Positions 1 through 64,000 of a stretch of DNA of 64,000 nucleotides are shown here, one piece after another. Each line of letters opens with the position of its first letter. Positions within the stretch are counted from its first letter, which is position 1. The position numbers were made by a program, and so were the translations under genes. The notes beneath the pieces were generated by a model. It was not told the origin of the DNA, did no database searches, and was given only the letters and a program-made list of their open reading frames with translations. This DNA comes from Granulimonas faecalis (GTDB lineage: Bacteria; Actinomycetota; Coriobacteriia; Coriobacteriales; Atopobiaceae), in the NCBI RefSeq assembly GCF_022834715.1, contig NZ_BQKC01000001.1, positions 1,648,501 through 1,712,500 on the forward strand, given 5' to 3'.

Positions 1-119
1 ATGAAGACCACGAGGTAGAGCACGCGGAGGACGAGGACAGCCATGAGGCGCGGGCGCTGGGGGCCCAGCTGCCCGAAGAGGCGGGCCGCGATGCCGAGGC
101 GGGATCCGGGGTTCATCAT
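1..119 (-). CDS. ABC exporter subunit, N-terminal fragment (cut by window edge)
   Basis: Only the first 39 or so codons are visible, reading leftwards out of the window. They begin Met-Met-Asn-Pro and continue as an amphipathic stretch (RLGIAARLFGQLGPQRPRL) into a hydrophobic segment, as at the start of an ABC exporter membrane domain. The ATG overlaps the TGA of the preceding ABC gene in an ATGA junction and has an AGGGGGTG ribosome site, so the two are translationally coupled. I infer that this is the catalytically complete partner of that degenerate subunit. No nucleotide-binding domain is visible. Confidence 0.8.
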   Translation of the reverse strand, partial: MMNPGSRLGIAARLFGQLGPQRPRLMAVLVLRVLYLVVF

Positions 120-1852
120 GACAGCACCCCCTGCTTTGTCTGGGACGCCACGATCTCCCGGTACACGGGGCACGCGGCCATGAGCTCGTCGTGGGTGCCC
201 AGGCCCACGGGGCGGCCCTCGTCGATGACGAGGATCTGGTCGGCGTGGCGGATGGTGCTCACGCGCTGGGCGATGATCAGCACCGCGGCCTCGGCGGTCT
301 CCCCCGCAAGGGCGGCGCGCAGGGCGGCGTCGGTCTTGAAGTCCAGGGCAGAGAAGGAGTCGTCGAACACGTAGAGCTCCGACCTGGCCACGAGGGCGCG
401 GGCGATGGCCAGACGCTGGCGCTGGCCGCCGGAGAAGTTGGAGCCGCCCTGGGCCACCGGGGCGTCGAGGCCCTCGGGCAGGCCGCGCACGAAGTCGGCC
501 GCCTGGGCCACCTCGAGGGCGTGCCAGAGCTCGTCGTCCGTGGCGTCGGCACGCTCCCAGCGGAGGTTCTCCGCAATGGTGCCCGAGGCAAGCCACGCCT
601 TCTGCTGCACATAGCCGATGCGCCCCCTGAGGGCGCGCTGCGTCAGGTGGCGAACGTCCACGCTGTCCAGCTCGAGGGAGCCCTGGGTCACCTCGTTGAA
701 GCGCATGATGAGGCTCGCGATGGTGGACTTGCCCGAGCCCGTGCCGCCGATGATGGCGGTGGTGGTGCCGGGCCAGCACTCGAGGTCGATCCCCGTGAGG
801 GCGTCCTCCTGCGCGTCCTGGTAGCGAAAGCGCACGCGCGAGAACCGCAGGGTGGGCACGCCCTCCTCGGGCGAGGGCCGGTCGACGGCGTCCGGGAGGT
901 CGTCGATCTCCGGCGCGTAGTCGAGCACCTCCTGGATGCGGCTGGCGCACTCGAGGGCGCGGGGCACCATGATGAACACGAACTGCGCCATCAGGATGTA
1001 CATGAGCACCATGATGGCGTACTCCACGAGCGCCGTGATGTCGCCGATACCCAGCTCGCCCACGGCGATGCGGGCGCCGCTGGTCCAGTAGACGGCGATC
1101 ACGAAGACGTTCATCACCACGTACTGGAACCCGTCCACGTTGGTGAAGAGCTTGTTGGCCTTGATGGCGGTCTCCGCATAGGCGGCGAACGAGGCGTCGA
1201 GGCGCCCGTTCTCGTGGCGCTGGCGGTTGAAGGCCCGCACCACGCGCACGCCCGAGAGGTTCTCGAGCAGCACCTGGGTCATGGCGTCGAGCTGCTTCTG
1301 CAGGCGCGTGAACAGCGGAGACACCGAGCGCAGGATGGCGCCCACCACCACCATGAGCACGGCGATGGACGCCACGAGGAACCAGCCGGCCGTGACGTCC
1401 ACCGAGAAGGTCATCACGAGCGCGGCCACGGCCATGAGGGGCACGGGCACCACCATGAGGATGGCCTGGGTGAGCAGGGTCTGCACCGTGGTGACGTCGG
1501 AGGAGGTGCGGGTGGTGACGGAGGCCACGCCGAAGTGGCGGAAGTCGTAGACGGAGAGCCTCATGGACTTGGCGTAGAGCGCGCAGCGGATGTCGCGCCC
1601 CACGGAGGTGCAGAGCTCGGCGCAGAGGGCCGCGGCCGCCGTGGTGGCGACGCCCGTGACGAGGGCGACGAGCGACATCTGCAGGCCGGCCTCGACGAGC
1701 AGCGAGAACGACGCGTGGGCGGTGCCCAGGTTGAGGACCCGCGCGGCGACGGTGGGGATGGCGAGCGTGCCCACCACGTCCACGGAGAGCAGGAGGCAGA
1801 TGAGCAGGAACTTGAGGCGGTAGGGCTTCAGGAAGTGAAGGATCAGCCGCAC
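116..1852 (-). CDS. ABC exporter ATP-binding/permease protein (degenerate-site subunit)
   Basis: 578 residues: a six-helix type-1 exporter membrane domain (about 1-310) fused to a nucleotide-binding domain (about 335-578). Walker A is GGTGSGKST near residue 370, the signature is FSGGQRQR near 473, and Walker B reads YVFDDSFSALD near 497. The usual catalytic glutamate is aspartate and the switch loop is IAQR rather than IAHR, the pattern of the non-hydrolysing half of heterodimeric BmrCD/LmrCD-type multidrug exporters. It lies 27 bp downstream of a MarR-family regulator and overlaps a second exporter gene by 4 bp. The regulator, this gene and its partner therefore look like one operon for drug or lipid export. 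The substrate cannot be told from sequence. Confidence 0.93.
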   Translation of the reverse strand: MRLILHFLKPYRLKFLLICLLLSVDVVGTLAIPTVAARVLNLGTAHASFSLLVEAGLQMSLVALVTGVATTAAAALCAELCTSVGRDIRCALYAKSMRLSVYDFRHFGVASVTTRTSSDVTTVQTLLTQAILMVVPVPLMAVAALVMTFSVDVTAGWFLVASIAVLMVVVGAILRSVSPLFTRLQKQLDAMTQVLLENLSGVRVVRAFNRQRHENGRLDASFAAYAETAIKANKLFTNVDGFQYVVMNVFVIAVYWTSGARIAVGELGIGDITALVEYAIMVLMYILMAQFVFIMVPRALECASRIQEVLDYAPEIDDLPDAVDRPSPEEGVPTLRFSRVRFRYQDAQEDALTGIDLECWPGTTTAIIGGTGSGKSTIASLIMRFNEVTQGSLELDSVDVRHLTQRALRGRIGYVQQKAWLASGTIAENLRWERADATDDELWHALEVAQAADFVRGLPEGLDAPVAQGGSNFSGGQRQRLAIARALVARSELYVFDDSFSALDFKTDAALRAALAGETAEAAVLIIAQRVSTIRHADQILVIDEGRPVGLGTHDELMAACPVYREIVASQTKQGVLS

Positions 1853-1879
1853 TGGTTCTCCTTTCTTGCGAACGGGGCC

Positions 1880-2329
1880 TCAGCGGTTCAGCGAGGCCAG
1901 TGACGGGGCGAGGGCGGCGAGGTAGCGGCCCATGACGCGGTTGAGCATGGTCCGGTCGGCGGCGGGCAGCGCCTCCCACACGGCCTTCTCCGCCTCGTCG
2001 AGGGCCACGAGGTGACGCTCCACGAAGGCGTCACCATCCCCGGTGAGGCGGGCCCGTTTCACCCGGCCGTTGTCGGGGTCGGGCTCGAGCACCACCAGGC
2101 CCCGGGAGCAGAGCTGCTTGAAGGCGGAGTTCACGGTCTGGCGGCTCGCCCCGAGGTGGTCGGCCACCTCCGCCTGGCTCGTGAGGCCGTTGTCGGCCAC
2201 GGCGGCCAGGCACCAGAACTCCGTGGGCGACACGCCGCAGCTGCGGGCGTACATGTCGTAGACGCGGTCGATGGCGGCGTAGGTGTCGCGGAAGGTCTCT
2301 ACGGACCCGTCTTCGTTGGACTCTGCCAT
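1880..2329 (-). CDS. MarR-family transcriptional regulator
   Basis: 149 residues, normal for MarR proteins, with a winged helix-turn-helix core around residues 30-110. Recognisable parts are LTSQAEVADHLGASRQTVNSAFKQL, given here only as the recognition-helix region near residues 50-75, and the wing (LEPDPDNGRVKRARLT). These proteins bind short palindromes as dimers and usually repress their own operon until a ligand binds. The gene starts the operon that continues into two ABC exporter subunits, the classic arrangement for a MarR-controlled efflux pump. A near-perfect 25-bp palindrome lies 64 bp upstream of the start and overlaps a good -10 hexamer. Confidence 0.9.
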   Translation of the reverse strand: MAESNEDGSVETFRDTYAAIDRVYDMYARSCGVSPTEFWCLAAVADNGLTSQAEVADHLGASRQTVNSAFKQLCSRGLVVLEPDPDNGRVKRARLTGDGDAFVERHLVALDEAEKAVWEALPAADRTMLNRVMGRYLAALAPSLASLNR

Positions 2330-2392
2330 GGGTGGCCCCCTCTCGACGATGGCGGCGGCCGGGGGACGCCGCGGCGCCCGAGGGCCAACGGT

Positions 2393-2417
2393 CCGAAATC
2401 ATACTGTATGAGTTCGG
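2393..2417 (-). promoter_or_regulatory. Palindromic operator overlapping the marR-ABC promoter
   Basis: A 25-bp palindrome with arms CCGAA and CATAC around a central T, matching its own reverse complement at 22 of 25 positions. On the minus strand it contains TATGAT, a good -10 hexamer reading towards the MarR gene; no clear -35 is seen. Size, symmetry and placement fit a MarR dimer site for autorepression. This is inference; no binding data exist here. Confidence 0.55.
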
Positions 2418-2503
2418 ATGGTTCTGAGCCGCGGGCGGGGCGGGTTCCTCGTCCACGAAATCGTCACAGGAGGCGGACGGCGGGCGGCCCCGACCTGCCG
2501 AAC

Positions 2504-2682
2504 TGCACCAGGTAGCTACTTGGCGCGCTTTTCGGCACCGGGGGCCGGCGGCATGCACCAGGTAGCTACTTGGTGCACTTCCCGGTATGAGAAGGGCGCC
2601 CCGATATGCACCAAGTGGCTACTTGGTGCACTTTTCCGCGTGAAAGAGGCCCTCCCCGTGCACCAGGTAGCTACTTGGTGCA
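2504..2682. repeat. Array of four 24-bp palindromes at about 52-bp spacing
   Basis: Four copies of a self-complementary 24-mer (TGCACCA, central GTAGCTAC-like core, TGGTGCA) lie at 2504-2526, 2554-2577, 2607-2630 and 2659-2682. Start-to-start distances are 50, 53 and 52 bp. Most copies are followed by CTTCCCGG or CTTTTCCG. The array fills the gap between the stop of the RluA-type gene (2706) and the MarR promoter. A fifth, solitary copy lies at 52159-52182. Each copy could form a hairpin in RNA or bind a dimeric protein as DNA. No function is known to me. Confidence 0.85.
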
Positions 2683-2705
2683 CTTCCCGGCACGGCGCCC
2701 CTCCC

Positions 2706-3620
2706 CTAGAGGGCGCCTTCGGGCACGAAGGGGACCATGCGGTCGGGCACCGGCGCCTCCACGCGAATGCGCTGCCCCGTGAGCGGGTGCGTGAAAGCCT
2801 CCCGCCACGCGTGGAGCATGAGGCCGCTGGCCGCGGGGCCGCCGTAGAGGCGGTCGCCCACCACGGGATGGCCCGCCCAGGCCGCATGGGCCCTGATCTG
2901 GTGGCGGCGACCCGTGTGGATGGAGGCCGTGCAGAGCGTGGCCTCGTGACCGCCGGGGAGGCGCACGGGGGCCAGGGGCGAGATGCGCGTCAGGGCCGCG
3001 CGGCCGGCCCCCACGTGCATGCGGCGCGCGTCGTGGCGGTCGCGGCCCACGGGCCGCTCCACCGTGAGCTCGCGGTCCACGGAGCCGGCCAGCAGCGTCA
3101 GGTAAACCTTCTCCATGGAGCCGTCGGCCACCTGGGCGTCCACGGCGGCCTGGAACTCCGGCGCCAGCGAGAAGAGCACGAGGCCCGAGGTGTCCACGTC
3201 GATGCGCTGCACCGGGTGGGCCTCCCTGACGCGCCCGTCGGCGGCCAGGCGCGCCTGCACGCGGTCCACGAGGCACTCGGCGCCGGTGCCGTCGGAGTGC
3301 ACGAGCAGGCCGCAGGGCTTGTCGGCGGCGAGGAGCAGGCCGGCCGGGTCCTCCCAGGCCACGGCGGCGGGCTCGACGTCCGGGAACTCCGGGTCCGCCG
3401 GCTCCAAGAGGAGCTCCACGACGTCGCCGGGCTCCAGGGCCACCGGCGCCTGGAGCGGCACGCCCTCGCGGCACACCCGGTGGGCCGACTCTGCGGCAGC
3501 GGCGGCCGAGCGGGACACCCCCGCGGCGAGGAGCAGCTCGCGACAGGTGCAGGCGCCGCGCACGGCCAGGCGCACGGCGTCGTCGGATGCGGACAGGACG
3601 CGGAAGGGACGGCGGGCCAC
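2706..3620 (-). CDS. RluA-family RNA pseudouridine synthase
   Basis: 304 residues. It isomerises specific uridines in rRNA or tRNA to pseudouridine. The family motif appears as HPVQRIDVDTSGL (about residues 136-148) with the catalytic Asp after Arg-Ile, and the C-terminal block HTGRRHQIRAH followed by GHPVVGDRLYGG is typical of RluA/RluD enzymes. An N-terminal S4-like segment (about 15-75) precedes the catalytic domain. I place the start at a GTG at 3620 with an AGGAGG site 5 bp upstream, because no ATG fits; the preceding gene ends 15 bp earlier. It is the third gene of a hisS-led minus-strand cluster. The target nucleotide cannot be assigned. The palindrome array begins 24 bp after its stop. 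Confidence 0.9.
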   Translation of the reverse strand: MARRPFRVLSASDDAVRLAVRGACTCRELLLAAGVSRSAAAAAESAHRVCREGVPLQAPVALEPGDVVELLLEPADPEFPDVEPAAVAWEDPAGLLLAADKPCGLLVHSDGTGAECLVDRVQARLAADGRVREAHPVQRIDVDTSGLVLFSLAPEFQAAVDAQVADGSMEKVYLTLLAGSVDRELTVERPVGRDRHDARRMHVGAGRAALTRISPLAPVRLPGGHEATLCTASIHTGRRHQIRAHAAWAGHPVVGDRLYGGPAASGLMLHAWREAFTHPLTGQRIRVEAPVPDRMVPFVPEGAL

Positions 3621-3634
3621 GGGGCCTCCTCGGA

Positions 3635-4486
3635 TCAGCGGGACACAGGGAGCAGCGGGCGCAGGACCTCCATGGCCCTGGCGGGGTAGCGCAGGCAGAG
3701 CTCGTTGCGCGAGAGGTCGCGGGCCACCGTGGGGGCGGGGGCGCCGAGGGCGCGGGCGAGGTCGTCGGCGCTCTCGCGGTAGGGACGGCCGTCGAGGCCT
3801 CCCAGGGCGACCACGACCCGAAGACCCGGGGCCGCCCCGACGGGCACGCGCCACCCCTCCACGGCCGCCGTCATGGCCTCCACGACAGGGCGCGGCGTCA
3901 CGGCGACGTCGGCGGCGAAGCGGTCCAGGTAGGCCCGGGGTATGGCCAGCCCGTCCATCTGGCTCGCGACGTAGCGGCGCCGCCTGGCCACGCGCTTGAG
4001 GGCGCGGTCCGCCGCCCCCACGGCCCTGTCGAGGGCCTCGGCCCCGCCGGGGCGCATCAGGGCCGGGCCGCCCATGAGGCACCAGGCGAGGCCCGTGAGC
4101 CAGGCCGAGGGGCGCGACCCCGGCACCTCGCGGCATAGCACGTCGCCCACGAGGAGGGGGCCGGTCGCCCCAGTGCCGGCGAAGGCCGCCTCCACAGCCA
4201 CCTGGCCGCCCATGCCCCAGCCGACCGTGGCCGCCAGGGGCCCGTGGGCGCGGGCCCAGTCCAGGAGGGAGCCCGCCTCGGCGGCTATGCCGGGGAACGC
4301 GCCGCCCGCAGCCTCGCCCCAGCCGTCCCAGCCCGCAAGCAGGGCGAGGAGGCCCTCGGGCAACTTGGACGACAGGGGCGCCACGGCCCACCAGCCGCAG
4401 AGCTCCGGGGGAAGGAACGCCACCACGGGCCGGCCGTCGGGCTCGGCCTCCTCCCCCGTCGCGGGGTCCACGAGATGAAAGATCAC
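3635..4486 (-). CDS. Alpha/beta-hydrolase-fold protein lacking the nucleophile serine
   Basis: 283 residues from a GTG at 4486 with a GGGGG ribosome site, 19 bp after hisS. The fold looks like an alpha/beta hydrolase: a buried strand leads into TVGWGMGGQVAVEAAF near residue 88, exactly where a Gly-x-Ser-x-Gly nucleophile elbow is expected. The central position is Gly instead of Ser, Cys or Asp, so the usual catalysis should be impossible. The rest contains a hydrophobic cap-like region and a C-terminal strand LRVVVALGGLDGR where the acid residue often lies. It may be a non-catalytic binding protein, or the fold assignment may be wrong. It sits between hisS and an RNA pseudouridine synthase, in the same direction. 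Confidence 0.6.
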   Translation of the reverse strand: MIFHLVDPATGEEAEPDGRPVVAFLPPELCGWWAVAPLSSKLPEGLLALLAGWDGWGEAAGGAFPGIAAEAGSLLDWARAHGPLAATVGWGMGGQVAVEAAFAGTGATGPLLVGDVLCREVPGSRPSAWLTGLAWCLMGGPALMRPGGAEALDRAVGAADRALKRVARRRRYVASQMDGLAIPRAYLDRFAADVAVTPRPVVEAMTAAVEGWRVPVGAAPGLRVVVALGGLDGRPYRESADDLARALGAPAPTVARDLSRNELCLRYPARAMEVLRPLLPVSR

Positions 4487-4505
4487 GGCGCGCCCCCTAT
4501 CGGGT

Positions 4506-5825
4506 TCAGACGAGGTTCCGGACGGCCTCCACGAGCCCGTCCATGGGCACCTGCTCCTGCTCGTGGCTCGCCATGTCGCGCACGGTGACGGCACCGGCCG
4601 CGAGCTCGTCGGGGCCGATGACCACGCACAGACGCGCGTTGTGCTTGTCTGCCTGCTTGAACTGGCTCTTGAGGGAGCGGCCCTGGTAGTCGGCCTCCAC
4701 GCGCACGCCGGCGCGGCGCAGGGCGAGGCACGCCGAGAAGACCGCGTCGCGGCACTCGGGGGCGGCGCAGGCCACGTAGACGCAGGACGGCTCGGGGCCG
4801 GCGAGGTCCACGCCCTGGTCCTCCAGGGCGAGCATGATGCGCTCGAAGCCCACGGCGAAGCCGATACCCGGGGTGGGCTTGCCGCCCTCGAGCTCCATAA
4901 GGCCGTCGTAGCGGCCGCCGCCGCCGATGGCGCTCTGGGAACCCATGCCGCTCGTGACCTGCACTTCGAAGACAGTGCGCGTGTAGTAGTCGAGGCCGCG
5001 CACGAGGGTGGGGTCCTCCTCGTAGGCCACGCCGGCCTCGTCGAGGTAGGCCTTCACGCGGGCATAGTGATCGGCGCACTCGTCGCAGAGCTCGTCGGCG
5101 ATCTTAGGCGCGGCGGCCATGACCTCGCGGCAGCGGTCGTTCTTGCAGTCGAAGGCGCGCAGCGGGTTGGTGTCGGCGCGAACGGCGCACTCGTCGCACA
5201 TCTCGTCGGCGTGGTCGAGGATGAACCGCCTGATCTTCCCGCGGTAGGCGGGGCGGCAGGCGGGGTCGCCCATGGAGTTGACCAGCAGCCGCACGCGGGA
5301 CATGTCGAGGCCCAGGGCCCGGTAGAAGTCCATGAGCATGACGATGACCTCAGCGTCGAGGGCCGGGTCGGAGGCGCCCAGCACCTCGGCGCCGATCTGG
5401 TGGAACTGGCGCAGGCGCCCCTTCTGCACGCGCTCGCCGCGGAACATGGGGCCGGCGTACCACATCTTCACCGGCGCGCCGCCCTGGGGCACGAAGGTGT
5501 TCTCCACGGCCGCGCGCACGAAGCCCGCCGTGCCCTCGGGGCGCAGGGCCAGGCGCTTGCCGGGCTTGAGGCCGGCCTCGGAGCCCTTCTCGAGCACGTT
5601 GGCGAAGTTGGCGCCCGAGAAGACGCGGAACATCTCCTTGCGCACGACGTCCGTGGAGGTGCCGATGCCGTGGACGAAGACGTCCACCTGCTCCATGGCC
5701 GGCGTCTCGATGGCACTGAAGCAGTAGCGGGAGAAGGTCTCGCGGGCGACGGCCTGCATGCGCTCCCAGGCGCGCATGCGCGCCCCGAAGAGGTCCTCGG
5801 TTCCTTCTGGTTTCTTGGCTTGCAT
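4506..5825 (-). CDS. hisS: Histidyl-tRNA synthetase
   Basis: 439 residues, normal for the dimeric class II enzyme that charges tRNA-His. It opens with PEGTEDLFG, the usual HisRS start region. Class II motif 2 is FRGERVQKGRLRQFHQIG (about 114-131), the histidine-specific loop is LVRGLDYYTRTVFEV (about 273-287), and motif 3 is GIGFAVGFERIML (about 325-337). A C-terminal anticodon-binding domain (about 345-439) follows. An ATG at 5825 with GGGAGG upstream gives this start; a longer frame upstream has no family similarity. It is the first gene of a minus-strand cluster and is divergent from an amino-acid importer. I looked for a T-box leader in the 239-bp upstream gap and saw none. Confidence 0.97.
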   Translation of the reverse strand: MQAKKPEGTEDLFGARMRAWERMQAVARETFSRYCFSAIETPAMEQVDVFVHGIGTSTDVVRKEMFRVFSGANFANVLEKGSEAGLKPGKRLALRPEGTAGFVRAAVENTFVPQGGAPVKMWYAGPMFRGERVQKGRLRQFHQIGAEVLGASDPALDAEVIVMLMDFYRALGLDMSRVRLLVNSMGDPACRPAYRGKIRRFILDHADEMCDECAVRADTNPLRAFDCKNDRCREVMAAAPKIADELCDECADHYARVKAYLDEAGVAYEEDPTLVRGLDYYTRTVFEVQVTSGMGSQSAIGGGGRYDGLMELEGGKPTPGIGFAVGFERIMLALEDQGVDLAGPEPSCVYVACAAPECRDAVFSACLALRRAGVRVEADYQGRSLKSQFKQADKHNARLCVVIGPDELAAGAVTVRDMASHEQEQVPMDGLVEAVRNLV

Positions 5826-5894
5826 GGGGCCTCCCGGCGGCTCTGGGTGGATCGATGGGGTCGACCCCCATCTTCCCACCGCAGGCGGGGACGA

Positions 5895-5920
5895 GACAAG
5901 GCACCGGGCCGGTTTGTCAC
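5895..5920. repeat. GACAAGG...TTTGTCAC element, copy 1
   Basis: A 26-bp sequence beginning GACAAGG and ending GGTTTGTCAC. It matches the copy at 58414-58439 at 22 of 26 positions. It lies in the divergent region between hisS and the importer operon. It resembles in layout the GTGACAG...CTGTCAC family found at 8563, 15522 and 17556. Confidence 0.55.
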
Positions 5921-5990
5921 GGGGGCGCCGCGGCCGGGTCGCGGCGGCCCGGTTGCGGCGGCTGCCCGGTCCCGCCATTGTTGCCAGGAG

Positions 5991-6018
5991 GTGACAGGAA
6001 CCGCCCAGACGCTTTACT
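5991..6018 (+). promoter_or_regulatory. Possible promoter of the amino-acid importer operon
   Basis: GTGACA (5991-5996) and TTTACT (6013-6018) are separated by 16 bp and lie 47 bp upstream of the binding-protein start. A small inverted repeat CTTTA...TAAAG (6012-6027) overlaps the -10 and could be an operator. The match to consensus is only moderate. Confidence 0.35.
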
Positions 6019-6064
6019 GTGATAAAGTGACAGGCCACAGACCGCCCCCGCCCGAGGAGGACCC

Positions 6065-6892
6065 ATGGCCAAGAAGCTGTTCCCCACCCTCGTCTGCTGC
6101 GCCCTCGCATGCCTCGCCCTCATGGGGCTCTCCGCCTGCTCCCAAGGGGCGCCCGACGGCGCCCCCGAGGCCGAGGCGTCCACCGAGAAGCTCGTGGTGG
6201 GCTACGACAACTCCTACCCGCCCTACGGCTTCATCGGCGACGACGGCAAGCCCTGCGGCCTCGACCTCGACCTGGCCCAGGCCGTCTGCGACAGGCTCGG
6301 CTGGGAGCTGGAGTGCCAGGCCATCGACTGGGACGCCAAGGACGCCCTCATGAACCAGGGGTCCATCAACTGCATCTGGAACGGCTTCACCATGGAGGGC
6401 CGTGAGGACAAGTACACCTTCTCCGAGCCCTACATGCTCAACGAGCAGGTGATCGTGGTGAAGAAGGGCTCCGGCATCGGGGGCTACGACGGCCTGGCCG
6501 GACGCACCGTGGCCACCCAGGTGGACTCCGCCGCCCTCGAGGTCCTCCAGAGCGACCGGGCCGACCTCGCCGCCACCTTCGGGTCCCTCGACCAGATCAC
6601 GGACTACAACAACGCCTTCGCCCAGCTCGAAAGCGGCCTGGTGGACGCCGTAGCCTGCGACCTGTCCATCGCCGCCTACCAGACCTCGGCCAACCCCGAC
6701 GCCTTCGTCATGCTCGACGAGCCCCTCTCCTCCGAGCACTACGCCGTGGGCTTCAAGCTCGGCGACACCGAGCGCGCCGAGAAGGTCACCCAGGCCCTGA
6801 AGGAGCTCGCCGCCGACGGCACCGCCAAGGAGATCTGCGAGCGCTACGCCGAGTACGGCGTGGACTACGACGGCAACTGGACCCTCGGGTAG
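6065..6892 (+). CDS. Polar amino-acid ABC transporter, substrate-binding lipoprotein
   Basis: 275 residues. A lipoprotein signal ends in LMGLSAC with Cys25 as the lipidation site, so it is anchored on the outer face of the membrane. The mature part is a family 3 solute-binding protein: LVVGYDNSYPPYGFIGDDGKPCGLDLDL (fold start, residues about 42-69) and the typical FTFSEPYM-like segment near 118-128 that shapes the amino-acid pocket. A GAGGAGG site lies just before the ATG. It is followed by its permease (6966) and ATPase (7629), giving a complete importer. A GC-rich hairpin after this gene may lower expression of the downstream genes relative to the binding protein. Substrate is probably a polar or cyclic amino acid; the exact one is unknown. 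Confidence 0.93.
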   Translation: MAKKLFPTLVCCALACLALMGLSACSQGAPDGAPEAEASTEKLVVGYDNSYPPYGFIGDDGKPCGLDLDLAQAVCDRLGWELECQAIDWDAKDALMNQGSINCIWNGFTMEGREDKYTFSEPYMLNEQVIVVKKGSGIGGYDGLAGRTVATQVDSAALEVLQSDRADLAATFGSLDQITDYNNAFAQLESGLVDAVACDLSIAAYQTSANPDAFVMLDEPLSSEHYAVGFKLGDTERAEKVTQALKELAADGTAKEICERYAEYGVDYDGNWTLG

Positions 6893-6915
6893 GTCCGCAC
6901 GACAGACATGGCATC

Positions 6916-6950
6916 GGGGCCCCGGGCGCGCGTGCCGGGGCCCGTTTCCG
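6916..6950 (+). terminator. Intercistronic hairpin between binding protein and permease
   Basis: GGGCCCCGG and its complement GCCGGGGCCC (one bulged G) form a strong stem around a short GCGCGT loop, followed by TTTCC. Such a hairpin can act as a partial terminator or 3' stabiliser that makes the binding protein more abundant than the permease and ATPase. Confidence 0.5.
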
Positions 6951-6965
6951 TCAGGAAGGCACCGG

Positions 6966-7619
6966 ATGGAGTTCGCAGTCATGATGGACGTCCTGCTCCA
7001 GGGACTCGTCCTCACCCTCGAGATCTTCGTCGTGACCCTCGTGGGCGCCCTGCCCCTGGGCATCGTGGTGGCGCTCGGGCGCATGAGCCGCTGCCGCCCC
7101 GTGGCCGCCCTGGTGCGGCTCTACATCTCGGTCATGCGCGGCACCCCGCTCATGCTGCAGCTCATGGCCATCATGTTCTGCCCGTACTACCTCTTCGGCC
7201 TCAACATGGGCCCCGACTGGAAGTTCGTGGCCTGCGCCGTGGGCTTCATCCTCAACTATGCCGCGTACTTCGCCGAGATCTACCGCTCCGGCATCCAGTC
7301 CATCCCGCGCGGCCAGTACGAGGCGGCCGAGGTGCTCGGCTACACGCGCTCCCAGACCTTCTGCCGCATCGTGCTGCCCCAGGTGGTCAAGCGCATCCTG
7401 CCGGCCATCGGCAACGAGGTGATCACGCTGGTCAAGGACACGTCGCTGGCCTTCGTGCTGGGCATCATGGAGATGTTCAACGCCGCCAAGGCCCTCGCCG
7501 CCCGCGAGGTGTCGATGGTCCCCTACCTCGTCGCCGGCCTCGTCTACTGGGGCATCAACCTGCTGATCGAGGCGGCGCTCTCCTCCATCGAGAGGCGCCT
7601 GTCCTACTACCACGACTAG
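6966..7619 (+). CDS. Polar amino-acid ABC transporter, permease
   Basis: 217 residues, normal for HisM/GlnP-type permeases. About five membrane helices are visible, starting MMDVLLQGLVLTLEIFVVTL. The cytoplasmic coupling motif is YEAAEVLGYTRSQTF followed by RIVLPQ (about residues 119-142). The family signature MRGTPLMLQL is at about 58-67. It forms the membrane channel for the binding protein at 6065 and is energised by the ATPase at 7629, whose start lies 10 bp after this stop. The ATG at 6966 follows GGAAGG. Confidence 0.94.
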   Translation: MEFAVMMDVLLQGLVLTLEIFVVTLVGALPLGIVVALGRMSRCRPVAALVRLYISVMRGTPLMLQLMAIMFCPYYLFGLNMGPDWKFVACAVGFILNYAAYFAEIYRSGIQSIPRGQYEAAEVLGYTRSQTFCRIVLPQVVKRILPAIGNEVITLVKDTSLAFVLGIMEMFNAAKALAAREVSMVPYLVAGLVYWGINLLIEAALSSIERRLSYYHD

Positions 7620-7628
7620 GGGGTCGCC

Positions 7629-8399
7629 ATGACCGACAACCGCGACGGCGCCGTGGTGCGCCTCTCCCACGGGCGCAAGGCCTTCGGCGACACCGAGGTG
7701 CTGCGCGACATCTCCCTCGAGGTGAACTCCGGCGACGTGCTGGCCGTGATCGGGCCGTCGGGGGGCGGCAAGTCCACGCTGCTGCGCTGCCTCACCCTGC
7801 TGGAGCACCTGGACGACGGGTCCCTGGCGTACGGGGACCTCGAGGTGGCCCGTGGGGAGGGCGGCCGCGCCGTGTACGCCAGGGCGCCGGAGCTCAAGGC
7901 CGCGCGGGAGCGGTTCGGCCTCGTGTTCCAGAACTTCAACCTGTTCCCCCACCGCACGGTGCTGCAGAACGTGGCCGACGCCCCGCAGGTGGTCAAGGGC
8001 GCGCCCCGCGGCGAGGCCGAGGCCCGGGCGCGGGAGCTCCTCGCCCAGATGGACCTGGCCGGCAAGGAGGACCTCGTGCCCTGCGAGCTCTCCGGCGGCC
8101 AGCAGCAGCGCGTTGCCATCGCCCGCGCCCTGGCCATGGACCCGCAGGTGCTCTACTTCGACGAGCCCACGAGCGCCCTGGACCCCGAGCTCACCCAGGG
8201 CGTGCTCCGCGCCATCCGCGAGCTGGCGGCCCGGCACATGACCATGGCGATCGTGACCCACGAGATGGCCTTCGCCCGCGACGTGGCCGACCGCGTCGTC
8301 TTCATGGACGGCGGCCGCGTGGTCGAGGAGGGCCCGGCCGAGCAGGTCATCGACCACCCGGCGGAGGAGCGCACGAGGGAGTTCCTGGCCAGCTACTGA
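7629..8399 (+). CDS. Polar amino-acid ABC transporter, ATP-binding protein
   Basis: 256 residues. Walker A is GPSGGGKST (about 44-52), Q-loop FQNFNLFPH (about 98-106), signature ELSGGQQQR (about 155-163), Walker B VLYFDEPTSALDP (about 175-187) and switch MAIVTHEM (about 210). All catalytic residues are intact. A small insertion (about 72-90, ending RAPELKAARE) between Walker A and the Q-loop is common in this HisP/GlnQ family. It hydrolyses ATP to drive the importer encoded just upstream. The gene ends the operon and is followed 1 bp later by a 51-bp dispersed repeat. Confidence 0.95.
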   Translation: MTDNRDGAVVRLSHGRKAFGDTEVLRDISLEVNSGDVLAVIGPSGGGKSTLLRCLTLLEHLDDGSLAYGDLEVARGEGGRAVYARAPELKAARERFGLVFQNFNLFPHRTVLQNVADAPQVVKGAPRGEAEARARELLAQMDLAGKEDLVPCELSGGQQQRVAIARALAMDPQVLYFDEPTSALDPELTQGVLRAIRELAARHMTMAIVTHEMAFARDVADRVVFMDGGRVVEEGPAEQVIDHPAEERTREFLASY

Positions 8400-8400
8400 C

Positions 8401-8451
8401 TGTCCCATCACCCGGACACTTTTGTCCCAGTGGTCGGGCACTTTTGTCCCA
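8401..8451. repeat. 51-bp GGACACTTTTGTCCCA element, copy 1
   Basis: Starts 2 bp after the importer stop codon. It holds two near-identical halves, each with CGG(A/G)CACTTTTGTCCCA. An inverted copy with three mismatches in 51 lies at 54626-54676, also just after a plus-strand gene. No protein is encoded. Confidence 0.75.
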
Positions 8452-8562
8452 ATCCTGCGCCCCCGAGAGACGCCGCGCCCGCGGGCGCGCCCGACTCTCG
8501 GAGCGCCAGCGGGCGCGGCGGCAAACCGGTCCCCGTCGGACATCAACAGAGAAATATGCGAA

Positions 8563-8591
8563 GTGACAGATGGGCCAGGCACCGCTGTCAC
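8563..8591. repeat. GTGACAG...CTGTCAC palindromic element, copy 1
   Basis: A 29-bp element bounded by GTGACAG and CTGTCAC with GGGCCAGGCACC inside. Relative to copies at 15522 and 17556 it is inverted, and the conserved flank TTCGCATATT is also present (as AATATGCGAA before it). It lies between the convergent importer and ilvE genes. The rest of the 8452-8623 gap shows no gene. Confidence 0.75.
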
Positions 8592-8623
8592 GCCCGGCGG
8601 CGCGGCGGGGCCCCTGCCGCCCC

Positions 8624-9661
8624 CTACTCCACCGGGATCCGCACGATCCAGCCTTCGGGCGCCTCCACGGTGCCGGCCTGGATGCCGGTGAGGGTGTCGC
8701 GGAGCCTGGTCATGACGGGGCCCATCTCGTCGGCGCCGCCGTTGAACACCACCTCGTGGTCGCCGGCGACGATGCGGCCCACGGGGCTGATCACCGCGGC
8801 GGTGCCGCAGAGGCCGCACTCCACAAAGCCGTCCACCTCGTCAAAGCGCACCGGGCGCTCCACGACCTCCATGCCGAGCATGTCCCGGGCCACGGAGACG
8901 AGGCTGCGGCGGGTGATGGAGGGCAGGATGGAGTCCGTGGCGGACTGGGGCACCACGAGGCGACCCTCCCCGTCCACGAACAACACGTTGGCGCCGCCGG
9001 TCTCCTCCACGTAGGTGCGGGTGGCGGAGTCGAGGTAGAGGTTCTCCGAGAAGCCCCTCTCGTGGGCCTTCTCGTAGGGGTAGAGGCTCATGGCGTAGTT
9101 GAGGCCGGCCTTGATGTTGCCGGTGCCGTGGGGCGCGGCGCGGTCGTACTCGGACACGCAGATGGTGATGGGCTTCACACCGCCCTTGAAGTAGGGGCCC
9201 ACGGGCGTCACGAGGATGCGGAACTGGTACCTGTCGGCGGGGCGAACGCCGATGACCTCGCCGGTGGCGAACATCACGGGGCGCACGTAGAGCGTGGCGC
9301 CGGAGCCGAAGGGAGGCACCCAGGCGGCGTTGGCGGCCACGACCTGCCTCACGGCGTCCACGAAGCGGTCCTCGGGAAACGGCGGCATGACGAGGCGCTC
9401 GGCCGAGTCGGCCATGCGGCGGGCGTTGAGGTCGGGGCGGAAGCACACGATGGAGCCGTCCTCGGTGGTGTAGGCCTTGAGGCCCTCGAAGCACTCCTGG
9501 CAGTAGTGAAGGATGCCCGCGCACTCCGAGAGCGTGACGGTGTGGTCGGCGGTGAGCCCGCCCTCGCCCCAGGCGCCGTTCTCGTAGTCGCAGACATAGC
9601 TGTAGTCGCAGGGCTGGTAGCTGAAGGTGAGCTCGCCCCAGTCGATGTCCTTCTTCTCCAT
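8624..9661 (-). CDS. ilvE: Branched-chain amino-acid aminotransferase
   Basis: 345 residues, fold type IV PLP enzyme. It transfers amino groups between Leu/Ile/Val and 2-oxoglutarate, the last step of branched-chain amino-acid synthesis or the first of their breakdown. Key parts are YCQECFEGLKAY (about 54-65), FRPDLNARRM (about 73-82), ATLYVRPVMFATG (about 122-134), and GNIKAGLNYA (about 180-189) with the PLP-binding Lys. YVEETGGANVLFV (about 219-231) and STRRSLVS-like PSITRRSLVSVARD (about 249-262) complete the cofactor site. The ATG at 9661 follows AGGACC-type sequence; a longer frame has no family match. It is monocistronic and converges with the importer operon. Confidence 0.95.
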   Translation of the reverse strand: MEKKDIDWGELTFSYQPCDYSYVCDYENGAWGEGGLTADHTVTLSECAGILHYCQECFEGLKAYTTEDGSIVCFRPDLNARRMADSAERLVMPPFPEDRFVDAVRQVVAANAAWVPPFGSGATLYVRPVMFATGEVIGVRPADRYQFRILVTPVGPYFKGGVKPITICVSEYDRAAPHGTGNIKAGLNYAMSLYPYEKAHERGFSENLYLDSATRTYVEETGGANVLFVDGEGRLVVPQSATDSILPSITRRSLVSVARDMLGMEVVERPVRFDEVDGFVECGLCGTAAVISPVGRIVAGDHEVVFNGGADEMGPVMTRLRDTLTGIQAGTVEAPEGWIVRIPVE

Positions 9662-9828
9662 GGCAGGTCCTCTCGTTTGCCGGCTTCGGGCCATTCTACG
9701 GCGCCGAGCCGCCCCCCGACGGGCCCCGTCACAGAGGCGCAACCATGGCCTCGGCCGCAATGGGGGGACCATGGCCCCGGTCGCTATACTAGCCCCGTGC
9801 CACCAGACGCCCGGCAGCAGGGAGGACC

Positions 9829-10866
9829 ATGCGCAGCTTCAAGAACGACTACTCCGAGGGGGCCGCCCCCGAGATCCTGGCGGCCCTCGTGGACACCAAC
9901 GGCGAGCAGACCGTGGGCTACACCGAGGGCGACCCCCACACCGAGCGGGCCCGGGCCCTCATCCGCGAGGCCTGCGGCCAGCCCGACGCCGCGGTGGAGT
10001 TCTGCGTCGGCGGCACCAGCGCCAACCTCATCTGCGTGGCAGGCATGCTCCGTGATTTCGAGGGGGTCGTCTGCACCCCCGACGCCCATATCAACACCCA
10101 CGAGACCGGGGCCGTCGGGGCCTGCGGGCGCACGGTGCTCCCCACCCACGACGGGGACGGATTCCTCTCGGTTGAGGAGGCCGAGCGCGTCTGGGGGTTC
10201 CAGACCAGCTGCGGGCGCCACATGACCCGGCCGACCCTGGTCTACATCACCGACTCCACCGAGTTCGGAGGGGTGTGGGACCGCAGGCGCTTCGACGAGG
10301 TCTGCGACTGGGCCGAGGGGCACGGCTGCAAGGTCTATGTGGACGGTGCCCGTCTGGGGGCTGCCCTGGAGTCGCCCGCCAACGACCTGTCGCTGGGCCA
10401 CATGGCCAGCCGGGCCGACGCCTTCAGCATCGGGGGCACCAAAAACGGCATGCTCTTCGGCGAGGCCGTGGTGATCCGCGACCCCGACCTGCGGCGGGAC
10501 TTCCCCTACCTGCAGAAGATGCGCGGCGGCCTCATGGCCAAGGGACGCCTCCTGGGGGTGCAGTTCGAAGCCGCCTTCGAGGACGGCCTCTACTGGCGCC
10601 TGGCCCGACACGCCGACGAGTGCGCCCTCGCCCTGCGCGACGGCCTGATGGCCGCCGGCTACGAGCCCTACCTGCGAAGCGACACCAACCAGCAGTTCTT
10701 CACCGTGGATGCCGGGCTCGCCCGTGCCCTCGAGGACGCCTGCGGCTGCGAGATCTTCCTCACCCTGCCCGACGGCCGCCAGGTGGTGCGCTTCGTGTGC
10801 TCCTGGGCCACCGAGACGGCCGACGTGGCGGAGCTCGTCGCCTTCTGCTCCGAGATGCCCCGGTGA
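9829..10866 (+). CDS. Threonine aldolase / beta-eliminating lyase family PLP enzyme
   Basis: 345 residues. It most resembles low-specificity L-threonine aldolase, which splits threonine or allo-threonine into glycine and acetaldehyde. The N-terminus (FKNDYSEGAAPEILAAL) and GGTSANLICVAGML (about 65-78) are typical. HINTHETGAVGACG (about 87-100) matches the segment with the PLP-stacking His. YVDGARLGAALES (about 172-184) carries the PLP Asp-Gly-Ala-Arg, and FSIGGTKNGMLFGEAVV (about 201-217) the Schiff-base Lys. A GGAGGACC site precedes the ATG. The stop overlaps the GTG of an EamA exporter (GTGA), so the two are coupled; the exporter may handle a related amino acid. Confidence 0.88.
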   Translation: MRSFKNDYSEGAAPEILAALVDTNGEQTVGYTEGDPHTERARALIREACGQPDAAVEFCVGGTSANLICVAGMLRDFEGVVCTPDAHINTHETGAVGACGRTVLPTHDGDGFLSVEEAERVWGFQTSCGRHMTRPTLVYITDSTEFGGVWDRRRFDEVCDWAEGHGCKVYVDGARLGAALESPANDLSLGHMASRADAFSIGGTKNGMLFGEAVVIRDPDLRRDFPYLQKMRGGLMAKGRLLGVQFEAAFEDGLYWRLARHADECALALRDGLMAAGYEPYLRSDTNQQFFTVDAGLARALEDACGCEIFLTLPDGRQVVRFVCSWATETADVAELVAFCSEMPR

Positions 10867-11804
10867 GCGCCTCGGGCAGAGGGGCCGGCGGGTTCCTCGG
10901 CACCCGCCCGGGCCTGGCGGTCGGGGCCCTCGTCTGCTGCCTTCTCTGGGGAAGCGCCGTGCCCGGGGTCTCCCTGGGCTACGGCCTCTTTGGCATCGGG
11001 AGCGGCGACGCCGGGGGCCAGATGCTCTTCGCGGGCGTGCGCTTCTTCCTGGCGGGCGCCTGCATCCTGGCCTTCCGCTGGGCCCAGGCTGGGGTCCCTC
11101 CCCTGCTCGACCGCGCCGGCGCCCACAGCGCCGCCAAGCTCTGCCTCACCTGGACCGTGGGGCAGTACACCTGCTACTACCTGGGGCTCGCCCACGCCAC
11201 CGGGGTGTCGGCCTCGCTCATCCAGGGGCTCGAGGTCTTTGTGGCGCTGGTGGTGGGGGCCTGCGTGTTCCACACCGAGGCCCTGACCGGGCGCAAGGTG
11301 GCCGGGTCCCTCGCCGGCGTGGCCGGCCTCGCCCTCTTCAACTGGGGCGGCGCCATGGGCTTCTCCCTCAGCGGGGAGGGGCTGCTCGCCCTCGCCACCG
11401 TGTTCGCCGCCGTGGCGAGCGTCCTGGCCTCCCGCTACTCCCGCGAGAGCGACCCGGTGCTTCTCGCCGGATGGCAGTTCGTCATGGGAGGGGCCGCCCT
11501 CGCCGCCCTCGGCTGGGCCCTCGGCGGCCGCCTGCCGCCCACCGGCGCCGGCGCCTGGGCCGTCCTGGCATGGCTCGTGGCCGTCTCGGCCGTGGCCTAC
11601 ACCGTCTGGAGCGTCCTTCTGGCATCGCACCCGGTAAGCTCCGTGGTGGCCTACAGCTTCACCCTGCCGCTTTTCGGCGTGGTCATATCCCTTCTGACCC
11701 TGGGCGACCAGGGGCACCCCCTGGGTGCGGCGGCCCTGGCCTCGATCGCCGTGGTGTGCCTGGGCATCTGGCTCGTGGAGACCCCCGCCAAGGGTCGGCG
11801 CTGA
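10863..11804 (+). CDS. EamA/DMT-superfamily exporter
   Basis: 313 residues with about ten hydrophobic helices in two EamA repeats (about 15-150 and 165-305). LLWGSAVPGVSLGYGLF near residue 22 and the second-repeat SAVAYTVWSVLLASHPVSSVVAYSFTLPLFGV region near 240-270 are typical of drug/metabolite transporters. I place the start at GTG 10863, which overlaps the threonine aldolase stop. The family exports amino acids or other small metabolites, and the coupling hints at a threonine- or glycine-related substrate. That link is inference only. Confidence 0.87.
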   Translation: MSASGRGAGGFLGTRPGLAVGALVCCLLWGSAVPGVSLGYGLFGIGSGDAGGQMLFAGVRFFLAGACILAFRWAQAGVPPLLDRAGAHSAAKLCLTWTVGQYTCYYLGLAHATGVSASLIQGLEVFVALVVGACVFHTEALTGRKVAGSLAGVAGLALFNWGGAMGFSLSGEGLLALATVFAAVASVLASRYSRESDPVLLAGWQFVMGGAALAALGWALGGRLPPTGAGAWAVLAWLVAVSAVAYTVWSVLLASHPVSSVVAYSFTLPLFGVVISLLTLGDQGHPLGAAALASIAVVCLGIWLVETPAKGRR

Positions 11805-11862
11805 CCCCGGGGCCTATGATGGGAGGTCGCAACCGCACGTCCCCTTCCATCCGAGGAGTCCC

Positions 11863-12786
11863 ATGGAACCGCGCCTGTTCACCCTTTCCTCCCCCTTCGA
11901 CGGCCTTGGGCTCTCCTGCGCCGAGACCGTGCCCGAGGGACGCCCAAAAGGCCTCGTCCAGATCTCCCACGGCATGGAGGAGCACAAGGAGCGCTACTAC
12001 CCCTTCATGGGATGGCTGGCCGACCACGGGTTCGCCTCCGTGATCCACGACCACCGGGGCCACGGGGCGTCCGTGGCGAGCAGCGAGGACCTCGGGTTCT
12101 TTGGGGACGAGACGGGCCGGGCCATCGTCGGCGACCTCCTCTGCGTCCAGGAGCACTTCGAGGCGGCCCACCCGGGGCTCCCCCTGGTGCTGTTCGGCCA
12201 CTCCATGGGGTCGCTCGTGGTGAGGAGCCTGATCAAGGACTCCGACGACGCCGTCGACGGCCTCGTGGTGTGCGGGGCCCCGGGGGACAACCCAGGCAAG
12301 GACGCCGCCATGGTGCTGGTGAACGCCCTCTCCATGGTCAAGGGGCCCCGGGCCAAGTCGCCCCTCGTGAACAGCCTGGTCTTCGGGGGCTACGGCAAGG
12401 GGCTCCCCGGCGAGCACCCCCTGCGTTGGCTCTCCGCCAACGAGCGGAACGTGCGGGCCTACGACGAGGACGACCTCTGCGGCTTCGTGTTCACCCTCAA
12501 CGGCTACAAGAACCTGCTCTCCCTCGTGCGCGACGTCTACGACATCCACGGTTGGGCCGTCAGCCGCCCGGACCTGCCCATCCTGTTCATCGCCGGCGCC
12601 GACGACCCCGTCACCTTGGGCGAGAAGGCCTGGAACGACGCCCAGGGATTCCTGCGCGACCGCGGCTACCGCAACGTGTCGGGCAAGCTCTACCCCGGCA
12701 TGCGCCACGAGATCCTCAACGAGGAGGGGGCCCAGGAGGTGTTCGACGACGTCCTGACCTTCGTCGAGGAGGCCTGCGGCGTGTAG
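11863..12786 (+). CDS. Alpha/beta hydrolase, monoacylglycerol lipase-like
   Basis: 307 residues. The fold is intact: QISHGMEEHKERYY (oxyanion region, about 31-44), DHRGHGAS (about 61-68), nucleophile elbow LFGHSMGSLVV (about 105-115, Ser109), and the acid/His pair probably in FIAGADDPVT (about 241-250) and GMRHEILNE (about 281-289). The HGxxEH and DHRGHGxS motifs are shared with monoacylglycerol lipases and lysophospholipases (Hydrolase_4). No signal peptide is seen, so it is likely cytoplasmic. GAGGAG precedes the ATG. Lipid-ester substrate is likely but not proven. Confidence 0.88.
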   Translation: MEPRLFTLSSPFDGLGLSCAETVPEGRPKGLVQISHGMEEHKERYYPFMGWLADHGFASVIHDHRGHGASVASSEDLGFFGDETGRAIVGDLLCVQEHFEAAHPGLPLVLFGHSMGSLVVRSLIKDSDDAVDGLVVCGAPGDNPGKDAAMVLVNALSMVKGPRAKSPLVNSLVFGGYGKGLPGEHPLRWLSANERNVRAYDEDDLCGFVFTLNGYKNLLSLVRDVYDIHGWAVSRPDLPILFIAGADDPVTLGEKAWNDAQGFLRDRGYRNVSGKLYPGMRHEILNEEGAQEVFDDVLTFVEEACGV

Positions 12787-12844
12787 CAGACCGCCACAGG
12801 TTTTTGAAATGGGACCCTTGGTGGTATCGGCCTTACAAAAAGGG

Positions 12845-12872
12845 TTCACAAATGAAAATCGCACTGTAAAAT
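12845..12872 (+). promoter_or_regulatory. Promoter upstream of the zinc-ribbon/kinase pair
   Basis: TTCACA (12845-12850) and TAAAAT (12867-12872) are separated by 16 bp in an unusually AT-rich stretch, 47 bp upstream of the zinc-ribbon gene start. Confidence 0.5.
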
Positions 12873-12918
12873 GGGGCCACTGACATACCTGTCCGCACCC
12901 TATGGGAAGAGGCACCCC

Positions 12919-13179
12919 ATGAAGTGCATCAACTGCGGCCACGACGTCTCCGACCAAACGGGCTTCTGTCCCACCTGCGGGTCCGAGCTGCGCTTCGACT
13001 TCTCCCTGCACCGCCACCCCATCCAGCCCGACCTCGACACCCCGGCCCCGAGCGGCGAGGCCTGCGCCTTCGACCGCACGGCCGACCGGGCCCTCATGAA
13101 GCGCGGCATCCGCATCGCCAACATGGTGTGGGCCGCCCTGGTGGTGTTTGCCGCCGTATGCCTGCTCATCCTGCTGTGA
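12919..13179 (+). CDS. Small zinc-ribbon membrane protein
   Basis: 86 residues. The N-terminus MKCINCGHDVSDQTGFCPTC holds two Cys-x2-Cys knuckles (Cys3, 6, 17, 20), a typical double-Cys zinc ribbon. A polar linker follows, and a single membrane helix (about 65-86, IANMVWAALVVFAAVCLLILL) ends the protein. The architecture suggests a tail-anchored cytoplasmic zinc ribbon; function is unknown. I chose ATG 12919, next to the ribbon, over an upstream ATG at 12871 that sits in the promoter. The stop overlaps the GTG of the next gene (GTGA). Confidence 0.75.
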   Translation: MKCINCGHDVSDQTGFCPTCGSELRFDFSLHRHPIQPDLDTPAPSGEACAFDRTADRALMKRGIRIANMVWAALVVFAAVCLLILL

Positions 13180-13862
13180 GCCGCACCGTCCCTGCCGAGA
13201 CCTTCCACCTCACGGTCAACGGGCTGCCCCAGGCGGCCCGTTTTGCCAAGGAGGACATCGACGGCGCCCTCAGGCCCCTGGCCCACCGCATCCTCCTGGC
13301 CGGCCCCGGCCCCGTGCTCGTGGCCGGGCCGCCGGGGTCGGGCAAGACGACGGTGGCCCTGGTGCTCGAGGAGCTCTGCAAGGCGGAGGGAAAGAGGGTC
13401 CCCGCCCTGTCCATGGACGGCTTTCACCGGTCCAACGCCTGGCTTGAGACCCATGGGCTCCTGAGGCGCAAGGGGGCACCGGAGACCTACGACTTCCCTG
13501 GCCTCCGCCGTGCCCTCATCCATCCCGACCCCTGGCCCGTGTATTCCCGGGTTGCCCACGACGTGGTGGGAGACACCGTGGCCGTGACCTGCCCCACCTA
13601 CATCGTGGAAGGCAACTACCTGCTCCTCGACGAGGAGCCTTGGCGTGGCCTGGCGCCCCTCTCCCCCCTCACCGTGTGGGTTGAGGTGGACCCGGCCCTC
13701 CTCAGGGAGCGCCTGGTGGGCCGCAAGGTGGCAGGGGGCATGGCCCGCCCGGACGCCGAGCGGTTCTTCGAGGCGTCAGACTCCCTCAACGTGCGCCGAT
13801 GCCTGGAGCGGCGACTGCCCGCAGACGTCGAGCTGCGGCTCACGCCCGCCGAGGAGCTCTAG
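13176..13862 (+). CDS. P-loop nucleoside/sugar kinase family protein (uridine kinase-like)
   Basis: 228 residues from a GTG overlapping the preceding stop. Walker A is GPPGSGKTT (about 50-58). DGFHRSNAWL (about 79-88) and RKGAPETYDFPGL (about 96-108) are hallmark segments of the uridine kinase/pantothenate kinase-like family (YggC/FrcK type). IVEGNYLLLDEEPW (about 146-159) matches the Walker B-like region, and RLVGRKVAGGM (about 180-190) the lid. It should phosphorylate a small alcohol such as a nucleoside, sugar or vitamin; the substrate is unknown. Its stop overlaps the convergent HAD phosphatase stop by 3 bp. Confidence 0.8.
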   Translation: MSRTVPAETFHLTVNGLPQAARFAKEDIDGALRPLAHRILLAGPGPVLVAGPPGSGKTTVALVLEELCKAEGKRVPALSMDGFHRSNAWLETHGLLRRKGAPETYDFPGLRRALIHPDPWPVYSRVAHDVVGDTVAVTCPTYIVEGNYLLLDEEPWRGLAPLSPLTVWVEVDPALLRERLVGRKVAGGMARPDAERFFEASDSLNVRRCLERRLPADVELRLTPAEEL

Positions 13863-14503
13863 AGCCCCAGGTCGAGGGGCCAGGCGGCCAGCGTCTCGTC
13901 GGCCGCGGAGGTGTCCTGCCGGATCTGCGAGCCGGTGAAGGCCACGACGTGGAGGCCGGCGGCCTTGGCGCTCGCGATGCCCACCGGGGAGTCGTCCACA
14001 GCGATAGCGTGGGAGGCGTCCACCCCCAGGAACGACAGGGCCAGCAGGTACGGGTCGGGTGCCGGCTTGCGGCGCTCCACCATGTCGCCGCCCACCATGG
14101 CGTCGAAGCAGTCCATGGCGCCGATGCGCGACAGGCCGTAGGCGAGGTCGCAGGCGGCCGTGGTGGAGACGACGGCACACTTGACGCCGGCGGCCCTGAG
14201 CGAGCGGACGCACTCGAAGGCCCCGGGGAAGACCGCGATGTCCATGGAGCGGTAGATCTGGGAGCTGGGGCGGCGCCGGGCCTCGAAGTTCTCGGCCGTC
14301 AGGTCGGGGCGCCCGTGGTTGGCGAGGATGGCCTCGACGGACGCCTTGCCGTCGGTGCCGCAGACGGTGTGGGCCTCCTCCAGCGGCACGTCGAGCCCGA
14401 GGGACCGGTAGGCCTCGAGGTCGAGCTCGATGCCGAGGGGCTCGGTGTCGGCCAAGGTGCCGTCGAAGTCGAAGCAGACGGCCTCGATGGTCTCAGGACG
14501 CAT
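13859..14503 (-). CDS. HAD-superfamily hydrolase, beta-phosphoglucomutase/phosphatase type
   Basis: 214 residues. Motif I is CFDFDGTLADTE (about 9-20) with the catalytic Asp pair, motif II is CAVVSTT (about 107-113), and motif III with IV is RKPAPDPYLLAL (about 142-153) and AIAVDDSPVGIASAKAAG (about 165-182). The four-helix cap sits between motifs I and II (subclass IA). These enzymes dephosphorylate or isomerise sugar phosphates. I start at ATG 14503, which overlaps the end of the upstream EamA gene by 11 bp, so the two are coupled. A longer frame from 14545 lies inside that gene. Confidence 0.85.
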   Translation of the reverse strand: MRPETIEAVCFDFDGTLADTEPLGIELDLEAYRSLGLDVPLEEAHTVCGTDGKASVEAILANHGRPDLTAENFEARRRPSSQIYRSMDIAVFPGAFECVRSLRAAGVKCAVVSTTAACDLAYGLSRIGAMDCFDAMVGGDMVERRKPAPDPYLLALSFLGVDASHAIAVDDSPVGIASAKAAGLHVVAFTGSQIRQDTSAADETLAAWPLDLGL

Positions 14504-15455
14504 GGTTCCTCCCAGGGGTCTCGGGTTGCTCGGGTTGCTCGGCACCCTTGGCCCGGCGCTCGCGGTACCAGGGCCAGCCGTTGGAGATGAGCACGGCGGT
14601 GAATATCAGGGCGAAGCCGAGGGTCAGGCGCCCCGACAGAATCTCGTGGCCGGCCACGACGGAGAAGAGGACGCCCGCCGGCGACTCCAGGCAGGCGAGG
14701 AGCGAGCCCTCCGCCGGCGGCACACGGGTGAAGGCGTAGTTCATGGCGGCGAGGCTCACGAACGAGCACACGACGCCGAAGTAGACGAGCTGCAGGACCA
14801 GCGGCGGCGTGAAGGTGGCCGGCGACGGGACGGGCTCGAAGACCGCGAGCAGCGCCGACAGGCCGAACATGGCGATGAACTGCCAGGCCGTGAGGGCCCA
14901 GATGTCGAGCTCGCCGCCGCAGCGCGCCACCTCGACGAACTGCAGGGCGAAGAGCAGGGCGCACACCACGGTGAGGACGTCGCCGAAGTTGACGAGGCCA
15001 CCGCCGTCGAGCCCCACGAAGCCGAGGCCTGCCAGGCACACGGCGGCCGCCGCGAGGTCCCAGCGGTGGGGTCGGCCCATGCCCATGGCCCAGGCGATGA
15101 AGGGGACCATGACGACGTAGCTGCCGGTGATGAAGGCGCTCTTGCCGGGGGTGGTCATGGTGAGGCCCACGGTCTGCACCGCGTAGCCGCCCCACTCCCA
15201 CAGGCCGAGAAGCAGCCCGACGCCGATGGTGCGGCGGTCGAGGTGCGCGCGGACGTTCTTGGAGAAGACGACGAGCATGAGGACGGCGGCCATGCCGAAG
15301 CGGATGGCGAGGAGCCAGAAGACCGGCAGCGACTTGGTGGCGTCCTTCATCATGAACGCCGATGACCCCCAGATGACGGCACAGGCCACGAGCATGAGCT
15401 TGGCCGCCGTCGGCGACGAGACGGCGCGACGGAAGAAGCCTGCGGGTAGGGCCAT
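14493..15455 (-). CDS. EamA/DMT-superfamily transporter
   Basis: 320 residues, ten predicted helices in two EamA repeats. LVACAVIWGSSAFMMKDA (about 20-37), TTPGKSAFITGSYVVMVPF (about 99-117) and the second-half APAEGSLLACLESPAGVLFSV-like region near 255-275 are family features. The tail is hydrophilic (WYRERRAKGAEQPEQPETPG). It is a probable exporter of small metabolites and differs from the one at 10863. The start at ATG 15455 is preceded by AAGGAGGACC. It is followed by the coupled HAD phosphatase gene. Confidence 0.87.
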   Translation of the reverse strand: MALPAGFFRRAVSSPTAAKLMLVACAVIWGSSAFMMKDATKSLPVFWLLAIRFGMAAVLMLVVFSKNVRAHLDRRTIGVGLLLGLWEWGGYAVQTVGLTMTTPGKSAFITGSYVVMVPFIAWAMGMGRPHRWDLAAAAVCLAGLGFVGLDGGGLVNFGDVLTVVCALLFALQFVEVARCGGELDIWALTAWQFIAMFGLSALLAVFEPVPSPATFTPPLVLQLVYFGVVCSFVSLAAMNYAFTRVPPAEGSLLACLESPAGVLFSVVAGHEILSGRLTLGFALIFTAVLISNGWPWYRERRAKGAEQPEQPETPGRNHAS

Positions 15456-15521
15456 GGTCCTCCTTGTACATGGGGTGCGAGGTCGACGTCCCAGTATAGC
15501 GGGGACCCGCGACGACACGGC

Positions 15522-15550
15522 GTGACAGAGGTGCCTGGCCCATCTGTCAC
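15522..15550. repeat. GTGACAG...CTGTCAC palindromic element, copy 2
   Basis: Same 29-bp element as at 8563, in the opposite orientation, followed by TTCGCATGTTGC and then GCTGATGTG. It lies about 67 bp upstream of the EamA gene start. The rest of 15551-15919 holds no convincing gene, only the inverted-repeat element at 15799-15874. Confidence 0.75.
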
Positions 15551-15798
15551 TTCGCATGTTGCGATGCTGATGTGCTGGGCGGGCGCGTGCGTGGTAGGCA
15601 GCATGTGCGAGGTGGGCGGGTGGGAGCGGGACGCACCCGCCCCGCCCGCTGCAGCGACGGACGCGAAAGGCGTAAGCGCCGCGAATGCACCGGGCGGCGA
15701 CACGAGAGCCACGATGCGCAACGCCACTGGCACGAAGGCCCCTCAAGATTTGGCACGAGAGGTCCTCGATACGCGATAAGCCTGGCACCGACAGCCGT

Positions 15799-15874
15799 CA
15801 GTGCGCGATTTGAGGCCCGAGAAGCCCGTTTTCCGCGCAATGGCGGTGCTTGATGCCAGCGGAACCGCGCACTG
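15799..15874. repeat. Possible structured element closed by a 9-bp inverted repeat
   Basis: CAGTGCGCG (15799-15807) and CGCGCACTG (15866-15874) are exact complements 58 bp apart. Between them lie smaller potential stems such as CCGC/GCGG around GCAAT. The whole could fold as a multi-branched RNA of 76 nt or be another dispersed repeat. No tRNA features (T-loop, anticodon arm) are present. Confidence 0.4.
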
Positions 15875-15919
15875 AAGGCCCTTCGCGCAAAACCGCGCGC
15901 CACGCCGCCCCCGCAACCC

Positions 15920-16687
15920 CTACCGCAGCACGGCCACCAGCTCCCGGACCGTCCCCGGGTCCACGCAGGGCAGCCGCTCCGGCCCGCAGCCCGGTACCGA
16001 GAAGTCCACACCGTGGGCCACCGCCGCGGCGCCGGGAGCGGTCACGAATCCCGAGCAGGACGAGTGCACCTGCCCCACGCCCGTCTCGGCCACGAGGGCC
16101 GCCGCGTTGCCCGGGCGCACGCCGGATCCCGGCAGGACCTGCACCCGCCCTCCCCACGCAGCCTGCAGGTGGGCGATGAGCCCCGCGCCCTCCGGGGCCG
16201 TGGGCGCCTGGCCGCCCGTGAGCAGGCGGTCCACCCCCACACCGGCGAGGATGGCCGTGGCCCCGTCGGCATCCGGCACCAGGTCGAAGGCCCGGTGAAA
16301 GACGGCCTCCGCCCCCGCTGCATGGGCCCGGCCCACCACCTCCCGGACGCGTGCAACATCCACGGCGCCCTCGGGCGTCAGGCAGCCGAACGCCACCCCG
16401 TGGGCACCGGCTGCAAGCAGGGCGTCCACCTCGGCCAGGAGCTGGGACCAGTCGGCATCCCCGTAGCAGAAGCCACCGGCGCGGGGCCTGGCCATGGCCA
16501 CGACCTGCAGCCCCGTCATCCGACGCACCGCCTCCACGGCGGCCACGGTCGGCGTGAGGCCGCCTAGGGGCAGTGCCGCGTTGAGCTCCACGCGCCCGGC
16601 GCCGCCCTCCTCGGCCGCAAGGGCGTCGGCGACACCCCCGCAGCAGACCTCGACGGTTATGGGACGGTCAGGCGCGGCACTGCTCAC
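15920..16687 (-). CDS. cutC: CutC-family protein
   Basis: 255 residues, TIM-barrel CutC family, normal length. VEVCCGG (about 13-19) and AGRVELNAALPLGGLTPT (about 31-48) are the family hallmarks, followed by RPRAGGFCYGDAD (about 77-89), GVAFGCLTPEGAVD (about 106-119), FHRAFDLVPD (about 137-146) and RLLTGGQAPTAPEG (about 159-172). The family was named for copper homeostasis in E. coli, but its biochemical role is unsettled. I start at GTG 16687 with GAGAGGAG upstream because it sits directly before the conserved core. No copper transporter is adjacent. Confidence 0.9.
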   Translation of the reverse strand: MSSAAPDRPITVEVCCGGVADALAAEEGGAGRVELNAALPLGGLTPTVAAVEAVRRMTGLQVVAMARPRAGGFCYGDADWSQLLAEVDALLAAGAHGVAFGCLTPEGAVDVARVREVVGRAHAAGAEAVFHRAFDLVPDADGATAILAGVGVDRLLTGGQAPTAPEGAGLIAHLQAAWGGRVQVLPGSGVRPGNAAALVAETGVGQVHSSCSGFVTAPGAAAVAHGVDFSVPGCGPERLPCVDPGTVRELVAVLR

Positions 16688-16755
16688 GGCGGCTCCTCTC
16701 GGCATGCAGGCGTTCACCCAAGGGTAGCCGACCCGCCGTGCGACGGCACCGCCCG

Positions 16756-17436
16756 CTACCGACAGAAGCGCCCGCGACCGTGGCCCCTTCCACCACCACG
16801 GCGGCGACCCTCGTCGGCCTTGGTGGGCGCTGACCAAGAGCCGTCCACCGCACCGCAGGACCTAGCCTGGGCCACGGCGACGGCAAAGGAGTCGAACGCC
16901 GCCCAGGTGCCGGTCTCGTCGGCCGAGTAGCTCGTGGCCATGGCCGGCCGGATGCCCATGGACGCGGCGTGGGAGGCAACGTCGATATTGGCCCCCAGGA
17001 ACAGGAACTCCCAGCCCTCGCGCTCCTTGCCCTCGATCATCTCCTTGACCATGGGATAGGTGAAGCTGCCGCTGGCGTTCTCCTCGCCATCGGTGATGAT
17101 GGCGAAGGTGGTGTGGTCGGGCCTGAAGCCGTCGGGCAAGTGGCTCTGCACAAGGGCCACGCGCTCGATGGTGCGGCCCACAGCGTCGAGCAGCGCGGTG
17201 CAGCCGCCGGGGACGTAGTCGGAGCGCCTGAGCGGCTCGACGGTCTCGATGGGTACGCGGTCGTGGACGACCTCGAACCCCGTGTCAAAGAGCACGCACG
17301 TGACCCAGGCGCTCCCCTCCCCCGTGCGGTTGCGGTCGAGCACGGAGTTGTACCCTCCCACGGTGTCGGCCTCGAGCCCGGACATGGACCCGCTCTTGTC
17401 GATGACGAACACGAGCTCCTCGTTGTGACCCTTCAT
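16756..17436 (-). CDS. von Willebrand factor A domain protein
   Basis: 226 residues. The metal-ion-dependent adhesion site is complete: DKSGSM (about 13-18), a Thr in PGGCTALLDAVG (about 78-89) and Asp in ITDGEENASG (about 112-121). No signal peptide or membrane helix is seen, so this is a cytoplasmic single-domain vWA protein resembling those of tellurite-resistance or chaperone-like systems. The last 25 or so residues are Arg/Gly-rich (GRRRGGGRGHGRGR), possibly nucleic-acid or polyanion binding. An ATG at 17436 with GGGAGCC upstream is the start. No partner gene is adjacent. Confidence 0.82.
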   Translation of the reverse strand: MKGHNEELVFVIDKSGSMSGLEADTVGGYNSVLDRNRTGEGSAWVTCVLFDTGFEVVHDRVPIETVEPLRRSDYVPGGCTALLDAVGRTIERVALVQSHLPDGFRPDHTTFAIITDGEENASGSFTYPMVKEMIEGKEREGWEFLFLGANIDVASHAASMGIRPAMATSYSADETGTWAAFDSFAVAVAQARSCGAVDGSWSAPTKADEGRRRGGGRGHGRGRFCR

Positions 17437-17538
17437 GACTGGCTCCCTTCTGGGGCGGCGCCCCGTCGACTGAGCACAGCCTACGGGGCCCCGGTCAGGC
17501 GGAGGTAACCTGCCGGGCGACATCGCGCCGCGGCAACG

Positions 17539-17584
17539 TGTGACAGCGGTGCCTTGTGACAGCGATGCCTGGCCCATCTGTCAC
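17539..17584. repeat. GTGACAG...CTGTCAC element, copy 3 with partial duplication
   Basis: A full copy at 17556-17584 is preceded by an incomplete duplicate of its first half (GTGACAGCGGTGCC, 17541-17554). The conserved flank TTCGCATATTGC follows. It lies 30 bp after the stop of the macro-domain gene and upstream of the vWA gene. Confidence 0.75.
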
Positions 17585-17613
17585 TTCGCATATTGCCTTG
17601 TTGATGCGGGCGG

Positions 17614-18666
17614 TCAGGCGCCGAGGAACCGCTGGTCGTAGGCGTAGAGGGCCTCGTTGATATCGAAGATGTCGTAGCGGCCCTCCTCGATGAACCACCG
17701 CACGATGACGTCTGCGGCCGACGACGGGCTGAACGCGTAGCCGGCGCGCGCAAGGAGGGTCTCGGCCTGGGCCAGGGGCAGCTCCAACGCCACGGCGAGG
17801 GCCAGGACCGTGGGCTTGCCCGGGCGGTAGTCGGGGTTGGAGCGAATCTTGGAGAAGTGCTGCCGGCTCATGTTGGCGCGGTGGTACACGGCGGAGTCGG
17901 CGAGGCCGCGCTCGTCGATGAGGTCGAGGAGCGTATCAGAGAAGCCCTTGTCGAGGGAGGCGAGGCGCCGGGAGAGCAGGTCCTTGACGGAGTGCCGCCG
18001 CTTCGGCGGCACTGCGGCGTCCCGGGGAGTCGCGCAGGGGGCCGCCTGCGGCATCGCGGGCGCCGCCTGGGGAAAGAAGGCGCCCGTGTCCCCGGAGGCC
18101 ATGGAGCGGTCCAGGTCCGGCGACGACCCGACGTCGACGCCTTGCTCGGCGAGGTAGGCCGTCAGGCCGGGGGGCAGGGTCCGACGCAGGGCCGCGGGCT
18201 CGTCGAGAAGGACGAGGGAGACCTCGAGGGAGTCGTCGGTGTCGGCGAGATAGCCGGTGATGGCCTCGGTGGCCACCTCGAGGGCGGTCTCGCGCGGCAT
18301 GCCATAGATTCCGGCGGAGATGAGGGGGAAGGCCACCGACCGGTCGCCCAGCGAGGACGCCACGGCGAGGGCCGACCGGTAGGCCGAGGCCAGGAGCTCC
18401 CGCTCTCCGTGGCGGCCGTCTTGCCACCGCGGGCCCACGGCATGGATCACGTGCCCGACCGGCAGCCTGAAGGCCGGGGTGGCCACGGCCGATCCCGTGG
18501 GGCACGGGGCCACGGCACGGCAGGCGGCGTCGAGCTCGGCGGGGCCGGCCGCCTCGAAGATGGCCCCGCACACGCCCCCACCGGGGGCCAGCCGCTCGTT
18601 GGCGGCGTTCACCAGGGCGTCCGCCGGGGTCTCTGTCAGATCGCCATGGCGCAGCTGGAACGGCAT
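17614..18666 (-). CDS. Macro domain protein with C-terminal helix-turn-helix-like domain
   Basis: 350 residues. Residues 1-165 are a macro domain that binds or removes ADP-ribose: DALVNAANERLAPGGGVCGAIF (segments near 14-35) and SAGIYGMPRETA (about 122-133) are the ligand loops. A low-complexity Pro/Ala linker (about 195-235) joins it to a C-terminal domain (about 240-350) with SFSDTLLDLIDE-like start, VYHRANMSRQHFSKIRSNPDY and KPTVLALAVALEL, which looks like an XRE-type helix-turn-helix. The same C-terminal type occurs fused to macro domains in Firmicutes, from memory. The start at ATG 18666 has GAGAGGAG; another ATG lies 21 bp upstream. Its upstream region carries inverted CGTTTGGTGGTTT motifs. 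Confidence 0.85.
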   Translation of the reverse strand: MPFQLRHGDLTETPADALVNAANERLAPGGGVCGAIFEAAGPAELDAACRAVAPCPTGSAVATPAFRLPVGHVIHAVGPRWQDGRHGERELLASAYRSALAVASSLGDRSVAFPLISAGIYGMPRETALEVATEAITGYLADTDDSLEVSLVLLDEPAALRRTLPPGLTAYLAEQGVDVGSSPDLDRSMASGDTGAFFPQAAPAMPQAAPCATPRDAAVPPKRRHSVKDLLSRRLASLDKGFSDTLLDLIDERGLADSAVYHRANMSRQHFSKIRSNPDYRPGKPTVLALAVALELPLAQAETLLARAGYAFSPSSAADVIVRWFIEEGRYDIFDINEALYAYDQRFLGA

Positions 18667-18776
18667 GGGGCTCCTCTCGGACGGCATGGGGCTGGTTTGC
18701 ATGGTGACAGATTGTGGGCGCCGGAGCAGGACCCGGAAACCCCCCCCCCCGGCACCCGGCATGCCCCGGGCGAGGT

Positions 18777-18871
18777 CGTTTGGTGGTTTTTCATTCACGG
18801 ATTCATGTAAACCACCAAACGGGCACTCGTTTGGTGGTTTTAGGGCTCCACTCCCAGAGAAAAGTACCAAA
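18777..18871. repeat. Inverted CGTTTGGTGGTTT motif cluster
   Basis: CGTTTGGTGGTTT occurs at 18777-18789 (plus), 18809-18821 (minus) and 18828-18840 (plus), with a partial minus copy GTACCAAACG near 18864-18873. The middle pair forms a perfect 13-bp inverted repeat with a 6-bp spacer. The cluster lies 110-205 bp upstream of the macro-HTH gene and could be its operator region. A run of eleven C (18740-18750) lies between it and the gene. Confidence 0.7.
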
Positions 18872-18912
18872 CGGCCAGCGCGGCATGTGCAAACCGCTGC
18901 AAACTCGTGCCA

Positions 18913-18948
18913 GAAAAAAGGTCGGAGGGCAGACACACCCTCCGACCT
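18913..18948 (-). terminator. Intrinsic terminator of tRNA-Thr
   Basis: On the minus strand AGGTCGGAGGG and CCCTCCGACCT form a perfect stem around TGTGTCTG, followed by TTTTTTC, starting 11 bp after the tRNA 3' end. Confidence 0.9.
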
Positions 18949-18958
18949 GCGATTTCCC

Positions 18959-19034
18959 TGGAGCCAGTTATCGGACTTGAACCGATGACCCCCGCTTTAC
19001 GAGAGCGGTGCTCTACCAACTGAGCTAAACTGGC
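18959..19034 (-). tRNA. tRNA-Thr (anticodon CGT)
   Basis: 76 nt including an encoded CCA end. The acceptor pairs GCCAGTT with AACTGGC, the D-arm is GCTCAGTTGGTAGAGC, the anticodon stem is CCGCT/AGCGG around CTCGTAA (anticodon CGT, codon ACG), and the T-loop is GGTTCAAGTCC. A strong promoter precedes it and an intrinsic terminator follows. Confidence 0.97.
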
Positions 19035-19044
19035 GCGACCTCGT

Positions 19045-19073
19045 AGTATACGGGCTCACCCCCGGAATTTCAA
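19045..19073 (-). promoter_or_regulatory. Promoter of tRNA-Thr
   Basis: On the minus strand TTGAAA (-35, 19068-19073) and TATACT (-10, 19045-19050) are separated by exactly 17 bp, 10 bp upstream of the tRNA 5' end. Confidence 0.85.
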
Positions 19074-19082
19074 CCCCGGCCG

Positions 19083-20279
19083 TCAAAGCCTGGTGAGCAC
19101 GCCCCTCAGCAGCGCCTCGAAATCCGCCCCGTGGCCCTCGGCATAGGAGAGCACGGTCTCGTGGGAGACGCCGGGCGCCCCCGCCTTGTTGGCCGACAGC
19201 GTGACGCCCAGCACCTCCATACCCAGGGCGTGGGCCAGCACCACTTCGTTGACCACGGACATCGCCGTGTAGCTGGCGCCGCAGAGCGCCATGGCGCGCG
19301 CCTCGGCCGGGCTCTCGAAGCTCGGGCCGGAGATGCCCGCCAGCACGCCCTCGGAGAGCTCGACACCCTGGTCCCCGGCCACGGCCTTGGCCACCTGGCG
19401 CAGGTACGGCGTGTAGGCGTCGCTCATGTCCACGAAGGCGTTGTCCACGCCACGCAGGGCCTCGTCGCCCACGAGGGGGTTCTGGCCGGTGAGGTTGAGC
19501 TGGTCGCTCACAAGGCCCAGGCCGAGCGGCGCCTGGCCGTCGATGGCGCCGGCCGCGGCGGCGAACACGATGTCACGGCAGCCCAGGTGGTGCGCGTGGC
19601 GCACGAGGCTCGTCACCTCGCGCACGGAGTAGCCCTGGTACAGGTGCACGCGGCCCGGGTAGACCACCACCGGCACGCCGTCGAGCGTGCCCACGGTGGC
19701 CTCGAAGCTATGGCCCGCCACGGGGCGCGCCCCCGCGGGGAAGCCGTCGATGTCGGCGTACGGGATGCGGCGCACCGGCTTCACGAGCCTCGCCACCGAC
19801 CCTAGGCCGCTGCCCAGGCAGATGGCCACGGGATGCTCCATGGTGGGATGGCAGCGCTCGACCGTCTTCTCGTCTGTCACGAAAAACCCCTCCTTCACGA
19901 GCAGGTCGCAGGCGATGCCGTCGCCTGCCACAAGGTTGCCGGAAAACGTGCCGTCGTAGACACGGCCCCTGCCGCAGCTGGGGCTCTTGGCCTTGAGCAC
20001 GCAAAAGGCCGGCCGCACGCGCCGCGCCGTCTCCAGCGTGGCCCGGGCGCCGGCCTCGAACTCATCGGTGACGTCCTGGCCAGACTCCAGGCACACGCGG
20101 CCGTCGCGAATCTCGGCCGGCGGGCGCGGGATGGGCAGCCCCCCGGCGCACTCCGGGCACACCGGGTGCGCGGTGACGCCCGGGCGCGAGCAGAGCCCGA
20201 TGACCCCGTCAACGGGCTTGGCGCCCCCGTCATAGCGACAGGGGGCGCCAAGAAGACAGTTGCTCACCAGGATGTCCAT
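19083..20279 (-). CDS. DUF523 - purine nucleoside phosphorylase fusion protein
   Basis: 398 residues in two parts. Residues 1-145 are a DUF523 domain: SNCLLGAPCRYDGG (about 6-19), PVCPECAGGLPIPRPPAEI (about 39-57) and LKAKSPSCGRGRVYDG (about 94-109), with its conserved Cys residues. Residues about 150-398 are a trimeric purine nucleoside phosphorylase: CLGSGLGSVA (phosphate loop, about 153-162), GRVHLYQGYS (about 210-219), AAAGAIDG (about 240-247) and GPSFESPAEARA with TAMSVVNEVVLAHALGMEVLG, of which the Ser/Glu/Met and Asn-type contacts match the family although Asn is shifted in context. PNP cleaves (deoxy)inosine and guanosine with phosphate for purine salvage. The N-terminal ~20 residues of a usual PNP are missing at the junction. 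It lies 25 bp downstream of a SurA-like gene. Confidence 0.88.
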   Translation of the reverse strand: MDILVSNCLLGAPCRYDGGAKPVDGVIGLCSRPGVTAHPVCPECAGGLPIPRPPAEIRDGRVCLESGQDVTDEFEAGARATLETARRVRPAFCVLKAKSPSCGRGRVYDGTFSGNLVAGDGIACDLLVKEGFFVTDEKTVERCHPTMEHPVAICLGSGLGSVARLVKPVRRIPYADIDGFPAGARPVAGHSFEATVGTLDGVPVVVYPGRVHLYQGYSVREVTSLVRHAHHLGCRDIVFAAAAGAIDGQAPLGLGLVSDQLNLTGQNPLVGDEALRGVDNAFVDMSDAYTPYLRQVAKAVAGDQGVELSEGVLAGISGPSFESPAEARAMALCGASYTAMSVVNEVVLAHALGMEVLGVTLSANKAGAPGVSHETVLSYAEGHGADFEALLRGVLTRL

Positions 20280-20304
20280 GGGTCAGCCAATCGGAGGCGC
20301 GGCC

Positions 20305-21219
20305 TTACGACACCAGCTCCCCGATGGAGATCGAGGCGTTGGCGAGCAGACCGTTCACGTACTGGCTCCACGTGGCCGACTGGCTGCTGGCCTGCTGCGA
20401 ATACTGCTGGTAGGCCACATAATACGCCGTCATGGCCTGGTCGTAGGTGGCGGAGTCGGCCGAGAAGCTCTGGTCCTTGAGGGCCGCGTAGTACGGGCCG
20501 TCCTCGCGGGCCCAGGTGCCCTTGTCGGCGTCCCACTCGTCGCCGAGCAGGCCCACGATGTACTTGCCGTAGTCCGCGGTGGCGGCGTCCTCGGAGCCCT
20601 CGGCGGGCTCGGCCGGGGTCTCGGGGGCCTGGGCGGAGTCGTCGGTGCCCACGACCTTGTCGTAAAGGCGCTTGACGCCGGCGGACTGGCGCACGACCTC
20701 CTTGACCTCGTCCTCGCTCATGCCGTAGGTGGATGCAAGGCTGGCATAGTCGTCGGTGCCCAGGGTGTCCTTGGCGTAGGTGGCCATGTCCTCGTCGGAG
20801 ACCTCGATGCCCTCGGCCTTGACGGCCACGGCGAGCACCTGGTTGCGGGCGTAGTCGAGCACGTTGTCGGCGGAGGGCATGGTGTAGGTGCCGTCGTCCT
20901 GCTTGGCGGCGTCCACGCCCGTGGCGGCCCCGAGGGCCTGGCGCGCGGTGATGGCGTGGGTCTGGCCCTGGTAGACGTAGGAGCCCACGGTGCTGTCGAG
21001 CTCGCCCTCGGAGAGTGTGGTCTTGCCCGTCACGGCGCCGCCGGCAAAGCCGCCGAGCAGGAACTTGCCCACGAGCACGCCGATCACGGCCGCCGCGACG
21101 ACGCAGACCGCGAACACCGGCACGGTGAAGCGCTTCTCGGCCGGCTTCTTGGGGGCCTTGGCCTTGCCGCCCTTGTCGTCGCCCAGGGACGACAGGTCGC
21201 CCTTCTTCTCGTCTGCCAT
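20305..21219 (-). CDS. Membrane-anchored SurA/trigger-factor-like protein
   Basis: 304 residues. A basic N-terminus (residues 1-30, Lys-rich) is followed by one membrane helix (about 31-57, VPVFAVCVVAAAVIGVLVGKFLLGG written in part), so the rest lies outside the cell. The region LSEGELDSTVGSYVYQGQ and YARNQVLAVAVKAEGIEVSDEDMATYAKDT resembles SurA N-terminal chaperone helices. No PpiC-type prolyl isomerase domain is seen. The C-terminal third is Tyr/Gln/Ser-rich. I infer an extracytoplasmic folding helper or cell-surface protein. ATG 21219 follows GGAGAAGGG. It is upstream of the DUF523-PNP gene. Confidence 0.6.
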   Translation of the reverse strand: MADEKKGDLSSLGDDKGGKAKAPKKPAEKRFTVPVFAVCVVAAAVIGVLVGKFLLGGFAGGAVTGKTTLSEGELDSTVGSYVYQGQTHAITARQALGAATGVDAAKQDDGTYTMPSADNVLDYARNQVLAVAVKAEGIEVSDEDMATYAKDTLGTDDYASLASTYGMSEDEVKEVVRQSAGVKRLYDKVVGTDDSAQAPETPAEPAEGSEDAATADYGKYIVGLLGDEWDADKGTWAREDGPYYAALKDQSFSADSATYDQAMTAYYVAYQQYSQQASSQSATWSQYVNGLLANASISIGELVS

Positions 21220-21328
21220 GAGACGGATCCCTTCTCCTCGGTCATGTGCATCGATGCAATGCGATGATTTTGACAGGTTCTGTATAGGAAACCAAAAACT
21301 CTCTTTAAATGCGAGGGGAACCACAACC

Positions 21329-22423
21329 CTACACACGTGCCCTGACGGCTTCCGCAACGGCGTGCCCGTACGCGGCGCAGCCCACGGCCCCCTCGGCGGA
21401 GTCGGTGAGGGCGCGGCAGATGTCGGCCGTGACGCTCGTTCCCTCTGCCAGCACCTCGCGCACGGCGTCGCGCACGGCGTCGGCGGCGCCGGGCTCCCCC
21501 AGGTGGTCGAGCATCATGGCCGCCGAGAGAATCAGGGCCGTGGGGTTGGCCATGTCCTTGCCGGCGATGTCGGGCGCCGAGCCGTGGGTGGCCTCGAAGA
21601 TGGCGCACTCGCTGCCGATGTTGGCGCCGGGGGCGAGCCCCAGGCCGCCGATGAGGCCGGCGCAGAGGTCGCTCACGATGTCGCCGTAAAGGTTGGGCAG
21701 CACGAGGACGTCGAAGTCCGCCGGGTCGCACACGAGGCCCATGCAGCAGGCGTCCACGATGCGGCACTCGAAGGCGATGTCGGGATAGTCCTCGGCCACG
21801 CGCTCGGCCACGTGCATGAACAGGCCGTCGGTGGCCTTCATGATGTTGGCCTTGTGCACGCAGCACACCCTCCTGCGGCCGCGGCTGAGCGCGTACTCGA
21901 AGGCATAGCGCACGATGCGCTCGGAGCCCTCGGGCGAGATGGGCTTGACCGAGATGGCCGAGGAGGGCCTGATGGCTCCGGGCGTGCGCTCGTTCACCGA
22001 GGCGATGATGTGCCCCGCCTCGGGGGTGCCGGCCTCAAACTCCACGCCGGCGTAAAGGTCCTCGGTGTTCTCGCGCACCACCACGAGGTCCACGTCGCGG
22101 TAGCGACTGCCGTCCCCGGGCATGGAGAGGCACGGCCGCACGCAGGCGTAGAGGTCGAACGCGCGGCGCAGGGCCACGTTGATGGAGCGGAACCCGGAGC
22201 CCACCGGGGTGGCGGTGGGGCCCTTGATGGCGACCTTCGTCTCGGCGACGGCCTCGAGCACCGAGTCGGGCAGCGGCGTGCCGCACCCCTCGTAGACCTG
22301 GGCCCCCGCGCGCTCGCGCCTCCATCGGACGTCGACGCCGGTGGCGGCGACGACCTCCTCCATGGCCGCGGCAATCTCGGGGCCGATGCCGTCCCCGGGG
22401 ATGAGGGTGACGTCGTGGGTCAC
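21329..22423 (-). CDS. icd: NAD-type isocitrate dehydrogenase
   Basis: 364 residues of the isocitrate/isopropylmalate dehydrogenase family. It opens with LIPGDGIGPEI. GSGFRSINVALRRAFDLYACVRP (segments about 77-99) contains the Ser-x-Asn-x2-Leu-Arg substrate motif that marks isocitrate over isopropylmalate enzymes. VVRENTEDLYAGVE (about 113-126), the Lys-Asn-type HKANIMKATDGLF (about 192-204) and DILVLPNLYGDI-like DFDVLVLPNLYGDIVSD (about 237-253) are catalytic or metal segments, and ATHGSAPDIAGKD (about 280-292) binds NAD. It makes 2-oxoglutarate from isocitrate, probably for glutamate synthesis in a fermenter. The start is GTG 22423 with GGAGAG upstream. It ends a five-gene minus-strand cluster. 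Confidence 0.92.
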   Translation of the reverse strand: MTHDVTLIPGDGIGPEIAAAMEEVVAATGVDVRWRRERAGAQVYEGCGTPLPDSVLEAVAETKVAIKGPTATPVGSGFRSINVALRRAFDLYACVRPCLSMPGDGSRYRDVDLVVVRENTEDLYAGVEFEAGTPEAGHIIASVNERTPGAIRPSSAISVKPISPEGSERIVRYAFEYALSRGRRRVCCVHKANIMKATDGLFMHVAERVAEDYPDIAFECRIVDACCMGLVCDPADFDVLVLPNLYGDIVSDLCAGLIGGLGLAPGANIGSECAIFEATHGSAPDIAGKDMANPTALILSAAMMLDHLGEPGAADAVRDAVREVLAEGTSVTADICRALTDSAEGAVGCAAYGHAVAEAVRARV

Positions 22424-22456
22424 GGGACTCTCCTCTCTCTCTGCTCCGCGGGACCG

Positions 22457-23023
22457 TCAGCGGTCGGCCTTGGCGGCCTCGACGATCTCCTGGGAGTAGG
22501 CCTTGATGTAGGGTAGCGTGGACTTCTCGGCGTCGAACGAGACGCGCTCGGCGAGGGCGTCGCGGACGTCCTTGGGCGCCGGGCCCTGGGCGAACGACAC
22601 GAGGGCCACGAGCATGTCGCGGTACTCGGGATCGCCGTGGAAGCACTGGACCGCCTCGTCGAGGACGGGCCACACGCGCCCGGCCTCCTCGGCGCCCCCG
22701 AGACCGGCCTGGACGATGAGGCGGAAGGCGGCGAGGCGCACCATGGAGGAGTCCTCGTCGAAGAGCGACGCCTCGGCGCTCTCCACGGCGGCGGCGCAGG
22801 CCTCCTTGTCCACCGCGGCGAGCGAGGTCAGGGCGGAGAGCACCTCCCAGCGGGTCTGGGCCTCGGGGCGCTCGAGGGCGTCGCAGAGCTCCTCGACGTG
22901 GGACGCCACGGCCGCGGGGTCCTCCGCCGCGAGGGCGGCCACCGCGTGGGCGGCGTCCTGGCGGGCGCGCCTACCGGGGGCGGAGAGGTCCTCGATGAGC
23001 TTCTCGATGTCGTTGTCGGCCAT
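22457..23023 (-). CDS. HEAT-repeat-like helical protein
   Basis: 188 residues, all helical, Ala/Glu-rich, with repeated units of about 38 residues (for example around ARQDAAHAVAALAAEDPAAVASHVEEL, then LERPEAQTRWEVLSALTSLA, then DSSMVRLAAFRLIVQAGL; each quoted only in part). This resembles HEAT/armadillo repeats that form protein-binding scaffolds. No enzyme motif or signal is present. It lies between a small membrane protein and icd, all in one direction with short gaps. Function unknown. Confidence 0.65.
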   Translation of the reverse strand: MADNDIEKLIEDLSAPGRRARQDAAHAVAALAAEDPAAVASHVEELCDALERPEAQTRWEVLSALTSLAAVDKEACAAAVESAEASLFDEDSSMVRLAAFRLIVQAGLGGAEEAGRVWPVLDEAVQCFHGDPEYRDMLVALVSFAQGPAPKDVRDALAERVSFDAEKSTLPYIKAYSQEIVEAAKADR

Positions 23024-23072
23024 GGGTAGGCCCTCCTTTCTGGGCGCCTCGGTGCCGGCGCCCCGCAATCTG

Positions 23073-23537
23073 TCAGCGGCGCTTCTCGGGGTCGGAGACC
23101 GACATGAGCTCGGGCTCGTCGGACTCCCCCTCCCCATCGGGCCTGCGTCTGGCCCAACCGGTGCCGGTGGAGGCGGTCCTCTTGGGCCGGGGGTGGCGGC
23201 CCTTCCTGGTGTTGAGGCCCAAGAAGCGGTCGTGGGTGACCCACGGGCCCACGGCCTCGCCGTAGCCCATCTTGAGGCCGGCGATCACGCCGCCCAGGCA
23301 GCCGACGGTGCCGAAGGCGAGCACCGACCAGCCCGTGGCCCAGACGAGGGCCGAGACGAGGATGCCGGCGGCGTAGGCGACGGCGTTGTACTTCCAGTAG
23401 GTCTTGCGGTCGGTCACGTCCTCGGCGAGGCGGCTGCCGATGCCGAAGCCCAGCACGATGCCGAAGATGGCGAGCATGAGGCCCACCACCGCCATGGCGA
23501 AGCCGTCAGTGCCCATGGCGAAGCCGTCAGTGCCCAT
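23073..23537 (-). CDS. Small membrane protein, function unknown
   Basis: 154 residues. Two or three membrane helices (about 15-33 MAVVGLMLAIFGIVLGFGIG, 50-70 and 74-95) are followed by a basic, hydrophilic tail (about 100-154). The N-terminus is a tandem repeat, MGTDGFA twice, encoded by a 21-bp DNA duplication that supplies three possible ATG starts (23537, 23516, 23495). I chose 23537 because GGGGAGG precedes it; it overlaps the end of the upstream dehydrogenase by 11 bp. No family recognised. Confidence 0.65.
   Translation of the reverse strand: MGTDGFAMGTDGFAMAVVGLMLAIFGIVLGFGIGSRLAEDVTDRKTYWKYNAVAYAAGILVSALVWATGWSVLAFGTVGCLGGVIAGLKMGYGEAVGPWVTHDRFLGLNTRKGRHPRPKRTASTGTGWARRRPDGEGESDEPELMSVSDPEKRR
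23495..23537. repeat. 21-bp tandem duplication at a gene junction
   Basis: CATGGCGAAGCCGTCAGTGCC occurs twice in a row (plus-strand view) plus a partial third start. It spans the stop of the dehydrogenase and the start of the membrane-protein gene. Each unit adds MGTDGFA and an extra in-frame ATG. Confidence 0.9.
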
Positions 23538-24564
23538 GGCCCTCCCCGGAGCAGCCGCAGCCGTCGTGGCCGTGGTGGTGGCCGCCGCAGCAGCCGTCGC
23601 CGTGATGGTGGCCGCCGCAGCAGCCGTCGCCGTCGCCCTCGTCGTCCAGGGCCGCGTGGGACCAGTCGAGGCCGGCCGCCGCGGCGTCGGCCTCCTCCTC
23701 GTAGAGCACCTCGAGGGCCTGGGTGCCGAGGTCGGCCCCGCCCACGGCCGCCAGGGTGCGGTACAGGGTGCCCACGGTCTCGGCGCCGGGGAGCGCGAGT
23801 CCCTCGTCGTCGGCGGCCTCGACGGCGAGGCCGAGGTCCTTGGCCATGTGGCACACCTTGAACCCGGGCTTCCAGTCGCCCTCCTCCATCTTGGCGGCGA
23901 AGGCCCCGAGGGCGCGGGTGGCGCCCATGCCGGAACCCACCATCTCGCAGACCTCCCCCACGGGCAGGCCCTGGGCGCGGGCGAACGCCACGGCCTCGCA
24001 GGCGCCGACCATGGCGCCCGCCAGCGAGACCTGGTTGCAGAGCTTGGCCGCCTGGCCGGCGCCGGGGCGCCCGAACCAGAAGATGCGGCTGGAGAAGGCC
24101 TCCAGGGCGCCCAGCAGCGGGGCCGCCTGGGCCTCGGTGGCGCCGGCGATGAGGGTGAGGGTGCCCGCCTCGGCGCCCTCCTGGCCGCCGGTGACCGGGC
24201 AGTCGAAGGCCGTGACGTCCATGGCCGAGGCGGCCTCGGAGAGCTCCCGGGCGAGCTCCGGGCGCGATGTGGTGAGGTCCACGAGGAACGTGCCCGGCTC
24301 GGCGGCGGCCAGGAGACCGTCGCGGCCCAGGTACACCTCCTCGACGTCCTCCGGCATGCCCACCATGGTGAAGACCGCCTGGGCACCCTCGCAGGCCGCC
24401 GCGGGGGTGGGGGCCCACCGGGCGCCGGCGTCCAGGAGGGGACGGGCCTTCTCGGGGGTGCGGGTGCACACGGTCACGGCGAAGCCGGCCTCGAGGAGGT
24501 GCCGGGCGATGGGGGCACCCATGATGCCGCAGCCCACGAAGCCGATGCGTTCGATCTTTCTCAT
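23527..24564 (-). CDS. Beta-hydroxyacid dehydrogenase with Cys/His-rich C-terminal tail
   Basis: 345 residues. Residues 1-290 are a 3-hydroxyisobutyrate/tartronate-semialdehyde reductase family enzyme: dinucleotide site IGFVGCGIMGAPIARHLLEAG (about 7-27, quoted in part), DCPVTGGQEGAEAGTLTL (about 120-137) with the substrate-binding Gly-Gly, catalytic Lys in GAGQAAKLCNQV (about 168-179) and KDLGLAVEAA (about 243-252). It oxidises a small beta-hydroxyacid with NAD(P). The last 34 residues are unusual: GDGCCGGHHH twice and then HDGCGCSGEGHGH, with 6 Cys and 9 His, like a metal-binding tail. The tail DNA is itself repetitive. It follows DegV and precedes a membrane protein. Confidence 0.88.
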   Translation of the reverse strand: MRKIERIGFVGCGIMGAPIARHLLEAGFAVTVCTRTPEKARPLLDAGARWAPTPAAACEGAQAVFTMVGMPEDVEEVYLGRDGLLAAAEPGTFLVDLTTSRPELARELSEAASAMDVTAFDCPVTGGQEGAEAGTLTLIAGATEAQAAPLLGALEAFSSRIFWFGRPGAGQAAKLCNQVSLAGAMVGACEAVAFARAQGLPVGEVCEMVGSGMGATRALGAFAAKMEEGDWKPGFKVCHMAKDLGLAVEAADDEGLALPGAETVGTLYRTLAAVGGADLGTQALEVLYEEEADAAAAGLDWSHAALDDEGDGDGCCGGHHHGDGCCGGHHHGHDGCGCSGEGHGH

Positions 24565-24623
24565 CCAGTACCTCTCTTGGGAATCGGGCCCCGCCCCCTC
24601 GAAGGCGACGGGGCCGGTCGGGC

Positions 24624-25739
24624 TCAGCGGTCCTTGGTGCGCCGGCCGCCCACCCTGGAGGCGATGCGCTCCGAGAGCGAGCCGTGCTCGCGGCGGTCGC
24701 GGCCCCAGAAGACGAGGGCCACCATACCCGGGCCCACATGGCTGCCGATGACCGGCGAGACCGAGCTGCGTACCACGATCATGTCCTCGCAGCCCTTCTC
24801 CTTGCGCAGCAGCCCCTCGAGCCAGTCGCCGTCCTTCTCGGCGTCGGCGGTGACGATGCCCACGGGCATGGAGCGCTCGCCGTCGCTCGCGTCGCGGAAG
24901 TCCTCCACGATGGCGCGGATGGCCTTCTTGCGGCCGCGGCACATGCGCTTGAAGGTGAGGGCGCCCGACGGGTCGTAGGAGAGCTCCGGCTTGATGTCGA
25001 GCTTGCCGCCGAGGCTCGCGGCCGACGCGGGGATACGGCCGCCGCGGGCCAGGGCGTCGAAGCTGTCGAGGGTGAAGAAGCCGTGGATGAAGTTGCGGGC
25101 CTCCTCCACCCAAGCCACGAGGTCGTCGAAGGAGGCGCCGAGGTTGGCCTGGTGCACGGCCTCGATGGCCAGCAGCTGGGCCGCGGCCGAGGGGCAGCGG
25201 TTGTCCACGACGGCCAGCCGGAAGCCGGGGTGCTCGTCGCGCACCATCTGGGCGGCCTCCTCGGCGGCCCGCACCGACGAGGAGAGGGCCTCGGTGAACC
25301 CGAGGTAGATGGTGGGCTTGCCCTGCTCGGCGGCGCGCTTGAAGACCTCGTAGTAGTGGCCGGGGGTCACGGCACTCGTGGTGGGGTAGGTGCCGCGGCG
25401 CATGGAGTCGTAGAACTCCTTGGCCGTCACCGATTGGAACAGGTCGTCGGTGCGCTCCTCGCCGTCCACCACATAGGGAAACCCGACCACCTCGACGTTG
25501 AGGGCCTGGGCGATGGCAGGGTCGAAGTCGCCGCACGAGTCGACGATGATGTGCACGTTGTTGCGGCTGCTGCGGAAGCGGCGCACGTGCTCCTCGCGGG
25601 CCCGCTCATCGGCCTCACGGCGCTCCTCGGCCCGGGCGTCGGCCTCCTTGCGGGCCTGGCGCTCCGCCTCCTTGCGGGCGCGCTCCTCGGCCTTGGCCTG
25701 CCCCTTGGTGGGGACGGTATCAGCGTTGTCGGTGGTCAC
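24624..25739 (-). CDS. DegV family fatty-acid-binding protein with charged N-terminal extension
   Basis: 371 residues. Residues about 60-350 are a DegV domain: VHIIVDSCGDFDP (about 61-73), YPTTSAVTPGHYYEVF (about 117-132), and FTEALSSSVRAA (about 147-158) with the fatty-acid carboxylate-binding Thr/Ser. DSFDALARGGRIPAS (about 224-238) and SHVGPGMVALVF (about 334-345) are also typical. DegV/FakB proteins present fatty acids to a kinase for phospholipid synthesis. The first 55 residues are an Ala/Arg/Glu/Lys-rich probable coiled coil, absent from standard members. No fakA kinase gene is nearby. A second, ordinary DegV lies at 53749. Confidence 0.85.
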   Translation of the reverse strand: MTTDNADTVPTKGQAKAEERARKEAERQARKEADARAEERREADERAREEHVRRFRSSRNNVHIIVDSCGDFDPAIAQALNVEVVGFPYVVDGEERTDDLFQSVTAKEFYDSMRRGTYPTTSAVTPGHYYEVFKRAAEQGKPTIYLGFTEALSSSVRAAEEAAQMVRDEHPGFRLAVVDNRCPSAAAQLLAIEAVHQANLGASFDDLVAWVEEARNFIHGFFTLDSFDALARGGRIPASAASLGGKLDIKPELSYDPSGALTFKRMCRGRKKAIRAIVEDFRDASDGERSMPVGIVTADAEKDGDWLEGLLRKEKGCEDMIVVRSSVSPVIGSHVGPGMVALVFWGRDRREHGSLSERIASRVGGRRTKDR

Positions 25740-25825
25740 AGGGCCCTCCCGTTCATAGGCAAACAGCGTTTGATTTTACCCGTTGGGCGCCGCCGGGGCG
25801 ACGGCGGCCCAAGACCCCCACGGAT

Positions 25826-25859
25826 GCGGGCGCCGGCCCCTCGTGGGGTCGGCGCCCGC
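25826..25859. terminator. GC-rich hairpin between hpf and degV
   Basis: GCGGGCGCCGGCCCC and GGGGTCGGCGCCCGC form an almost perfect stem (one G-T) around a three-base loop, 27 bp after the hpf stop. No U-run follows, so termination is likely but not certain. Confidence 0.5.
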
Positions 25860-25885
25860 CGGTGCCGCCGATGATGGCGAGGGAC

Positions 25886-26473
25886 TCAACCCTCCCGCTC
25901 GTCCTCGGGCTTGAGGATGCCGTAGCCGCCGTTCCTGCGGTGGTAGATCACATGGACGTTGCCGGTGACCATGTCGCGGAAGACGAAGAAGTCGTGGCCC
26001 AGGAGGTCGGCCTGAACGAGGGCATCCTCCTCGGTGAGCTTGGTGTACTCGATGTACTTGGTGCGCACGAGCTCCTCGTCGGCCTCGGCCTCGTCGCCGA
26101 GCACCTCCGCCTCCAAGGCGGTGTTGGCCTGGACGGTCTCCATGCCTTCCGCACGGCCGGCGCGCTGGCGGCGCTCGACGACCTTGGTCTTGTACTTGCG
26201 CATGCGGCGCGTGACCATGCGGGCGGCCTCGTCGATGGCGGCGTACATGTCGTCGCCGGCGCTGGAGACGCGGATGACCGTGCCGCGCACGCGCACGGTG
26301 ACCTCGCAGATGTGCTCGTTGATGCCGCTCTTGTAGTGCTCCACGCGCAGGGCGACGTCGGCGGTGAGGGGCTTGATGTCGAAGACCTTGAGGGCGTCGC
26401 CGACCTTCTGCTCGGCGTGGTCGCGCAGGGCGTCGGTGACCTGGATCTTGCGTCCATAGACGGTGATTGCCAT
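25886..26473 (-). CDS. hpf: Ribosome hibernation promoting factor, long form
   Basis: 195 residues. The N-terminal S30AE domain (about 1-105) starts MAITVYGRKIQVTDALRDHA and binds the 30S decoding region; the C-terminal dimerisation domain (about 135-190) contains KYIEYTKLTEEDALVQADLLGHDFFVF (quoted in part) and HRRNGGYGILKP. Long HPF joins two 70S ribosomes into inactive 100S dimers in resting cells. The ATG at 26473 follows AGAAGGGATCC. It is monocistronic by its gaps; a short gene-free region separates it from the lipoprotein gene. Confidence 0.95.
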   Translation of the reverse strand: MAITVYGRKIQVTDALRDHAEQKVGDALKVFDIKPLTADVALRVEHYKSGINEHICEVTVRVRGTVIRVSSAGDDMYAAIDEAARMVTRRMRKYKTKVVERRQRAGRAEGMETVQANTALEAEVLGDEAEADEELVRTKYIEYTKLTEEDALVQADLLGHDFFVFRDMVTGNVHVIYHRRNGGYGILKPEDEREG

Positions 26474-26623
26474 GGTGGATCCCTTCTCGTAGGTTGCCAG
26501 GGTCTTAGCGGCCGGGCCGCCGTGTTGCTGCGGTTCCTATACCCGTTTACTTCTGAAACTCCCATGAAAATATCGTCGACAGCAGAAGAACACGGCCGGC
26601 GGGCCCGATGGGGCGGCGAAGGG

Positions 26624-27610
26624 TCAGCCGATGGACGTGACGGCGTTGGAGCCGGCCGAGGACCCGTCGCCCGACCCCGGGGACGGCACCGAGAAGGCAC
26701 CGTCGGAGCCTGGGTCCGTCGCAGAGCCCGAGGCGTCGGCAAGGCCGCCGGACGCCGCGAGCTCGATGAGGGAGTCGGCGCCGAGGACGGGCAGGTCGCC
26801 CACCCACCGGCTTCGGATGACGCTCAGGACGCCGTTCGACCCCACCGCGTCCAGGGCCTCCTGGACCGCGGCCACCAGGGCGTCGTTGGACGGGTCGACC
26901 CCCGCCCCCACGGACCTCGGCACGTCGACGGTGCCGAGGAGGTCGACGGCGGGGTGCTCGAGGGCCACGTAGGCCCCCTCGTAGGCCGAGCACGCGACAC
27001 AGGCCACCTCGCCCTGCTCCAGGGCCTCGAAGGCCGAGTCGATGTCGTCGTAGGGGCGCCCCGCCGTCGCGAGGACGTCCACGGAGGCCAGGGCGAGCTG
27101 GGCCGGGGACCCCTGGACCACGGCCACCCCACGGCCGAGGACGTCCTGGAGGTCGAAGGGGCCCTGGTCGTCGCCCACGAAGACCCCCACGGCCTCCTCC
27201 ATGTAGCTGGAGACCACCGACAGGCCGGTGCCGTCCTGGGCGCCCACCCCCAGTACCACGTCTGCCCCCTGGGCCGAGGCGTCCTCGACGGAGGGGGCGC
27301 ACACGAGGTCGAGGGAGAGACCCATCTGCTGGGCGAGGGCCGCCGCCACGTCGACGTCGATGCCCTGGAGCGTGCCGTCCGCGGCCTCCATGACATGGGG
27401 CGTGCCGGCACTGGCGAGCACGGCCACCCTCAGCACCCCGTCCCGCTGGATGACGGGGGGTGCCACCGACACCTGGGCCTGGGCCTGGGCGCTGCGCAGG
27501 GCCTGGGCCTCGTCCACGGTGGTGGTGACCGGCGCCTGGCATCCGCCGAGGGGTGTCGCCAACACGAGGGCGAGGACGGCCCCAAGGGCCTTGGATCGGG
27601 CGGGGGACAT
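26624..27610 (-). CDS. Orphan family 3 solute-binding lipoprotein
   Basis: 328 residues. A lipoprotein signal ends in PLGGC (Cys24). The body (about 55-270) follows the family 3 amino-acid-binding fold: DGVLRVAVLASAGTPHVMEAADGTLQGIDVDVAAALAQQMG is the usual first segment (given in part), and DVLGRGVAVVQGSP and a late SVIRSRW helix also fit. The mature N-terminus and the C-terminus (about 290-328) are Ser/Gly/Pro-rich linkers. No permease or ATPase is adjacent, so it either feeds a remote transporter or acts as a sensor. Several residues of the usual FTxPY-type pocket are not recognisable. AGGAGGAG precedes the ATG. The 27611-27960 gap upstream shows only a GCCGCCGCG hairpin near 27814-27834. 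Confidence 0.78.
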   Translation of the reverse strand: MSPARSKALGAVLALVLATPLGGCQAPVTTTVDEAQALRSAQAQAQVSVAPPVIQRDGVLRVAVLASAGTPHVMEAADGTLQGIDVDVAAALAQQMGLSLDLVCAPSVEDASAQGADVVLGVGAQDGTGLSVVSSYMEEAVGVFVGDDQGPFDLQDVLGRGVAVVQGSPAQLALASVDVLATAGRPYDDIDSAFEALEQGEVACVACSAYEGAYVALEHPAVDLLGTVDVPRSVGAGVDPSNDALVAAVQEALDAVGSNGVLSVIRSRWVGDLPVLGADSLIELAASGGLADASGSATDPGSDGAFSVPSPGSGDGSSAGSNAVTSIG

Positions 27611-27960
27611 GGGCTCCTCCTGTCGTTGTCAAGTACCCGGGTCGTGGGCCCCGGGCCGTCTCTGCCGGCTGACCTGGTCTTCGACCCCACACTCGCGCAC
27701 GGGGGCTCTCGCTCGGACGCCGCGGCGCCTTCACTACCCGCCCTCTCCCCCGGGAGGCCATGGGGCCCCGCAGACGGTTGACGGGAGGTGCGGCTTACTT
27801 CTAGGACGAGCCGTGATCGCCGCCGCGCGCACGCGGCGGCTTACGTGGATCCCTTTGGCCTCGTCTGCCATGGACTAGGACGCCCTGTGAGTGGCGCCCG
27901 CAACCACAGACCCGGCAAAGACGTTAGGAACTATACCATCGGCTGAACGCTGTCCGATAA

Positions 27961-28680
27961 TCACCACGTGCGGGCCACGGAAACGGTCCACACGCCCGCG
28001 GCGCCGGCGGCGAGCAGAGACCGGGCCGCCTCGCGCACCGAGGCGCCGGTGGTGACCACGTCGTCCACGAGGAGCAGGCGGCAGCCGGACACGTCCTGGG
28101 CGCACGAGAACGTCCCGGCCACGTTGGCGGCCCGCTCCCCCCTCCCCAGCGAGCGCTGGTCGGCGGCGTGGCCACGGAAGAGCGCGTCGGCCAGCGGGAC
28201 GCCCTCCATGGCGGAGAGGCACGCCGCGACGTCGGCCATGGGGTCGAACCCGCGGCGCCGGAACGCCTCGGCCGTGGAGGGCACGAAGCACAGGGCGTCC
28301 AGCGAACCCGGGTCCACGCGGCCGCGGTCCCAGGCCGAGGCCTCGTCGAGAGCGCAGGCGCACGCGGCGGCCAGCACCGGGGCGAGCCGGCGCTCGTGGC
28401 CGTCCTTGTACACCTTGACCATGCGGGAGGCGGGCCCTTCCAAGGAGAAGGCCGAGACGGAGGCCTCTGTCTCCCACGAGCCGTCGCACTCCGTGCACAC
28501 GAGCCAGCCCCCGGGCGCACCGCACACGGGGCAACAGAAGCGCTGGTCTATCCAAGGAAGCCTGAGCCGGCAGCGATCGCAGAGCAAGTTGCCGGGGCCG
28601 TCGCACCCGGCACAGCGGGCGGGCCAGAGCAGGTCCCGGGCCAGTTCGGCCGCACCCGCGAGGCCTGCGGAGACGTCCAT
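27961..28680 (-). CDS. ComF-family phosphoribosyltransferase-like protein
   Basis: 239 residues. Two Cys-x2-Cys pairs near the N-terminus (CAGCDGPGNLLCDRC about 23-37 and CCPVCGAPGGWLVCTEC about 49-65) form a zinc module. The C-terminal part ends in a phosphoribosyltransferase motif, LLLVDDVVTTGAS (about 203-215). In competent bacteria ComFC helps single-stranded DNA entry; the exact reaction is unknown, and no other competence gene is present here. RNA-level control is possible because a 14-bp-stem hairpin covers the ribosome site. ATG 28680 is chosen; GTG codons at 28689 and 28686 are alternatives. Confidence 0.88.
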   Translation of the reverse strand: MDVSAGLAGAAELARDLLWPARCAGCDGPGNLLCDRCRLRLPWIDQRFCCPVCGAPGGWLVCTECDGSWETEASVSAFSLEGPASRMVKVYKDGHERRLAPVLAAACACALDEASAWDRGRVDPGSLDALCFVPSTAEAFRRRGFDPMADVAACLSAMEGVPLADALFRGHAADQRSLGRGERAANVAGTFSCAQDVSGCRLLLVDDVVTTGASVREAARSLLAAGAAGVWTVSVARTW

Positions 28681-28681
28681 G

Positions 28682-28719
28682 CACACCACCCCCTCGGCAG
28701 GTGGGAGGGGGTGGTGTGG
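28682..28719 (-). promoter_or_regulatory. Hairpin covering the comF ribosome-binding site
   Basis: CACACCACCCCCTC and GAGGGGGTGGTGTG are perfect 14-bp complements around an 8-9-base loop, lying just before the comF ATG and including its GAGGGGG site. It may end the tatD transcript, mask comF translation, or both. No U-run follows. Confidence 0.55.
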
Positions 28720-28744
28720 ATTCTAGCGGAAAAGGGAGGGGCGG

Positions 28745-29719
28745 TCAGCGGGGGAAGAGCCGGGCGGCGTTTTTCCAGAGCGCGGCGTAGGTCTCGGCCG
28801 GGTCGGAGACGCCGCACTCGGCGCGCACGTCGGCGAGGCAGCGGGCCGTGAGGCACACCATGGCCGGCTCGCACTCCAAGCCGCGCAGGGGCACCGGCGC
28901 CATGTAGGGGGAGTCGGTTTCGGTGAGCATCTGCCCGAGGGGGCAGGCGCAGGCGGCGTCGCGGATCTCGTCGGAGCGCTTGAAGGTGACGGCGCCGCCG
29001 AAGGCCGCGAGGCAGCCGCGCTCCACGAAGGGGCGCATCACGGCCGGGTCGCCCGTGTAGCAGTGGAGGTCCACCCCGGCCTCGGGCACCCCCACCTCGT
29101 CGAGGACCTCGAGGGCCATGGCGTGGGCGGCGGCCGCCGGGTCGTCGCGGTCGTCCCGGATGTGCAGCTCGCAGGGCACGGCGAGCTCGCGGGCCAACCG
29201 CAGCTGGCGGCAAAAGACGTCCCGCTGCACGTCCACGGGCACGTCGCAGGTGAAGTCGAGGCCTATCTCGCCCACGCCCGCGCAGCGGGGGTCGGCCAGG
29301 AGCTCCGAGAGGCTCGCCATGGCCGCGTCGTCTGCCCGGGCGGCGCCGTAGGGGTGGATGCCGGCCACCACGCGCACGTTGTCGCAGAGGTCGGGGGCGC
29401 CGGGAAACGCCGGCGGCACGAGCCCCTCCGCTGCGGCCGCGGCGAGCAGGGAGCGCGCACCCTCCACCCACCCGTCGAGGGAGCGGAGGAACGCCCGGGC
29501 GTCCGTGGCGTCCTCGGTGGGGTCGGCCGGCACCACGAGGAGGCGCACGCCGGCCAGGGCGGCGCGGGCCACGGCGCGGGCCGGGTCGTGGCCGCGGAAG
29601 ACCGTGAGGTGGCCGTGGGTGTCGGCCAGGGGCGCGAGGGGGCGCGGCCATGGGCGCGGACGCCCCTTCTGGTCGCGGAAGAGCTCGCCGTCGTCGAGCA
29701 GGTCGTCTATGGCGCTCAT
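28745..29719 (-). CDS. tatD: TatD-family metal-dependent deoxyribonuclease
   Basis: 324 residues, TIM-barrel amidohydrolase fold. Metal and active-site motifs are DTHGHL (about 33-38), GEIGLDF (about 152-158), ELHIRDD (about 187-193), DLHCYTGDP (about 218-226) and TETDSPYM (about 267-274). An N-terminal extension of about 30 residues (RDQKGRPRPWPRPLAPL) precedes the barrel. TatD proteins are 3'-5' exonucleases implicated in DNA repair and decay. Its start overlaps the rsmA stop by 4 bp (ATGA), and it follows metG and rsmA, a common metG-tatD-rsmA neighbourhood in Gram-positives, although the order differs here. Confidence 0.92.
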   Translation of the reverse strand: MSAIDDLLDDGELFRDQKGRPRPWPRPLAPLADTHGHLTVFRGHDPARAVARAALAGVRLLVVPADPTEDATDARAFLRSLDGWVEGARSLLAAAAAEGLVPPAFPGAPDLCDNVRVVAGIHPYGAARADDAAMASLSELLADPRCAGVGEIGLDFTCDVPVDVQRDVFCRQLRLARELAVPCELHIRDDRDDPAAAAHAMALEVLDEVGVPEAGVDLHCYTGDPAVMRPFVERGCLAAFGGAVTFKRSDEIRDAACACPLGQMLTETDSPYMAPVPLRGLECEPAMVCLTARCLADVRAECGVSDPAETYAALWKNAARLFPR

Positions 29720-30621
29720 GAAGCCTCCTCGAGGGCGAGGGCCAGGCCGACGAAGTCGGCCACGGAGAGGGTCTCGGCACGGCGGGTGCCCGGGATCCCG
29801 ACGGCGGCGAGGGCCGCGTCGACGGCGTCCTTGTCGAAGCCGCGGGCGCCCATGGAGTTGCGGATGGTCTTGCGGCGCTGGGCGAAGGCGGCGTCCACCA
29901 CCCCGGCGCAGAGGGCGCGCTGGGCGTCCGTGAGCGGCTCGCCCGTGGCGGGGTCGCAGGGCCGCACGCGGTCCAGGCGCACCACGGAGGAGTCCACGTG
30001 CGGGGGAGGCATGAAGTTGGCCGGGCCCACCTCGAAGCGCCCGGTGACCTCCGCGTAGAGCCCCAGCTTGACGGTGTAGGCGCCGTAGGCCTTCGTGCCC
30101 GGCACGGCCGAGATGCGGTCGGCCACCTCCTTCTGCACCATGCACACGCAGCGCCCCACGGAGGGCATCTGCTGCAGAGTATCCAGGATCACCGTGGCCG
30201 CCACCTGGTAGGGCAGGTTGGCCACGAGCATGGTGGGGTCCGTGGGCACGCCGGCCAGGCCGAGGGAGGCGGCGGCGCGGCGGAGGTCGTCGGCCCCCAC
30301 CCGGAGGGCGTCCCCGAGCACGAGGGCGAAGCTGTCGCGCCAGGCGGCGCACGTGGCCCGGAGCACCGGGGCGAGGGAGCGGTCGGCCTCCACGGCCACC
30401 ACGGCCCCCGCCCGGGGCAGCAGCGCGCAGGTAAGCGTGCCGATGCCCGGGCCCACCTCGAAGACCAGGTCGTCGGGGGAGGGCTCGGCAAGGTCGAGGA
30501 TCCTGCCGATGACGTGGTCGTTCACCAGGAAGTTCTGGCCCAGGCGGTGCTTGGTGGCCAGGCCGTGGGCCTCGAGCACCGCGCGGGTGGCGCCGGGGCT
30601 TGCCAGGGGCGAGAAGCTCAC
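29716..30621 (-). CDS. rsmA: 16S rRNA dimethyladenosine transferase (A1518/A1519)
   Basis: 301 residues. It dimethylates two adjacent adenosines in the 3' hairpin of 16S rRNA, using S-adenosylmethionine. GQNFLVNDHVIGRI (about 27-40), the SAM loop FEVGPGIGTLT (about 52-62), and the catalytic NLPYQVAATVI (about 129-139) are intact, followed by QKEVADRI (about 154-161) and FMPPPHVDSSVVRL (about 190-203). The start is GTG 30621 overlapping the metG stop (GTGA), with GGGGGG upstream. It is coupled to tatD downstream. Confidence 0.95.
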   Translation of the reverse strand: MSFSPLASPGATRAVLEAHGLATKHRLGQNFLVNDHVIGRILDLAEPSPDDLVFEVGPGIGTLTCALLPRAGAVVAVEADRSLAPVLRATCAAWRDSFALVLGDALRVGADDLRRAAASLGLAGVPTDPTMLVANLPYQVAATVILDTLQQMPSVGRCVCMVQKEVADRISAVPGTKAYGAYTVKLGLYAEVTGRFEVGPANFMPPPHVDSSVVRLDRVRPCDPATGEPLTDAQRALCAGVVDAAFAQRRKTIRNSMGARGFDKDAVDAALAAVGIPGTRRAETLSVADFVGLALALEEAS

Positions 30622-32261
30622 TTGCCCCCCTTGGCGGCCTTGGCCTTGTCGCCCTTCTGGGCGGCGCCCTCGGCCACGAGGCGCGGGAACAGCGCGTCGC
30701 CCTTGGTCACCGGGGCGCCCTGGGCGAAGCCGCCCCAGGCGCAGGCGGCCTTGAGGTCGCAGGTGCCCACCTCGTCCCCGGCGGACAGGCGGCGCAGCAC
30801 CTCGGCGGAGGTGGTGGGCATGAGCGGGGCGAGCAGATGGGCCGAGACGCGGATGGCCTCCACGAGCGAGCCGATGACGAAGGCCAGCTCGTCGGCGCGC
30901 GCCGGGTCCTTGGCCAGGCTCCAGGGCTCCATGTCCTCGATGTAGTGGTTGGCCGCGTGCACGAGCTCCATGACGGCCGCGGCGCCCTCGTCGTAGGCGA
31001 AGCGGTACATGGCCTCGAGGTAGCGGTCCACGAGTCCGGAGGCCACCTGGGAGAGCGGGCTCTCGACGGTGTCCCAGCCCTCGGACATGGCGGGGGTCCT
31101 CCCGTCGAAGTACTTGGCGCTCATGTTGAGCGTGCGGCTCACGAGGTTGCCCCAGGAGTTGGCGAGGTCGGTGTTGTAGACCTGCTCCATGCGGCCCCAG
31201 GAGATACCACCGTCGGTGCCGGGCTTGACGTCGGTCATGAAGTAGTAGCGGTAGCCGTCCACGCCGAGCAGGTCCACCACGGTGGCGGGCGAGACGACGT
31301 TGCCGCGGCTCTTGGACATCTTCTCGGTGGCGCCGGTCTCCTCGTTCTTGACGGTGAGGAAGCCGTGGGCGAAGACCTCCTCGGGCACCGGGAGCCCCGC
31401 GGCCATGAGCATGGCGGGCCAGATCACGCAGTGGAAGCGGATGATGTCCTTGCCCACGAGGTGCGCCTGGGCGGGCCAGCGGTAGGCGAACTCCCCCTCG
31501 TCGGCGCCGTAGCCCACGGCGGTGAGGTAGTTGATGAGGGCGTCGAACCAGACGTAGGTGACGTGGCCGTCGTCGAAGGGCAGCTCGATACCCCAGTCGA
31601 AGCTCGTGCGGCTGATGGAGAGGTCCTTGAGGCCGCCCTCCACGAAGCTCACGACCTCGTTGCGGCGGATCTCGGGCTCCACGAAGTGCGGGTTGTCGCG
31701 GTAGAGCTCGAGCAGGCGGTCCCGGAAGGCGCTGAGCTTGAAGAACCAGCTCTCCTCCTGCACGCGCTGGAGGGGTCTGCCGCAGTCGGGGCAGAGGTGC
31801 TCGCCCTCGGTCCCGCGCCCCTCGTCGGCGTGGCGGACCTGGGTGTCGGTGAAGTAGGTCTCCTCGGGCACGCAGTACCAGCCGTCGTAGGAGCCCTTGT
31901 AGATGTAGCCGTTGTCCTTGATGGTCGACATGAGGCGCCGGACGGCCTCGGCGTGGCGGGGCTCGGTGGTGCGGATGAAATCGTCGTTGGTGACGTCGAG
32001 CAGCTGGAGGAGCTCCTTGAAGGCGGGCACGAGGGAGTCGCACCACTCCTGCGGGGTCATGCCGTGCTCGGCGGCGGCCTCGGCGACCTTCTCGCCGTGC
32101 TCGTCGGTGCCCGTGAGGAACATCACGTTGTGGCCGGTGGCGCGGCGCAGGCGCGCCTGGACGTCGGCCAGCACCGAGGTGTAGGAGGTCCCCAGGTGCG
32201 GGGCCGCGTTGACGTAGTAGATGGGGGTGGTGATGTAGTACGAGGGCTGCACGGTGTCCAT
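30618..32261 (-). CDS. metG: Methionyl-tRNA synthetase
   Basis: 547 residues, class I synthetase. The HIGH-like motif is PIYYVNAAPHLGTSYT (about 13-28) and the KMSKS loop is EKMSKSRGNV (about 313-322). A zinc knuckle (Cys in YCVPEETYF and CPDCGRPL, about 128-161) is of the one-knuckle type. The helical anticodon-binding domain covers about 370-500. It ends in a Lys/Ala-rich tail (GDKAKAAKGGK) and lacks the C-terminal Trbp111-like dimerisation domain. It makes Met-tRNA for initiation and elongation. It leads the metG-rsmA-tatD operon; no S-box or T-box leader is visible. Confidence 0.96.
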   Translation of the reverse strand: MDTVQPSYYITTPIYYVNAAPHLGTSYTSVLADVQARLRRATGHNVMFLTGTDEHGEKVAEAAAEHGMTPQEWCDSLVPAFKELLQLLDVTNDDFIRTTEPRHAEAVRRLMSTIKDNGYIYKGSYDGWYCVPEETYFTDTQVRHADEGRGTEGEHLCPDCGRPLQRVQEESWFFKLSAFRDRLLELYRDNPHFVEPEIRRNEVVSFVEGGLKDLSISRTSFDWGIELPFDDGHVTYVWFDALINYLTAVGYGADEGEFAYRWPAQAHLVGKDIIRFHCVIWPAMLMAAGLPVPEEVFAHGFLTVKNEETGATEKMSKSRGNVVSPATVVDLLGVDGYRYYFMTDVKPGTDGGISWGRMEQVYNTDLANSWGNLVSRTLNMSAKYFDGRTPAMSEGWDTVESPLSQVASGLVDRYLEAMYRFAYDEGAAAVMELVHAANHYIEDMEPWSLAKDPARADELAFVIGSLVEAIRVSAHLLAPLMPTTSAEVLRRLSAGDEVGTCDLKAACAWGGFAQGAPVTKGDALFPRLVAEGAAQKGDKAKAAKGGK

Positions 32262-32341
32262 GGGGCGCGTCCGTTCTCGGTGGGGTCCTAAGCTTGTTTC
32301 CTCGGGCCATTGTAGCCCGACGGGACCGGCGGGCGCGGCGC

Positions 32342-33223
32342 CTAGGCCTTGAGGGACACCACGAGGTCGTAGGCGGCCGAGCGGGCCAGGCCGCAGCGGC
32401 GCGCGACCTCCTTGGCGGCGGCCGAGGGCGACATCCCCCGGGCGAGGAGCCCCGAGGCCAGTGCCCGGGGCTCGGGGGCCGCCTCTGCCTCGGGGGCCGG
32501 GGCGTCGGCGGCGGGGGACTCGACGACGACCACGCACTCGCCGCGCACGGGGCGCCCCTGGGCCTCCGCCTCGGCGACGGTGGCGGAAAGCTCGGCGGCC
32601 GTCCCGCGCAGGCACTCCTCGTGGAGCTTGGTGAGCTCGCGGACCAGGGCGACGCGGCGCCCCGGCATGGCCTCGGCCACGGACGCGAGGGTGGCGGCGA
32701 CGCGGTGGGGCGACTCGTAGAGCACCACGGCGCCGGGCACCCGGGCGAGGAGGTCGAGGCGCTCGCGGCGGGCGCCGGCCTTCCTCGGCAGGAACCCCTC
32801 GAAGAAGAAGTGTGAGCAGTCGAGGCCCGAGGCCGCGACGGCGCAGGTCACGGCGCTGGGGCCGGGGACGACCTCCACGGGGAGGCCGGCGTCGAGCGCG
32901 GCGTCCACGAGCCTGCGGCCCGGGTCGCTCACCGTGGGCATGCCGGCGTCGGAGGCAAAGGCCACACGCTGGCCGGAGGAGAGGCGCTCCAGGACGGCGG
33001 GCACGCGGGAGGCGATGACGTTCTCGTCGCAGCGCTCCAGGGGACGGCGCAGCCCCATGGCCGAGAGGAGCCGGCCGGTGACGCGGGTGTCCTCGCAGAG
33101 CACGACGTCGGCGGCGGCGAGGGTGTCGCGCACGCGGCCGGAGAGGTCGCCCAGGTTGCCGATAGGAGTGCCCACCAGCGAGAGCACGCCGGCGCCGGAG
33201 GGCCGGGGGTCGTCCTGGGGCAT
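32342..33223 (-). CDS. rsmI: 16S rRNA (cytidine-1402 2'-O)-methyltransferase
   Basis: 293 residues. It 2'-O-methylates C1402 in the 16S decoding centre. VGTPIGNLGDLSGRV (about 18-32), CEDTRVTGRLL (about 44-54), SDAGMPTVSDPG (about 84-95) and VVPGPSAVTCAVAASGL (about 109-125) are the hallmarks, with FFEGFLPRK (about 130-138). The C-terminal 30 residues form the usual helix-turn-helix-like tail (AKEVARRCGLARSAAYDLV). An Ala/Pro/Glu-rich linker lies near 235-260. It overlaps the stop of the GH5 gene (TGATG). Confidence 0.94.
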   Translation of the reverse strand: MPQDDPRPSGAGVLSLVGTPIGNLGDLSGRVRDTLAAADVVLCEDTRVTGRLLSAMGLRRPLERCDENVIASRVPAVLERLSSGQRVAFASDAGMPTVSDPGRRLVDAALDAGLPVEVVPGPSAVTCAVAASGLDCSHFFFEGFLPRKAGARRERLDLLARVPGAVVLYESPHRVAATLASVAEAMPGRRVALVRELTKLHEECLRGTAAELSATVAEAEAQGRPVRGECVVVVESPAADAPAPEAEAAPEPRALASGLLARGMSPSAAAKEVARRCGLARSAAYDLVVSLKA

Positions 33224-34266
33224 CAGTCGAACATCCCGCGCTCGAAGGAGGAGAGGGCCACGCGGGCGTCCCAGGCCGAGAGCTTGTTCTCGGTCTTCCA
33301 CGTCTGGAAGAACCAGCCGGAGGCGTCGCGGAACGCCTGGATCTGGGCCGCGGCGTAGACGCGCTCCATGGCCTTGAGGCCCTCGGGCGTGGGGGTGCCG
33401 GCACCCACGGGCAGGGAGCTCGACCACTCCCCCACCACCACGGGCAGGCCGCTGCGGCGGGCGCGGGCGATGGCGTCGGAGGAGCGCTCCACCAGGCGGC
33501 GCGTGCCGGAGGGGCCGGAGGCGTCCACGACGTCGTTGTAGTGGTAGAGGTGCAGGTCCAGCCACACGTTGCGGTAGCGGGACTGGGCCATGAAGAGGTT
33601 CCACATGTCGGGGCGGCCGGCACAGGAGAACACCACCACGGGATGGTCGCCGGCGCGGTCGCGCACGGCCTCGTAGCAGTCGCGGTAGAAGTTGCGGAGC
33701 ATGTGCATGGGCACGCCGGGCGTGACCGAGAGGCCGCGGCGGCGCTGGGCCACGGGCTCGTCGAGGGGCTCGATGCCGATGAGGCAGTCGCGCTCGGCGT
33801 AACGCTCGGCGAGGCGGGCCACGACCTCGATGACGGGGTCACGCAGGGTGGAGCCCATGGCGATGACGTTGCTCAGGGCCTCGGGGTCGTCGTCCCCGCC
33901 GGGCATGGCGGCGAGCACGAGCAGCACCTGCAGGCCGGCGGCCTCGGCCCAGGTGAAGGCGCGGTCCACGTACTCGATGCAGCCCTCGTCCACACCGGGC
34001 ATGGGGCCGTCCTTGCCGAAGACCGTCCAGGGCACGGGGATGCGCACGGCGTTGTAGCCGCGGTCGGCGATCTGGCGGAAGTCGCGCTCGCCGATGAAGG
34101 CGGACCGGTGGCCGGCCACGACCTCCACATAGCGGTCGTGCCCGAGGGCGGCCTCGAGGCCCTTCTCGTCGAAGGCCCCCGACGAGGCGAACAGGGACGG
34201 GGTTACCCAGGGCTCGAGCACCAGCCAACCGGCGAGGTTGACCCCGTGCAGCATCGCGTGATCCAC
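33223..34266 (-). CDS. Glycoside hydrolase family 5 protein, exo-glucanase-like
   Basis: 347 residues. HGVNLAGWLVLEPWVTPSLF (about 7-26) is typical of GH5 exo-beta-1,3-glucanase-like enzymes. GYNAVRIPVPW (about 70-80), IGIEPLDEPVAQ (about 168-179) with the acid/base Glu (Asp-Glu-Pro instead of Asn-Glu-Pro), DLHLYHYND (about 243-251) and VVVGEWSSSL (about 280-289) with the nucleophile Glu follow. The normal Asn before the acid/base Glu is replaced, which may change activity. No signal peptide is present, so it is probably cytoplasmic and acts on imported oligosaccharides or glycosides. It starts at GTG 34266 with AAGGAGG and is coupled to rsmI. Confidence 0.85.
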   Translation of the reverse strand: MDHAMLHGVNLAGWLVLEPWVTPSLFASSGAFDEKGLEAALGHDRYVEVVAGHRSAFIGERDFRQIADRGYNAVRIPVPWTVFGKDGPMPGVDEGCIEYVDRAFTWAEAAGLQVLLVLAAMPGGDDDPEALSNVIAMGSTLRDPVIEVVARLAERYAERDCLIGIEPLDEPVAQRRRGLSVTPGVPMHMLRNFYRDCYEAVRDRAGDHPVVVFSCAGRPDMWNLFMAQSRYRNVWLDLHLYHYNDVVDASGPSGTRRLVERSSDAIARARRSGLPVVVGEWSSSLPVGAGTPTPEGLKAMERVYAAAQIQAFRDASGWFFQTWKTENKLSAWDARVALSSFERGMFD

Positions 34267-34319
34267 CGGCAGATCCTCCTTGCAGGGCGCGTACGTCGAC
34301 GTTCTCCACGCTATCATTC

Positions 34320-34724
34320 CCAGGCCGGGAAAGACCTTTCAATCGCGTCAGGATGGTGCAACCTTCCCGGATCGCACCACGGGGGTGCGGAAAATGCCCC
34401 GATAAGCCCAAACTGTGCACCACGGTGGCGCGATCGCGTCCCCCATGCGCCACGGCGGCGTCGCAACTAAAAGGCTTGGGTTACAGGTGCCAGCATTATT
34501 GCGAGCAGGAGGACCGCGAACACAGTCAACTTCTGAGCCAGCTCGAGGGGCGACCGATACCGCCCCTGAGCACCTCACGATGGCCGCGATGAGCATGGGA
34601 CCACCTGCAATATGAAGTGGGTGCTCCACCCCTTTGCCTCTACGCAAGCTCCATTCAGCAGTCATACCCCACTCGAAGGCCTATCCCGCCCCTCCTGGGG
34701 ATGCCGCGGGGCACCCAACATACC
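34320..34724. other. Gene-free, lower-GC stretch
   Basis: About 400 bp between the GH5 gene and the tRNA-Phe terminator region. I find only short frames without ribosome sites or family features. Base composition is more AT-rich than the neighbours, and small inverted motifs (for example GGTGC/GCACC pairs near 34353-34380) occur. It may hold the GH5-rsmI promoter. Confidence 0.6.
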
Positions 34725-34760
34725 AGTGGGACCGCTATCCGTCAGGATAGCGGTCCCACT
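34725..34760. repeat. Perfect 16-bp stem-loop
   Basis: AGTGGGACCGCTATCC and GGATAGCGGTCCCACT are exact complements around GTCA. It directly abuts the U-run of the tRNA-Phe terminator, so it may be a second-stage terminator or an independent element. Confidence 0.75.
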
Positions 34761-34761
34761 C

Positions 34762-34797
34762 AAAAAGAAACAGGTAGCCGGACAATCCGACTACCTG
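34762..34797 (-). terminator. Intrinsic terminator of tRNA-Phe
   Basis: On the minus strand CAGGTAGTCGGA and TCCGGCTACCTG form a stem around TTG (one mismatched step), followed by TTTCTTTTTG, 8 bp after the tRNA 3' end. Confidence 0.9.
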
Positions 34798-34805
34798 CGA
34801 GTTTA

Positions 34806-34881
<76 letters not shown>

Positions 34882-34904
34882 AAAAACGCCTCGAGCGCCC
34901 GATA

Positions 34905-34932
34905 ACTATAACACGTCACCTCCGGGGGTCAA
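34905..34932 (-). promoter_or_regulatory. Promoter of tRNA-Phe
   Basis: On the minus strand TTGACC (-35, 34927-34932) and TATAGT (-10, 34905-34910) with a 16-bp spacer. The -35 lies inside the last codons of the zinc-ribbon/FHA gene. Confidence 0.8.
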
Positions 34933-35590
34933 GCAGCTCGAGCGAAAACCTCGCGCCACATATCTCGAGCACGCTTCCCGGCAGCCACGGCACGGAGTCC
35001 ACGACCTCCTCCCCATCCAGCGTGGCAGGGTGCGTGGCCCCCGCGTCGTGGACGAGCACCATTCCCTCGTCGGGTGCCACGACCACGTGGCGGCGCGACA
35101 CCGAGGCGTCCTTGAGCACCACGTCGTTGTCGGACGCCCGGCCGATGGAGAGGCCGCCGGCCGGGAGCGCCACGGGCGCCCTCATGCCGCGCCACTCCAT
35201 CACCAGGCCCCAGCGCGGGCTGCGCGCGACCTCGGACAGGTCGCCCGTCTCGTCGGCCTCGTCCACCTCGGCGTCGGCTGGGTCGAAGTCGTCGTAGAGC
35301 GGGCCGTCCCACTCGGCGGGGAGCCCGGCCAGCGGCCCCTCCACGGCCCACCGCAAGTCGAGCCCCGCGCCGTACGCGGCCGCCTCGGCCGGCGGGTATG
35401 GCATTCCCGCCGCAGGCACCGCCGCGCCGAAGCGGTGGAGGCACCCGTAGCACACGTCCATGTCCTCGAAGGCGGAAGCGCCGCACTGCGGGCACACCTT
35501 GACGCCCGGCACACCGCACCCGTGGGCGCCCCCGCCGTGACAGTGTCCCTGCCCCTGGGCGCAACCGCCCTCGACCACCGTCATGTTCAT
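34916..35590 (-). CDS. Zinc-ribbon and FHA-domain protein of the Tad locus
   Basis: 224 residues. An N-terminal Gly/His/Cys stretch (HCHGGGAHGCG, about 17-27) leads into a zinc ribbon (CPQCGASAFEDMDVCYGC, about 34-51). An acidic linker (about 93-120) follows, then a FHA domain (about 130-215) with the phosphothreonine-binding residues in SIGRASDNDVVLKDASVSRRHVVV (segments about 148-171: Gly-Arg, Ser, Asn, Ser-Arg-Arg-His). FHA domains read phosphothreonine signals from Ser/Thr kinases. It is last in the Tad cluster and overlaps the DUF192 gene by 4 bp, so it may link pilus production to kinase signalling. No kinase is present in the window. Confidence 0.85.
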   Translation of the reverse strand: MNMTVVEGGCAQGQGHCHGGGAHGCGVPGVKVCPQCGASAFEDMDVCYGCLHRFGAAVPAAGMPYPPAEAAAYGAGLDLRWAVEGPLAGLPAEWDGPLYDDFDPADAEVDEADETGDLSEVARSPRWGLVMEWRGMRAPVALPAGGLSIGRASDNDVVLKDASVSRRHVVVAPDEGMVLVHDAGATHPATLDGEEVVDSVPWLPGSVLEICGARFSLELLDPRR

Positions 35591-35979
35591 GACCCTCTCC
35601 TATCTCTCGGGGCCTCCCGGCCCGTTTGAACGCACAGACTCACACCGTCGCCCTCCCCGGGCCACGGGGCGTCCGCCGCGACCCGCTCCAGCGCCCAGGC
35701 GGCCCCGGGGCACGACACCGCCCGCCACGGGGGCACGGCCCTCCTCGACAGGGCCACGGCGCCGTCCGGCCCCACGAACGCCATGTCCACGGGGCTCCCC
35801 ATGCCCACCGTGTGGAGCGACCGGCACGCGGGGAACGCCAGCACCGGACACGCGCCCGGAGGGAAGTCCCCCATGAGCCCGACGAGCCGCTCCCGGAAGC
35901 CGCCCACGACGAGGGCGTCGATCACCCGCTCCCCTCCCGGGCCGCGCACGCGCACCTCGGCCGGCACCACGTCAGACAC
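35587..35979 (-). CDS. DUF192 family protein of the Tad locus
   Basis: 130 residues, the usual size. The DUF192 core is seen as GFRERLVGLMGD (about 27-38), FPACRSLHTVGMGSPVDMAFVGPDG (segments about 49-73) and PWRAVSCPGAAWALERVA (about 84-101). Cys replaces the common Trp-Met context in places. The family's biochemistry is unknown. It overlaps the TadE-like gene upstream by 8 bp and the FHA gene downstream by 4 bp, so it is co-translated with the pilus cluster. No signal peptide is visible, unlike many exported DUF192 proteins. Confidence 0.82.
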   Translation of the reverse strand: MSDVVPAEVRVRGPGGERVIDALVVGGFRERLVGLMGDFPPGACPVLAFPACRSLHTVGMGSPVDMAFVGPDGAVALSRRAVPPWRAVSCPGAAWALERVAADAPWPGEGDGVSLCVQTGREAPRDRRGS

Positions 35980-36448
35980 CTCCCGCGAGCGTCCCGATGT
36001 CCACCACCAGGGAGCGCTCGTGGACGAGCAGCGCCGGCGCGGTCCAGACGGCGCCTGCCACGGAGAACGTCGACGGCCGGGGTCGGAACCCCATGGAGCA
36101 CACGAAGCGCACGCGCCCCGGCGAGAGCGCAGGCAGGAGGCCGTCCTCCTCGGGGTCGAGGCGCTCCACGCGGACGTCGACCTCGAGGCCGGGGTCGCCC
36201 ATGGCCTCCTCCACGGCCTCCCTGACCTGCCGGACGGCGGACGAGGCGTCCTGCTCGTCGGCCGGCGCGATGCCGTGGGCGAGCACCATGTCAGGGGCCA
36301 CGCGGTCGAACCGGGCGCACCGCTCGATGTAGACGCCCAGGTTCACGGCGACGAGGGCGCAGGCAAGCACCACCGGCACCACGCAGGCGAGCTCCACCAC
36401 GGCCTGGCCGCGCTCCTCCCGGAGGAGCCGTGCCGCCCGCCCGGTCAC
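35972..36448 (-). CDS. TadE-like pseudopilin
   Basis: 158 residues from GTG 36448 (GTGA overlap with the upstream gene). The N-terminus REERGQAVVELACVVPVV has a class III prepilin pattern: cleavage expected between Gly and Gln, Glu at +5 and a hydrophobic helix. The exported part has two Cys and no recognisable enzyme motif. TadE/TadF pseudopilins help assemble Flp pili. It shares the EERGQ motif with two Flp-like proteins and another TadE in this locus. Confidence 0.8.
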   Translation of the reverse strand: MTGRAARLLREERGQAVVELACVVPVVLACALVAVNLGVYIERCARFDRVAPDMVLAHGIAPADEQDASSAVRQVREAVEEAMGDPGLEVDVRVERLDPEEDGLLPALSPGRVRFVCSMGFRPRPSTFSVAGAVWTAPALLVHERSLVVDIGTLAGGV

Positions 36449-38499
36449 GACGCGCCTCCCAGGAGGGTGGACAGGCGTACCTTGACGGGGATCTTGAACG
36501 GGAGCCCCGGGACCGAGAGCTCGCCGAGGTCCACCTCGGTCTCGCCCGCGACGTCCGCCACCTGGCGCCCGAAGGCCGCGAGCATCTCGGCCGGCGTGCC
36601 GTCGGCCGGCAGCGCCTGGATGCCCCGGCGGATCCACGCCGCGTCAGTGGAGCCGTCCTTGTCGAGCACCTCCTGGGTGTGGCAGAGCACGGGCTTGCGG
36701 AGCCGGAGGTCCGCCGGCTCGAGCCCGGCCGCGGCCACGACCTGAGAGAGCCGGTCCCCCAGCCACCGGGCCACGCCGCCGGCCCCCACGGCGTCGAGGC
36801 CGTCGAAGAGCCGCCTGGCGGCGTCGGCCACCGCACCGTAGGCGTCGCCGTACCCCTCGAGCAGCTGCCCCCAGAGCGCCGTGACCCCGCCGAGCACGCC
36901 GGCCACGCCCCCTCCCGAGCCTCCCGACGCCCCGTCGAAGAACCGTCTGAGCATCCCCGACCGCTCGGTGTCGTCGGGGGCGAGCGTGGCCGCGGCCATG
37001 GCGACCCGGCCCGGCAGCGAGGCCTCCCCGGCAAAGGGGCCCGCGAGCCCCGACGGCACGGCCGAGCCCGCCGCGGCGACCACCCCAATGCAGCCGTAGG
37101 CACCAGGCGGGCAGAGCCTGGGCCGCGCCACGGCGAGCTGGGCGAGCGCACGCTCAAAGAGGTCGGCCCCGCCCTCCGCCACCTCGCGGAGGCGTCCGTC
37201 CAGCTCCGCGCAGGCGTTTCTCGCCGGCTCCCAGGCCTCGGCGGCGTCGCAGACCAGTCGCCAGTAGTGCTCAAAACCGCTCGACGTGTTGGTGGAGGCG
37301 GACGCCACCCGCGACAGCGAGACCAGGCCCATGTCGCAGTCCGGGCACACCTGCCACCCGCCCGCCTCCCCCTGGGCCACGGTAGCGTCGTCCATACGCT
37401 GCCCCCGGGCGCCGGGGCACCCGTCGAAGGCGTGGAGCCTCAACGAGCCGCCCTCCGACGTGCAGGGCCAGCGGACGGTGTCGAACAGGTCGCTCGCCCG
37501 GGTGGTCGCCGCGTCGTGGGCGAGGCGGGGCAGCCGCACCACGACCGTGCCGTCGGCGTTCTCGCGGTACTCGCCGGACCGGACCTCCGCCAGCGCGTAG
37601 GCGTAGTAGGCGCGGCGCCGGGCGGAGTCGGCCTGGGCGGCCGCACCGTCGCCGTCGGGCGCCTCCGCGGCGAGACGGGCCGCGTAGTAGGCCCGTGCCC
37701 GGAGCAGCGGGACCCCGAAGTTCCACCCCTCCATATGGAGGTGGCGCGGGTTCTCGCCGGCCGGCAGCCCCGCGAGCGAGGAGGCCCTCCCCCAGAGGCA
37801 CGACGGGGCGTCCACGCAGTCCGCCCGCCAGCCGGCCTCCAGGGCGGCGTCGGCCTCCCGGCGGCGCTCGGCGGCCTCGTCCGAGAGCCCCGCGGCGTCG
37901 TCAGCGGCCCCGGCCAGCGCGGCGTCATCGACGTCGCCCACCTGCGTCCACACGGAGCGGGACTCCGCGGGGAACGCCAGCGCCACGCCCGCGTAGCGCA
38001 CCGACCCGGCGCCGTTGGCCCCCGCCGTGGCCCAACCGTTGGAGGCCACGGCGGCGGGCAGGGCGGCCTCGAGGGCCTTGAGCCCCTCTGACGCCGACGA
38101 CGCGAGCTCCCTGCGCCCCTGGAGGATGGAGCGGCCGGCGTCCGCGACGGAGACGCCGGCCGCCCCCATACCCGGGACGAGACCGGTGACGATGCCGGCG
38201 CCCAGCACGGTAAGCCCGCAGACGCCCAGGGAGAGCACGGTCGCGTCAACCACCTGGGCCACCGTGGAGAAGGCGCGCACGGCCCTCGCCCCGGACAGCG
38301 CGCAGGCGTCGGCCACGGCCTGCACGTCGGCGGACCGGGCCGCCATCCACTGCACCTGCGCCAGCGAGAAGACGAGGGCCAGGCTCACGAGCAGGGCGCA
38401 CGCGACGGCAACCGAGGTGTGACCGCCCTCGTCGTCCACGAAGGCGGAGATGCCCCACCGCAGGCCGACCTCACGACCAGATCGAGACCCAATCTGCAT
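36445..38499 (-). CDS. Large TadG-like pilus-locus protein
   Basis: 684 residues. After a short cytoplasmic start, residues about 25-50 form a TadG-type N-terminal helix (GGHTSVAVACALLVSLALVFSL) followed by ARSADVQAVADACALSGARAV, typical of putative Flp pilus-assembly proteins of the TadE/G class. A second hydrophobic stretch lies near 85-115. The large outer part has many Cys (for example CPDCDM, CPPGAYGC) and Trp, suggesting disulfide-stabilised surface structure. No vWA MIDAS motif is seen. It overlaps the downstream TadE gene by 4 bp. I infer a surface-exposed or tip component of the pilus; this is not proven. Confidence 0.75.
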   Translation of the reverse strand: MQIGSRSGREVGLRWGISAFVDDEGGHTSVAVACALLVSLALVFSLAQVQWMAARSADVQAVADACALSGARAVRAFSTVAQVVDATVLSLGVCGLTVLGAGIVTGLVPGMGAAGVSVADAGRSILQGRRELASSASEGLKALEAALPAAVASNGWATAGANGAGSVRYAGVALAFPAESRSVWTQVGDVDDAALAGAADDAAGLSDEAAERRREADAALEAGWRADCVDAPSCLWGRASSLAGLPAGENPRHLHMEGWNFGVPLLRARAYYAARLAAEAPDGDGAAAQADSARRRAYYAYALAEVRSGEYRENADGTVVVRLPRLAHDAATTRASDLFDTVRWPCTSEGGSLRLHAFDGCPGARGQRMDDATVAQGEAGGWQVCPDCDMGLVSLSRVASASTNTSSGFEHYWRLVCDAAEAWEPARNACAELDGRLREVAEGGADLFERALAQLAVARPRLCPPGAYGCIGVVAAAGSAVPSGLAGPFAGEASLPGRVAMAAATLAPDDTERSGMLRRFFDGASGGSGGGVAGVLGGVTALWGQLLEGYGDAYGAVADAARRLFDGLDAVGAGGVARWLGDRLSQVVAAAGLEPADLRLRKPVLCHTQEVLDKDGSTDAAWIRRGIQALPADGTPAEMLAAFGRQVADVAGETEVDLGELSVPGLPFKIPVKVRLSTLLGGAS

Positions 38500-38947
38500 A
38501 GGAACCCCCCAACCACGACGGACGGACCCGCTCCCTCGCCTCCACCGAGACCTCGAGGAGGCTCTCCCCCGTGAGCGCGCGCACGACGGGGCCGAACAGC
38601 GGCAGCGGCGCCACCGCGCCCTCGACGCGCACCGCGACCTCGGCCGTGCGCGCGCCGGAGAGCTCCACCTCCCAGTCCCCCTCGTGGAAGATCCCGACGG
38701 CCGGCACCGCCGCCAGGCGCCGCAGCACGAAGGCCCGGACGTCGTCCTCCGACGAGGACGGGGCCGTGGCGAGGAGGCGCGCTCCCTCGCAGGCGGCCGA
38801 GGCCATGACCGAGCGGGTGTACAGGATGCAGAGGGGCTGGGCGAGCAGCGCCACGCAGAACAGGACGCAGGGCAGCGTCACAGCCGCCTCCACCGTGGAC
38901 TGGCCGCGCTCCTCCGCGAGGGCGCGCGCTGTCCAGGAGCCCCGCTC
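38471..38947 (-). CDS. TadE-like pseudopilin, start codon unresolved
   Basis: About 158 residues. The N-terminal part reads ARALAEERGQSTVEAAVTLPC, a class III prepilin-like motif with the same EERGQ site as the Flp proteins, then a hydrophobic helix and an exported domain ending SYADWVSIWS. No in-frame ATG, GTG, TTG or CTG lies between the stop of the upstream flp-like gene and the EERGQ motif. The first NTG codon is the GTG at 38893, inside the motif. I give the frame from 38947, directly at the upstream stop. Possible explanations are an unusual start, a frameshift or a sequencing error. It overlaps the 684-residue protein's start by 29 bp. Confidence 0.7.
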   Translation of the reverse strand, partial: ERGSWTARALAEERGQSTVEAAVTLPCVLFCVALLAQPLCILYTRSVMASAACEGARLLATAPSSSEDDVRAFVLRRLAAVPAVGIFHEGDWEVELSGARTAEVAVRVEGAVAPLPLFGPVVRALTGESLLEVSVEARERVRPSWLGGSYADWVSIWS

Positions 38948-39167
38948 AGTAGAGCAGGACGTCCTGAAGCGCGGCCACCGTGCCCGCGCCCAGCCCGTGG
39001 GACGCCGCCCTGGCGGCGATGTCCGCCGCCACCCCCTGGCCGAGGAACCGCCAGAGCGCCGCGAGGGCCACCGCCATGGCCAGGAACGCCCCGAGCACGA
39101 GGGCGTACTCCACCGTCGACTGCCCGCGCTCCTCCGCGAGGGGCGGCCGCCCGCCGCGCTCAGCCAC
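38946..39167 (-). CDS. Flp-like prepilin 2
   Basis: 73 residues from GTG 39167 with GGGAGG upstream. AEERGQSTVEYALVLGAFLA (about 11-30) is a Flp-type class III signal: Gly-Gln cleavage site, Glu at +5, Tyr at +6 and a hydrophobic helix. The mature tail (about 40-73, Ala-rich, ending LQDVLLY) is longer than in the Flp at 39642. It may be a minor pilin. It overlaps the preceding gene's stop by 8 bp. Confidence 0.82.
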   Translation of the reverse strand: MAERGGRPPLAEERGQSTVEYALVLGAFLAMAVALAALWRFLGQGVAADIAARAASHGLGAGTVAALQDVLLY

Positions 39168-39645
39168 AGAGTTCCTCCCATCGGTCCACCCCCAACGTCA
39201 GACGGCTCACCACCGACGTGCCCCCAGCCGTCTCGGACACCACGCAGACCACCACCTCGTCGGCACCCTGGGCCACGCAGCCCCACACGTTCCCGAGGAG
39301 GTCGAGGTAGCCGCCGTGCACGAGGGAGAACCCCCGGTCGCGGAGGCCCCCGAGCTCGTCCCCGGCGGCGTCGGTAAGATCCGACGGCACCTCCTCGCTC
39401 TCCCAAGGGACGTCGTCGGCCGCCTCGAGCGCGGCCGCAACGGAGGGGGCAGCCGCCACGGAGGCGCCCGCGTCGGCCGCCCCTCCCGTCTCCGGCACGC
39501 CCGCGGACCCGGCGCCCCCGCCCGGTCCCCCGGCCTCGCCCGGCGCGGCCCCGGTCTCCGCGCCCCCGCCCGCCGCGCCGTCCACCCGGGGCGCCGCGGC
39601 GACCCAGAGGCAGCCGGCGACCAGGGCCGCGAGGGCGGCCGTCAG
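39160..39645 (-). CDS. Predicted secreted protein within the Tad locus, probable CTG start
   Basis: About 161 residues. A hydrophobic N-terminus (LTAALAALVAGCLWVAAAP) looks like a signal sequence, perhaps with a lipobox at VAGC. A long Gly/Ala/Pro/Glu-rich linker (about 22-70) follows, then a compact domain (about 85-161) ending VSRLTLGVDRWEELCG. The only start that keeps the signal is a CTG at 39645, which overlaps the flp stop as CTGA; no ATG, GTG or TTG fits. Function unknown; its place between two Flp-like genes suggests a pilus-associated periplasmic or cell-wall factor. Confidence 0.6.
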   Translation of the reverse strand: MTAALAALVAGCLWVAAAPRVDGAAGGGAETGAAPGEAGGPGGGAGSAGVPETGGAADAGASVAAAPSVAAALEAADDVPWESEEVPSDLTDAAGDELGGLRDRGFSLVHGGYLDLLGNVWGCVAQGADEVVVCVVSETAGGTSVVSRLTLGVDRWEELCG

Positions 39646-39857
39646 AGCGAGTTGATGCCTTGGGCGATGGAGTTCCACAGCTCCTCGACCCTCCCCCTGA
39701 ACGCGATGACCGCGACGATGGCGATGAGAACGAGGACGCCCACGAGGATGGCGTACTCCGTCGTCCCCTGGCCGCGCTCCTCGGCGGCCGCACCCGCGGC
39801 CCCGCGCACCCACGCCCTGACCCCGCACGCCACAGTCACCAGCAGATCCCTCACCAT
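39642..39857 (-). CDS. flp: Flp-type prepilin
   Basis: 71 residues. AAEERGQGTTEYAILVGVLV (about 25-44) is a textbook Flp motif, with cleavage expected between Gly and Gln, Glu at +5 and Tyr at +6. The mature peptide of about 40 residues is nearly one helix and ends WNSIAQGINSL. Flp subunits polymerise into the adhesive Tad pilus. The start ATG 39857 has AAAGGGG upstream; an in-frame ATG at 39875 would include the ribosome site. It lies directly after tadC. Confidence 0.9.
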   Translation of the reverse strand: MVRDLLVTVACGVRAWVRGAAGAAAEERGQGTTEYAILVGVLVLIAIVAVIAFRGRVEELWNSIAQGINSL

Positions 39858-39905
39858 GTCGACCCCTTTCCACACGAATCGGCTTGCATCTATTGCCGCA
39901 CCCGC

Positions 39906-40541
39906 TCACCCCAGCGACCCGAGGGCCTGGGCCATGAGCGGGCCCAGGACGGCGAGCAGCATGGCAGGGACCACCAGGACCCCCAGCGGGAGCAGCATCT
40001 TCACGGGCACGCGCTCGATCTCCTCCTCCACCTGCAGGCGGCGGTCGCGGCGCACGGCCCCCGACTGCCGCTCCAGTGTCGCGGCCAGCGGGACGCCGAA
40101 CTCCAGGGCCTCGGCCACGGCGTCGGCGAAGCGGAGCAGCGCCGGGCTCCCCAGCTCGTCGGCCACGCGCCGGAGCGCGTCCGCGCGGGTCTCGAGGCCG
40201 AGCGACCACGAGAGCCTCGCCTGCCCGAGCCGCGCGGCCAGCACCGTGTCGTGCCGCTCGAGGTAGAGGGCCATCGCCCCGTCGAACGACAGCCCGGCAT
40301 GGAGCCCCAGGGCGAGGATGTCGAAGAGCTCCGGCATCTCCTGGGTGGCCGCCTGTCGCTCGGCCGCGGCACGGGACGCCTCCCCCATGCGGCGCACCGG
40401 GGCGAGCCCCGCGACGCGGCGCACGGCGCGGGCGAGCGGGTCCGCCCCGGCCCTGCGCACCGGCAGGGCCGGCCCTCCCGCCGTGAGCGCCCACGCCGCC
40501 CCGAACGCCGCGGCGGCGGCCAGCGGCGGCCACGGGCTCAC
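39906..40541 (-). CDS. tadC: Tad pilus platform protein TadC
   Basis: 211 residues. A GspF/T2SSF domain (about 60-205) contains MPELFDILALGLHAGLSFDGAM (segments about 68-89) and ERVPVKMLLPLGVLVVPAMLL (about 175-195), with membrane helices at the start and at the end. With TadB it forms the inner-membrane platform on which TadA ATPase acts. It is shorter than many TadC proteins (about 300), lacking some N-terminal helices. GTG 40541 overlaps the tadB stop (GTGA). Confidence 0.88.
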   Translation of the reverse strand: MSPWPPLAAAAAFGAAWALTAGGPALPVRRAGADPLARAVRRVAGLAPVRRMGEASRAAAERQAATQEMPELFDILALGLHAGLSFDGAMALYLERHDTVLAARLGQARLSWSLGLETRADALRRVADELGSPALLRFADAVAEALEFGVPLAATLERQSGAVRRDRRLQVEEEIERVPVKMLLPLGVLVVPAMLLAVLGPLMAQALGSLG

Positions 40542-41449
40542 GGCTCCACCCGCGCCATGATCGCCCTCATGGCCGCCAGGGCGCAGAGGTCCAGGCCCAC
40601 GGCCACGGCCAGGCACCCGGCGCCGACGGGCGTCGCGCAGCCCGCCCTGAAGTCGGGCGAGATCAGGGCGAGGGCCGCGACGAGCAGCGCGGGCAGCACC
40701 ATCACCACGGCCGCCGACAGGCGCACCTGGGCCGTCTTGGTGCGGAGCAGGCCCGCGAGGCCCTCGCGCTCCTCCACGAGCGCCGCAGAGCGCTCGAGGA
40801 GCCCCGCCATGGGGGCGCCGGTGCGCTGCGAGATGACCAGCGCGCACGACAGGAGCCCCATGGACGGGTCGGCCACGCCGGAGGCGGCCACGTCCAGCGC
40901 CCGGGCCACGGACGACCCGCAGTCGAGCTCGAACGACCCCCGGAGGAACGCCTCGCCCACGGTCCCCCGGCCGTGGCGGCCAACGTAGGTCATGGCCTGG
41001 GCCATGGTCTGGCCAGACGCCAGACCGCTGGCAAGCGAGCGGTACGCGTCGGGGACCGCCCGGGCCTCCTCCTGCGCGGCCCGCCGCCCCTCGGCCGCGC
41101 CCCACGCCGCCAAGGCGCCCCAGCCGAGGGCGAGCCCCAGGAGCGCCCCGGCGGCGTCCAGGGTCACCGCCGCACCGGCCGCCGCGGCCGCCGGCCCCGC
41201 GAGGGCGACCGCGCCCCGGGCGCCGTCGGCGCCGCGGACCCGCCCGGAGGCCAGGACGCGCCCCACGGCGAGCCCGAACCCCGCGGGGACCCACGGGGCC
41301 GAGAGGGCCGCCCGCACCGGGCGGGACCCTCCCACCACAGCGAGGAGGCGCCCCACGCGGGCCCGGGGGCCCACGCCCCGCCTGCCGGGGATCGCGCAGG
41401 CCGCGGCCGCGAACGCCGCGGCAGCCGTCAACCCAAGCTCGAGCGCCAT
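40538..41449 (-). CDS. tadB: Tad pilus platform protein TadB
   Basis: 303 residues. The first 135 residues are Ala-rich with about three hydrophobic helices; the T2SSF domain spans about 140-270, with YRSLASGLASGQTMAQAM (about 142-159) and SQRTGAPMAGLLERSAALV (about 217-235). The last two helices lie near 255-300. It pairs with TadC as the membrane base of the pilus machine. Its start overlaps the tadA 3' end by 22 bp. Confidence 0.9.
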   Translation of the reverse strand: MALELGLTAAAAFAAAACAIPGRRGVGPRARVGRLLAVVGGSRPVRAALSAPWVPAGFGLAVGRVLASGRVRGADGARGAVALAGPAAAAAGAAVTLDAAGALLGLALGWGALAAWGAAEGRRAAQEEARAVPDAYRSLASGLASGQTMAQAMTYVGRHGRGTVGEAFLRGSFELDCGSSVARALDVAASGVADPSMGLLSCALVISQRTGAPMAGLLERSAALVEEREGLAGLLRTKTAQVRLSAAVVMVLPALLVAALALISPDFRAGCATPVGAGCLAVAVGLDLCALAAMRAIMARVEP

Positions 41450-42738
41450 GCCGCCACCTCCCCCTCGTCCAGGAGGCCGCCCGCGAGGCCCTCGGCCACG
41501 AAGGCCGGCTCGCGCACCAGCTCCCACTGGTCGGACACCTCGTCGTAGGCCACCAGGGGCTCCAGGGCCACGGTGCCGCCCGGCGCGCGCCCCACGGCGC
41601 TCGCCGAGGTGACCCGCCGCGCACCGCCCGCCAGGCGCTTGCCCATGACCACGATGTCGAGCGCGCTCGCCACCTGCTCCTCGATGAGGGAGGCCGGCAC
41701 GTCCATGCCGAGGCGGGCCATGAGCACGAGCCTCACCACGGCCTCGTGCTCGCTGCCGGCGTGCAGGGTGGTGAGCGACCCGTCGTGGCCGGTGTTCATC
41801 GCCTGGAGCATGTCGACGGCCTCGCCCCCACGGACCTCCCCCACGACGATGCGGTCGGGCCTCATGCGCAGGGCGTTGGTCACGAGGTCGCGGATGGTCA
41901 CCGCCCCCGTGCCCTCGATGGACGCGCCGCGCGCCTCCAGGCGCACCACGTGCAGGCTGGGGTCGAAGGCGAGCTCCGCGGAGTCCTCGATGGTGACGAT
42001 CCGCTCGCCGGCCGGGATCTCCAGCGACAGGGCGTTCAGGAGCGTGGTCTTGCCCGACCCCGTGCCGCCCACCACGGCCACGTCCTGCCGGAGGCGCACG
42101 GCCCACGAGAGCAGCGTGGCGTACCAGGCCGGCACCGACCCCAGCTCCACGAGCCGGTCCAGGGACCCGATGCGCCCCGTGAAGCGCCGGATGGTCACGG
42201 CCGGGCCGTCCACCGCCACGGGCGCGATCACGGCGTTCACGCGGTCGCCGTTGGCGAGGCGGGCGTTCACGATGGGGCACGACTCGTCGAGGCGGCGCCC
42301 GAGCGGGGCGAGGATGCGGTCGACCACGAGCATGATCTGGTCGGGCGACTCGAACACGCGGGGCGCCTCGACGATGCGGCCGTCTCGCTCGAAGTAGAGC
42401 GACTGCGTGCCGTTGACCATGATCTCGGTGACCGACGGGTCGTCCATGAGCGGCTGGAGGAGCCCTAGCCCGAGAATCTGGTCGAGCACCTCGCGCCGCA
42501 CCCGCCCCCGGGCCTCGGGCGAGAGGCTCCCGTAGCCCTCGCCGTTGAGCAGCGCGTCGCACGCCACGGAGAGCTCCTCCCGGGCGCGCGCCGGCTCCTC
42601 CTCGCGCACGAGCCGGGCCACGTCGGCGAGGCCAAGGCGGTCGACAAGGTCGCGACGCAGGGACTCGCGGACCGGGCCCTCGGGGTCCCCCGCGGGCGCG
42701 CCCCCTCCCTGGGAGCGCACCCGCCCCAGGAGGCCCAT
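41428..42738 (-). CDS. tadA: Tad pilus assembly ATPase TadA/CpaF
   Basis: 436 residues, secretion ATPase of the CpaF type. An N-terminal domain (about 25-110) precedes DDPSVTEIMVNG (about 94-105). Walker A is GGTGSGKTTL (about 225-234), the Asp box IVTIEDSAELAF (about 251-262), Walker B IVVGEVRGGEAVDML (about 298-312) and the His box NTGHDGSLTTLHAG (about 316-329). All are intact. It powers pilus polymerisation. The ATG overlaps the TadZ stop (TGATG). Confidence 0.95.
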   Translation of the reverse strand: MGLLGRVRSQGGGAPAGDPEGPVRESLRRDLVDRLGLADVARLVREEEPARAREELSVACDALLNGEGYGSLSPEARGRVRREVLDQILGLGLLQPLMDDPSVTEIMVNGTQSLYFERDGRIVEAPRVFESPDQIMLVVDRILAPLGRRLDESCPIVNARLANGDRVNAVIAPVAVDGPAVTIRRFTGRIGSLDRLVELGSVPAWYATLLSWAVRLRQDVAVVGGTGSGKTTLLNALSLEIPAGERIVTIEDSAELAFDPSLHVVRLEARGASIEGTGAVTIRDLVTNALRMRPDRIVVGEVRGGEAVDMLQAMNTGHDGSLTTLHAGSEHEAVVRLVLMARLGMDVPASLIEEQVASALDIVVMGKRLAGGARRVTSASAVGRAPGGTVALEPLVAYDEVSDQWELVREPAFVAEGLAGGLLDEGEVAAWRSSLG

Positions 42739-44048
42739 CAGCCGGCCGCCTTGGCGAAGCTGAACACCGAGCGGCGGCGCACCACCTTGGCGTCGCGGGC
42801 CTTGCGCGCGCCCTCGCAGTCGGGCAGGCACCCGAGGTCGGCGAGGAGCTTGGCCGCCACCGACGCGCAGGACGTGGAGAAGTCGTTGTCCAGCCCCGCG
42901 AGGTCGGGCGCGTGGCCGGCGCTCAGGAGCTCGGCGACGTCGAGCGACCCCTCGAGCGTCCTGAACGAGCGCGCGCCCTCGAGCCCCATGGACGCCCGGG
43001 TCATGAACTCCTCGTCGCGGCGGCGCGGGTCGCAGCGGTTCATGAGCCGCACCAGGCGCGTCCGGGCCACCCCGAGGCGCACGGCCAGGGCCGCGGCCCG
43101 GGCGAGCGACCCGATGGCGCCCGCGCGCTCGTCGCCCACGATCACGAGGCGGTCCGCCCCCTGGGCCGCGGCGGCCACCTCGTCGCCCCAGGCCGACGAC
43201 GTGTCGACGACCACGAGGTCGAACCTGTCGCGCAGGGCCCCGAGGAGCTCCGCGGCGCGGGGCGCCACGGCCTCGGCGTACTCTGGCCGCTCGCACGGGC
43301 CGAACAGCACGAGGTTCTCGGCCACGCGCACCCCGCAGCGGTCGAGCGCGGCCCCCGTCGCACCGTCGGAGACCGGCGTGAGGTCGGCGGGACCCGGCAG
43401 CCCGAAGTAGCCGAACAGGTTGCCGAAGGTGAGGTCGAGGTCCACGAGGGCCACCTTGAGGCCCCAGCGGGCACAGGCGAGGGCCATGAGGGCCGCGACG
43501 GAGCTCTTGCCCACGCCGCCCCTCCCGCTCGCCACGCAGACGAGGCGCCCGTGGCCGGCCGGGAGCGATCGGACGCGCCCGCGGGCGTCGCCGTCCTCCC
43601 CGGGTGTGTCCGCCGCCACGCAGTCCGGCTCGTCGAGCCCGTCGGCCGCAGGGGGCGCTGCCGGCCCCTCCGGCCGCGACTCTGGGAGACCCCCTCCCAC
43701 AGCTGCCTCCCGAGGGGCCGGCTCCACCCCCTCACGCGGGTCGAGCACCTCGGTCACCCCGGCCTTGGCCGCACGGCTCACGAGCGACCCGGACGCCCCG
43801 CGGACGGCCAGCACCACCCGGGGAGCCCGGCCGTCGGCGGCCACGGCGGCCGCCACGTTCACCGGGTCCACCGGCAGTCCCGCCCCCACGGCCACGCAGG
43901 GCGCCGGGTCGAGGCCCGACGCCAACGAGCGCGCGAGCACGGGGTCGCCCGACCTTATCGTCTGGCACCCCGGTACGAGCCGCCCCACCAGGGCGCACAC
44001 CTCGGCGCGCTCCCCCTCGCCGGCACACACCAGCCACGTCGCACCCAT
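42738..44048 (-). CDS. tadZ: Tad pilus localisation protein TadZ/CpaE-like
   Basis: 436 residues. Residues about 1-110 resemble an atypical receiver domain, with VLAVRGASGSLVSRAAKAGVTEVLDP as its end; a Pro/Asp/Gly-rich linker (about 110-165) joins it to a ParA/MinD ATPase domain (about 168-400). The deviant Walker A is ASGRGGVGKSSVAAL (about 174-188) and Walker B is VALVDLDLTFGNLFG (about 202-216). TadZ marks the cell site where the pilus machine assembles. It is the second gene of the cluster, 14 bp after the CpaB-like gene. Confidence 0.9.
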   Translation of the reverse strand: MGATWLVCAGEGERAEVCALVGRLVPGCQTIRSGDPVLARSLASGLDPAPCVAVGAGLPVDPVNVAAAVAADGRAPRVVLAVRGASGSLVSRAAKAGVTEVLDPREGVEPAPREAAVGGGLPESRPEGPAAPPAADGLDEPDCVAADTPGEDGDARGRVRSLPAGHGRLVCVASGRGGVGKSSVAALMALACARWGLKVALVDLDLTFGNLFGYFGLPGPADLTPVSDGATGAALDRCGVRVAENLVLFGPCERPEYAEAVAPRAAELLGALRDRFDLVVVDTSSAWGDEVAAAAQGADRLVIVGDERAGAIGSLARAAALAVRLGVARTRLVRLMNRCDPRRRDEEFMTRASMGLEGARSFRTLEGSLDVAELLSAGHAPDLAGLDNDFSTSCASVAAKLLADLGCLPDCEGARKARDAKVVRRRSVFSFAKAAG

Positions 44049-44062
44049 GGCGACCCCCTTCC

Positions 44063-44782
44063 TCAAGCGCCCTCGGGCGCGTCCATGTCCCCATCGCCGG
44101 CGCCGCCGGCATCCTCGGGCCCCACGGCCCGGGGCGCCGCGCTCGCCGAGAGGTCCCCCACGTCGTCGGCGGGGCGCACGAGGCGGAGGGTCCCGTCCGC
44201 GCTCGCCGTGACCACTGGGGCCACGTCGTCGGCCGGCACCGCGAGCGTGAGCGACCCTCCCTGGCCGCCGCGCTGCCCCGAGGCAGCCAGGACGGACACG
44301 TCCCGGGCCAGGAGGCGGGTCGTCCCGTCGGAGCACCGGAAGGCCGCCAGGACCGTCCCGGCGCCCACCTCCGCCGGCACCCCCGTGCGATCGCCCACGG
44401 GCACGGTGACCGCCACCTTGCCCGACGGCACGGCCACGGACTCGCCGCCCCGGGAGAGGTGCACGTCGCACACCGGCATGCCGCGGGAGAGCGGCGAGGC
44501 GACCGGGACCCCGGAGACGTCGTCGAGCGACGTGAGCGCGCCCTCGGGGACGAGGTCGACGAGCCATTCCTCGAGGGCGCAGTTAGCGGCACCGAGCTCG
44601 TCACCCGCAGACACCGCTTCCGTGGCGACGACCACCTGCGCGACCTCCCCGCCGTAGCGCTCCAGCGCCTCGTTGCGCCGGGACTCCGCCTGGTCGCGCA
44701 CCTGCTCGCCGTAGGCCAGGGCGGAGAGAAGCGCGAGCACGGCGAACGCGCTCGCTGCGACAATTCGAAATCGCTTGGACAT
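44063..44782 (-). CDS. cpaB: CpaB/RcpC-like SAF-domain pilus protein
   Basis: 239 residues. One N-terminal membrane helix (about 6-25) precedes a SAF domain (about 47-110: VVVATEAVSAGDELGAANC, then VASPLSRGMPVCDVHLS), which in CpaB/RcpC proteins is thought to bind peptidoglycan or pilus parts. A C-terminal acidic tail (about 210-239) is present. In Gram-negatives it works with a secretin; none is encoded here, as expected for a monoderm. It is the first gene of the Tad operon. The 44783-44992 region upstream must hold the promoter, but I found no convincing hexamers. Confidence 0.85.
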   Translation of the reverse strand: MSKRFRIVAASAFAVLALLSALAYGEQVRDQAESRRNEALERYGGEVAQVVVATEAVSAGDELGAANCALEEWLVDLVPEGALTSLDDVSGVPVASPLSRGMPVCDVHLSRGGESVAVPSGKVAVTVPVGDRTGVPAEVGAGTVLAAFRCSDGTTRLLARDVSVLAASGQRGGQGGSLTLAVPADDVAPVVTASADGTLRLVRPADDVGDLSASAAPRAVGPEDAGGAGDGDMDAPEGA

Positions 44783-44992
44783 ACCCGCCTCCTCCACTGG
44801 TCCCGGTCGACCCCAATCATGGGCCACCGGCTCGAGGAAATCGGCATGTACCTGCAAATCCGTTTGCCCTGGTTCTGACATCCGCCTGACCGGGACCCGA
44901 CGCCCTCCGTCAGACGCGCTGCACGAAAGCGCCGACACGGCCACGCGGCAACGCAACCGGTTGCCTAAGATCCACAACCCGTCCCCATACAT

Positions 44993-45025
44993 GAACAGGC
45001 CCGGGGGCGACCCCCGGGCCTGTTC
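44993..45025. terminator. Strong GC hairpin after rsgA
   Basis: GAACAGGCCCGGGGG and CCCCCGGGCCTGTTC are perfect 15-bp complements around CGA, 44 bp downstream of the rsgA stop. No U-run, so termination would be weak or factor-assisted. Confidence 0.6.
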
Positions 45026-45068
45026 GGGACGAGCTTTGTGGGAGAGGGGCCCGACCGGGACGCCCCGC

Positions 45069-46265
45069 TCAGAGGCGCACGTCGGGGTCGAGGGTCCCGG
45101 CGCTCTCGCGCATCTCGGCGGCCAGGGACCGCCAGGCGTCCAACGCCTCCGCCGTGAAGGCGCCCCGGGAGGCGGCCCCCACCACGGCGCACCCGGGCTC
45201 GGACCCGTGGGTGCAGTCCCTGAACCTGCAGCTGCCGGCCTCGACCGCCACCTCGGGGAACACCTTGGCGAGGCCCCGCTCGTGGCCTACGAGGGGCAGG
45301 CTCCTGAGGCCGGGGCAGTCGATGATGACGCCGGCGCCGGGCAGCCTGACCATGCGCCGCGTGACCGTGGTGTGCCTGCCGGCGCCGTCGCGCTCCCTCA
45401 CGGCGCCGGTCTCGAGGGCCTCGTGGCCGAGCAGCGCGTTGAGCAGGGTGGACTTCCCCACCCCGGACTCGCCGAGCACCATGCCCGTGCGCCCCTCGGG
45501 CACGAGCGCGCGGACCGCGCCCACGCCCCAGGAGCCGCCGGCCCCCTCCACCGCGGCGCGGAGGGCCTCGAGGCCCGCGTCCTGCTCGGGCTCCCCGCCG
45601 TCCTCGAGGAGGCTCGCGCACACCACCACGGGGGTGCCGGGGCCGAACATGGCCCTCAGGGCCGCCACGTCCGCCGCGAGCGTCTCGGGCGACGGCGCAC
45701 AGTCGGCCTTGGTGAGCACGACGGCCCAGGCGGCACCGCAGTCGGCCGTCACCGTGGCGGCGCGGGCGGCGCGGTCGAGGGAGATGCCGCGTCGCCCCTC
45801 GGCCTGGGCGCAGAGCACCACGTCCACGTTGGCGGCCAGCACCTGGCGCTCGCCCCGGGATCCGCCGCGCCACCGCGCGACCTCGCTCTTGCGGGGCAGG
45901 ACCTCCTCGATCACGGCCATGTCGTGGCCCGCGGGGCGGCGCAGCGCCACCCAGTCGCCCACGGCCGGCTTGAGCGCGTCCGCCTCCTTGGCGATGCGCA
46001 CGGCGTGCTCGGCGCGCACGGGACCGGACGCCGTGAGGACGGCGGGAAATCCGCGGTCGAGACGGCAGACGCAACCCTCCTCCAGGCCGTCGGGGTCCTC
46101 CGAGGCGCCCCTCCACGCGGCGAAGGCCTCATCCTGCAGGGGCGTAGGCGCGAGGTCGCCCCAGCCCGGGACGTCCGCCAACGTGGAGACGTCCGGCAGG
46201 ACGGTCTCCTGCCCGTTGCCGCGGCGGCCGCCCCGGGCCTGCCGCCTCTTGCTCCGCTTCGCCAT
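45069..46265 (-). CDS. rsgA: Ribosome small-subunit-dependent GTPase A
   Basis: 398 residues, circularly permuted GTPase that tests late 30S assembly. An OB-fold region (about 60-120) contains VGDWVALRR. G4 is VLTKADC (about 178-184), G1 (P-loop) GESGVGKSTLLNAL (about 266-279), G2/G3 ending HTTVTRRM and DCPGLRSL (about 296-319). The zinc site includes CRFRDCTHGSEPGC (about 345-358). The N-terminal 35 residues are basic (KRSKRRQARGGRRGN) and unusual in length. G3 reads DCPG instead of DTPG, a common RsgA variant. It is monocistronic. Confidence 0.94.
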   Translation of the reverse strand: MAKRSKRRQARGGRRGNGQETVLPDVSTLADVPGWGDLAPTPLQDEAFAAWRGASEDPDGLEEGCVCRLDRGFPAVLTASGPVRAEHAVRIAKEADALKPAVGDWVALRRPAGHDMAVIEEVLPRKSEVARWRGGSRGERQVLAANVDVVLCAQAEGRRGISLDRAARAATVTADCGAAWAVVLTKADCAPSPETLAADVAALRAMFGPGTPVVVCASLLEDGGEPEQDAGLEALRAAVEGAGGSWGVGAVRALVPEGRTGMVLGESGVGKSTLLNALLGHEALETGAVRERDGAGRHTTVTRRMVRLPGAGVIIDCPGLRSLPLVGHERGLAKVFPEVAVEAGSCRFRDCTHGSEPGCAVVGAASRGAFTAEALDAWRSLAAEMRESAGTLDPDVRL

Positions 46266-46368
46266 GGTCCCCCCTGCCGTCGTCGCCGGTCCGCACCAAG
46301 GATATATGCCCGCATCCCCCGTGGGGCACCTCGGGCGCCCGACCGGGGGGATGCGGGGCGGCGCCTGA

Positions 46369-46406
46369 GAAAGGGGGTGTGCATCCTTCGATGCACACCC
46401 CCTTTC
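46369..46406 (-). terminator. Terminator after the P-type ATPase
   Basis: GAAAGGGGGTGTGCATC and GATGCACACCCCCTTTC are perfect 17-bp complements around CTTC. On the minus strand the stem ends in TTTCT, 48 bp after the ATPase stop. Confidence 0.85.
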
Positions 46407-46454
46407 GAACTGCTACCGCTGATGCAGGCCACGCGGCCCCAGGAGGCTAGGCCC

Positions 46455-49130
46455 CTAGGCGGCGTTGTCGCGGACGCGCCAGCAGAGCTTGTAGAGCTCC
46501 ATAATCGGGATGATCAGGAACGCAAGGCCCATGGCCATGAGGTAGTTGGGGGCGTCGAGCTCGGCGAAGCCGAAGACCTGGGCCACCGGGGGCACCTCGA
46601 TGACCACGAAGGTCAGCACGAGGGACAGGGCGAAAGAGCCCCAGAGCCAACGGTTGTGGTTGCCCAGCTTGAAGATGGACTGGCGCCGGGAGCGCATGTT
46701 GAACGAGTGGAACATCTCCACCATGGACAGCGTGAGGAAAGCCATGGTCATGCCCTCGACGCCGGCCTCGGGATGGGAGGCGATGAAGCCGAGGTCCACG
46801 GTGCCGAACTGGTGGGACACGCCGATGAAGTAGCTGATGAGGGTGAACAGCGAGATCACCACGCCCTGGAAGACCACGTCGACGCCCATGCCGCCGGCGA
46901 AGATGCCGTCGGAGGCCTCGCGGGGCTTGCGGCCCATGATGCCCGGCTCGGTCTTCTCCATGCCCAGGGCGAGGGCCGGGAAGCAGTCGGTGATGAGGTT
47001 GATCCAGAGCAGGTGCACCGGCTCCAGGATCACGAAGCCGATCATGGTGGCCACGAACACGGCGATGACCTCGGCGATGTTGCTGGAGAGGAGGAACTGG
47101 ATCGCCTTGCGGATGTTGTCGTAGATGTGGCGGCCCTCCTCCACGGCCGTCACGATGGTGGCGAAGTTGTCGTCGGCGAGCACCATGTCGGCGACGTTCT
47201 TGGTGACGTCGGTGCCGGTGATGCCCATGCCCACGCCGATGTCGGCGCGCTTGATGGACGGGGCGTCGTTGACGCCGTCGCCGGTCATGGCCACGATCTT
47301 GCCCTGCTTCTTCCAGGCCTCGACGATGCGGACCTTGTGCTCGGGCTGCACGCGGGCGTACACGCCGTAGTCGCCGATCCTCTCGGCGAGCTCCTCGTCG
47401 GAGAGCCTGTCCAGCTCGGCGCCGGTGATGGCCTGGGAGCGGTCGGTCACGATGCCGAGCTCCTTGGCGATGGCCACGGCGGTGTCGATGTGGTCGCCGG
47501 TGATCATGACCACGCGGATGCCGGCGCCGTGGGCCTCGACGATGGAGGGGCCCACCTCGGGGCGCACCGGGTCGATCATGCCGCAAAGGCCGACGAACGT
47601 GAGGTCCTGCTCCAGGTGGTCGGCGTCCTCGGACGCCGGGGCCTCGGGCCAGGAGCGCCTGGCCGCGGCGAGCACGCGCAGGGCGTCGTCGGCCATGGCC
47701 TTGTTCTCCTGAAGGATGGCGTCGCGCACGTCGTCGGTGAGGTCGGCCACGCCGTCGGCGGTGACGACCTTGGTGCAGCGCTTGAGCACCTCGTCGGGGG
47801 CGCCCTTGGTGTACTGGGTGATCTCGCCCTCGGCAGTGCGCACCACCACGGACATCATCTTGCGGCCGGAGTCGAACGGTGCCTCGCCCACACGCACGTA
47901 CTCGGCGTCGAGGTCGGTCTTGGGCAGGCCGTGCTTGGCGGCGTCGGCCACGAGGGCGGCCTCGGTGGGCTCGCCCTTCGCCGACTCCTCGGCGAGCACC
48001 CACTGGGCGTCGTTGCAAAGGGCCATGGCGCGCACGAGCTCGTCCTCGTCGGCGCCGGAGTGGCGCACGACGGTCATCTTGTTCTGGGTGAGGGTGCCGG
48101 TCTTGTCGGAGCAGATCACCTGGGTGCAGCCCAGGGTCTCCACGGCGGTGAGCTTGCGGATGATGGCCGACTCGCGGCTCATCTTGGTGACGCCGATGGA
48201 CAGCACGATGGTGACCACCGCCACGAGGCCCTCGGGAATGGCCGCCACGGCGAGCGAGACGGCGACCATGAAGGTGTCGATGACGAGGCGCGGGTCGGCC
48301 ATGAACTCGGCGCCGTGCTTGATGAAGTCGACGATGAAGATGAAGATGCAGATGCCGATGACGCCGATCGTGAGGATGCGGGAGAGCTCGGCGAGCTTCC
48401 GCTGGAGCGGGGTCTGCTCGTCCACCGCCTCGTTGATGGAGTCGGCGATCTTGCCCATCTCGGTGTCCATGCCGGTGGCCGCCACGACGGCGCGGCCGCG
48501 GCCGTAGACCACGGTGGAGCCCATATAGACCATGTTCCTGCGGTCGCCCAGGGGCACGTCGTCGCCCTCGGCGAGCAGAGCGTCCACCATCTTGTCCACA
48601 GGCAGGGACTCGCCGGTGAGCGCGGACTCCTCCACCTTGAGGCTGGCGCTCTCCACCACGCGGCAGTCGGCCGGCACGGCGTCGCCGGCCTCGAGGACCA
48701 CCACGTCGCCGGGGACGAGCTCCTCGGAACGCACGTCCACGATCTTCCCGTCGCGCACCACCTTGGAGGTGCTGGCGGCCATCTGCTGGAGGGCCTCCAA
48801 GGCCTCCTCGGCCTTGGACTCCTGGACCACGCCGAGGACGGCGTTGACCACCACGACGAACAGGATGATGACGACGTCCGCGATGTCGGACTCGCCCTGG
48901 GCCGCGCCGGCCACGGCGCTGATGACCGCGGCGGCGAGCAACAGGATGATCATGGGGTCGGCGAGCTGGGCCAGGAAGCGCTTCCACAGCGGGTCCTTCT
49001 TGGCCTCGTCGAGCTTGTTGGGCCCGTACTGGCCGAGGCGCTTGGCCACCTCGGCGTCGGTGAGGCCGGCCTCCACGTCGGTGGAGAGGCCCTGGGCCAC
49101 CTCGTCGGCGGTTTGCAGGTACGGTTTCAA
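46455..49130 (-). CDS. Calcium-transporting P-type ATPase (PMR1/SERCA-like)
   Basis: 891 residues, P2-type. Phosphorylation motif DKTGTLTQNKMTV is near 338, the M4 ion site is PEGLVAVVTIVLSIG near 294, the nucleotide-domain KGAPDEVL is near 433, hinge MTGDGVNDAPSIK near 620 and M6 NLITDCFPALALGM near 714. The N-terminal cation-ATPase domain (about 1-70) starts YLQTADEVAQGLSTD. Such pumps export Ca2+ (or Mn2+). I choose TTG 49130 because AGGAGGGAAGAGAT lies just before it; a much longer frame upstream lacks similarity. A perfect terminator follows the gene. Confidence 0.92.
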   Translation of the reverse strand: MKPYLQTADEVAQGLSTDVEAGLTDAEVAKRLGQYGPNKLDEAKKDPLWKRFLAQLADPMIILLLAAAVISAVAGAAQGESDIADVVIILFVVVVNAVLGVVQESKAEEALEALQQMAASTSKVVRDGKIVDVRSEELVPGDVVVLEAGDAVPADCRVVESASLKVEESALTGESLPVDKMVDALLAEGDDVPLGDRRNMVYMGSTVVYGRGRAVVAATGMDTEMGKIADSINEAVDEQTPLQRKLAELSRILTIGVIGICIFIFIVDFIKHGAEFMADPRLVIDTFMVAVSLAVAAIPEGLVAVVTIVLSIGVTKMSRESAIIRKLTAVETLGCTQVICSDKTGTLTQNKMTVVRHSGADEDELVRAMALCNDAQWVLAEESAKGEPTEAALVADAAKHGLPKTDLDAEYVRVGEAPFDSGRKMMSVVVRTAEGEITQYTKGAPDEVLKRCTKVVTADGVADLTDDVRDAILQENKAMADDALRVLAAARRSWPEAPASEDADHLEQDLTFVGLCGMIDPVRPEVGPSIVEAHGAGIRVVMITGDHIDTAVAIAKELGIVTDRSQAITGAELDRLSDEELAERIGDYGVYARVQPEHKVRIVEAWKKQGKIVAMTGDGVNDAPSIKRADIGVGMGITGTDVTKNVADMVLADDNFATIVTAVEEGRHIYDNIRKAIQFLLSSNIAEVIAVFVATMIGFVILEPVHLLWINLITDCFPALALGMEKTEPGIMGRKPREASDGIFAGGMGVDVVFQGVVISLFTLISYFIGVSHQFGTVDLGFIASHPEAGVEGMTMAFLTLSMVEMFHSFNMRSRRQSIFKLGNHNRWLWGSFALSLVLTFVVIEVPPVAQVFGFAELDAPNYLMAMGLAFLIIPIMELYKLCWRVRDNAA

Positions 49131-49491
49131 ATCTCTTCCCTCCTGGTTTTTCGGCCGCGGCCAGATCGGTGCCCGATCATAATTCCCCAGGAGGGGCAAG
49201 GGCTCACCAAGGCTGCCATGGCGGCGGCATGACACGACGGGGACGATTCTACCCAGCATCCCCCCTCCGTCGACCCCCGGTGGCCGACTCCACCGGACCC
49301 CCGGCAACGGTCCCGGTCCTTTTGTCAGGCAATCAGAAAAAGTCCAGATAGATGATGCAGAAGCGTGGGCAACTTTTCTCATGTTGTGTGGGATTCCCAT
49401 AAAAGGGAGGGACCGGAGGCACCTAGAATAGCCTGTTGGAATAATCGAGTTCGACCCTGCGAGGGCAAGGCCTAGGAGAGAGAGGCATCCC

Positions 49492-50490
49492 ATGAAGATC
49501 CTGTTCTACGACACGTTCGACTACGACAAGTCGTCCTTCGAGAACGCCCTCAAGGACTACCCCGACATCACCATCGACTTCCTCGAAGCCGACCTCAACC
49601 CCATGACCGCCACCCTGGCCAACGGCTACGACGCCGTCTGCGGCTTCGTGAACTCCGACATCAAGGCCATGACCCTCGAGATCCTCGCCGGCTTCGGCAT
49701 CAAGCTCGTCCTCATGCGCTGCGCCGGCTTCGACGCCGTCAACCTCGACGTCGCCCGCGACCTCGGCATGAGCGTCCTGCGCGTCCCGGGCTACAGCCCC
49801 GAGGCCATCGCCGAGTTCGCCCTCGGCCTCGCCCTCGCCGCCGACCGCCACATCGTGCGCGGCTACAACCGCGTCCGCGAGAACGACTACTCCCTCTCCG
49901 GCCTCCTCGGCACCACCTTCCACGGCAAGACTGCGGGCATCGTGGGCACCGGCAAGATCGGCGCCGCCATGTGCAAGATCGTGGCCGGCCTTGGCATGAG
50001 GGTCCTCGGCTACGACCCGTACCCCAACCCCTCCCTCGAAGGCATCGTGGAGTACGTCGAGCTCGACGAGCTGCTCGCCCAGTCCGACCTCATCTCCCTC
50101 CACAGCCCGCTCTTCGAGAGCAACTACCACATGATCGACGACGACGCCATCGCCAAGATGAAGGACGGCGTGGTCTTCGTGAACACCGGCCGCGGCGGCC
50201 TCGTGGACACCCAGGCCCTCATCCGCGGCATCCGCTCCCACAAGATCGGCGCCGCCGGCATCGACGTCTACGAGGAGGAGGGGCCCAACGTCTTCAAGAA
50301 CCGCTCCTCCGCGGTCTTCGAGTCGGTGACCTCCACCCTCTGCGCCTTCCCCAACGTGGTGGTCACCTCCCACCAGGCCTTCTTCACCCGCGGGGCCCTG
50401 GACGCCATCGCCCACACCACCCTCGACAACGCCATGGCCTACGTCAACGGCACCGTCGACCAGCTCCCCAAGCCCAACGTCGTCTGCTAA
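49492..50490 (+). CDS. D-2-hydroxyacid dehydrogenase, probable D-lactate dehydrogenase
   Basis: 332 residues, D-LDH/LdhA type. The Rossmann loop is VGTGKIGAAMCKI (about 151-163), and the catalytic triad is Arg in NTGRGGLVD (about 228-236), Glu in YEEEGP (about 260-265) and His in TSHQAFFTRGAL (about 294-305). MRCAGFDAVNLDVA (about 76-89) binds the carboxylate, as in D-LDH. It would reduce pyruvate to D-lactate, regenerating NAD+ in fermentation. It is followed by a perfect terminator and then by pyruvate kinase, which makes its substrate. Start ATG has GGAGAGAGAGG upstream. Confidence 0.9.
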   Translation: MKILFYDTFDYDKSSFENALKDYPDITIDFLEADLNPMTATLANGYDAVCGFVNSDIKAMTLEILAGFGIKLVLMRCAGFDAVNLDVARDLGMSVLRVPGYSPEAIAEFALGLALAADRHIVRGYNRVRENDYSLSGLLGTTFHGKTAGIVGTGKIGAAMCKIVAGLGMRVLGYDPYPNPSLEGIVEYVELDELLAQSDLISLHSPLFESNYHMIDDDAIAKMKDGVVFVNTGRGGLVDTQALIRGIRSHKIGAAGIDVYEEEGPNVFKNRSSAVFESVTSTLCAFPNVVVTSHQAFFTRGALDAIAHTTLDNAMAYVNGTVDQLPKPNVVC

Positions 50491-50505
50491 CCGAGCAGTC
50501 ACCCT

Positions 50506-50538
50506 CCTTCCCGGGTAAGACCCGGGAAGGTGTTTTTT
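50506..50538 (+). terminator. Intrinsic terminator of the lactate dehydrogenase gene
   Basis: CCTTCCCGGGT and ACCCGGGAAGG form an 11-bp perfect stem around AAG, followed by TGTTTTTT, 16 bp after the stop. Confidence 0.95.
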
Positions 50539-50601
50539 CGTAGGCGCTGCGCAGGAAGAGAAGAAAAGCCGGAGCGCCAGGTCTGAACCGGAAGGAATGA
50601 C

Positions 50602-52047
50602 ATGCAACAGACCAAAAGGACCAAGATCGTCTGCACCATGGGCCCGTCCACCGAGGACGAGAACGTTCTCCGCGAGCTCATCAAGGCCGGCATGAACGTG
50701 GCCCGCTTCAACTTCTCCCACGGTTCCCACGAGTACCACAAGGCCGGCATCGAGCGCGTCCGCCGCATCTCCGACGAGCTCGGCGCCAACGTGGCCATCC
50801 TCCTCGACACCAAGGGCCCCGAGATCCGCACCGGCCTGCTCGAGGACGGCAAGAAGGTCATGCTGGCCACCGGCGACCACGTGGTCGTGACCACCGACGA
50901 CGACGTGGCCGGCAACGCCGAGCGCTTCTCCCTCGACTACAAGGCCCTGCCCTCCGAGGTCAAGAAGGGCTCCGTCATCCTCATCGACGACGGCCTCATC
51001 GGCCTCGAGGTGGACCACGTGGAGGGCAACGACATCTACTGCGTGGTCACCAACGGCGGCGAGCTGGGCGAGCACAAGGGCGTCAACGTCCCCAACGTGA
51101 ACGTGGGCCTGCCCGCCGTCACCGAGCAGGACAAGGCCGACATCGCCTTCGGCTGCGAGATGGGCATCGACGCCATCGCCGCCTCCTTCATCCGCGACGC
51201 CGAGGGCGTGCGCGTCATCCGCCAGCTCTGCGCCGACCATGGCTGCCCCCGCGTCTCGGTCTACCCCAAGATCGAGTGCGCCATGGGCGTCACCAACTTC
51301 GACGAGATCCTCGAGGTCTCCTCGGGCATCATGGTGGCCCGCGGCGACCTGGGCGTGGAGATTCCCCCCGAGAAGGTGCCTCACATCCAGAAGGCCATCA
51401 TCCGCAAGTGCAACGAGGCCTACAAGCCGGCCATCACCGCCACGCAGATGCTCGACTCCATGATCCGCAACCCGCGCCCGACCCGCGCCGAGGTCACCGA
51501 CGTGGCCAACGCCGTGCTCGACGGCACCGACTGCGTCATGCTCTCCGGTGAGACCGCTGCCGGCAAGTACCCGGTGGAGGCCGTGAAGATGATGGCCTCC
51601 GTGTGCACCGAGACCGAGCACTTCCTCGAGGAGCGCCACCGCTACTTCGACCGCGGCGGCGTGCGCAACGTCAACGGCGCCATCGGCTTCGCCTCGGTGA
51701 CCACCGCCGACCGCTGCGGCGCCATCTGCATCATCGCCCCCACCGCCACGGGCCGCACCGCGCGCATCGTCTCCAACTTCCGCCCGAAGCTGCCGGTGTA
51801 CGCCGTGTCCCCGTCCGAGATCACCATCCGCAAGTGCTCCTTCTACTGGGGCGTGGAGGCCTTCAAGTCCACCACCCAGGGCACGCTGTCGGCCACGATC
51901 TACGACGCCCTCAACGTGATGAAGAAGAACGGCCGCGTGGACACCGGCGACCTCGCCGTGGTCACCGCCGGCGACCCGCAGACCTCGCCGAGCCAGGGCG
52001 ACTACATCACCAGCACCAACATGATGATGGTGGCCCAGGTCTCCTAA
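50602..52047 (+). CDS. pyk: Pyruvate kinase
   Basis: 481 residues. It converts phosphoenolpyruvate and ADP to pyruvate and ATP. TKIVCTMGPST (about 7-17), MNVARFNFSHG (about 32-42), ILLDTKGPEIRTG (about 65-77), YPKIEC (about 220, with the catalytic Lys), IMVARGDLGVEIP (about 243-255) and ATQMLDSMIRNPRPTRAEVTDVANAV (segments about 281-306) are intact. The C-terminal domain (about 355-481) is of the standard short form without a PEP-utiliser extension. A GGAAGGA site precedes the ATG. The codon use is strongly biased to C-ending codons, as in highly expressed genes. Confidence 0.97.
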   Translation: MQQTKRTKIVCTMGPSTEDENVLRELIKAGMNVARFNFSHGSHEYHKAGIERVRRISDELGANVAILLDTKGPEIRTGLLEDGKKVMLATGDHVVVTTDDDVAGNAERFSLDYKALPSEVKKGSVILIDDGLIGLEVDHVEGNDIYCVVTNGGELGEHKGVNVPNVNVGLPAVTEQDKADIAFGCEMGIDAIAASFIRDAEGVRVIRQLCADHGCPRVSVYPKIECAMGVTNFDEILEVSSGIMVARGDLGVEIPPEKVPHIQKAIIRKCNEAYKPAITATQMLDSMIRNPRPTRAEVTDVANAVLDGTDCVMLSGETAAGKYPVEAVKMMASVCTETEHFLEERHRYFDRGGVRNVNGAIGFASVTTADRCGAICIIAPTATGRTARIVSNFRPKLPVYAVSPSEITIRKCSFYWGVEAFKSTTQGTLSATIYDALNVMKKNGRVDTGDLAVVTAGDPQTSPSQGDYITSTNMMMVAQVS

Positions 52048-52082
52048 GCCTCCTAAGGCAGGCAGACACCCCGCACCGCCGA

Positions 52083-52117
52083 GGCGCCGCCCCCATCCCG
52101 GGGGCGGCGCCTTCTTT
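52083..52117 (+). terminator. Intrinsic terminator of pyk
   Basis: GGCGCCGCCCC and GGGGCGGCGCC form an 11-bp stem around CATCCCG, followed by TTCTTT, 36 bp after the stop. Confidence 0.9.
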
Positions 52118-52158
52118 GTGCGGCAGGGCGGGGCCGGGAGGGTCTTCCGGCCGCAGGG

Positions 52159-52182
52159 TGCGCCAACTAGCTACTTGGTGCA
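52159..52182. repeat. Solitary copy of the 24-bp TGCACCA/TGGTGCA palindrome
   Basis: TGCGCCAACTAGCTACTTGGTGCA-like 24-mer with a slightly degenerate left arm, same family as the array at 2504-2682. It lies between the pyk terminator and the convergent dehydrogenase gene. Confidence 0.8.
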
Positions 52183-52251
52183 GGCGCGGAAAAGGCCGCT
52201 GGCGGGCGACCCCGTCGACGGCCCTGCGACGGACCCCTGGACACGCGCCCC

Positions 52252-53451
52252 CTACGCGCGCCGGGGCACCGCGGTCTCGGGCGTGGGGGCATGGCGCTCC
52301 ACGCGGATACGGGCGGCCTCCTCGGCCAAGGGGTCGTCGGCCTCGAGGGCACGGCCGTAGAAGTCAGCGTCCAGGACGGCCTGGCCAAACCGCTCGGCCG
52401 TGTAGCCGTAGGGTGCGCGGCCCCACTCGTTGGTGGCCTGGGCGCGCCCCACGATACCGGGCACGTCCTCGGCCGTGGCGCCGATGGCCGAAAGGGTCAC
52501 CGGCAGCCCCAGGCGGCGGTTGAGGGAGGCGTAGCGTGCGAGCTCGTCCATGCGCCCGTCGAAGGCCCAGAGCACCAGCACCCCGAACGCCACCACGGCG
52601 CCGTGGGGGTGCTCCTCCACCAACTCGGGCGAGATGCCCGTCCACGCGTTGTAGAAGGCGTGGGCCGCGGAGGAGTTGTAGTAGTAGGCATGGTCGGGGT
52701 CCACCATCGAGGTGGTCATGTTGGAGACGATGCCGCAGGTCACGATGATGTCGAGCACCACGGCCTCGAAGGCCTCGGTCACCACCCCGCGCCGCTTAGC
52801 AGCCAGGGCCTCCTCGGAGTCCGAGAAGAGCGGCCCCTCACAGGTGGCCGCGATGGCCCTGCCCATGGCCGGGGTGGCCTCGAGCACAAGGTCGCGGCTG
52901 GCGAGCTCCACCTCGGGGCCCTTGCTCAGGGCGTCGCCCACGCCGGCCCAGAACAGCTCGTCGGGGCTCTGGGCGAGCACCGTGAGGTCGATGAAGCAGT
53001 GGGCGGGAGGGGCCGAGGGGAAGAAGTAGTCGTCGGCCGAGCCGTCCTCTTTGTAGAAGACGCCGATGGCCGTGACGGGGGCGCAGTTGGACGCCACCGT
53101 GGGGAACGTGAAGAGCGGCCTGGCCACGAGCTCGGCGACCTCCTTGCAGCAGTCCACGGCGCGGCCGCCGCCCATGGCGAACACCATGTCGCAGCCGGCC
53201 ACGGCCTCCATGGCGGCAAGGCGCCGCGCGTTGGCGTGGGACGACTCGCCGCCGTACCACTCGGTGGCCACGACCTCGACGCCGGTGCCGGCGAGGGCCT
53301 CGCGCAGGCGCCCCTCCCCCGCCGCGAGGGCCTTCCTGCCACCGATGAGCACCGCACGGGTGCCGTAGGGCGACACGACCGACGCCACCGACTCGTAGGC
53401 GTCGGTCCCCACGGTGTAGCAGGGCAGGAACTCCGACCTCGCTCGATCCAT
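52252..53451 (-). CDS. Iron-containing alcohol dehydrogenase, glycerol dehydrogenase-like
   Basis: 399 residues. MGGGRAVDCCKEVAEL (about 92-107) is the NAD-binding GGGxxxD region. FTFPTVASNCAPVTAIGVFY (segments about 114-133) matches GldA-type enzymes. Metal ligands are probably Asp in GVGDALSKGPEVEL (about 169-182) and His in SAAHAFYNAW (about 256-265) and EEHPHGAVVAFG (about 273-284). It should oxidise glycerol or a related alcohol, or reduce the aldehyde. It is single, minus strand, convergent with pyk and divergent from degV. The natural substrate is unknown. Confidence 0.85.
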   Translation of the reverse strand: MDRARSEFLPCYTVGTDAYESVASVVSPYGTRAVLIGGRKALAAGEGRLREALAGTGVEVVATEWYGGESSHANARRLAAMEAVAGCDMVFAMGGGRAVDCCKEVAELVARPLFTFPTVASNCAPVTAIGVFYKEDGSADDYFFPSAPPAHCFIDLTVLAQSPDELFWAGVGDALSKGPEVELASRDLVLEATPAMGRAIAATCEGPLFSDSEEALAAKRRGVVTEAFEAVVLDIIVTCGIVSNMTTSMVDPDHAYYYNSSAAHAFYNAWTGISPELVEEHPHGAVVAFGVLVLWAFDGRMDELARYASLNRRLGLPVTLSAIGATAEDVPGIVGRAQATNEWGRAPYGYTAERFGQAVLDADFYGRALEADDPLAEEAARIRVERHAPTPETAVPRRA

Positions 53452-53675
53452 GACGGCTCTCCCTTCGTCCGGGCCCGCGGGCCCCGTCAAGTAGGGGCCA
53501 TTGTAGGGGCGCCCGGCCGAGGTGGCGCTCAGCCGTCACCACCTGTTGACAGACCTGTCAGTTGCGGCCGAGGCACCTGAAGGCGAACCCTCATCGCCAG
53601 CGCCGGGCAGGTCCGCCGGGGGCTGGCGATTCCATGTACGACCTTACCGGCAGCTGAACGCCCCTGCCCGTCGCC

Positions 53676-53702
53676 TACAATACGACCGTTCACTCTGTGA
53701 AC
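53676..53702 (+). promoter_or_regulatory. Promoter/operator of the second degV gene
   Basis: TACAAT (-10, 53676-53681) is followed 6 bp later by a perfect inverted repeat GTTCAC-TCT-GTGAAC (53688-53702), which would straddle the transcription start. No clear -35 is visible. The layout suggests a repressor site. Confidence 0.45.
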
Positions 53703-53748
53703 CGTATGGTCGCCGCCGCGGCCTGCGAACCGGACAGAAAGGCTCCCC

Positions 53749-54588
53749 GTGGCCATCCGCATCATCACCGACTCCGCCTCGGACATCGCCCCCTCCCACC
53801 CACGCGTCACCGTCGTCCCCATGACGGTGACCTTTGGGGAGACCGAGTACCGTGACGGCGTCGACCTCGACGCCAACGGTTTCTACGAGCTCCTCGTGGA
53901 GGGCGACCAGGTCCCCACCACCAGCCAGATCTCCCCCGGCGCCTTCACGCAGGCCTTCGAGGAGGCCACGGCCGACGGCAACAACGTCGTGTGCATCACC
54001 ATATCGTCGCGCCTCTCGGGCACCTACCAGAGCGCCTGCCTTGCCGCGGAGGGCTTCGACAGCCGTGTGTTCGTGGTCGACTCCCGGAACGTCACCGTGG
54101 GAGAGTCGGTGCTCGTGCACCGCGCGCTGCAGCTCGTGGACGAGGGTCTCTCGGCCGGGGAGGTCGCCGAGCGCCTGAACGCCGAGAAGGGCGACGTCCG
54201 CCTCGTGGCCCTACTCGACACCCTGGAGTACCTCAGGCGCGGGGGCCGCGTCTCGGCGGCGTCGGCGGCCGTCGGCGGCATGCTCTCCATCAAGCCCGTG
54301 GTGGCAGTGCGCGACGGCGCCGTGGAGGTCATCGGCAAGGCCCGCGGCTCCAAGAACGGCCACAACCTGCTGGTGAAGGAGATCCAGCGCGGCAACGGCA
54401 TCGACGTCTCGCGCCCGCTGGCCCTGGGCTACACCGGTCTGGACGACACGCTCCTGCGCAAGTACATCGAGGACGCCGGCTGGCTGTGGGAGGACCTTGT
54501 GGAGGAGCTCCCGGTGCACCAGGTGGGCCCCACCATCGGCACCCACGCAGGTCCCGGGGCGATCGCGGTGGCGTTCTTCAGCGACTGA
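53749..54588 (+). CDS. DegV family fatty-acid-binding protein
   Basis: 279 residues, standard DegV/FakB size. IRIITDSASDIAPS (about 3-16), VPTTSQISPGAF (about 61-72), ITISSRLSGTYQSA (about 84-97) and LRRGGRVSAASAAVGGMLSIKPV (segments about 162-184) carry the fatty-acid pocket and carboxylate-binding Thr/Ser. HQVGPTIGTHAGPGAIAVAF (about 257-276) is the typical end. It would deliver fatty acids to a FakA kinase, which is not encoded here. GTG 53749 has AGAAAGG upstream. Differs from the 24624 paralogue by lacking the coiled-coil extension. Confidence 0.92.
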   Translation: MAIRIITDSASDIAPSHPRVTVVPMTVTFGETEYRDGVDLDANGFYELLVEGDQVPTTSQISPGAFTQAFEEATADGNNVVCITISSRLSGTYQSACLAAEGFDSRVFVVDSRNVTVGESVLVHRALQLVDEGLSAGEVAERLNAEKGDVRLVALLDTLEYLRRGGRVSAASAAVGGMLSIKPVVAVRDGAVEVIGKARGSKNGHNLLVKEIQRGNGIDVSRPLALGYTGLDDTLLRKYIEDAGWLWEDLVEELPVHQVGPTIGTHAGPGAIAVAFFSD

Positions 54589-54625
54589 ACCCTCTGCCCC
54601 GGACCGCGCCTTCGCCGCGTCGATG

Positions 54626-54676
54626 TGGGACAGAAGTGCCCGACCATTGGGACAAAAGTGTCCGGGTGGTGGGACA
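54626..54676. repeat. 51-bp GGACACTTTTGTCCCA element, copy 2 (inverted)
   Basis: Reverse-complement copy of the element at 8401-8451 with three mismatches in 51. It lies 37 bp after the degV stop. Confidence 0.75.
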
Positions 54677-54840
54677 GGGGGCGGCGGGGTTTGGGTTTGT
54701 CCAAGCGCTCTGTCCAAAACGTGACGGCGCCGGCATATCTAGCATATTGGTGTCCCTTATGGGAATGAGCGAGACAAGCACCAAGGCGGACGACCTGCAC
54801 ACGCTCCCCCGGCACTGCAGGACCCCATCGTCGCCTTGGA

Positions 54841-54905
54841 GGAGCCCGGGCTTCAGCGCTCTCTCTCATCTCTCTCTGCTTTCTCTCCGCTGAGGCCCGG
54901 GCTCC
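54841..54905 (+). promoter_or_regulatory. Long hairpin with a pyrimidine loop before the acyltransferase gene
   Basis: GGAGCCCGGGCTTCAGC (54841-54857) pairs with GCTGAGGCCCGGGCTCC (54889-54905) with one G-T step. The 31-base loop is almost pure C/T on the plus strand. It ends 34 bp before the gene start. The 54677-54840 stretch before it holds no gene. It may be a leader structure or a dispersed element. Confidence 0.5.
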
Positions 54906-54939
54906 ATCTGGCTTCTCCCGCCCACGTAGAGGGACGATC

Positions 54940-56046
54940 ATGAGACGCAGGTCCCCACGTGCGACGGACACCACCTGGATCTACAACCTGGAGTCCACCG
55001 CCTCGCTGCTCCTCGCCCTGGGCAGCGTCGTCCCCGCACTCGTCGCCCGCCATGTCCTGTCTGCGGGCCCCGCGCTCGACTTCTGGACCCGCTGCCTCCT
55101 GCCGGTGCAGCTGCCGGTCTTCTACCTCGGGTATGGCTACCTCTACCAGCGCCAGTGGCTGGTGGACAGCGGCCGCTCGTGGCTCGTCTCCATGGGGCGC
55201 GAGCTCGTCTACATGCTCGTCCCCCTCGCGGCGGTCACCGTCCCCACCCTCCTCGTAGACGGCTGGACCGGCGCCGGCCCGGGCCTCTCGCCCGCCGCCC
55301 TCGGCCGCGCCCTGCTCGTGGAGCCGGTGATCCCCGTGGGCTTCTTCCTCGTGGCGCTGGCCCTCTACGCCGTCGTCCCGACCCTGCGCTCCCGGAGGCA
55401 GGCGGCCCTGACGGTCTCCGTGGCGGCCGCCCTCAAGGTCGCCCTGGTCGTCGCGCAGTCCATGCCTGGCGGGCAGGAGGCGGTGGCGCACCTCCCCTAC
55501 GTGGTGCTCAACGGCTGCGCCAACGGCATCTGGTTCTGCGGGGGCATGGCCCTCGCTGCGGCCGAGGGGGACGGCCGCCCCCTGACGGCCCTCGGGAGCC
55601 CCCGCGCGCTCTGGGGCGCCTGGGCGGTGGCCGCGGTCGCCCTGCTGTGGGCCTCCCGGGCCGGGATCGTGGCCGCACCCGCGATGGAGGCCCTGCTCAC
55701 GGTCGGCGGACTCTGGGCGGCCACGGCGCTCTACGGGCGCATCTTCTCGGCGGGCCGCGGGCAGTGGGGGTTCTTCTCGGCCGTCGACGGCTACACCAAG
55801 GGCATCTGGCTCATGCACCCGATGTTCCTCGCGGTGTGGTTCCACCTGGCAGGCCCGGCGTCGCTGCCGGCGCCCCTCCTCGTCGCCGGAACGCTGGCCG
55901 TGGCCTACGGGCTGCCGGTGGCCGTCAACGTGGCCATGGACCGCCTGTGGAAACTCGGGTTCCTCGTGAACCCCAGCCGCTACCTCAGGCTCCCGGCCCG
56001 GGACGACGCCCCGCGCACGACGGCCGGCGGCCCCGGGGCCGCCTAG
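54940..56046 (+). CDS. Acyltransferase-3-like integral membrane protein
   Basis: 368 residues with about ten hydrophobic helices. The overall layout resembles the acyltransferase 3/OafA family that O-acetylates sugars of cell-surface polymers: an N-terminal helix after WIYNLESTASLLLALGSVVPA, a middle RELVYMLVPLAA and a late YTKGIWLMHPMFLAVWFH (about 285-302) where the family often has a His-containing helix. The classical N-terminal His motif (R-x10-H) is not recognisable, so the assignment is tentative. ATG 54940 has AGAGGGA upstream. Its stop overlaps the convergent GntR stop by 3 bp. Confidence 0.55.
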   Translation: MRRRSPRATDTTWIYNLESTASLLLALGSVVPALVARHVLSAGPALDFWTRCLLPVQLPVFYLGYGYLYQRQWLVDSGRSWLVSMGRELVYMLVPLAAVTVPTLLVDGWTGAGPGLSPAALGRALLVEPVIPVGFFLVALALYAVVPTLRSRRQAALTVSVAAALKVALVVAQSMPGGQEAVAHLPYVVLNGCANGIWFCGGMALAAAEGDGRPLTALGSPRALWGAWAVAAVALLWASRAGIVAAPAMEALLTVGGLWAATALYGRIFSAGRGQWGFFSAVDGYTKGIWLMHPMFLAVWFHLAGPASLPAPLLVAGTLAVAYGLPVAVNVAMDRLWKLGFLVNPSRYLRLPARDDAPRTTAGGPGAA

Positions 56047-56780
56047 GCGCGCTCGGTGCTGGCGCTGATGACGCAGCGGTTGGCGGGCAGCCAGACGCAG
56101 CCCCACTCGAAGGCGCGCCCGTCGTCGAGGAACACGGTCTGCTCCAGCTGCAGGGCGGGCGACTTCTCGTCGCACTCGAGCCACTCTGCGCGGCGCTTGC
56201 CGCAGACGCAGGCGGAGTAGACCTGGTTGGAACGGCCCACCTCGTGGCCGCTCGTGCGCACCGCCGCCTCGAAGAGACCCTCGTGCTCAAAGTCGGCGTC
56301 CTCGATGCCGGGGCAGGCCTCCAGCGACACGTGGCTCTCAATGAACATGACCGGCTCCCCAAAGACCGAGCGCACGCGGGCCACGTACAGGTAGGGGTCG
56401 CCGCGGTCGAGACCCAGGGCCCAGGCGCAGGCCTTGTTGGCGGGCTCCACGCGCTTCTCCACGAGGCGCGTCTCGTAGGGGATGCCCTGGGAGGCCATGG
56501 ACTCGGCGAAGGAAAGCAGGTAGTTGGACGTGGGACGGGCCATGATGGGCTGGACCACATAGGTGCCGCGGCCGCGCTGCTGGACGAGGAGCCCCTCGTC
56601 CACCAGGGCGCGGATACCCTTCTGCACGGTGCCGCGGGAGAGGTGCAGCATGGCCATGAGCTCGTGCTCCGAGGGGATGCGGTCGTCGACGCCCCACTCG
56701 TGGCTGTAGATCTTCTCGCGCACGTAGTCGGCCACCTGGATGTACAGGAGGCTGGAGTCGTCCCTCTCGAAATCGGCCAT
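56043..56780 (-). CDS. GntR/HutC-family transcriptional regulator
   Basis: 245 residues. The N-terminal winged helix (about 10-77) has LLYIQVADYVREKIYSHEW and RIPSEHELMAMLHLSRGTVQKGIRALVDEGLL (segments), typical of GntR proteins. The C-terminal UTRA domain (about 95-240) contains the RVRSVFGEPVMFIESHVSLE strand that binds sugars, sugar phosphates or similar effectors. It probably controls an uptake or catabolic operon, but no such operon is adjacent. ATG 56780 follows GGGAGATGA; an upstream ATG at 56813 is less likely. Confidence 0.92.
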   Translation of the reverse strand: MADFERDDSSLLYIQVADYVREKIYSHEWGVDDRIPSEHELMAMLHLSRGTVQKGIRALVDEGLLVQQRGRGTYVVQPIMARPTSNYLLSFAESMASQGIPYETRLVEKRVEPANKACAWALGLDRGDPYLYVARVRSVFGEPVMFIESHVSLEACPGIEDADFEHEGLFEAAVRTSGHEVGRSNQVYSACVCGKRRAEWLECDEKSPALQLEQTVFLDDGRAFEWGCVWLPANRCVISASTERA

Positions 56781-56871
56781 GAAATCATCTCCCAAAAGCG
56801 TTCGCCCGGGCACGCACGGGGTCTGTCACAGTTTAGCGGACCGGAGCGTCCGGACCGCGCGTCAGACTCCG

Positions 56872-57696
56872 TCAGCGGGCATGGGCCCCCGCACCCTCCA
56901 CTGGGTCGTTGACGGCGGCGCCGGCCTGGGGGTCCCCGGCAAAACGTATGGCGGGCTCCGGCCCCACCCAGAGGTCGGGGCGGTGCAGCGGCAGCTCCGG
57001 CGCCGGGGCCGACGGGTCGAAGCCGGCCTCGCGGAGGGCGGCCGTGTAGGCGGCGAGGCCTGCGCGGGTCTCCGCCACGACGGAGTCAAAGACCTCCTGG
57101 ATGAGGTCGCGGGGCAGCAGCTCGTACGTGGTGCGCTCGGGTGGCCGGCGTGCGGCCTCCACGATGGCGCGGTCGGCCGCGGCGGCGCGCGCCACGTCCG
57201 CGGCCTCGACGGCGTACTGGGGGAAGCGCGCGGCGGCCGCGACGAGCGCGGGCGTCACCTCCACCGTGGACGAGATGCCGAGGGAATGGCCGAAGAGGTC
57301 GAAGTCCCCCTGCTTGGCGATGCGAGTCCGCTCGCCGCTGGGGATGGAGCGGGCCTCGTTGAAGGTGCGGACGCAGGCGTTGTAGCGGTTGTCGGCGAGC
57401 AGGTGCGCCCAGGCGCCGAGCACCACGTCGTCCACGCCGCCCTGGGGGATCGCGGGGGCGACCCAGTCGTCCCAGAACCGGCCCACCTCGGGCACGGGGA
57501 TGTGCGTGGGCTGGCCGTAGTGGGTGTCGATGTAGCGGAGGGTGTGGGAGACGTCCGGCGCCATGTAGCCCACGTAGATGTCGGGCACGAGGTTGCCGAA
57601 GAGGAACAGGTTGGCGTCGCGGATGCCGAGGGTCGCGGCGTCCCCGGGCGCCAGGACGTGCTCGACGAGGCCGGTGTGGATGTTCCAAGAGGGCAT
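56872..57696 (-). CDS. Zinc-dependent phospholipase C-like protein
   Basis: 274 residues. The N-terminus MPSWNIHTGLVEHVL and the segment NLFLFGNLVPDIYVGYM (about 29-45) match Zn-dependent phospholipase C-like proteins (Zn_dep_PLPC), where Trp, His and Asp residues bind zinc. Further His/Asp candidates occur in YIDTHYG (about 55-61), WAHLLADNRYN (about 96-106) and DLFGHSLG (about 132-139). No signal peptide is present, unlike secreted phospholipases, so an intracellular phosphohydrolase role is also possible. It is minus strand, 91 bp before the GntR gene's start region. Confidence 0.65.
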   Translation of the reverse strand: MPSWNIHTGLVEHVLAPGDAATLGIRDANLFLFGNLVPDIYVGYMAPDVSHTLRYIDTHYGQPTHIPVPEVGRFWDDWVAPAIPQGGVDDVVLGAWAHLLADNRYNACVRTFNEARSIPSGERTRIAKQGDFDLFGHSLGISSTVEVTPALVAAAARFPQYAVEAADVARAAAADRAIVEAARRPPERTTYELLPRDLIQEVFDSVVAETRAGLAAYTAALREAGFDPSAPAPELPLHRPDLWVGPEPAIRFAGDPQAGAAVNDPVEGAGAHAR

Positions 57697-57936
57697 GGGC
57701 TGGCTCCCGGGGATCGAGACTGCAGGTAGAGGCGTGTAGTCACAGGATAGTGCAAAGACGGTCGCCCCCGATCACGGACAGGGGGGGCGCCGCGGGCCAC
57801 CGTGGGCGGCGCCGTGGGCTAGGGGCGTCATGCAGGGTCGCCGCCCGGCCGGACGGCGTGCCGGGCGACGCTTAGAGAGGGACACGGAGGGGCATAGAGA
57901 GAGACGCCCGTTTCCGTCCCCACCTAAGGAGCACCC

Positions 57937-58398
57937 GTGATCTCTGCATCCATCGACGCCAAGGCCTTCGGCCCCGTGACCTCCGAGCGCATCGAGCGCG
58001 CCATGGACTGGTGCCGCACCGTGGACCCCGCCACCCTCGAGCTCGGCCGCAACGACATCGACGGCGACGACGTCTTCGCCAACGTCATGCGCTTCGACAC
58101 CGCCCCCGCCGGCACCAAGGACTACGAGGCGCACCGCGACCACATCGACATCCACTACGTCTTCTCGGGCGTGGAGCTCATGGGGATCGCCCGCATGAAG
58201 GACTGCACCCCCAAGGGCGCCTTCGACGAGGAGAACGACTTCGTCCTCGTGGAGCAGCCCGAGCTGGAGAGCTGGGTCGTCACCCAGGCCGGCGAGTTCT
58301 GCCTGACCGCCCCGGCCGACGCCCACAAGCCCGGCTGCAGCCTCGACGCCCCGGCCCCGCTCTTCAAGGCCTGCGTGAAGGTCCGCATCGCCGACTAG
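57937..58398 (+). CDS. YhcH/YjgK/YiaL family protein
   Basis: 153 residues, the usual length. The core YEAHRDHIDIHYVFSGVE (about 66-83) and the late PADAHKPGCSLDAPAPLFKACVKV (segments about 127-150) hold the conserved His/Glu/Asp set of this cupin-like family. Members act on sialic acid or related sugars as anomerases or modify beta-galactoside metabolism. No sialic-acid genes are adjacent. The start is GTG 57937 with CTAAGGAG upstream. The stop is followed by the GACAAGG repeat and the left border palindrome of the island. Confidence 0.87.
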   Translation: MISASIDAKAFGPVTSERIERAMDWCRTVDPATLELGRNDIDGDDVFANVMRFDTAPAGTKDYEAHRDHIDIHYVFSGVELMGIARMKDCTPKGAFDEENDFVLVEQPELESWVVTQAGEFCLTAPADAHKPGCSLDAPAPLFKACVKVRIAD

Positions 58399-58413
58399 GG
58401 ATTGCGCCAGGCA

Positions 58414-58439
58414 GACAAGGTACCAGGTTGGTTTGTCAC
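58414..58439. repeat. GACAAGG...TTTGTCAC element, copy 2
   Basis: 26-bp sequence matching 5895-5920 at 22 of 26 positions, 16 bp after the YhcH stop and 15 bp before the island border palindrome. Confidence 0.55.
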
Positions 58440-58453
58440 CCCCCTGCCCTCCC

Positions 58454-58501
58454 CTGCGCCTGAAAGCCGTTGTGGGCACCCTCAGCGACTTTCAGGCGCA
58501 G
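58454..58501. repeat. 48-bp border palindrome, left copy
   Basis: CTGCGCCTGAAAG and CTTTCAGGCGCAG form the outer 13-bp arms; the inner part is imperfect. It is inverted relative to the copy at 61186-61233, with about five mismatches in 48. It supplies the last three codons and stop of the Cys-rich gene at 58492. A run of eight G follows it on the plus strand. Confidence 0.85.
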
Positions 58502-59025
58502 AGGGGGGGGCGAAGAGGCAGAGTCTCTCGACAGCGAAACGCACTTCGTGGGCAGCCTAGGCCCCGATTTTGGTCAAGAGCGGCCCGGCGAATCGCTCCG
58601 CTGGCAGCAGCCAGGAGTTCGTCGAGTGTGCACTCGCGAAGAACCCAATCCCGCACAAAATGGGGCATGCCCTTCGTGTGAATAATTAACCGCAAGAACG
58701 AGCACCTGCGCTTGTCCGAAACCAGCCCAAATGCAACCCGCTCCCGACTCTCCTCAAAGAGCATGGAGACCGAAGTCTCACCGCCACAGCCGAAGTTGTT
58801 AATTAAACAACCAAGCTTCTTCTCAATTTCTTTCTGTTGCAAAAGGAAAAGAGTCTCGGTCACTTCGAGAGGATCGCAGCGACTCGCTCCAGATGATCTG
58901 CCAGAAGCCCTGAACGAGCCGGTTGAAAAAGACTCCCATACGCCAGCCCTCACATCACAGGACGTGGCAAGGCGCCCGTTGAACAGGGTGGTTCGGCACA
59001 GGCACGCCTCGCGCTCACCCCTCAC
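58492..59025 (-). CDS. Cys-rich protein of the island, function unknown
   Basis: 177 residues from GTG 59025, which overlaps the permease stop (GTGA) and has GGGGGAGG upstream. Ten Cys are scattered along it (CLC at the start, then SCD, RCDP, GCLINNFGCGG, RCSF, ECTL, GCP, RCR and LCA). The middle (about 75-150) looks folded, with a Gln/Glu/Lys helix and a strand FLRLIIHTKG. The last residues ...PLRPPLCA and the stop lie within or beside the border palindrome, so the true C-terminus may have been replaced. Base composition is lower in GC than the neighbourhood. No family recognised. Confidence 0.55.
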   Translation of the reverse strand: MRGEREACLCRTTLFNGRLATSCDVRAGVWESFSTGSFRASGRSSGASRCDPLEVTETLFLLQQKEIEKKLGCLINNFGCGGETSVSMLFEESRERVAFGLVSDKRRCSFLRLIIHTKGMPHFVRDWVLRECTLDELLAAASGAIRRAALDQNRGLGCPRSAFRCRETLPLRPPLCA

Positions 59026-59690
59026 GAGACCTCCCCCGTCGGGCGAAAGCGGCTGCGGGCCAGCACCCGGAAGGCCCCGAAGAAGGCCGCCGACGCCGCC
59101 CACAGGCCGGCGGACACCCCGAGGACCCCAAAGCGGGGCAGGAAGGCGAGCACCGCCACCGCGAGGACGACCAGCACCGTGGCGATGTAGGCGATCTGCA
59201 TGTCGTCGGAGTCGCCGAAGACGAGCCCCCAGGGCGGGGCCGAGGACACGGCGAGAGCCACAATCCCTGATATGAGAAAAATAACGTTTATAATGTTATT
59301 CTGCATCAGCGCGGAGGCCGCGGAGACGTCGACCGCACAGTAGACGGCGACCAGCGAGATGCCAAATACAAGCCCCGTCATGGCCGGCAGTGCGGCCGCG
59401 CCCATGAGATAGCTCAACAGGGGGCGCCTCTCCAGGCAGACGCGCTGCAGGACGCCCGACCTTATGTCGTCCCTCACGATCAGAGAGTAGAACTGCATGG
59501 AGATGGTCAGGACAGTACCACTATAAAGAAAGAGCTCTAGCGACTGGGACCCCACCAAAGGGGCCAGCGTCCAATAGGGTTTTACGAGCAGAAGCCCAAA
59601 AAACCAGACGTATGCGAACCCTATCCAAGCAGTCTCTTTGAAAGATCTCTTTATAAACATAAGACTTTTATAAAAGAGCGCACCGACCAC
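59022..59690 (-). CDS. ABC-2-type permease of the island
   Basis: 222 residues, six predicted helices: about 20-40, 50-70, 100-120, 135-155, 165-185 and 190-210. It has no solute-binding partner and resembles ABC-2 export permeases that pair with a separate ATPase. It starts at GTG 59690, only 2 bp after the ATPase stop, and is coupled to the Cys-rich gene after it. AT-rich stretches (for example near 59640-59675) and codon choice differ from the chromosome around it. Likely substrate is a modified peptide, by analogy with radical SAM operons. Confidence 0.8.
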   Translation of the reverse strand: MVGALFYKSLMFIKRSFKETAWIGFAYVWFFGLLLVKPYWTLAPLVGSQSLELFLYSGTVLTISMQFYSLIVRDDIRSGVLQRVCLERRPLLSYLMGAAALPAMTGLVFGISLVAVYCAVDVSAASALMQNNIINVIFLISGIVALAVSSAPPWGLVFGDSDDMQIAYIATVLVVLAVAVLAFLPRFGVLGVSAGLWAASAAFFGAFRVLARSRFRPTGEVS

Positions 59691-59692
59691 AG

Positions 59693-60397
59693 TCAGCTCC
59701 CCTCCCCCACGTGACGCACCGTCGCAAAGTACCTGCTCTCAAGCTCATCGCGCGAGCATTCCGCAAGCGGGAAGCCGTCAACCAAAGATCCCTCGTCAAG
59801 CACGACGGCCCTTCCCCCAACCTTGTGGGCGAGGTCGAAGTCGTGGGTGGCTACCACCACCGCAGACCCGACATCTGCCATTTCAGCCGCGGCTTGAGCC
59901 ACCACCACCCGGGTCTCGGGGTCGACGGCGGCGGTGGGCTCGTCGAGGAGCAGCACCTCGGGCGACTCTGACAGCGCAAGCACTAAGGCGGCCCGCACAA
60001 ACAGGCCGGAGGAAAGCTCGCGACAGGGCGTGTCCATGTAGCTTGCAATCCCCATTCGCCGCGCCCATCGCTCTCCCTGAGCCACAACGTCTGAGTTGCC
60101 TAGGTATTTTTCTCTGAACCGCAGGTTCTCGCGGGATGATAGACGCTCTTCCACGCCCCATGGCCCCGTCACCAGCGCCATGCCGTCCATCCTGGTCATA
60201 TGCACGGCGATGGCGCCCTGAGACGGCTTGAGCACCCCATAGATCAATTTGAGCAGCGTGGTCTTTCCCGCGCCGTTGTGGCCCAAAAGGCAGCAGACGC
60301 CCCCGTCGATGTTCAGACAGAACCCATCAAACACCTGTTTTTTGCGCAGCAGCGTCCTATAGGAGAACGAGACGTCGGACACGTCGATAGATGGCAC
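59693..60397 (-). CDS. ABC transporter ATPase of the island
   Basis: 234 residues. Walker A is GHNGAGKTTLL (about 39-49), the signature reads ELSSGLFVRAAL (about 128-139; LSSG instead of LSGG), Walker B is VLLLDEPTAAVDP (about 149-161), and the switch His is in VVVATHDFDLA (about 181-191). The catalytic residues are intact. The type fits exporters of peptides or lantibiotic-like products. GTG 60397 is the start; it follows the radical SAM gene after 4 bp, and the permease follows after 2 bp. Confidence 0.9.
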   Translation of the reverse strand: MPSIDVSDVSFSYRTLLRKKQVFDGFCLNIDGGVCCLLGHNGAGKTTLLKLIYGVLKPSQGAIAVHMTRMDGMALVTGPWGVEERLSSRENLRFREKYLGNSDVVAQGERWARRMGIASYMDTPCRELSSGLFVRAALVLALSESPEVLLLDEPTAAVDPETRVVVAQAAAEMADVGSAVVVATHDFDLAHKVGGRAVVLDEGSLVDGFPLAECSRDELESRYFATVRHVGEGS

Positions 60398-60401
60398 GGT
60401 C

Positions 60402-61169
60402 TCACCCCTCAGCGTCTAGACTCTTGAAGCAGGTGCCCCACCAGAGGCAACGACCGCTTTTCTCTCCATGGGCAGTTGCCCATCCCACGGCCCTGCAACC
60501 TTTGCACTCGTCCACACGGTCGCAGCCTCCGCACCGCTCCGGAGATGGGTCAGCGATGGCCCTCATCTTGCGTGCCCCGTTCTGCCTGACCGTTTCAATG
60601 GTTTGACGCGACAAATTGCCAATTGTTTCCGGCAAAAGCGGGCATGGTCGCACAGAGAAGTCAGGCTCCACGTACCAGAGGCGCTCCCCTGTCCCACATC
60701 CGTAGGCCAACGCCTCGGCATTGGGCACCGCCTCTTCGTCGGCCAATACAACCGAGAAGTCCTCAGTTTCAAACTTTTCCTGCAGGCTTCGTAGAAGCCT
60801 ACGCACAGATGACGGGCGCCACGGATGCTCGCCCTCCAGCCCCACCGCTCTTCCTTCTGACAGCACGGAAGCCAACCGAAACGAAGAGACACCCCATGAG
60901 CGAGCCAGTGCACAGGTTGCCTCGGCCTCGCCGCTCGACTGGTCAATCAGCGCCATGGCACAGGCCACGCGCGCGCCCCTGCGCACAGCTTCTCTCACAA
61001 AGTGCTCAACACTCGCAAAAGCCCACGGAACCCCCCGGATAGCATTATGGCGCTTCTCAAGACCATCAAGGCTCACCTGCACACCAAGGCCCTGGATGGC
61101 GAGCATGTCGAGCACCCTGTAAGTACTATCCGTGTTCACGGCGCCCGAGGTGGTGACCTCTACCTGCAC
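60402..61169 (-). pseudogene. Radical SAM/SPASM protein lacking its N-terminal cluster motif
   Basis: 255 residues can be read from ATG 61169. The sequence begins in the middle of a radical SAM barrel (VEVTTSGAVNTDSTYRVLDM, like the usual TNG strand) and continues with VQVSLDGLEKRHNAIRGVPW. The C-terminal SPASM domain is well preserved: CGGCDRVDECKGCRAVG near 215-231 and later Cys residues (CLWWGTC). The CxxxCxxC that binds the catalytic iron-sulfur cluster should lie about 80-100 residues earlier. Upstream in frame there are only 12 or so codons before a stop inside the border palindrome. So the gene is truncated and almost certainly inactive unless joined to another part. Confidence 0.85.
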
Positions 61170-61185
61170 TCCGCCATGGCAAAAA

Positions 61186-61233
61186 CTGCGCCTGAAAGCG
61201 GCTGAGGGTGCCCTCAGCCGCTTTCAGGCGCAG
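61186..61233. repeat. 48-bp border palindrome, right copy
   Basis: Nearly perfect palindrome (22-bp arms around TG). On the minus strand it is followed by GTTTTTGCC, so it could also terminate the pheST transcript, whose last stop is 43 bp upstream. It is the inverted partner of 58454-58501 and truncates the radical SAM gene. Confidence 0.9.
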
Positions 61234-61276
61234 AAAAACCCGGAAGCGTTTGCCTATAAGCGTTTGCCACGCCGCT

Positions 61277-63739
61277 CTAGCTGCGCACCTCGGCGCCCAG
61301 GGACTTGGAGATCTTGTTCACGAGCTTCTCCATGGCCTTCTCCACGTCGGCGGCCGTCAGCGTGCGGTCGGGGGCGCGGAACGTGAGTGCGAACGCCATG
61401 GACTTCTTGCCCGGCCCCACACGTACGGGGTCGCGGTACACGTCGAACAGGCGGATATCGGCTAGGAGCCTGCCGCCGGCGCTCTGGATGCGCTGGACAC
61501 AGGTCTCGTAGTCCATGTCCTCGTCCACCACGATGGCCAGGTCCTGCTCCACGCCGGGCAGCGTGGGGATGTCGCGGTAGGGCAGCTGGTCCTGGGCGTG
61601 GTCGAGGAGAGCGTCCTGGTCGAGCTCGAAGGCCACGACGTCGCGCTCGATGCCGAACCGCGCCAGCGAGCTCGGGTGCACGTTGCCCAGCCAGCCGATG
61701 CGCTGCCTGCCGCAGAGTACCTCGGCGGCGCGGCCGGGCTGCAGCCAGGGGTAGCGCTCGGGTTTGGCGGCCTTGAAGCGCAGGCGCTCCACCTTCAGCT
61801 GGCGGCAGAGCTCCTCCACGAGGCCCTTGGCGTCGAAGAAGTCCAGCGGCAGGGGCTTGCTGTCCCAGGTGTCGGGGCCCCAGGCGCCGCAGAGCACGGC
61901 GGAGACATAGCGGGGCTCGGCGGGCTGGGCGGCGTCGGGGCTGCCAAAGAAGACGCGGCCCTGCTCGTAGAGCATCACGTCGTCCACGCCGTGGTCCAGG
62001 TTGTAGGCCACGGAGCGCAGCAGCCCCGGCACGATGCTGCGGCGCATCTCGCCCTGGTCGGCCGTCAGCGGGTTGAGGATGCGCACGGCCTGGCCGCGGC
62101 CGTCCTCGACCATACCAAGGCGCTCGAGGTCGCCCGACTCGGCGAAGTTGTAGGTGAGGGTCTCGCAGAGGCCGCCGGCCCTGAGCGCCTCGCCCACGGC
62201 CTTGTCCAGGCGCTGGCGACGGGTGAGGCCGCCCGAGTGGTTGACGGCGCCGGGGATGGTGGGCTCGACCTCGCCCATGCCCCAGAGGCGGAGCACCTCC
62301 TCCACGAAATCGATCTCGCGCTCGAGGTCCGGGCGGGAGGTGGGGGGCACGACGTCCAGGTAGGCGCCCAGGCGCGACGGCACCACCACGCAGCCCAGGC
62401 GGGCGAGGCTCTCCACCATGAAGTCGGTGGGGATGTCCGCGCCGCAGAGCTCGCGCACGCGGGCCGGACGCAGGGCGACGGTGTCGGCCTTCACGGGGTC
62501 CGGGTACACGTCCACGGCGCCGCGGGCCACCTCGGCGCCGCAGCAGGCCTCGAAGAGCGCGCACGCGATGGCGGCGGCCTCGTCGCAGCCGGCGGCGTCG
62601 ACCTTGCGCTCGTAGCGGATGGAGGCCTCGCTCATGAGGCCGAGGTCGCGGCTCGTGCGGCTGGTGTGGCCGGGCGAGAAGCACGCGCTCTCGAGGAGGA
62701 CGTCGCAGGTGGACTCCTCCACCTCGGAGTTCTCCCCTCCCATGACGCCGGCGAGCGCGATGGCCTCCCCGTTGCCGTCGGAGATCACGGTCATGTCGGG
62801 CGTGAGCTCGCGGTCCTGGCCGTCGAGGGTCACGATGTGCTCGCCGTCGCGGGCCGGGCGCACCACCACGGCGTGCCTGCCGTCCACCACGGGGACCTTG
62901 GCCAGGTCGAAGGCGTGGAGCGGCTGGCCGGTGAGGTACATGACGTAGTTGGTGACGTCCACCACGTTGTTGATGGGGCGGCTGCCGGCGGCCGTCACGC
63001 GACGGGCCAGCCACTCGGGCGACGGGCCCACCTTGACGCCGCGAAGCACACGGGCGCAGTAGCGGCTGCAGCGACCCGGGTCCTCGATGGCCACCGACAC
63101 GGAGTCCTTGGTGGCGGGGCCGGCCTCGTGGCGAACGGCGGGCAGCTCGATGTGGGTGTCCTCGCCCAGGGTGGCGCCCACCTCCACGGCGAAGCCCGTC
63201 ATGGACAGGCAGTCGGGGCGGTTGGGCGTGATCTCGCAGTCGAGTACCACGTCGGAGACGCCCAGGTACTCGCCGGCGGGCACGCCCACGGGGGCGTCGT
63301 CGGGCAGCACCATGATGCCCTCGTGGTCGCCGGAGAGGCCGAGCTCGCGGGCCGAGCAGTTCATGCCCCACGACTCCACGCCGCGGAGCTTGCTCTTCTT
63401 GATCTTGACGTCGCCGGGCAGGACGGCGCCCACCATGGCCACCACCACATGCTCGCCGGCCGCCACGTTGGGCGCGCCGCACACGATCTGCAACGGCGCG
63501 GGGTCGCCGTTCCCGTCGACGTTGCGCATGCCCACGTCCACCATGGTCACGTGCATGTGGTCGGAGTCGGGGTGCGGCTCGCAGGACAGGATGCGGCCGG
63601 TGACCACGTGGTCGAGGTCCGCGCCCACCGGCTCCACCGCCTCGACCTCGGTGCCGGTGCGGACAAGCTCGGCGACCAGGTCCGACACATCGTCGGGCAG
63701 GTCGACCATGGTCTTCAGCCACTCGTAGGAAACTCGCAT
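61277..63739 (-). CDS. pheT: Phenylalanyl-tRNA synthetase beta chain
   Basis: 820 residues, full length. An N-terminal tRNA-binding OB fold (about 40-155), B3/B4 editing domain (about 215-380), B5 domain (about 405-475), the non-catalytic class II core (about 490-690) and a C-terminal FDX-ACB anticodon domain (about 727-819) can be placed. It opens MRVSYEWLKTMVDLP. With PheS it forms the alpha2-beta2 enzyme that charges tRNA-Phe. It starts 50 bp after pheS on the same strand. ATG 63739 has GAGAAAGG upstream. Confidence 0.96.
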   Translation of the reverse strand: MRVSYEWLKTMVDLPDDVSDLVAELVRTGTEVEAVEPVGADLDHVVTGRILSCEPHPDSDHMHVTMVDVGMRNVDGNGDPAPLQIVCGAPNVAAGEHVVVAMVGAVLPGDVKIKKSKLRGVESWGMNCSARELGLSGDHEGIMVLPDDAPVGVPAGEYLGVSDVVLDCEITPNRPDCLSMTGFAVEVGATLGEDTHIELPAVRHEAGPATKDSVSVAIEDPGRCSRYCARVLRGVKVGPSPEWLARRVTAAGSRPINNVVDVTNYVMYLTGQPLHAFDLAKVPVVDGRHAVVVRPARDGEHIVTLDGQDRELTPDMTVISDGNGEAIALAGVMGGENSEVEESTCDVLLESACFSPGHTSRTSRDLGLMSEASIRYERKVDAAGCDEAAAIACALFEACCGAEVARGAVDVYPDPVKADTVALRPARVRELCGADIPTDFMVESLARLGCVVVPSRLGAYLDVVPPTSRPDLEREIDFVEEVLRLWGMGEVEPTIPGAVNHSGGLTRRQRLDKAVGEALRAGGLCETLTYNFAESGDLERLGMVEDGRGQAVRILNPLTADQGEMRRSIVPGLLRSVAYNLDHGVDDVMLYEQGRVFFGSPDAAQPAEPRYVSAVLCGAWGPDTWDSKPLPLDFFDAKGLVEELCRQLKVERLRFKAAKPERYPWLQPGRAAEVLCGRQRIGWLGNVHPSSLARFGIERDVVAFELDQDALLDHAQDQLPYRDIPTLPGVEQDLAIVVDEDMDYETCVQRIQSAGGRLLADIRLFDVYRDPVRVGPGKKSMAFALTFRAPDRTLTAADVEKAMEKLVNKISKSLGAEVRS

Positions 63740-63788
63740 GGATACTGCCTTTCTCGCAGCTCGCTCATTGCATAAGGGGTCCAGGGGC

Positions 63789-64000
<212 letters not shown>

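Follow-up and report, generated by a model that had tools for sequence, protein, structure and literature searches.

A lower-GC block resembling part of a sactipeptide-like operon lies between dispersed 3'-end palindromes in Granulimonas faecalis

In Granulimonas faecalis, a gut-type actinobacterium of the family Atopobiaceae, the interval between yhcH and pheT contains a block of four minus-strand ORFs between two 48-nt palindromes. The block is foreign DNA with a lower GC content than its host, and homology to an intact operon in Olsenella suggests that it derives from the interior of a horizontally acquired sactipeptide-like operon. We propose, with a probability of roughly 60%, that this fragment is non-functional and that its cut ends lie at the palindromes because the palindromes were its breakpoints. 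The block would then be a genomic scar, suggesting that such repeats can mark DNA breakpoints, and not a working cargo element. Coordinates without a prefix refer to the window, the whole 64,000-nucleotide stretch analyzed, and those prefixed C1 to the wider genome of the same organism.

A foreign block in the yhcH-pheT interval

Along the minus strand, the block consists of a C-terminal radical SAM/SPASM maturase fragment (60402-61184), an ABC transporter ATPase (59693-60397; PF00005, 5.9e-20), an ABC-2-type permease, which is a membrane protein (59022-59690), and a frame that we call ORF4 (58492-59028). The ATPase and permease are full length. On the left, the native flank is a plus-strand gene of the yhcH/YjgK/YiaL family (DUF386; 57937-58398; PF04074, 1.4e-33), next to a gene at 56872-57696 that we take to be zinc-dependent phospholipase-like, a name assigned by assumption. 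The native flank on the right is pheT (61277-63739, minus strand; TIGR00472, 1e-218).

The left palindrome (core 58454-58501) is imperfect, with 20 of 24 symmetric positions pairing, and stretches outward via C/T- and G/A-rich arms to about 58447-58508. The right palindrome (61186-61233) is a perfect hairpin with 23-bp arms and a 2-nt spacer. An earlier note on this DNA had described two inverted 48-nt palindromes bracketing the block, with neither a transposase nor a target-site duplication, and our analysis agrees on each point. The pair is 90% complementary, no transposase or recombinase was recognized among the block ORFs, and no direct repeat surrounds the island as a whole (58447-61233). 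The block thus shows neither the recombinase or transposase nor the target-site duplication that characterize a composite transposon or a genomic island with defined ends. A direct repeat, AAAAAC...AAAAAC, flanks the right palindrome itself.

The same note had attributed a foreign base composition to the four genes, which GC3 percentiles bore out. Relative to 156 reference genes, called by a simple rule from sampled stretches of the same genome, all four ORFs fall in the lowest 1-15% for GC, GC3 and codon index. By GC3, the radical SAM fragment ranks at the 4th percentile, the ATPase at the 13th, the permease at the 15th and ORF4 at the 0.6th, and the flanking genes pheT and yhcH rank at the 85th and 99th, respectively.

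The site was then compared with its counterparts in the nearest sampled relatives as judged by pheT identity, namely G022 (78%), G073 (77%) and G002 (73%). G022 and G073 keep the order of the putative phospholipase-like gene, yhcH and pheT, and in both the convergent yhcH and pheT are separated by about 120 bp containing a hairpin terminator and no island. The corresponding gap in G002 is 364 bp, also with no island. These empty sites, which the earlier note had predicted for close relatives, support a foreign insertion. The island is a lineage-specific insertion that none of the three closest sampled relatives has in this interval; because the genus is represented by one genome in the collection, this comparison is between genera only.

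An intact homologous operon in Olsenella

Olsenella sp. Marseille-P4559 (L080:4628-9944, NZ_LR027574.1) carries an intact homologous operon in the order precursor, AlbA-like radical SAM/SPASM maturase, ABC ATPase, ABC-2 permease, TldD-like and TldE-like. The earlier note had derived the block from a peptide-modification and export operon and suggested a search for the full-length version; this homologue, with the same gene order, supports that derivation. The 65-aa precursor, which is hydrophobic and contains two Cys, is encoded beside the maturase (L080:9747-9944). The maturase is a 447-aa protein with a PqqD-like N-terminus, a CPLRCMHC motif and a SPASM region. Its best NCBIfam match is AlbA (9.7e-26), at 90 bits compared to a curated cut-off of 850, and it was the only close radical SAM relative found among 398 genomes of the class. 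Predicted from its genes, the Olsenella locus is an intact peptide cluster of AlbA-like/TldD-TldE type, apparently a rare one.

The 255-aa radical SAM fragment in the window aligned at 32-33% identity (2e-40) with the part of the Olsenella maturase that starts near residue 194 of 447, and its SPASM match was just under the curated cut-off. The frame opens at the edge of the right palindrome, and homology starts within about 20 nt of it. About 190 N-terminal residues are therefore absent, including the CxxxCxxC motif, and since homology runs only from residue 194 on, the SAM/[4Fe-4S] site has been lost from the window copy. A separate N-terminal part was not recognized among the 18 radical SAM (PF04055) matches in the same genome. 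A single-sequence scan of genome contigs and a search of viral contigs returned no close relatives of the fragment, and plasmids yielded only a 29% match. The precursor gene present in Olsenella has no counterpart between the right palindrome and the fragment. Sactipeptide or subtilosin-like operons, whose products carry Cys-to-alpha-carbon thioethers, encode a Cys-containing precursor next to a maturase with both CxxxCxxC and SPASM, genes that the Olsenella homologue also has; with a SPASM region only and no such precursor gene, the window block is a remnant rather than a member of this class.

The two transport genes matched their Olsenella counterparts as well, the ATPase at 39% identity (1.6e-42) and the permease at 25% over 123 aa (E 8e-7). 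The Olsenella permease matches PF01061 weakly, and the window permease had no relative at E 1e-3 in the 139 other genomes of the family.

For ORF4, listed as 58492-59103, a start near 59025 that overlaps the stop of the permease gene is more likely. It enters the left palindrome in frame, and its stop codon lies inside the palindrome. ORF4 occupies the place of tldD after the permease in Olsenella, and its similarity to the N-terminal part of the TldD-like protein is weak and collinear. The zero-diagonal ungapped score was equalled by 2 of 1000 shuffles and the gapped alignment gave a z of about 3.6, although the start of the TldD stretch was picked after inspection, which makes these figures somewhat generous. 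BLASTP and Pfam matches of ORF4 to TldD were not significant, nothing convincing emerged from Pfam, NCBIfam, plasmid tblastn or PDB sequences, and a single-sequence AlphaFold model had a pLDDT of 42, too low for use. ORF4 is probably the 5' piece of a tldD-like gene whose remainder is missing. The earlier claim that the palindromes cut the outermost genes at both ends thus holds for the radical SAM gene and is only probable for ORF4.

A dispersed family of 3'-end palindromes

Far from being confined to the island, the palindromes belong to a dispersed, REP-like, species-specific family of 3'-end repeats. Pattern searches of the chromosome identified about 24 places with a copy or half-copy, and a reversed-pattern control gave 0 matches genome-wide, which excludes chance. 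Hardly any variation is seen in the outer arms (CGCCTGAAAGC...GCTTTCAGGCG). Stem positions 15-17 do vary; there, several copies pair via changes on both sides and others are mismatched, so stem pairing seems to be maintained, but not strictly. One copy (L037, C1:1308836-1308892) has a longer, also palindromic centre, GTACGTGCGAGGCACGTAC, indicating that loop length varies within the family. By heuristic gene calls, no copy falls inside an apparent gene, and in most cases a stop codon precedes the copy by no more than about 150 nt; both yhcH and pheT have a copy at the 3' end. Exact 10-nt arm matches, which would miss diverged versions, were absent from the other 139 family genomes. An Rfam search returned only chance matches to microRNA-like or snoRNA-like hairpins, below gathering scores. 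Other long hairpins, both of this genome and of G073, vary between genes and have no common sequence, and the palindromes are therefore better described as a repeat family than as ordinary terminators.

The right copy differs at 2 positions from a copy at C1:400898 and at 5 from the left copy. It lies 43 nt 3' of pheT and is followed on the minus strand by TTTTT, and an 81-nt stretch containing it folds at -57.9 kcal/mol, which suggests that it would serve as the pheT terminator. Most copies have no T tail.

Copies are clustered: 6 gaps between neighbors measure at most 3 kb, and uniform placement would give 0.78 (p 1.5e-4). A repeat that recombines or duplicates locally would be expected to show this pattern. 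At one locus (L025, C1:394500-406000), a pair 1.4 kb apart (399457-400942) encloses a block with a GC of about 0.60 compared to 0.69 and a CmpB-like (PF06541) gene. At another (L029, C1:1786500-1803500), a 7.2-kb span contains four palindromes, of which two lie in DNA that is itself locally repeated; the ABC transporter genes beside them include a permease whose frame appears to be disrupted.

A second dispersed motif, M2 (GACAAGGTACCAGGTTGGTTTGTCA; also GACAAGGTACCNGGTTGNTTTGTCAC), has about 11 copies in the genome, often just 3' of stop codons, and at least four are closely followed by a palindrome. One copy (GACAAGGTACCAGGTTGGTTTGTCAC, 58414-58439, plus strand) lies 15 nt 3' of yhcH, beside the left island palindrome. 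The remaining listed copies are at C1 positions 398491, 400951, 675435, 759150, 759406, 846086, 848709, 1807695 and 1950149, with 398491/400951 and 759150/759406 forming inverted pairs. M2 was not found in the relatives' loci examined, and neither M2 nor the palindrome was found in viral contigs.

The genome also encodes two RAYT-like Y1_Tnp genes, at C1:1621491-1621820 (L082) and C1:2023727-2024056 (L081), with no palindrome within about 5 kb of either. We rejected RAYT mobilization of the palindromes because these genes lack flanking palindromes.

Proposed breakpoints at palindromes and comparison with known systems

The earlier note viewed the block as cargo moved by, or trapped between, palindromic elements; in the first case the palindromes would form the ends of the moved unit. 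The genome-wide search revealed a resident repeat family rather than island-specific elements. With about 24 copies, no transposase linked to them, no target-site duplication flanking the block and no second demonstrated example of a truncated cargo block, movement by the palindromes is unsupported. The best reading is a foreign operon trimmed or joined at 3'-end palindromes. Such an operon may have entered the convergent yhcH-pheT region, between family palindromes acting as the 3'-end hairpins of the two genes. Each copy is almost identical to its own inverse, so that any pair of them can behave as direct repeats and, by recombining, delete the intervening DNA. Homologous recombination or slipped mispairing between a resident 3'-end copy and a copy or hairpin inside the operon could thus have removed the outer genes; a second possible route is the repair of breaks at extruded hairpins. 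Trimming from both sides would have cost the operon its precursor and tldE, together with most of tldD and the catalytic part of the maturase. Counting against this scenario, no intermediate is known in which a full operon occupies the site with the palindromes, each of the two island palindromes has other close relatives within the family, and the homology of ORF4 to TldD is no more than suggestive. The data are compatible with either the palindromes or the island having come first.

The palindromes and the island may instead be independent, with yhcH and pheT each having its own palindrome and a broken fragment landing between them, so that their abutment reflects coincidence or ordinary spacer loss. 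Palindromes stand at many gene 3' ends without any island, the left copy is accompanied by M2 as at other gene ends, and the right copy makes a good pheT terminator. However, no more than about 20 nt separate the radical SAM break from one palindrome, and ORF4 runs into the other; two chance abutments are unlikely, and copies of the palindrome cluster in pairs. We consider this explanation possible but rather unlikely, and less likely than breakpoints at the palindromes.

Also less likely than breakpoints, and quite improbable in our judgment, is that the palindromes are mobile non-autonomous elements (MITE/REP-like) that either delivered the fragment within a composite unit or settled at its ends. 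The confinement of copies to 1 of 140 family genomes, the AAAAAC repeats around the right palindrome, and the presence of RAYT-like Y1 transposase genes would fit mobility. However, no target-site duplication surrounds the island, no regular direct repeats were found at the other copies, and the RAYT-like genes are not flanked by palindromes. In the two other paired copies examined, the genes in between are unrelated and do not look truncated where they meet the palindromes.

It is scarcely credible that the block is a functional reduced export module, with the ABC ATPase and permease providing self-immunity beside a radical SAM remnant: the two frames are full length and open, but this may just reflect recent loss, codon usage is unadapted, no minus-strand promoter was recognizable, and a hairpin-T5 terminator lies directly upstream. 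Given that no promoter stands out and that the pheT terminator is just upstream, the fragment is very probably dead. We see only a slim prospect for a broader proposal, in which the family acts in this lineage as a mobile element or a hotspot of recombination that captures and trims foreign DNA at gene 3' ends, its REP-like hairpins setting the borders of acquired genes.

Compared to known systems, the parent operon resembles the subtilosin type, in which the peptidases are the AlbE/AlbF pair. The Olsenella locus shares a maturase with AlbA as its best match, ABC export genes, a peptidase pair and a hydrophobic, Cys-containing precursor. It differs in that the maturase scores far below the AlbA cut-off and the peptidases are TldD/TldE-like (M103), and the window copy is a fragment. 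The palindromes resemble intrinsic terminators in sitting 3' of genes, and on the pheT strand a T5 tail follows the right copy; unlike terminators, they have a sequence common to two dozen places, mostly without such a tail.

REP elements of the GTAG and CGTC superfamilies are short, dispersed, species-specific, extragenic palindromes located downstream of coding regions, some in close pairs (PMC3733652), and the family described here shares all of these features. Its copies differ in being 48 nt long, near-perfect and about 24 in number; their flanks vary and show no constant tag, neither an unpaired GTAG nor an unpaired CGTC being seen beside the stem. Unlike in the GTAG type, the palindromes do not flank a RAYT gene. 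If the palindromes were indeed the breakpoints, the yhcH-pheT block provides a concrete case of a decayed, horizontally acquired biosynthetic operon broken at a species-specific 3'-end palindrome, and it supports the idea that REP-like hairpins shape gene loss.

Follow-up and report, generated by a model that had tools for sequence, protein, structure and literature searches.

What is encoded by the open reading frame that follows an ABC permease gene in Granulimonas faecalis? The ORF spans 177 codons on the minus strand of the 64,000-nucleotide stretch of DNA analysed here (the window), from a GTG at 59025–59023 to a TGA at 58492; a longer version in the same frame, from an earlier GTG at 59103, is also listed. 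The initial annotation proposed that its product could be a substrate, cofactor or partner for peptide maturation, because it is rich in cysteine and lies in one operon with ABC and radical SAM genes. The Cys-richness stands with a corrected count, as the translation has 11 Cys rather than ten, at positions 8, 10, 23, 50, 73, 80, 108, 132, 158, 165, and 176. The permease gene (59022–59690) ends in a TGA that overlaps the GTG start as GTGA, and a ribosome-binding site, GGGGGAGG, ends 4 nt upstream of the GTG. Therefore, translational coupling of the ORF to the permease is plausible. A frame of this length is moderately unlikely to stay open by chance, which is modest evidence by itself: among 2000 dinucleotide shuffles of 59025–58502, the given frame was open in 13 and any of the six frames in 192. 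The G+C content by codon position is coding-like mainly in the middle of the ORF and not at either end, and the codon score of the frame is the best of all six, yet barely above zero.

The genomic context given in the initial annotation is correct: this is a radical SAM/ABC operon of the peptide-maturation type, with the ORF as a member. The permease (59022–59690, minus strand, 222 aa) and the ABC ATPase (59693–60397, minus strand, 234 aa) both have intact frames. A dedicated ABC transporter is present, with the ATPase recognized by its family (PF00005, E 5.9e-20) and the permease, which has no Pfam match above cut-off, recognized by weak pairwise similarity. Further upstream lies a radical SAM/SPASM gene (60402–61169, minus strand) that is truncated at its 5′ end, with an open frame that continues upstream into a palindrome. 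This fragment has no PF04055 match and lacks the CxxxCxxC cluster motif, and its SPASM scores are 21.4 bits for PF13186 against a cut-off of 21.5 and 23.2 bits for TIGR04085 against a cut-off of 27. No precursor peptide gene was found upstream of the radical SAM fragment in the window; the palindrome and pheT are found there instead. From the state of these frames, the ABC pair are predicted to be the only intact genes of the window operon. The whole segment between the two bordering palindromes (58502–61185) has a GC content of 0.603, compared to 0.712 for the entire window, and a value this low or lower occurs in 1 of 307 window stretches of the same size taken in 200-base steps.

The left palindrome (58454–58501) begins 55 bp past the stop of a yhcH-like gene, named for its PF04074 match, and truncates the 177-codon ORF. 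The right palindrome (61186–61233) lies 43 bp past the stop of a gene that we take to be pheT from its translation, and it truncates the radical SAM gene, a cut that was absent from the initial annotation. It sits directly upstream of the radical SAM fragment and can form a hairpin of 48 bases with 22 pairs and a loop of 4, with an energy of −31.8 kcal/mol as DNA versus a shuffle mean of −8.8 kcal/mol. Since the hairpin is followed by TTTTT on the minus strand, the right palindrome looks like the pheT terminator. Both borders belong to a family of near-perfect palindromes of 42–48 bp, with 22 full copies and one partial copy in the genome, several of them close together. Twelve of the 22 copies have the 3′ end of an ORF no more than 100 bp away, by a hand count using ORFs picked with a composition rule. 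The border palindrome was not found in any of the 159 other relatives at E 1e-5 (every candidate was scored in each of the 20 relatives listed), and the same search scored 5 of 30 candidates in its own genome. Separately, another radical SAM gene of low GC content (0.51; 343 aa) was observed at G000:C1:846155–848648 (L064:1656–4149); it overlaps an upstream 286-aa gene without an NCBIfam match and is followed by short ORFs, with a palindrome copy about 20 bp past the last of them.

At the left border, the stop codon of the ORF sits within a palindrome arm (58489–58501), and the palindrome also supplies the codon for C176. The suggestion that the C-terminus might be artificial is borne out, because the reading frame runs into the repeated palindrome. 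Both breaks in the operon coincide with members of the palindrome family, which suggests deletions or captures that end at hairpins. It is quite unlikely that the palindromes represent a mobile or recombination element specific to this genome, one by which foreign islands are trimmed or captured near gene ends, and that the operon here was cut down to the ABC pair and kept as a pump shielding the host from the peptide of a neighbour.

The initial annotation had pointed to homologues beside radical SAM and ABC genes as a check on its proposal. Profile and sequence searches gave no homologue of the ORF in the collections searched. Its own genome was the sole match at E 0.01 among 200 genomes (its own and 199 others), and within that genome the ORF matched itself and one other sequence at E 0.54. 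A pattern scan of GTDB contigs gave 81 pattern matches and a scan of viral contigs gave 29, with no relative in either. There were zero matches in plasmids at E 10, two chance-level matches in phages (E 3 and 4), two unrelated, chance-level matches in the PDB (best E 0.16), and no family match in Pfam, NCBIfam, or PHROGs. The homologue question was therefore answered through synteny. Among the neighbouring genes, the permease matched only itself in 200 relatives at E 1e-4 and had 20 pattern matches in viral contigs, none of them a relative. The radical SAM query likewise found no relative among 4 pattern matches in viral contigs, and it had one match in plasmids, from Indioceanicola profundi (29%, E 3e-8). 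It matched 2 of the 200 relatives, its own genome and Olsenella sp. Marseille-P4559 (G094), and an alignment query for more such operons returned one GTDB locus, from the same Olsenella.

Olsenella sp. Marseille-P4559 (NZ_LR027574.1; locus L031) has an intact operon of the same gene order, encoding a precursor-like ORF, a PqqD-radical SAM protein, an ABC ATPase, a permease, a TldD-like protein, and a TldE-like protein. As in the window, the radical SAM gene is followed by the ATPase, the permease, and then the gene in question, and the three recognizable proteins are similar. The ATPases share 39% identity (E 2e-47). Single comparisons gave 25% identity over 123 residues for the permeases (E 8e-7; the search of 200 genomes above, at E 1e-4, did not report the Olsenella permease) and 32% identity for the radical SAM proteins (E 3e-43), with the window fragment aligned to residues 195–432 of the 447-aa Olsenella protein. 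Residues 1–194 of the Olsenella maturase have no counterpart in the fragment. In the Olsenella protein, this missing part includes a PqqD domain at residues 44–96 (23.2 bits; cut-off 23.4). It also takes in the first portion of the radical SAM domain, which begins at residue 126, with its cluster motif. Unlike the window, the Olsenella operon is complete, with a precursor candidate, the PqqD and SAM-cluster parts, and full TldD-like and TldE-like genes. The TldD-like protein matches PF19289 at E 3.7e-15, has an HExxxH motif, and matches the PDB TldD structure 5nj5 at E 7.5e-4; the TldE-like protein matches PF19289 at E 1e-5. The precursor candidate (L031:7247–7474, minus strand) has a longest frame of 75 codons, with a shorter start possible after AAGGAGG. 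It has GG before a Cys and a hydrophobic C-terminal part with two Cys, and neither Pfam nor NCBIfam gave a match. The GC content of the Olsenella operon is 0.579, which is low compared to the right flank (0.663) but not much lower than the left flank (0.593), and no arm of the border palindrome was found in the 14 kb Olsenella locus at one mismatch. The gene after the ABC permease is thus the ORF in the window and the TldD-like gene in Olsenella, the one genome with this gene order. With the two gene orders matched, the ORF occupies the place of the start of tldD.

Compared directly, the ORF and the Olsenella TldD are weakly similar. BLAST was not significant, with E 12 for the full length and E 3.5 for the N-terminus. 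A Smith-Waterman alignment with BLOSUM45 placed residues 2–138 of the ORF collinear with residues 3–134 of TldD, a score reached by 12 of 500 shuffles, and with PAM250 the local alignment shrank to ORF residues 75–138, with 17 identities in 64 pairs. Against the N-terminus of the Olsenella TldD, the ORF scored higher than any of 287 other ORFs under each of four local schemes, in which 7–21 of 1000 shuffles reached its score; these comparison ORFs come from nine loci, many are not genes, and the set of 288 includes the ORF's own longer frame. Global schemes were more variable, with the score reached by 0, 5, 0, and 0 of the 287 ORFs and by 50, 102, 7, and 9 of 1000 shuffles; the figures of 5 and 102 are those for BLOSUM62. 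Of 12 targets from the Olsenella locus, the N-terminus of TldD gave the highest z score in both schemes used. The noise level was only a little lower: in one scheme, z was 2.4 for the unrelated ATPase and 2.1 for the Olsenella TldD's own catalytic half. The annotated frame of the ORF was also the best of its six frames against the TldD N-terminus. No resemblance was found to seven other TldD/E-type N-termini (z −1.1 to 1.5, including 0.31 for the TldD of genome G404). Pfam is blind to the ORF, as it is to the N-terminal parts of two clear relatives. AlphaFold gave no usable model, with a pLDDT of 38.6 for the ORF and 29.8 even for the true Olsenella TldD, and Foldseek with the low-pLDDT model of the ORF gave no match at E ≤ 0.001, a result that carries no weight.

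The ORF is likely to be what remains of the 5′ part of a tldD-like gene, an ancestry argued mainly by position. The permease-adjacent place, as in the Olsenella operon, the weak similarity to the TldD N-terminus, and the stop codon within the palindrome all enter into this assignment, which is likely given the synteny with one genome and the weak similarity. The ORF lacks both the HExxxH motif, which in the Olsenella TldD begins at residue 182, past the aligned part, and the C-terminal PF19289 domain. With the catalytic half absent, the ORF should have no protease activity.

Could the ORF be the 5′ fragment of another operon gene, for example tldE or some unrelated accessory gene? The similarity between the ORF and TldD is weak enough to leave room for such a gene, and the differing gene order in G404, described below, shows that such operons vary. 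However, the z score against the N-terminus of the Olsenella TldE is −0.42, while the TldD N-terminus tops the 12 targets in both schemes, and we consider this explanation unlikely. That the ORF encodes a genuine stand-alone Cys-rich protein, whether a substrate of the radical SAM enzyme, a cofactor carrier for it, or its partner in maturation, is very unlikely. The 11 Cys, the GTGA-coupled start with its ribosome-binding site, and the lack of a known family fit such a protein, but the maturase that it would serve has lost its SAM-cluster part, the stop codon comes from the repeat, and there are zero homologues at E 0.01 in the 199 other genomes. Furthermore, the intact operon has its own precursor-like ORF, and a TldD gene at the position of the ORF. 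The substrate and cofactor roles were therefore rejected, as the maturase is broken and the Olsenella counterpart of the ORF is a peptidase, encoded after the permease and separately from the precursor-like ORF. The third proposed role, a partner for peptide maturation, holds for the intact ancestor alone and does not extend to the present ORF. Finally, it is highly improbable that the junctions are assembly artefacts in which unrelated pieces were joined at palindrome copies while the operon is intact in the cell: both junctions do lie exactly in a repeat with 22 genomic copies, and the assembly is 96.28% complete in 2 contigs, but a 48-bp repeat would be short for a misjoin, the assembly would also need to have dropped the missing halves, and no other part of the operon was found, with PF19289 absent from the genome at E 1 (the same search matched 11 of 14 control genomes) and the N-terminus of the Olsenella radical SAM protein finding no true counterpart there and matching three other radical SAM genes weakly.

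TldD-type genes are rare in this taxonomic order, with PF19289 found in 6 of 297 genomes (G064, G005, G122, Olsenella G094, G404, and G080). A query with the Olsenella TldD matched 1 of 140 genomes of the family and 3 of 396 genomes of the class, and in plasmids it gave 26 records, none with 80% coverage. The PF19289 genes of Olsenella, G404, and G080 adjoin radical SAM and ABC genes. In G404, the run at L056:3234–8426 (GC 0.50) encodes a PqqD-radical SAM protein, TldD (PF19289, E 4.8e-11), a protein without a match, an ABC ATPase, and a membrane-like protein, a gene order unlike that of the window and Olsenella. The gene after tldD has no family match and is TldE-like by position only, and the membrane-like protein is likewise without a match. 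As a second genome that combines PqqD-radical SAM, TldD, and ABC ATPase genes in a single run, G404 counts in favour of the proposed tldD ancestry. In G080 (L055:2022–6560), two genes for ABC exporters lie between a TldD-domain fragment (E 3.1e-12) and a fragment of a radical SAM gene, with the ABC and radical SAM genes named by eye; this is apparently another decaying peptide operon. In G064 and G005, the TldD-type genes are surrounded by genes that, read by eye, resemble transporters for peptide uptake, and no radical SAM gene was noticed among them; the G122 protein was used as a TldD/E-type comparison. A query with the Olsenella radical SAM protein in 396 genomes of the phylum matched the genome of the window, G599, and G753. 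Inspected by eye, the neighbours fetched around the radical SAM genes of G599 and G753 included no TldD, with the G753 contig spanning 3,430 bases.

The intact Olsenella operon has features in common with known peptide-maturation systems. The best NCBIfam match of its maturase by E-value is AlbA, the type of sactipeptide maturase found in the subtilosin alb operon (9.7e-26), although the score of 90 bits is far under the 850-bit cut-off. The alb operon carries a maturase, an ABC transporter, and a protease pair together, as does the Olsenella operon. AlbE and AlbF are proteases of another type than TldD/E, so the two operons differ in that the Olsenella pair is TldD/E-like.

TldD and TldE (PmbA), of MEROPS family M103, are metallopeptidases known to cleave the leaders from microcin B17 and klebsazolicin (PMC10885120). 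The proposed ancestry of the ORF corresponds to the N-terminal part of TldD; in contrast to these proteases, the ORF lacks the HExxxH site as well as the C-terminal domain, and it is weakly similar over the N-terminal part. That a radical SAM enzyme and a TldD-type protease occur together in RiPP clusters is already known. Biphenomycin-type clusters, according to the accessible part of their description, combine a radical SAM enzyme with the TldD-type protease PbsP in one RiPP cluster (PMC12257519). The same part of the description gives these clusters a B12-dependent radical SAM enzyme, MNIO and other enzymes, and a single, partnerless TldD-type gene, and an ABC-centred gene order like that of the window and the Olsenella operon is not met in it (PMC12257519). 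We found no paper linking Olsenella, radical SAM, and bacteriocin together.

Taken as a whole, the locus is probably a doubly truncated remnant of a RiPP-type cluster, in which the ORF is a 5′ fragment of tldD with an artificial end and without the catalytic half. The segment 58502–61185 would derive from a radical SAM/ABC/TldD-E operon of RiPP type that was probably acquired horizontally. From what is known of these families, the PqqD-radical SAM-SPASM maturase of the ancestral operon would have modified a small precursor peptide, which the TldD/TldE-like metallopeptidase pair would have trimmed and the two-gene ABC transporter exported. Each end of the operon would then have been lost through a cut at a copy of the palindrome, which was found only in this genome. 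Comparison with the one intact operon shows that the 5′ loss comprises the precursor, the PqqD domain, and the SAM-cluster part. A 3′ loss of the catalytic half of tldD and of tldE is likely if the ORF is tldD, and the last residues of the ORF would then be junction and palindrome sequence. It is a matter of speculation that the two ABC genes, and they alone, might have kept a function, for instance as an orphan pump for immunity or export.

This reading removes a lead, that of a Cys-rich peptide substrate, which was probably false. It also identifies the Olsenella operon as the place to study the intact system, with its maturase, TldD/E-like pair, ABC exporter, and candidate precursor. Furthermore, the palindrome family found at both gene breaks may help explain how such islands decay.
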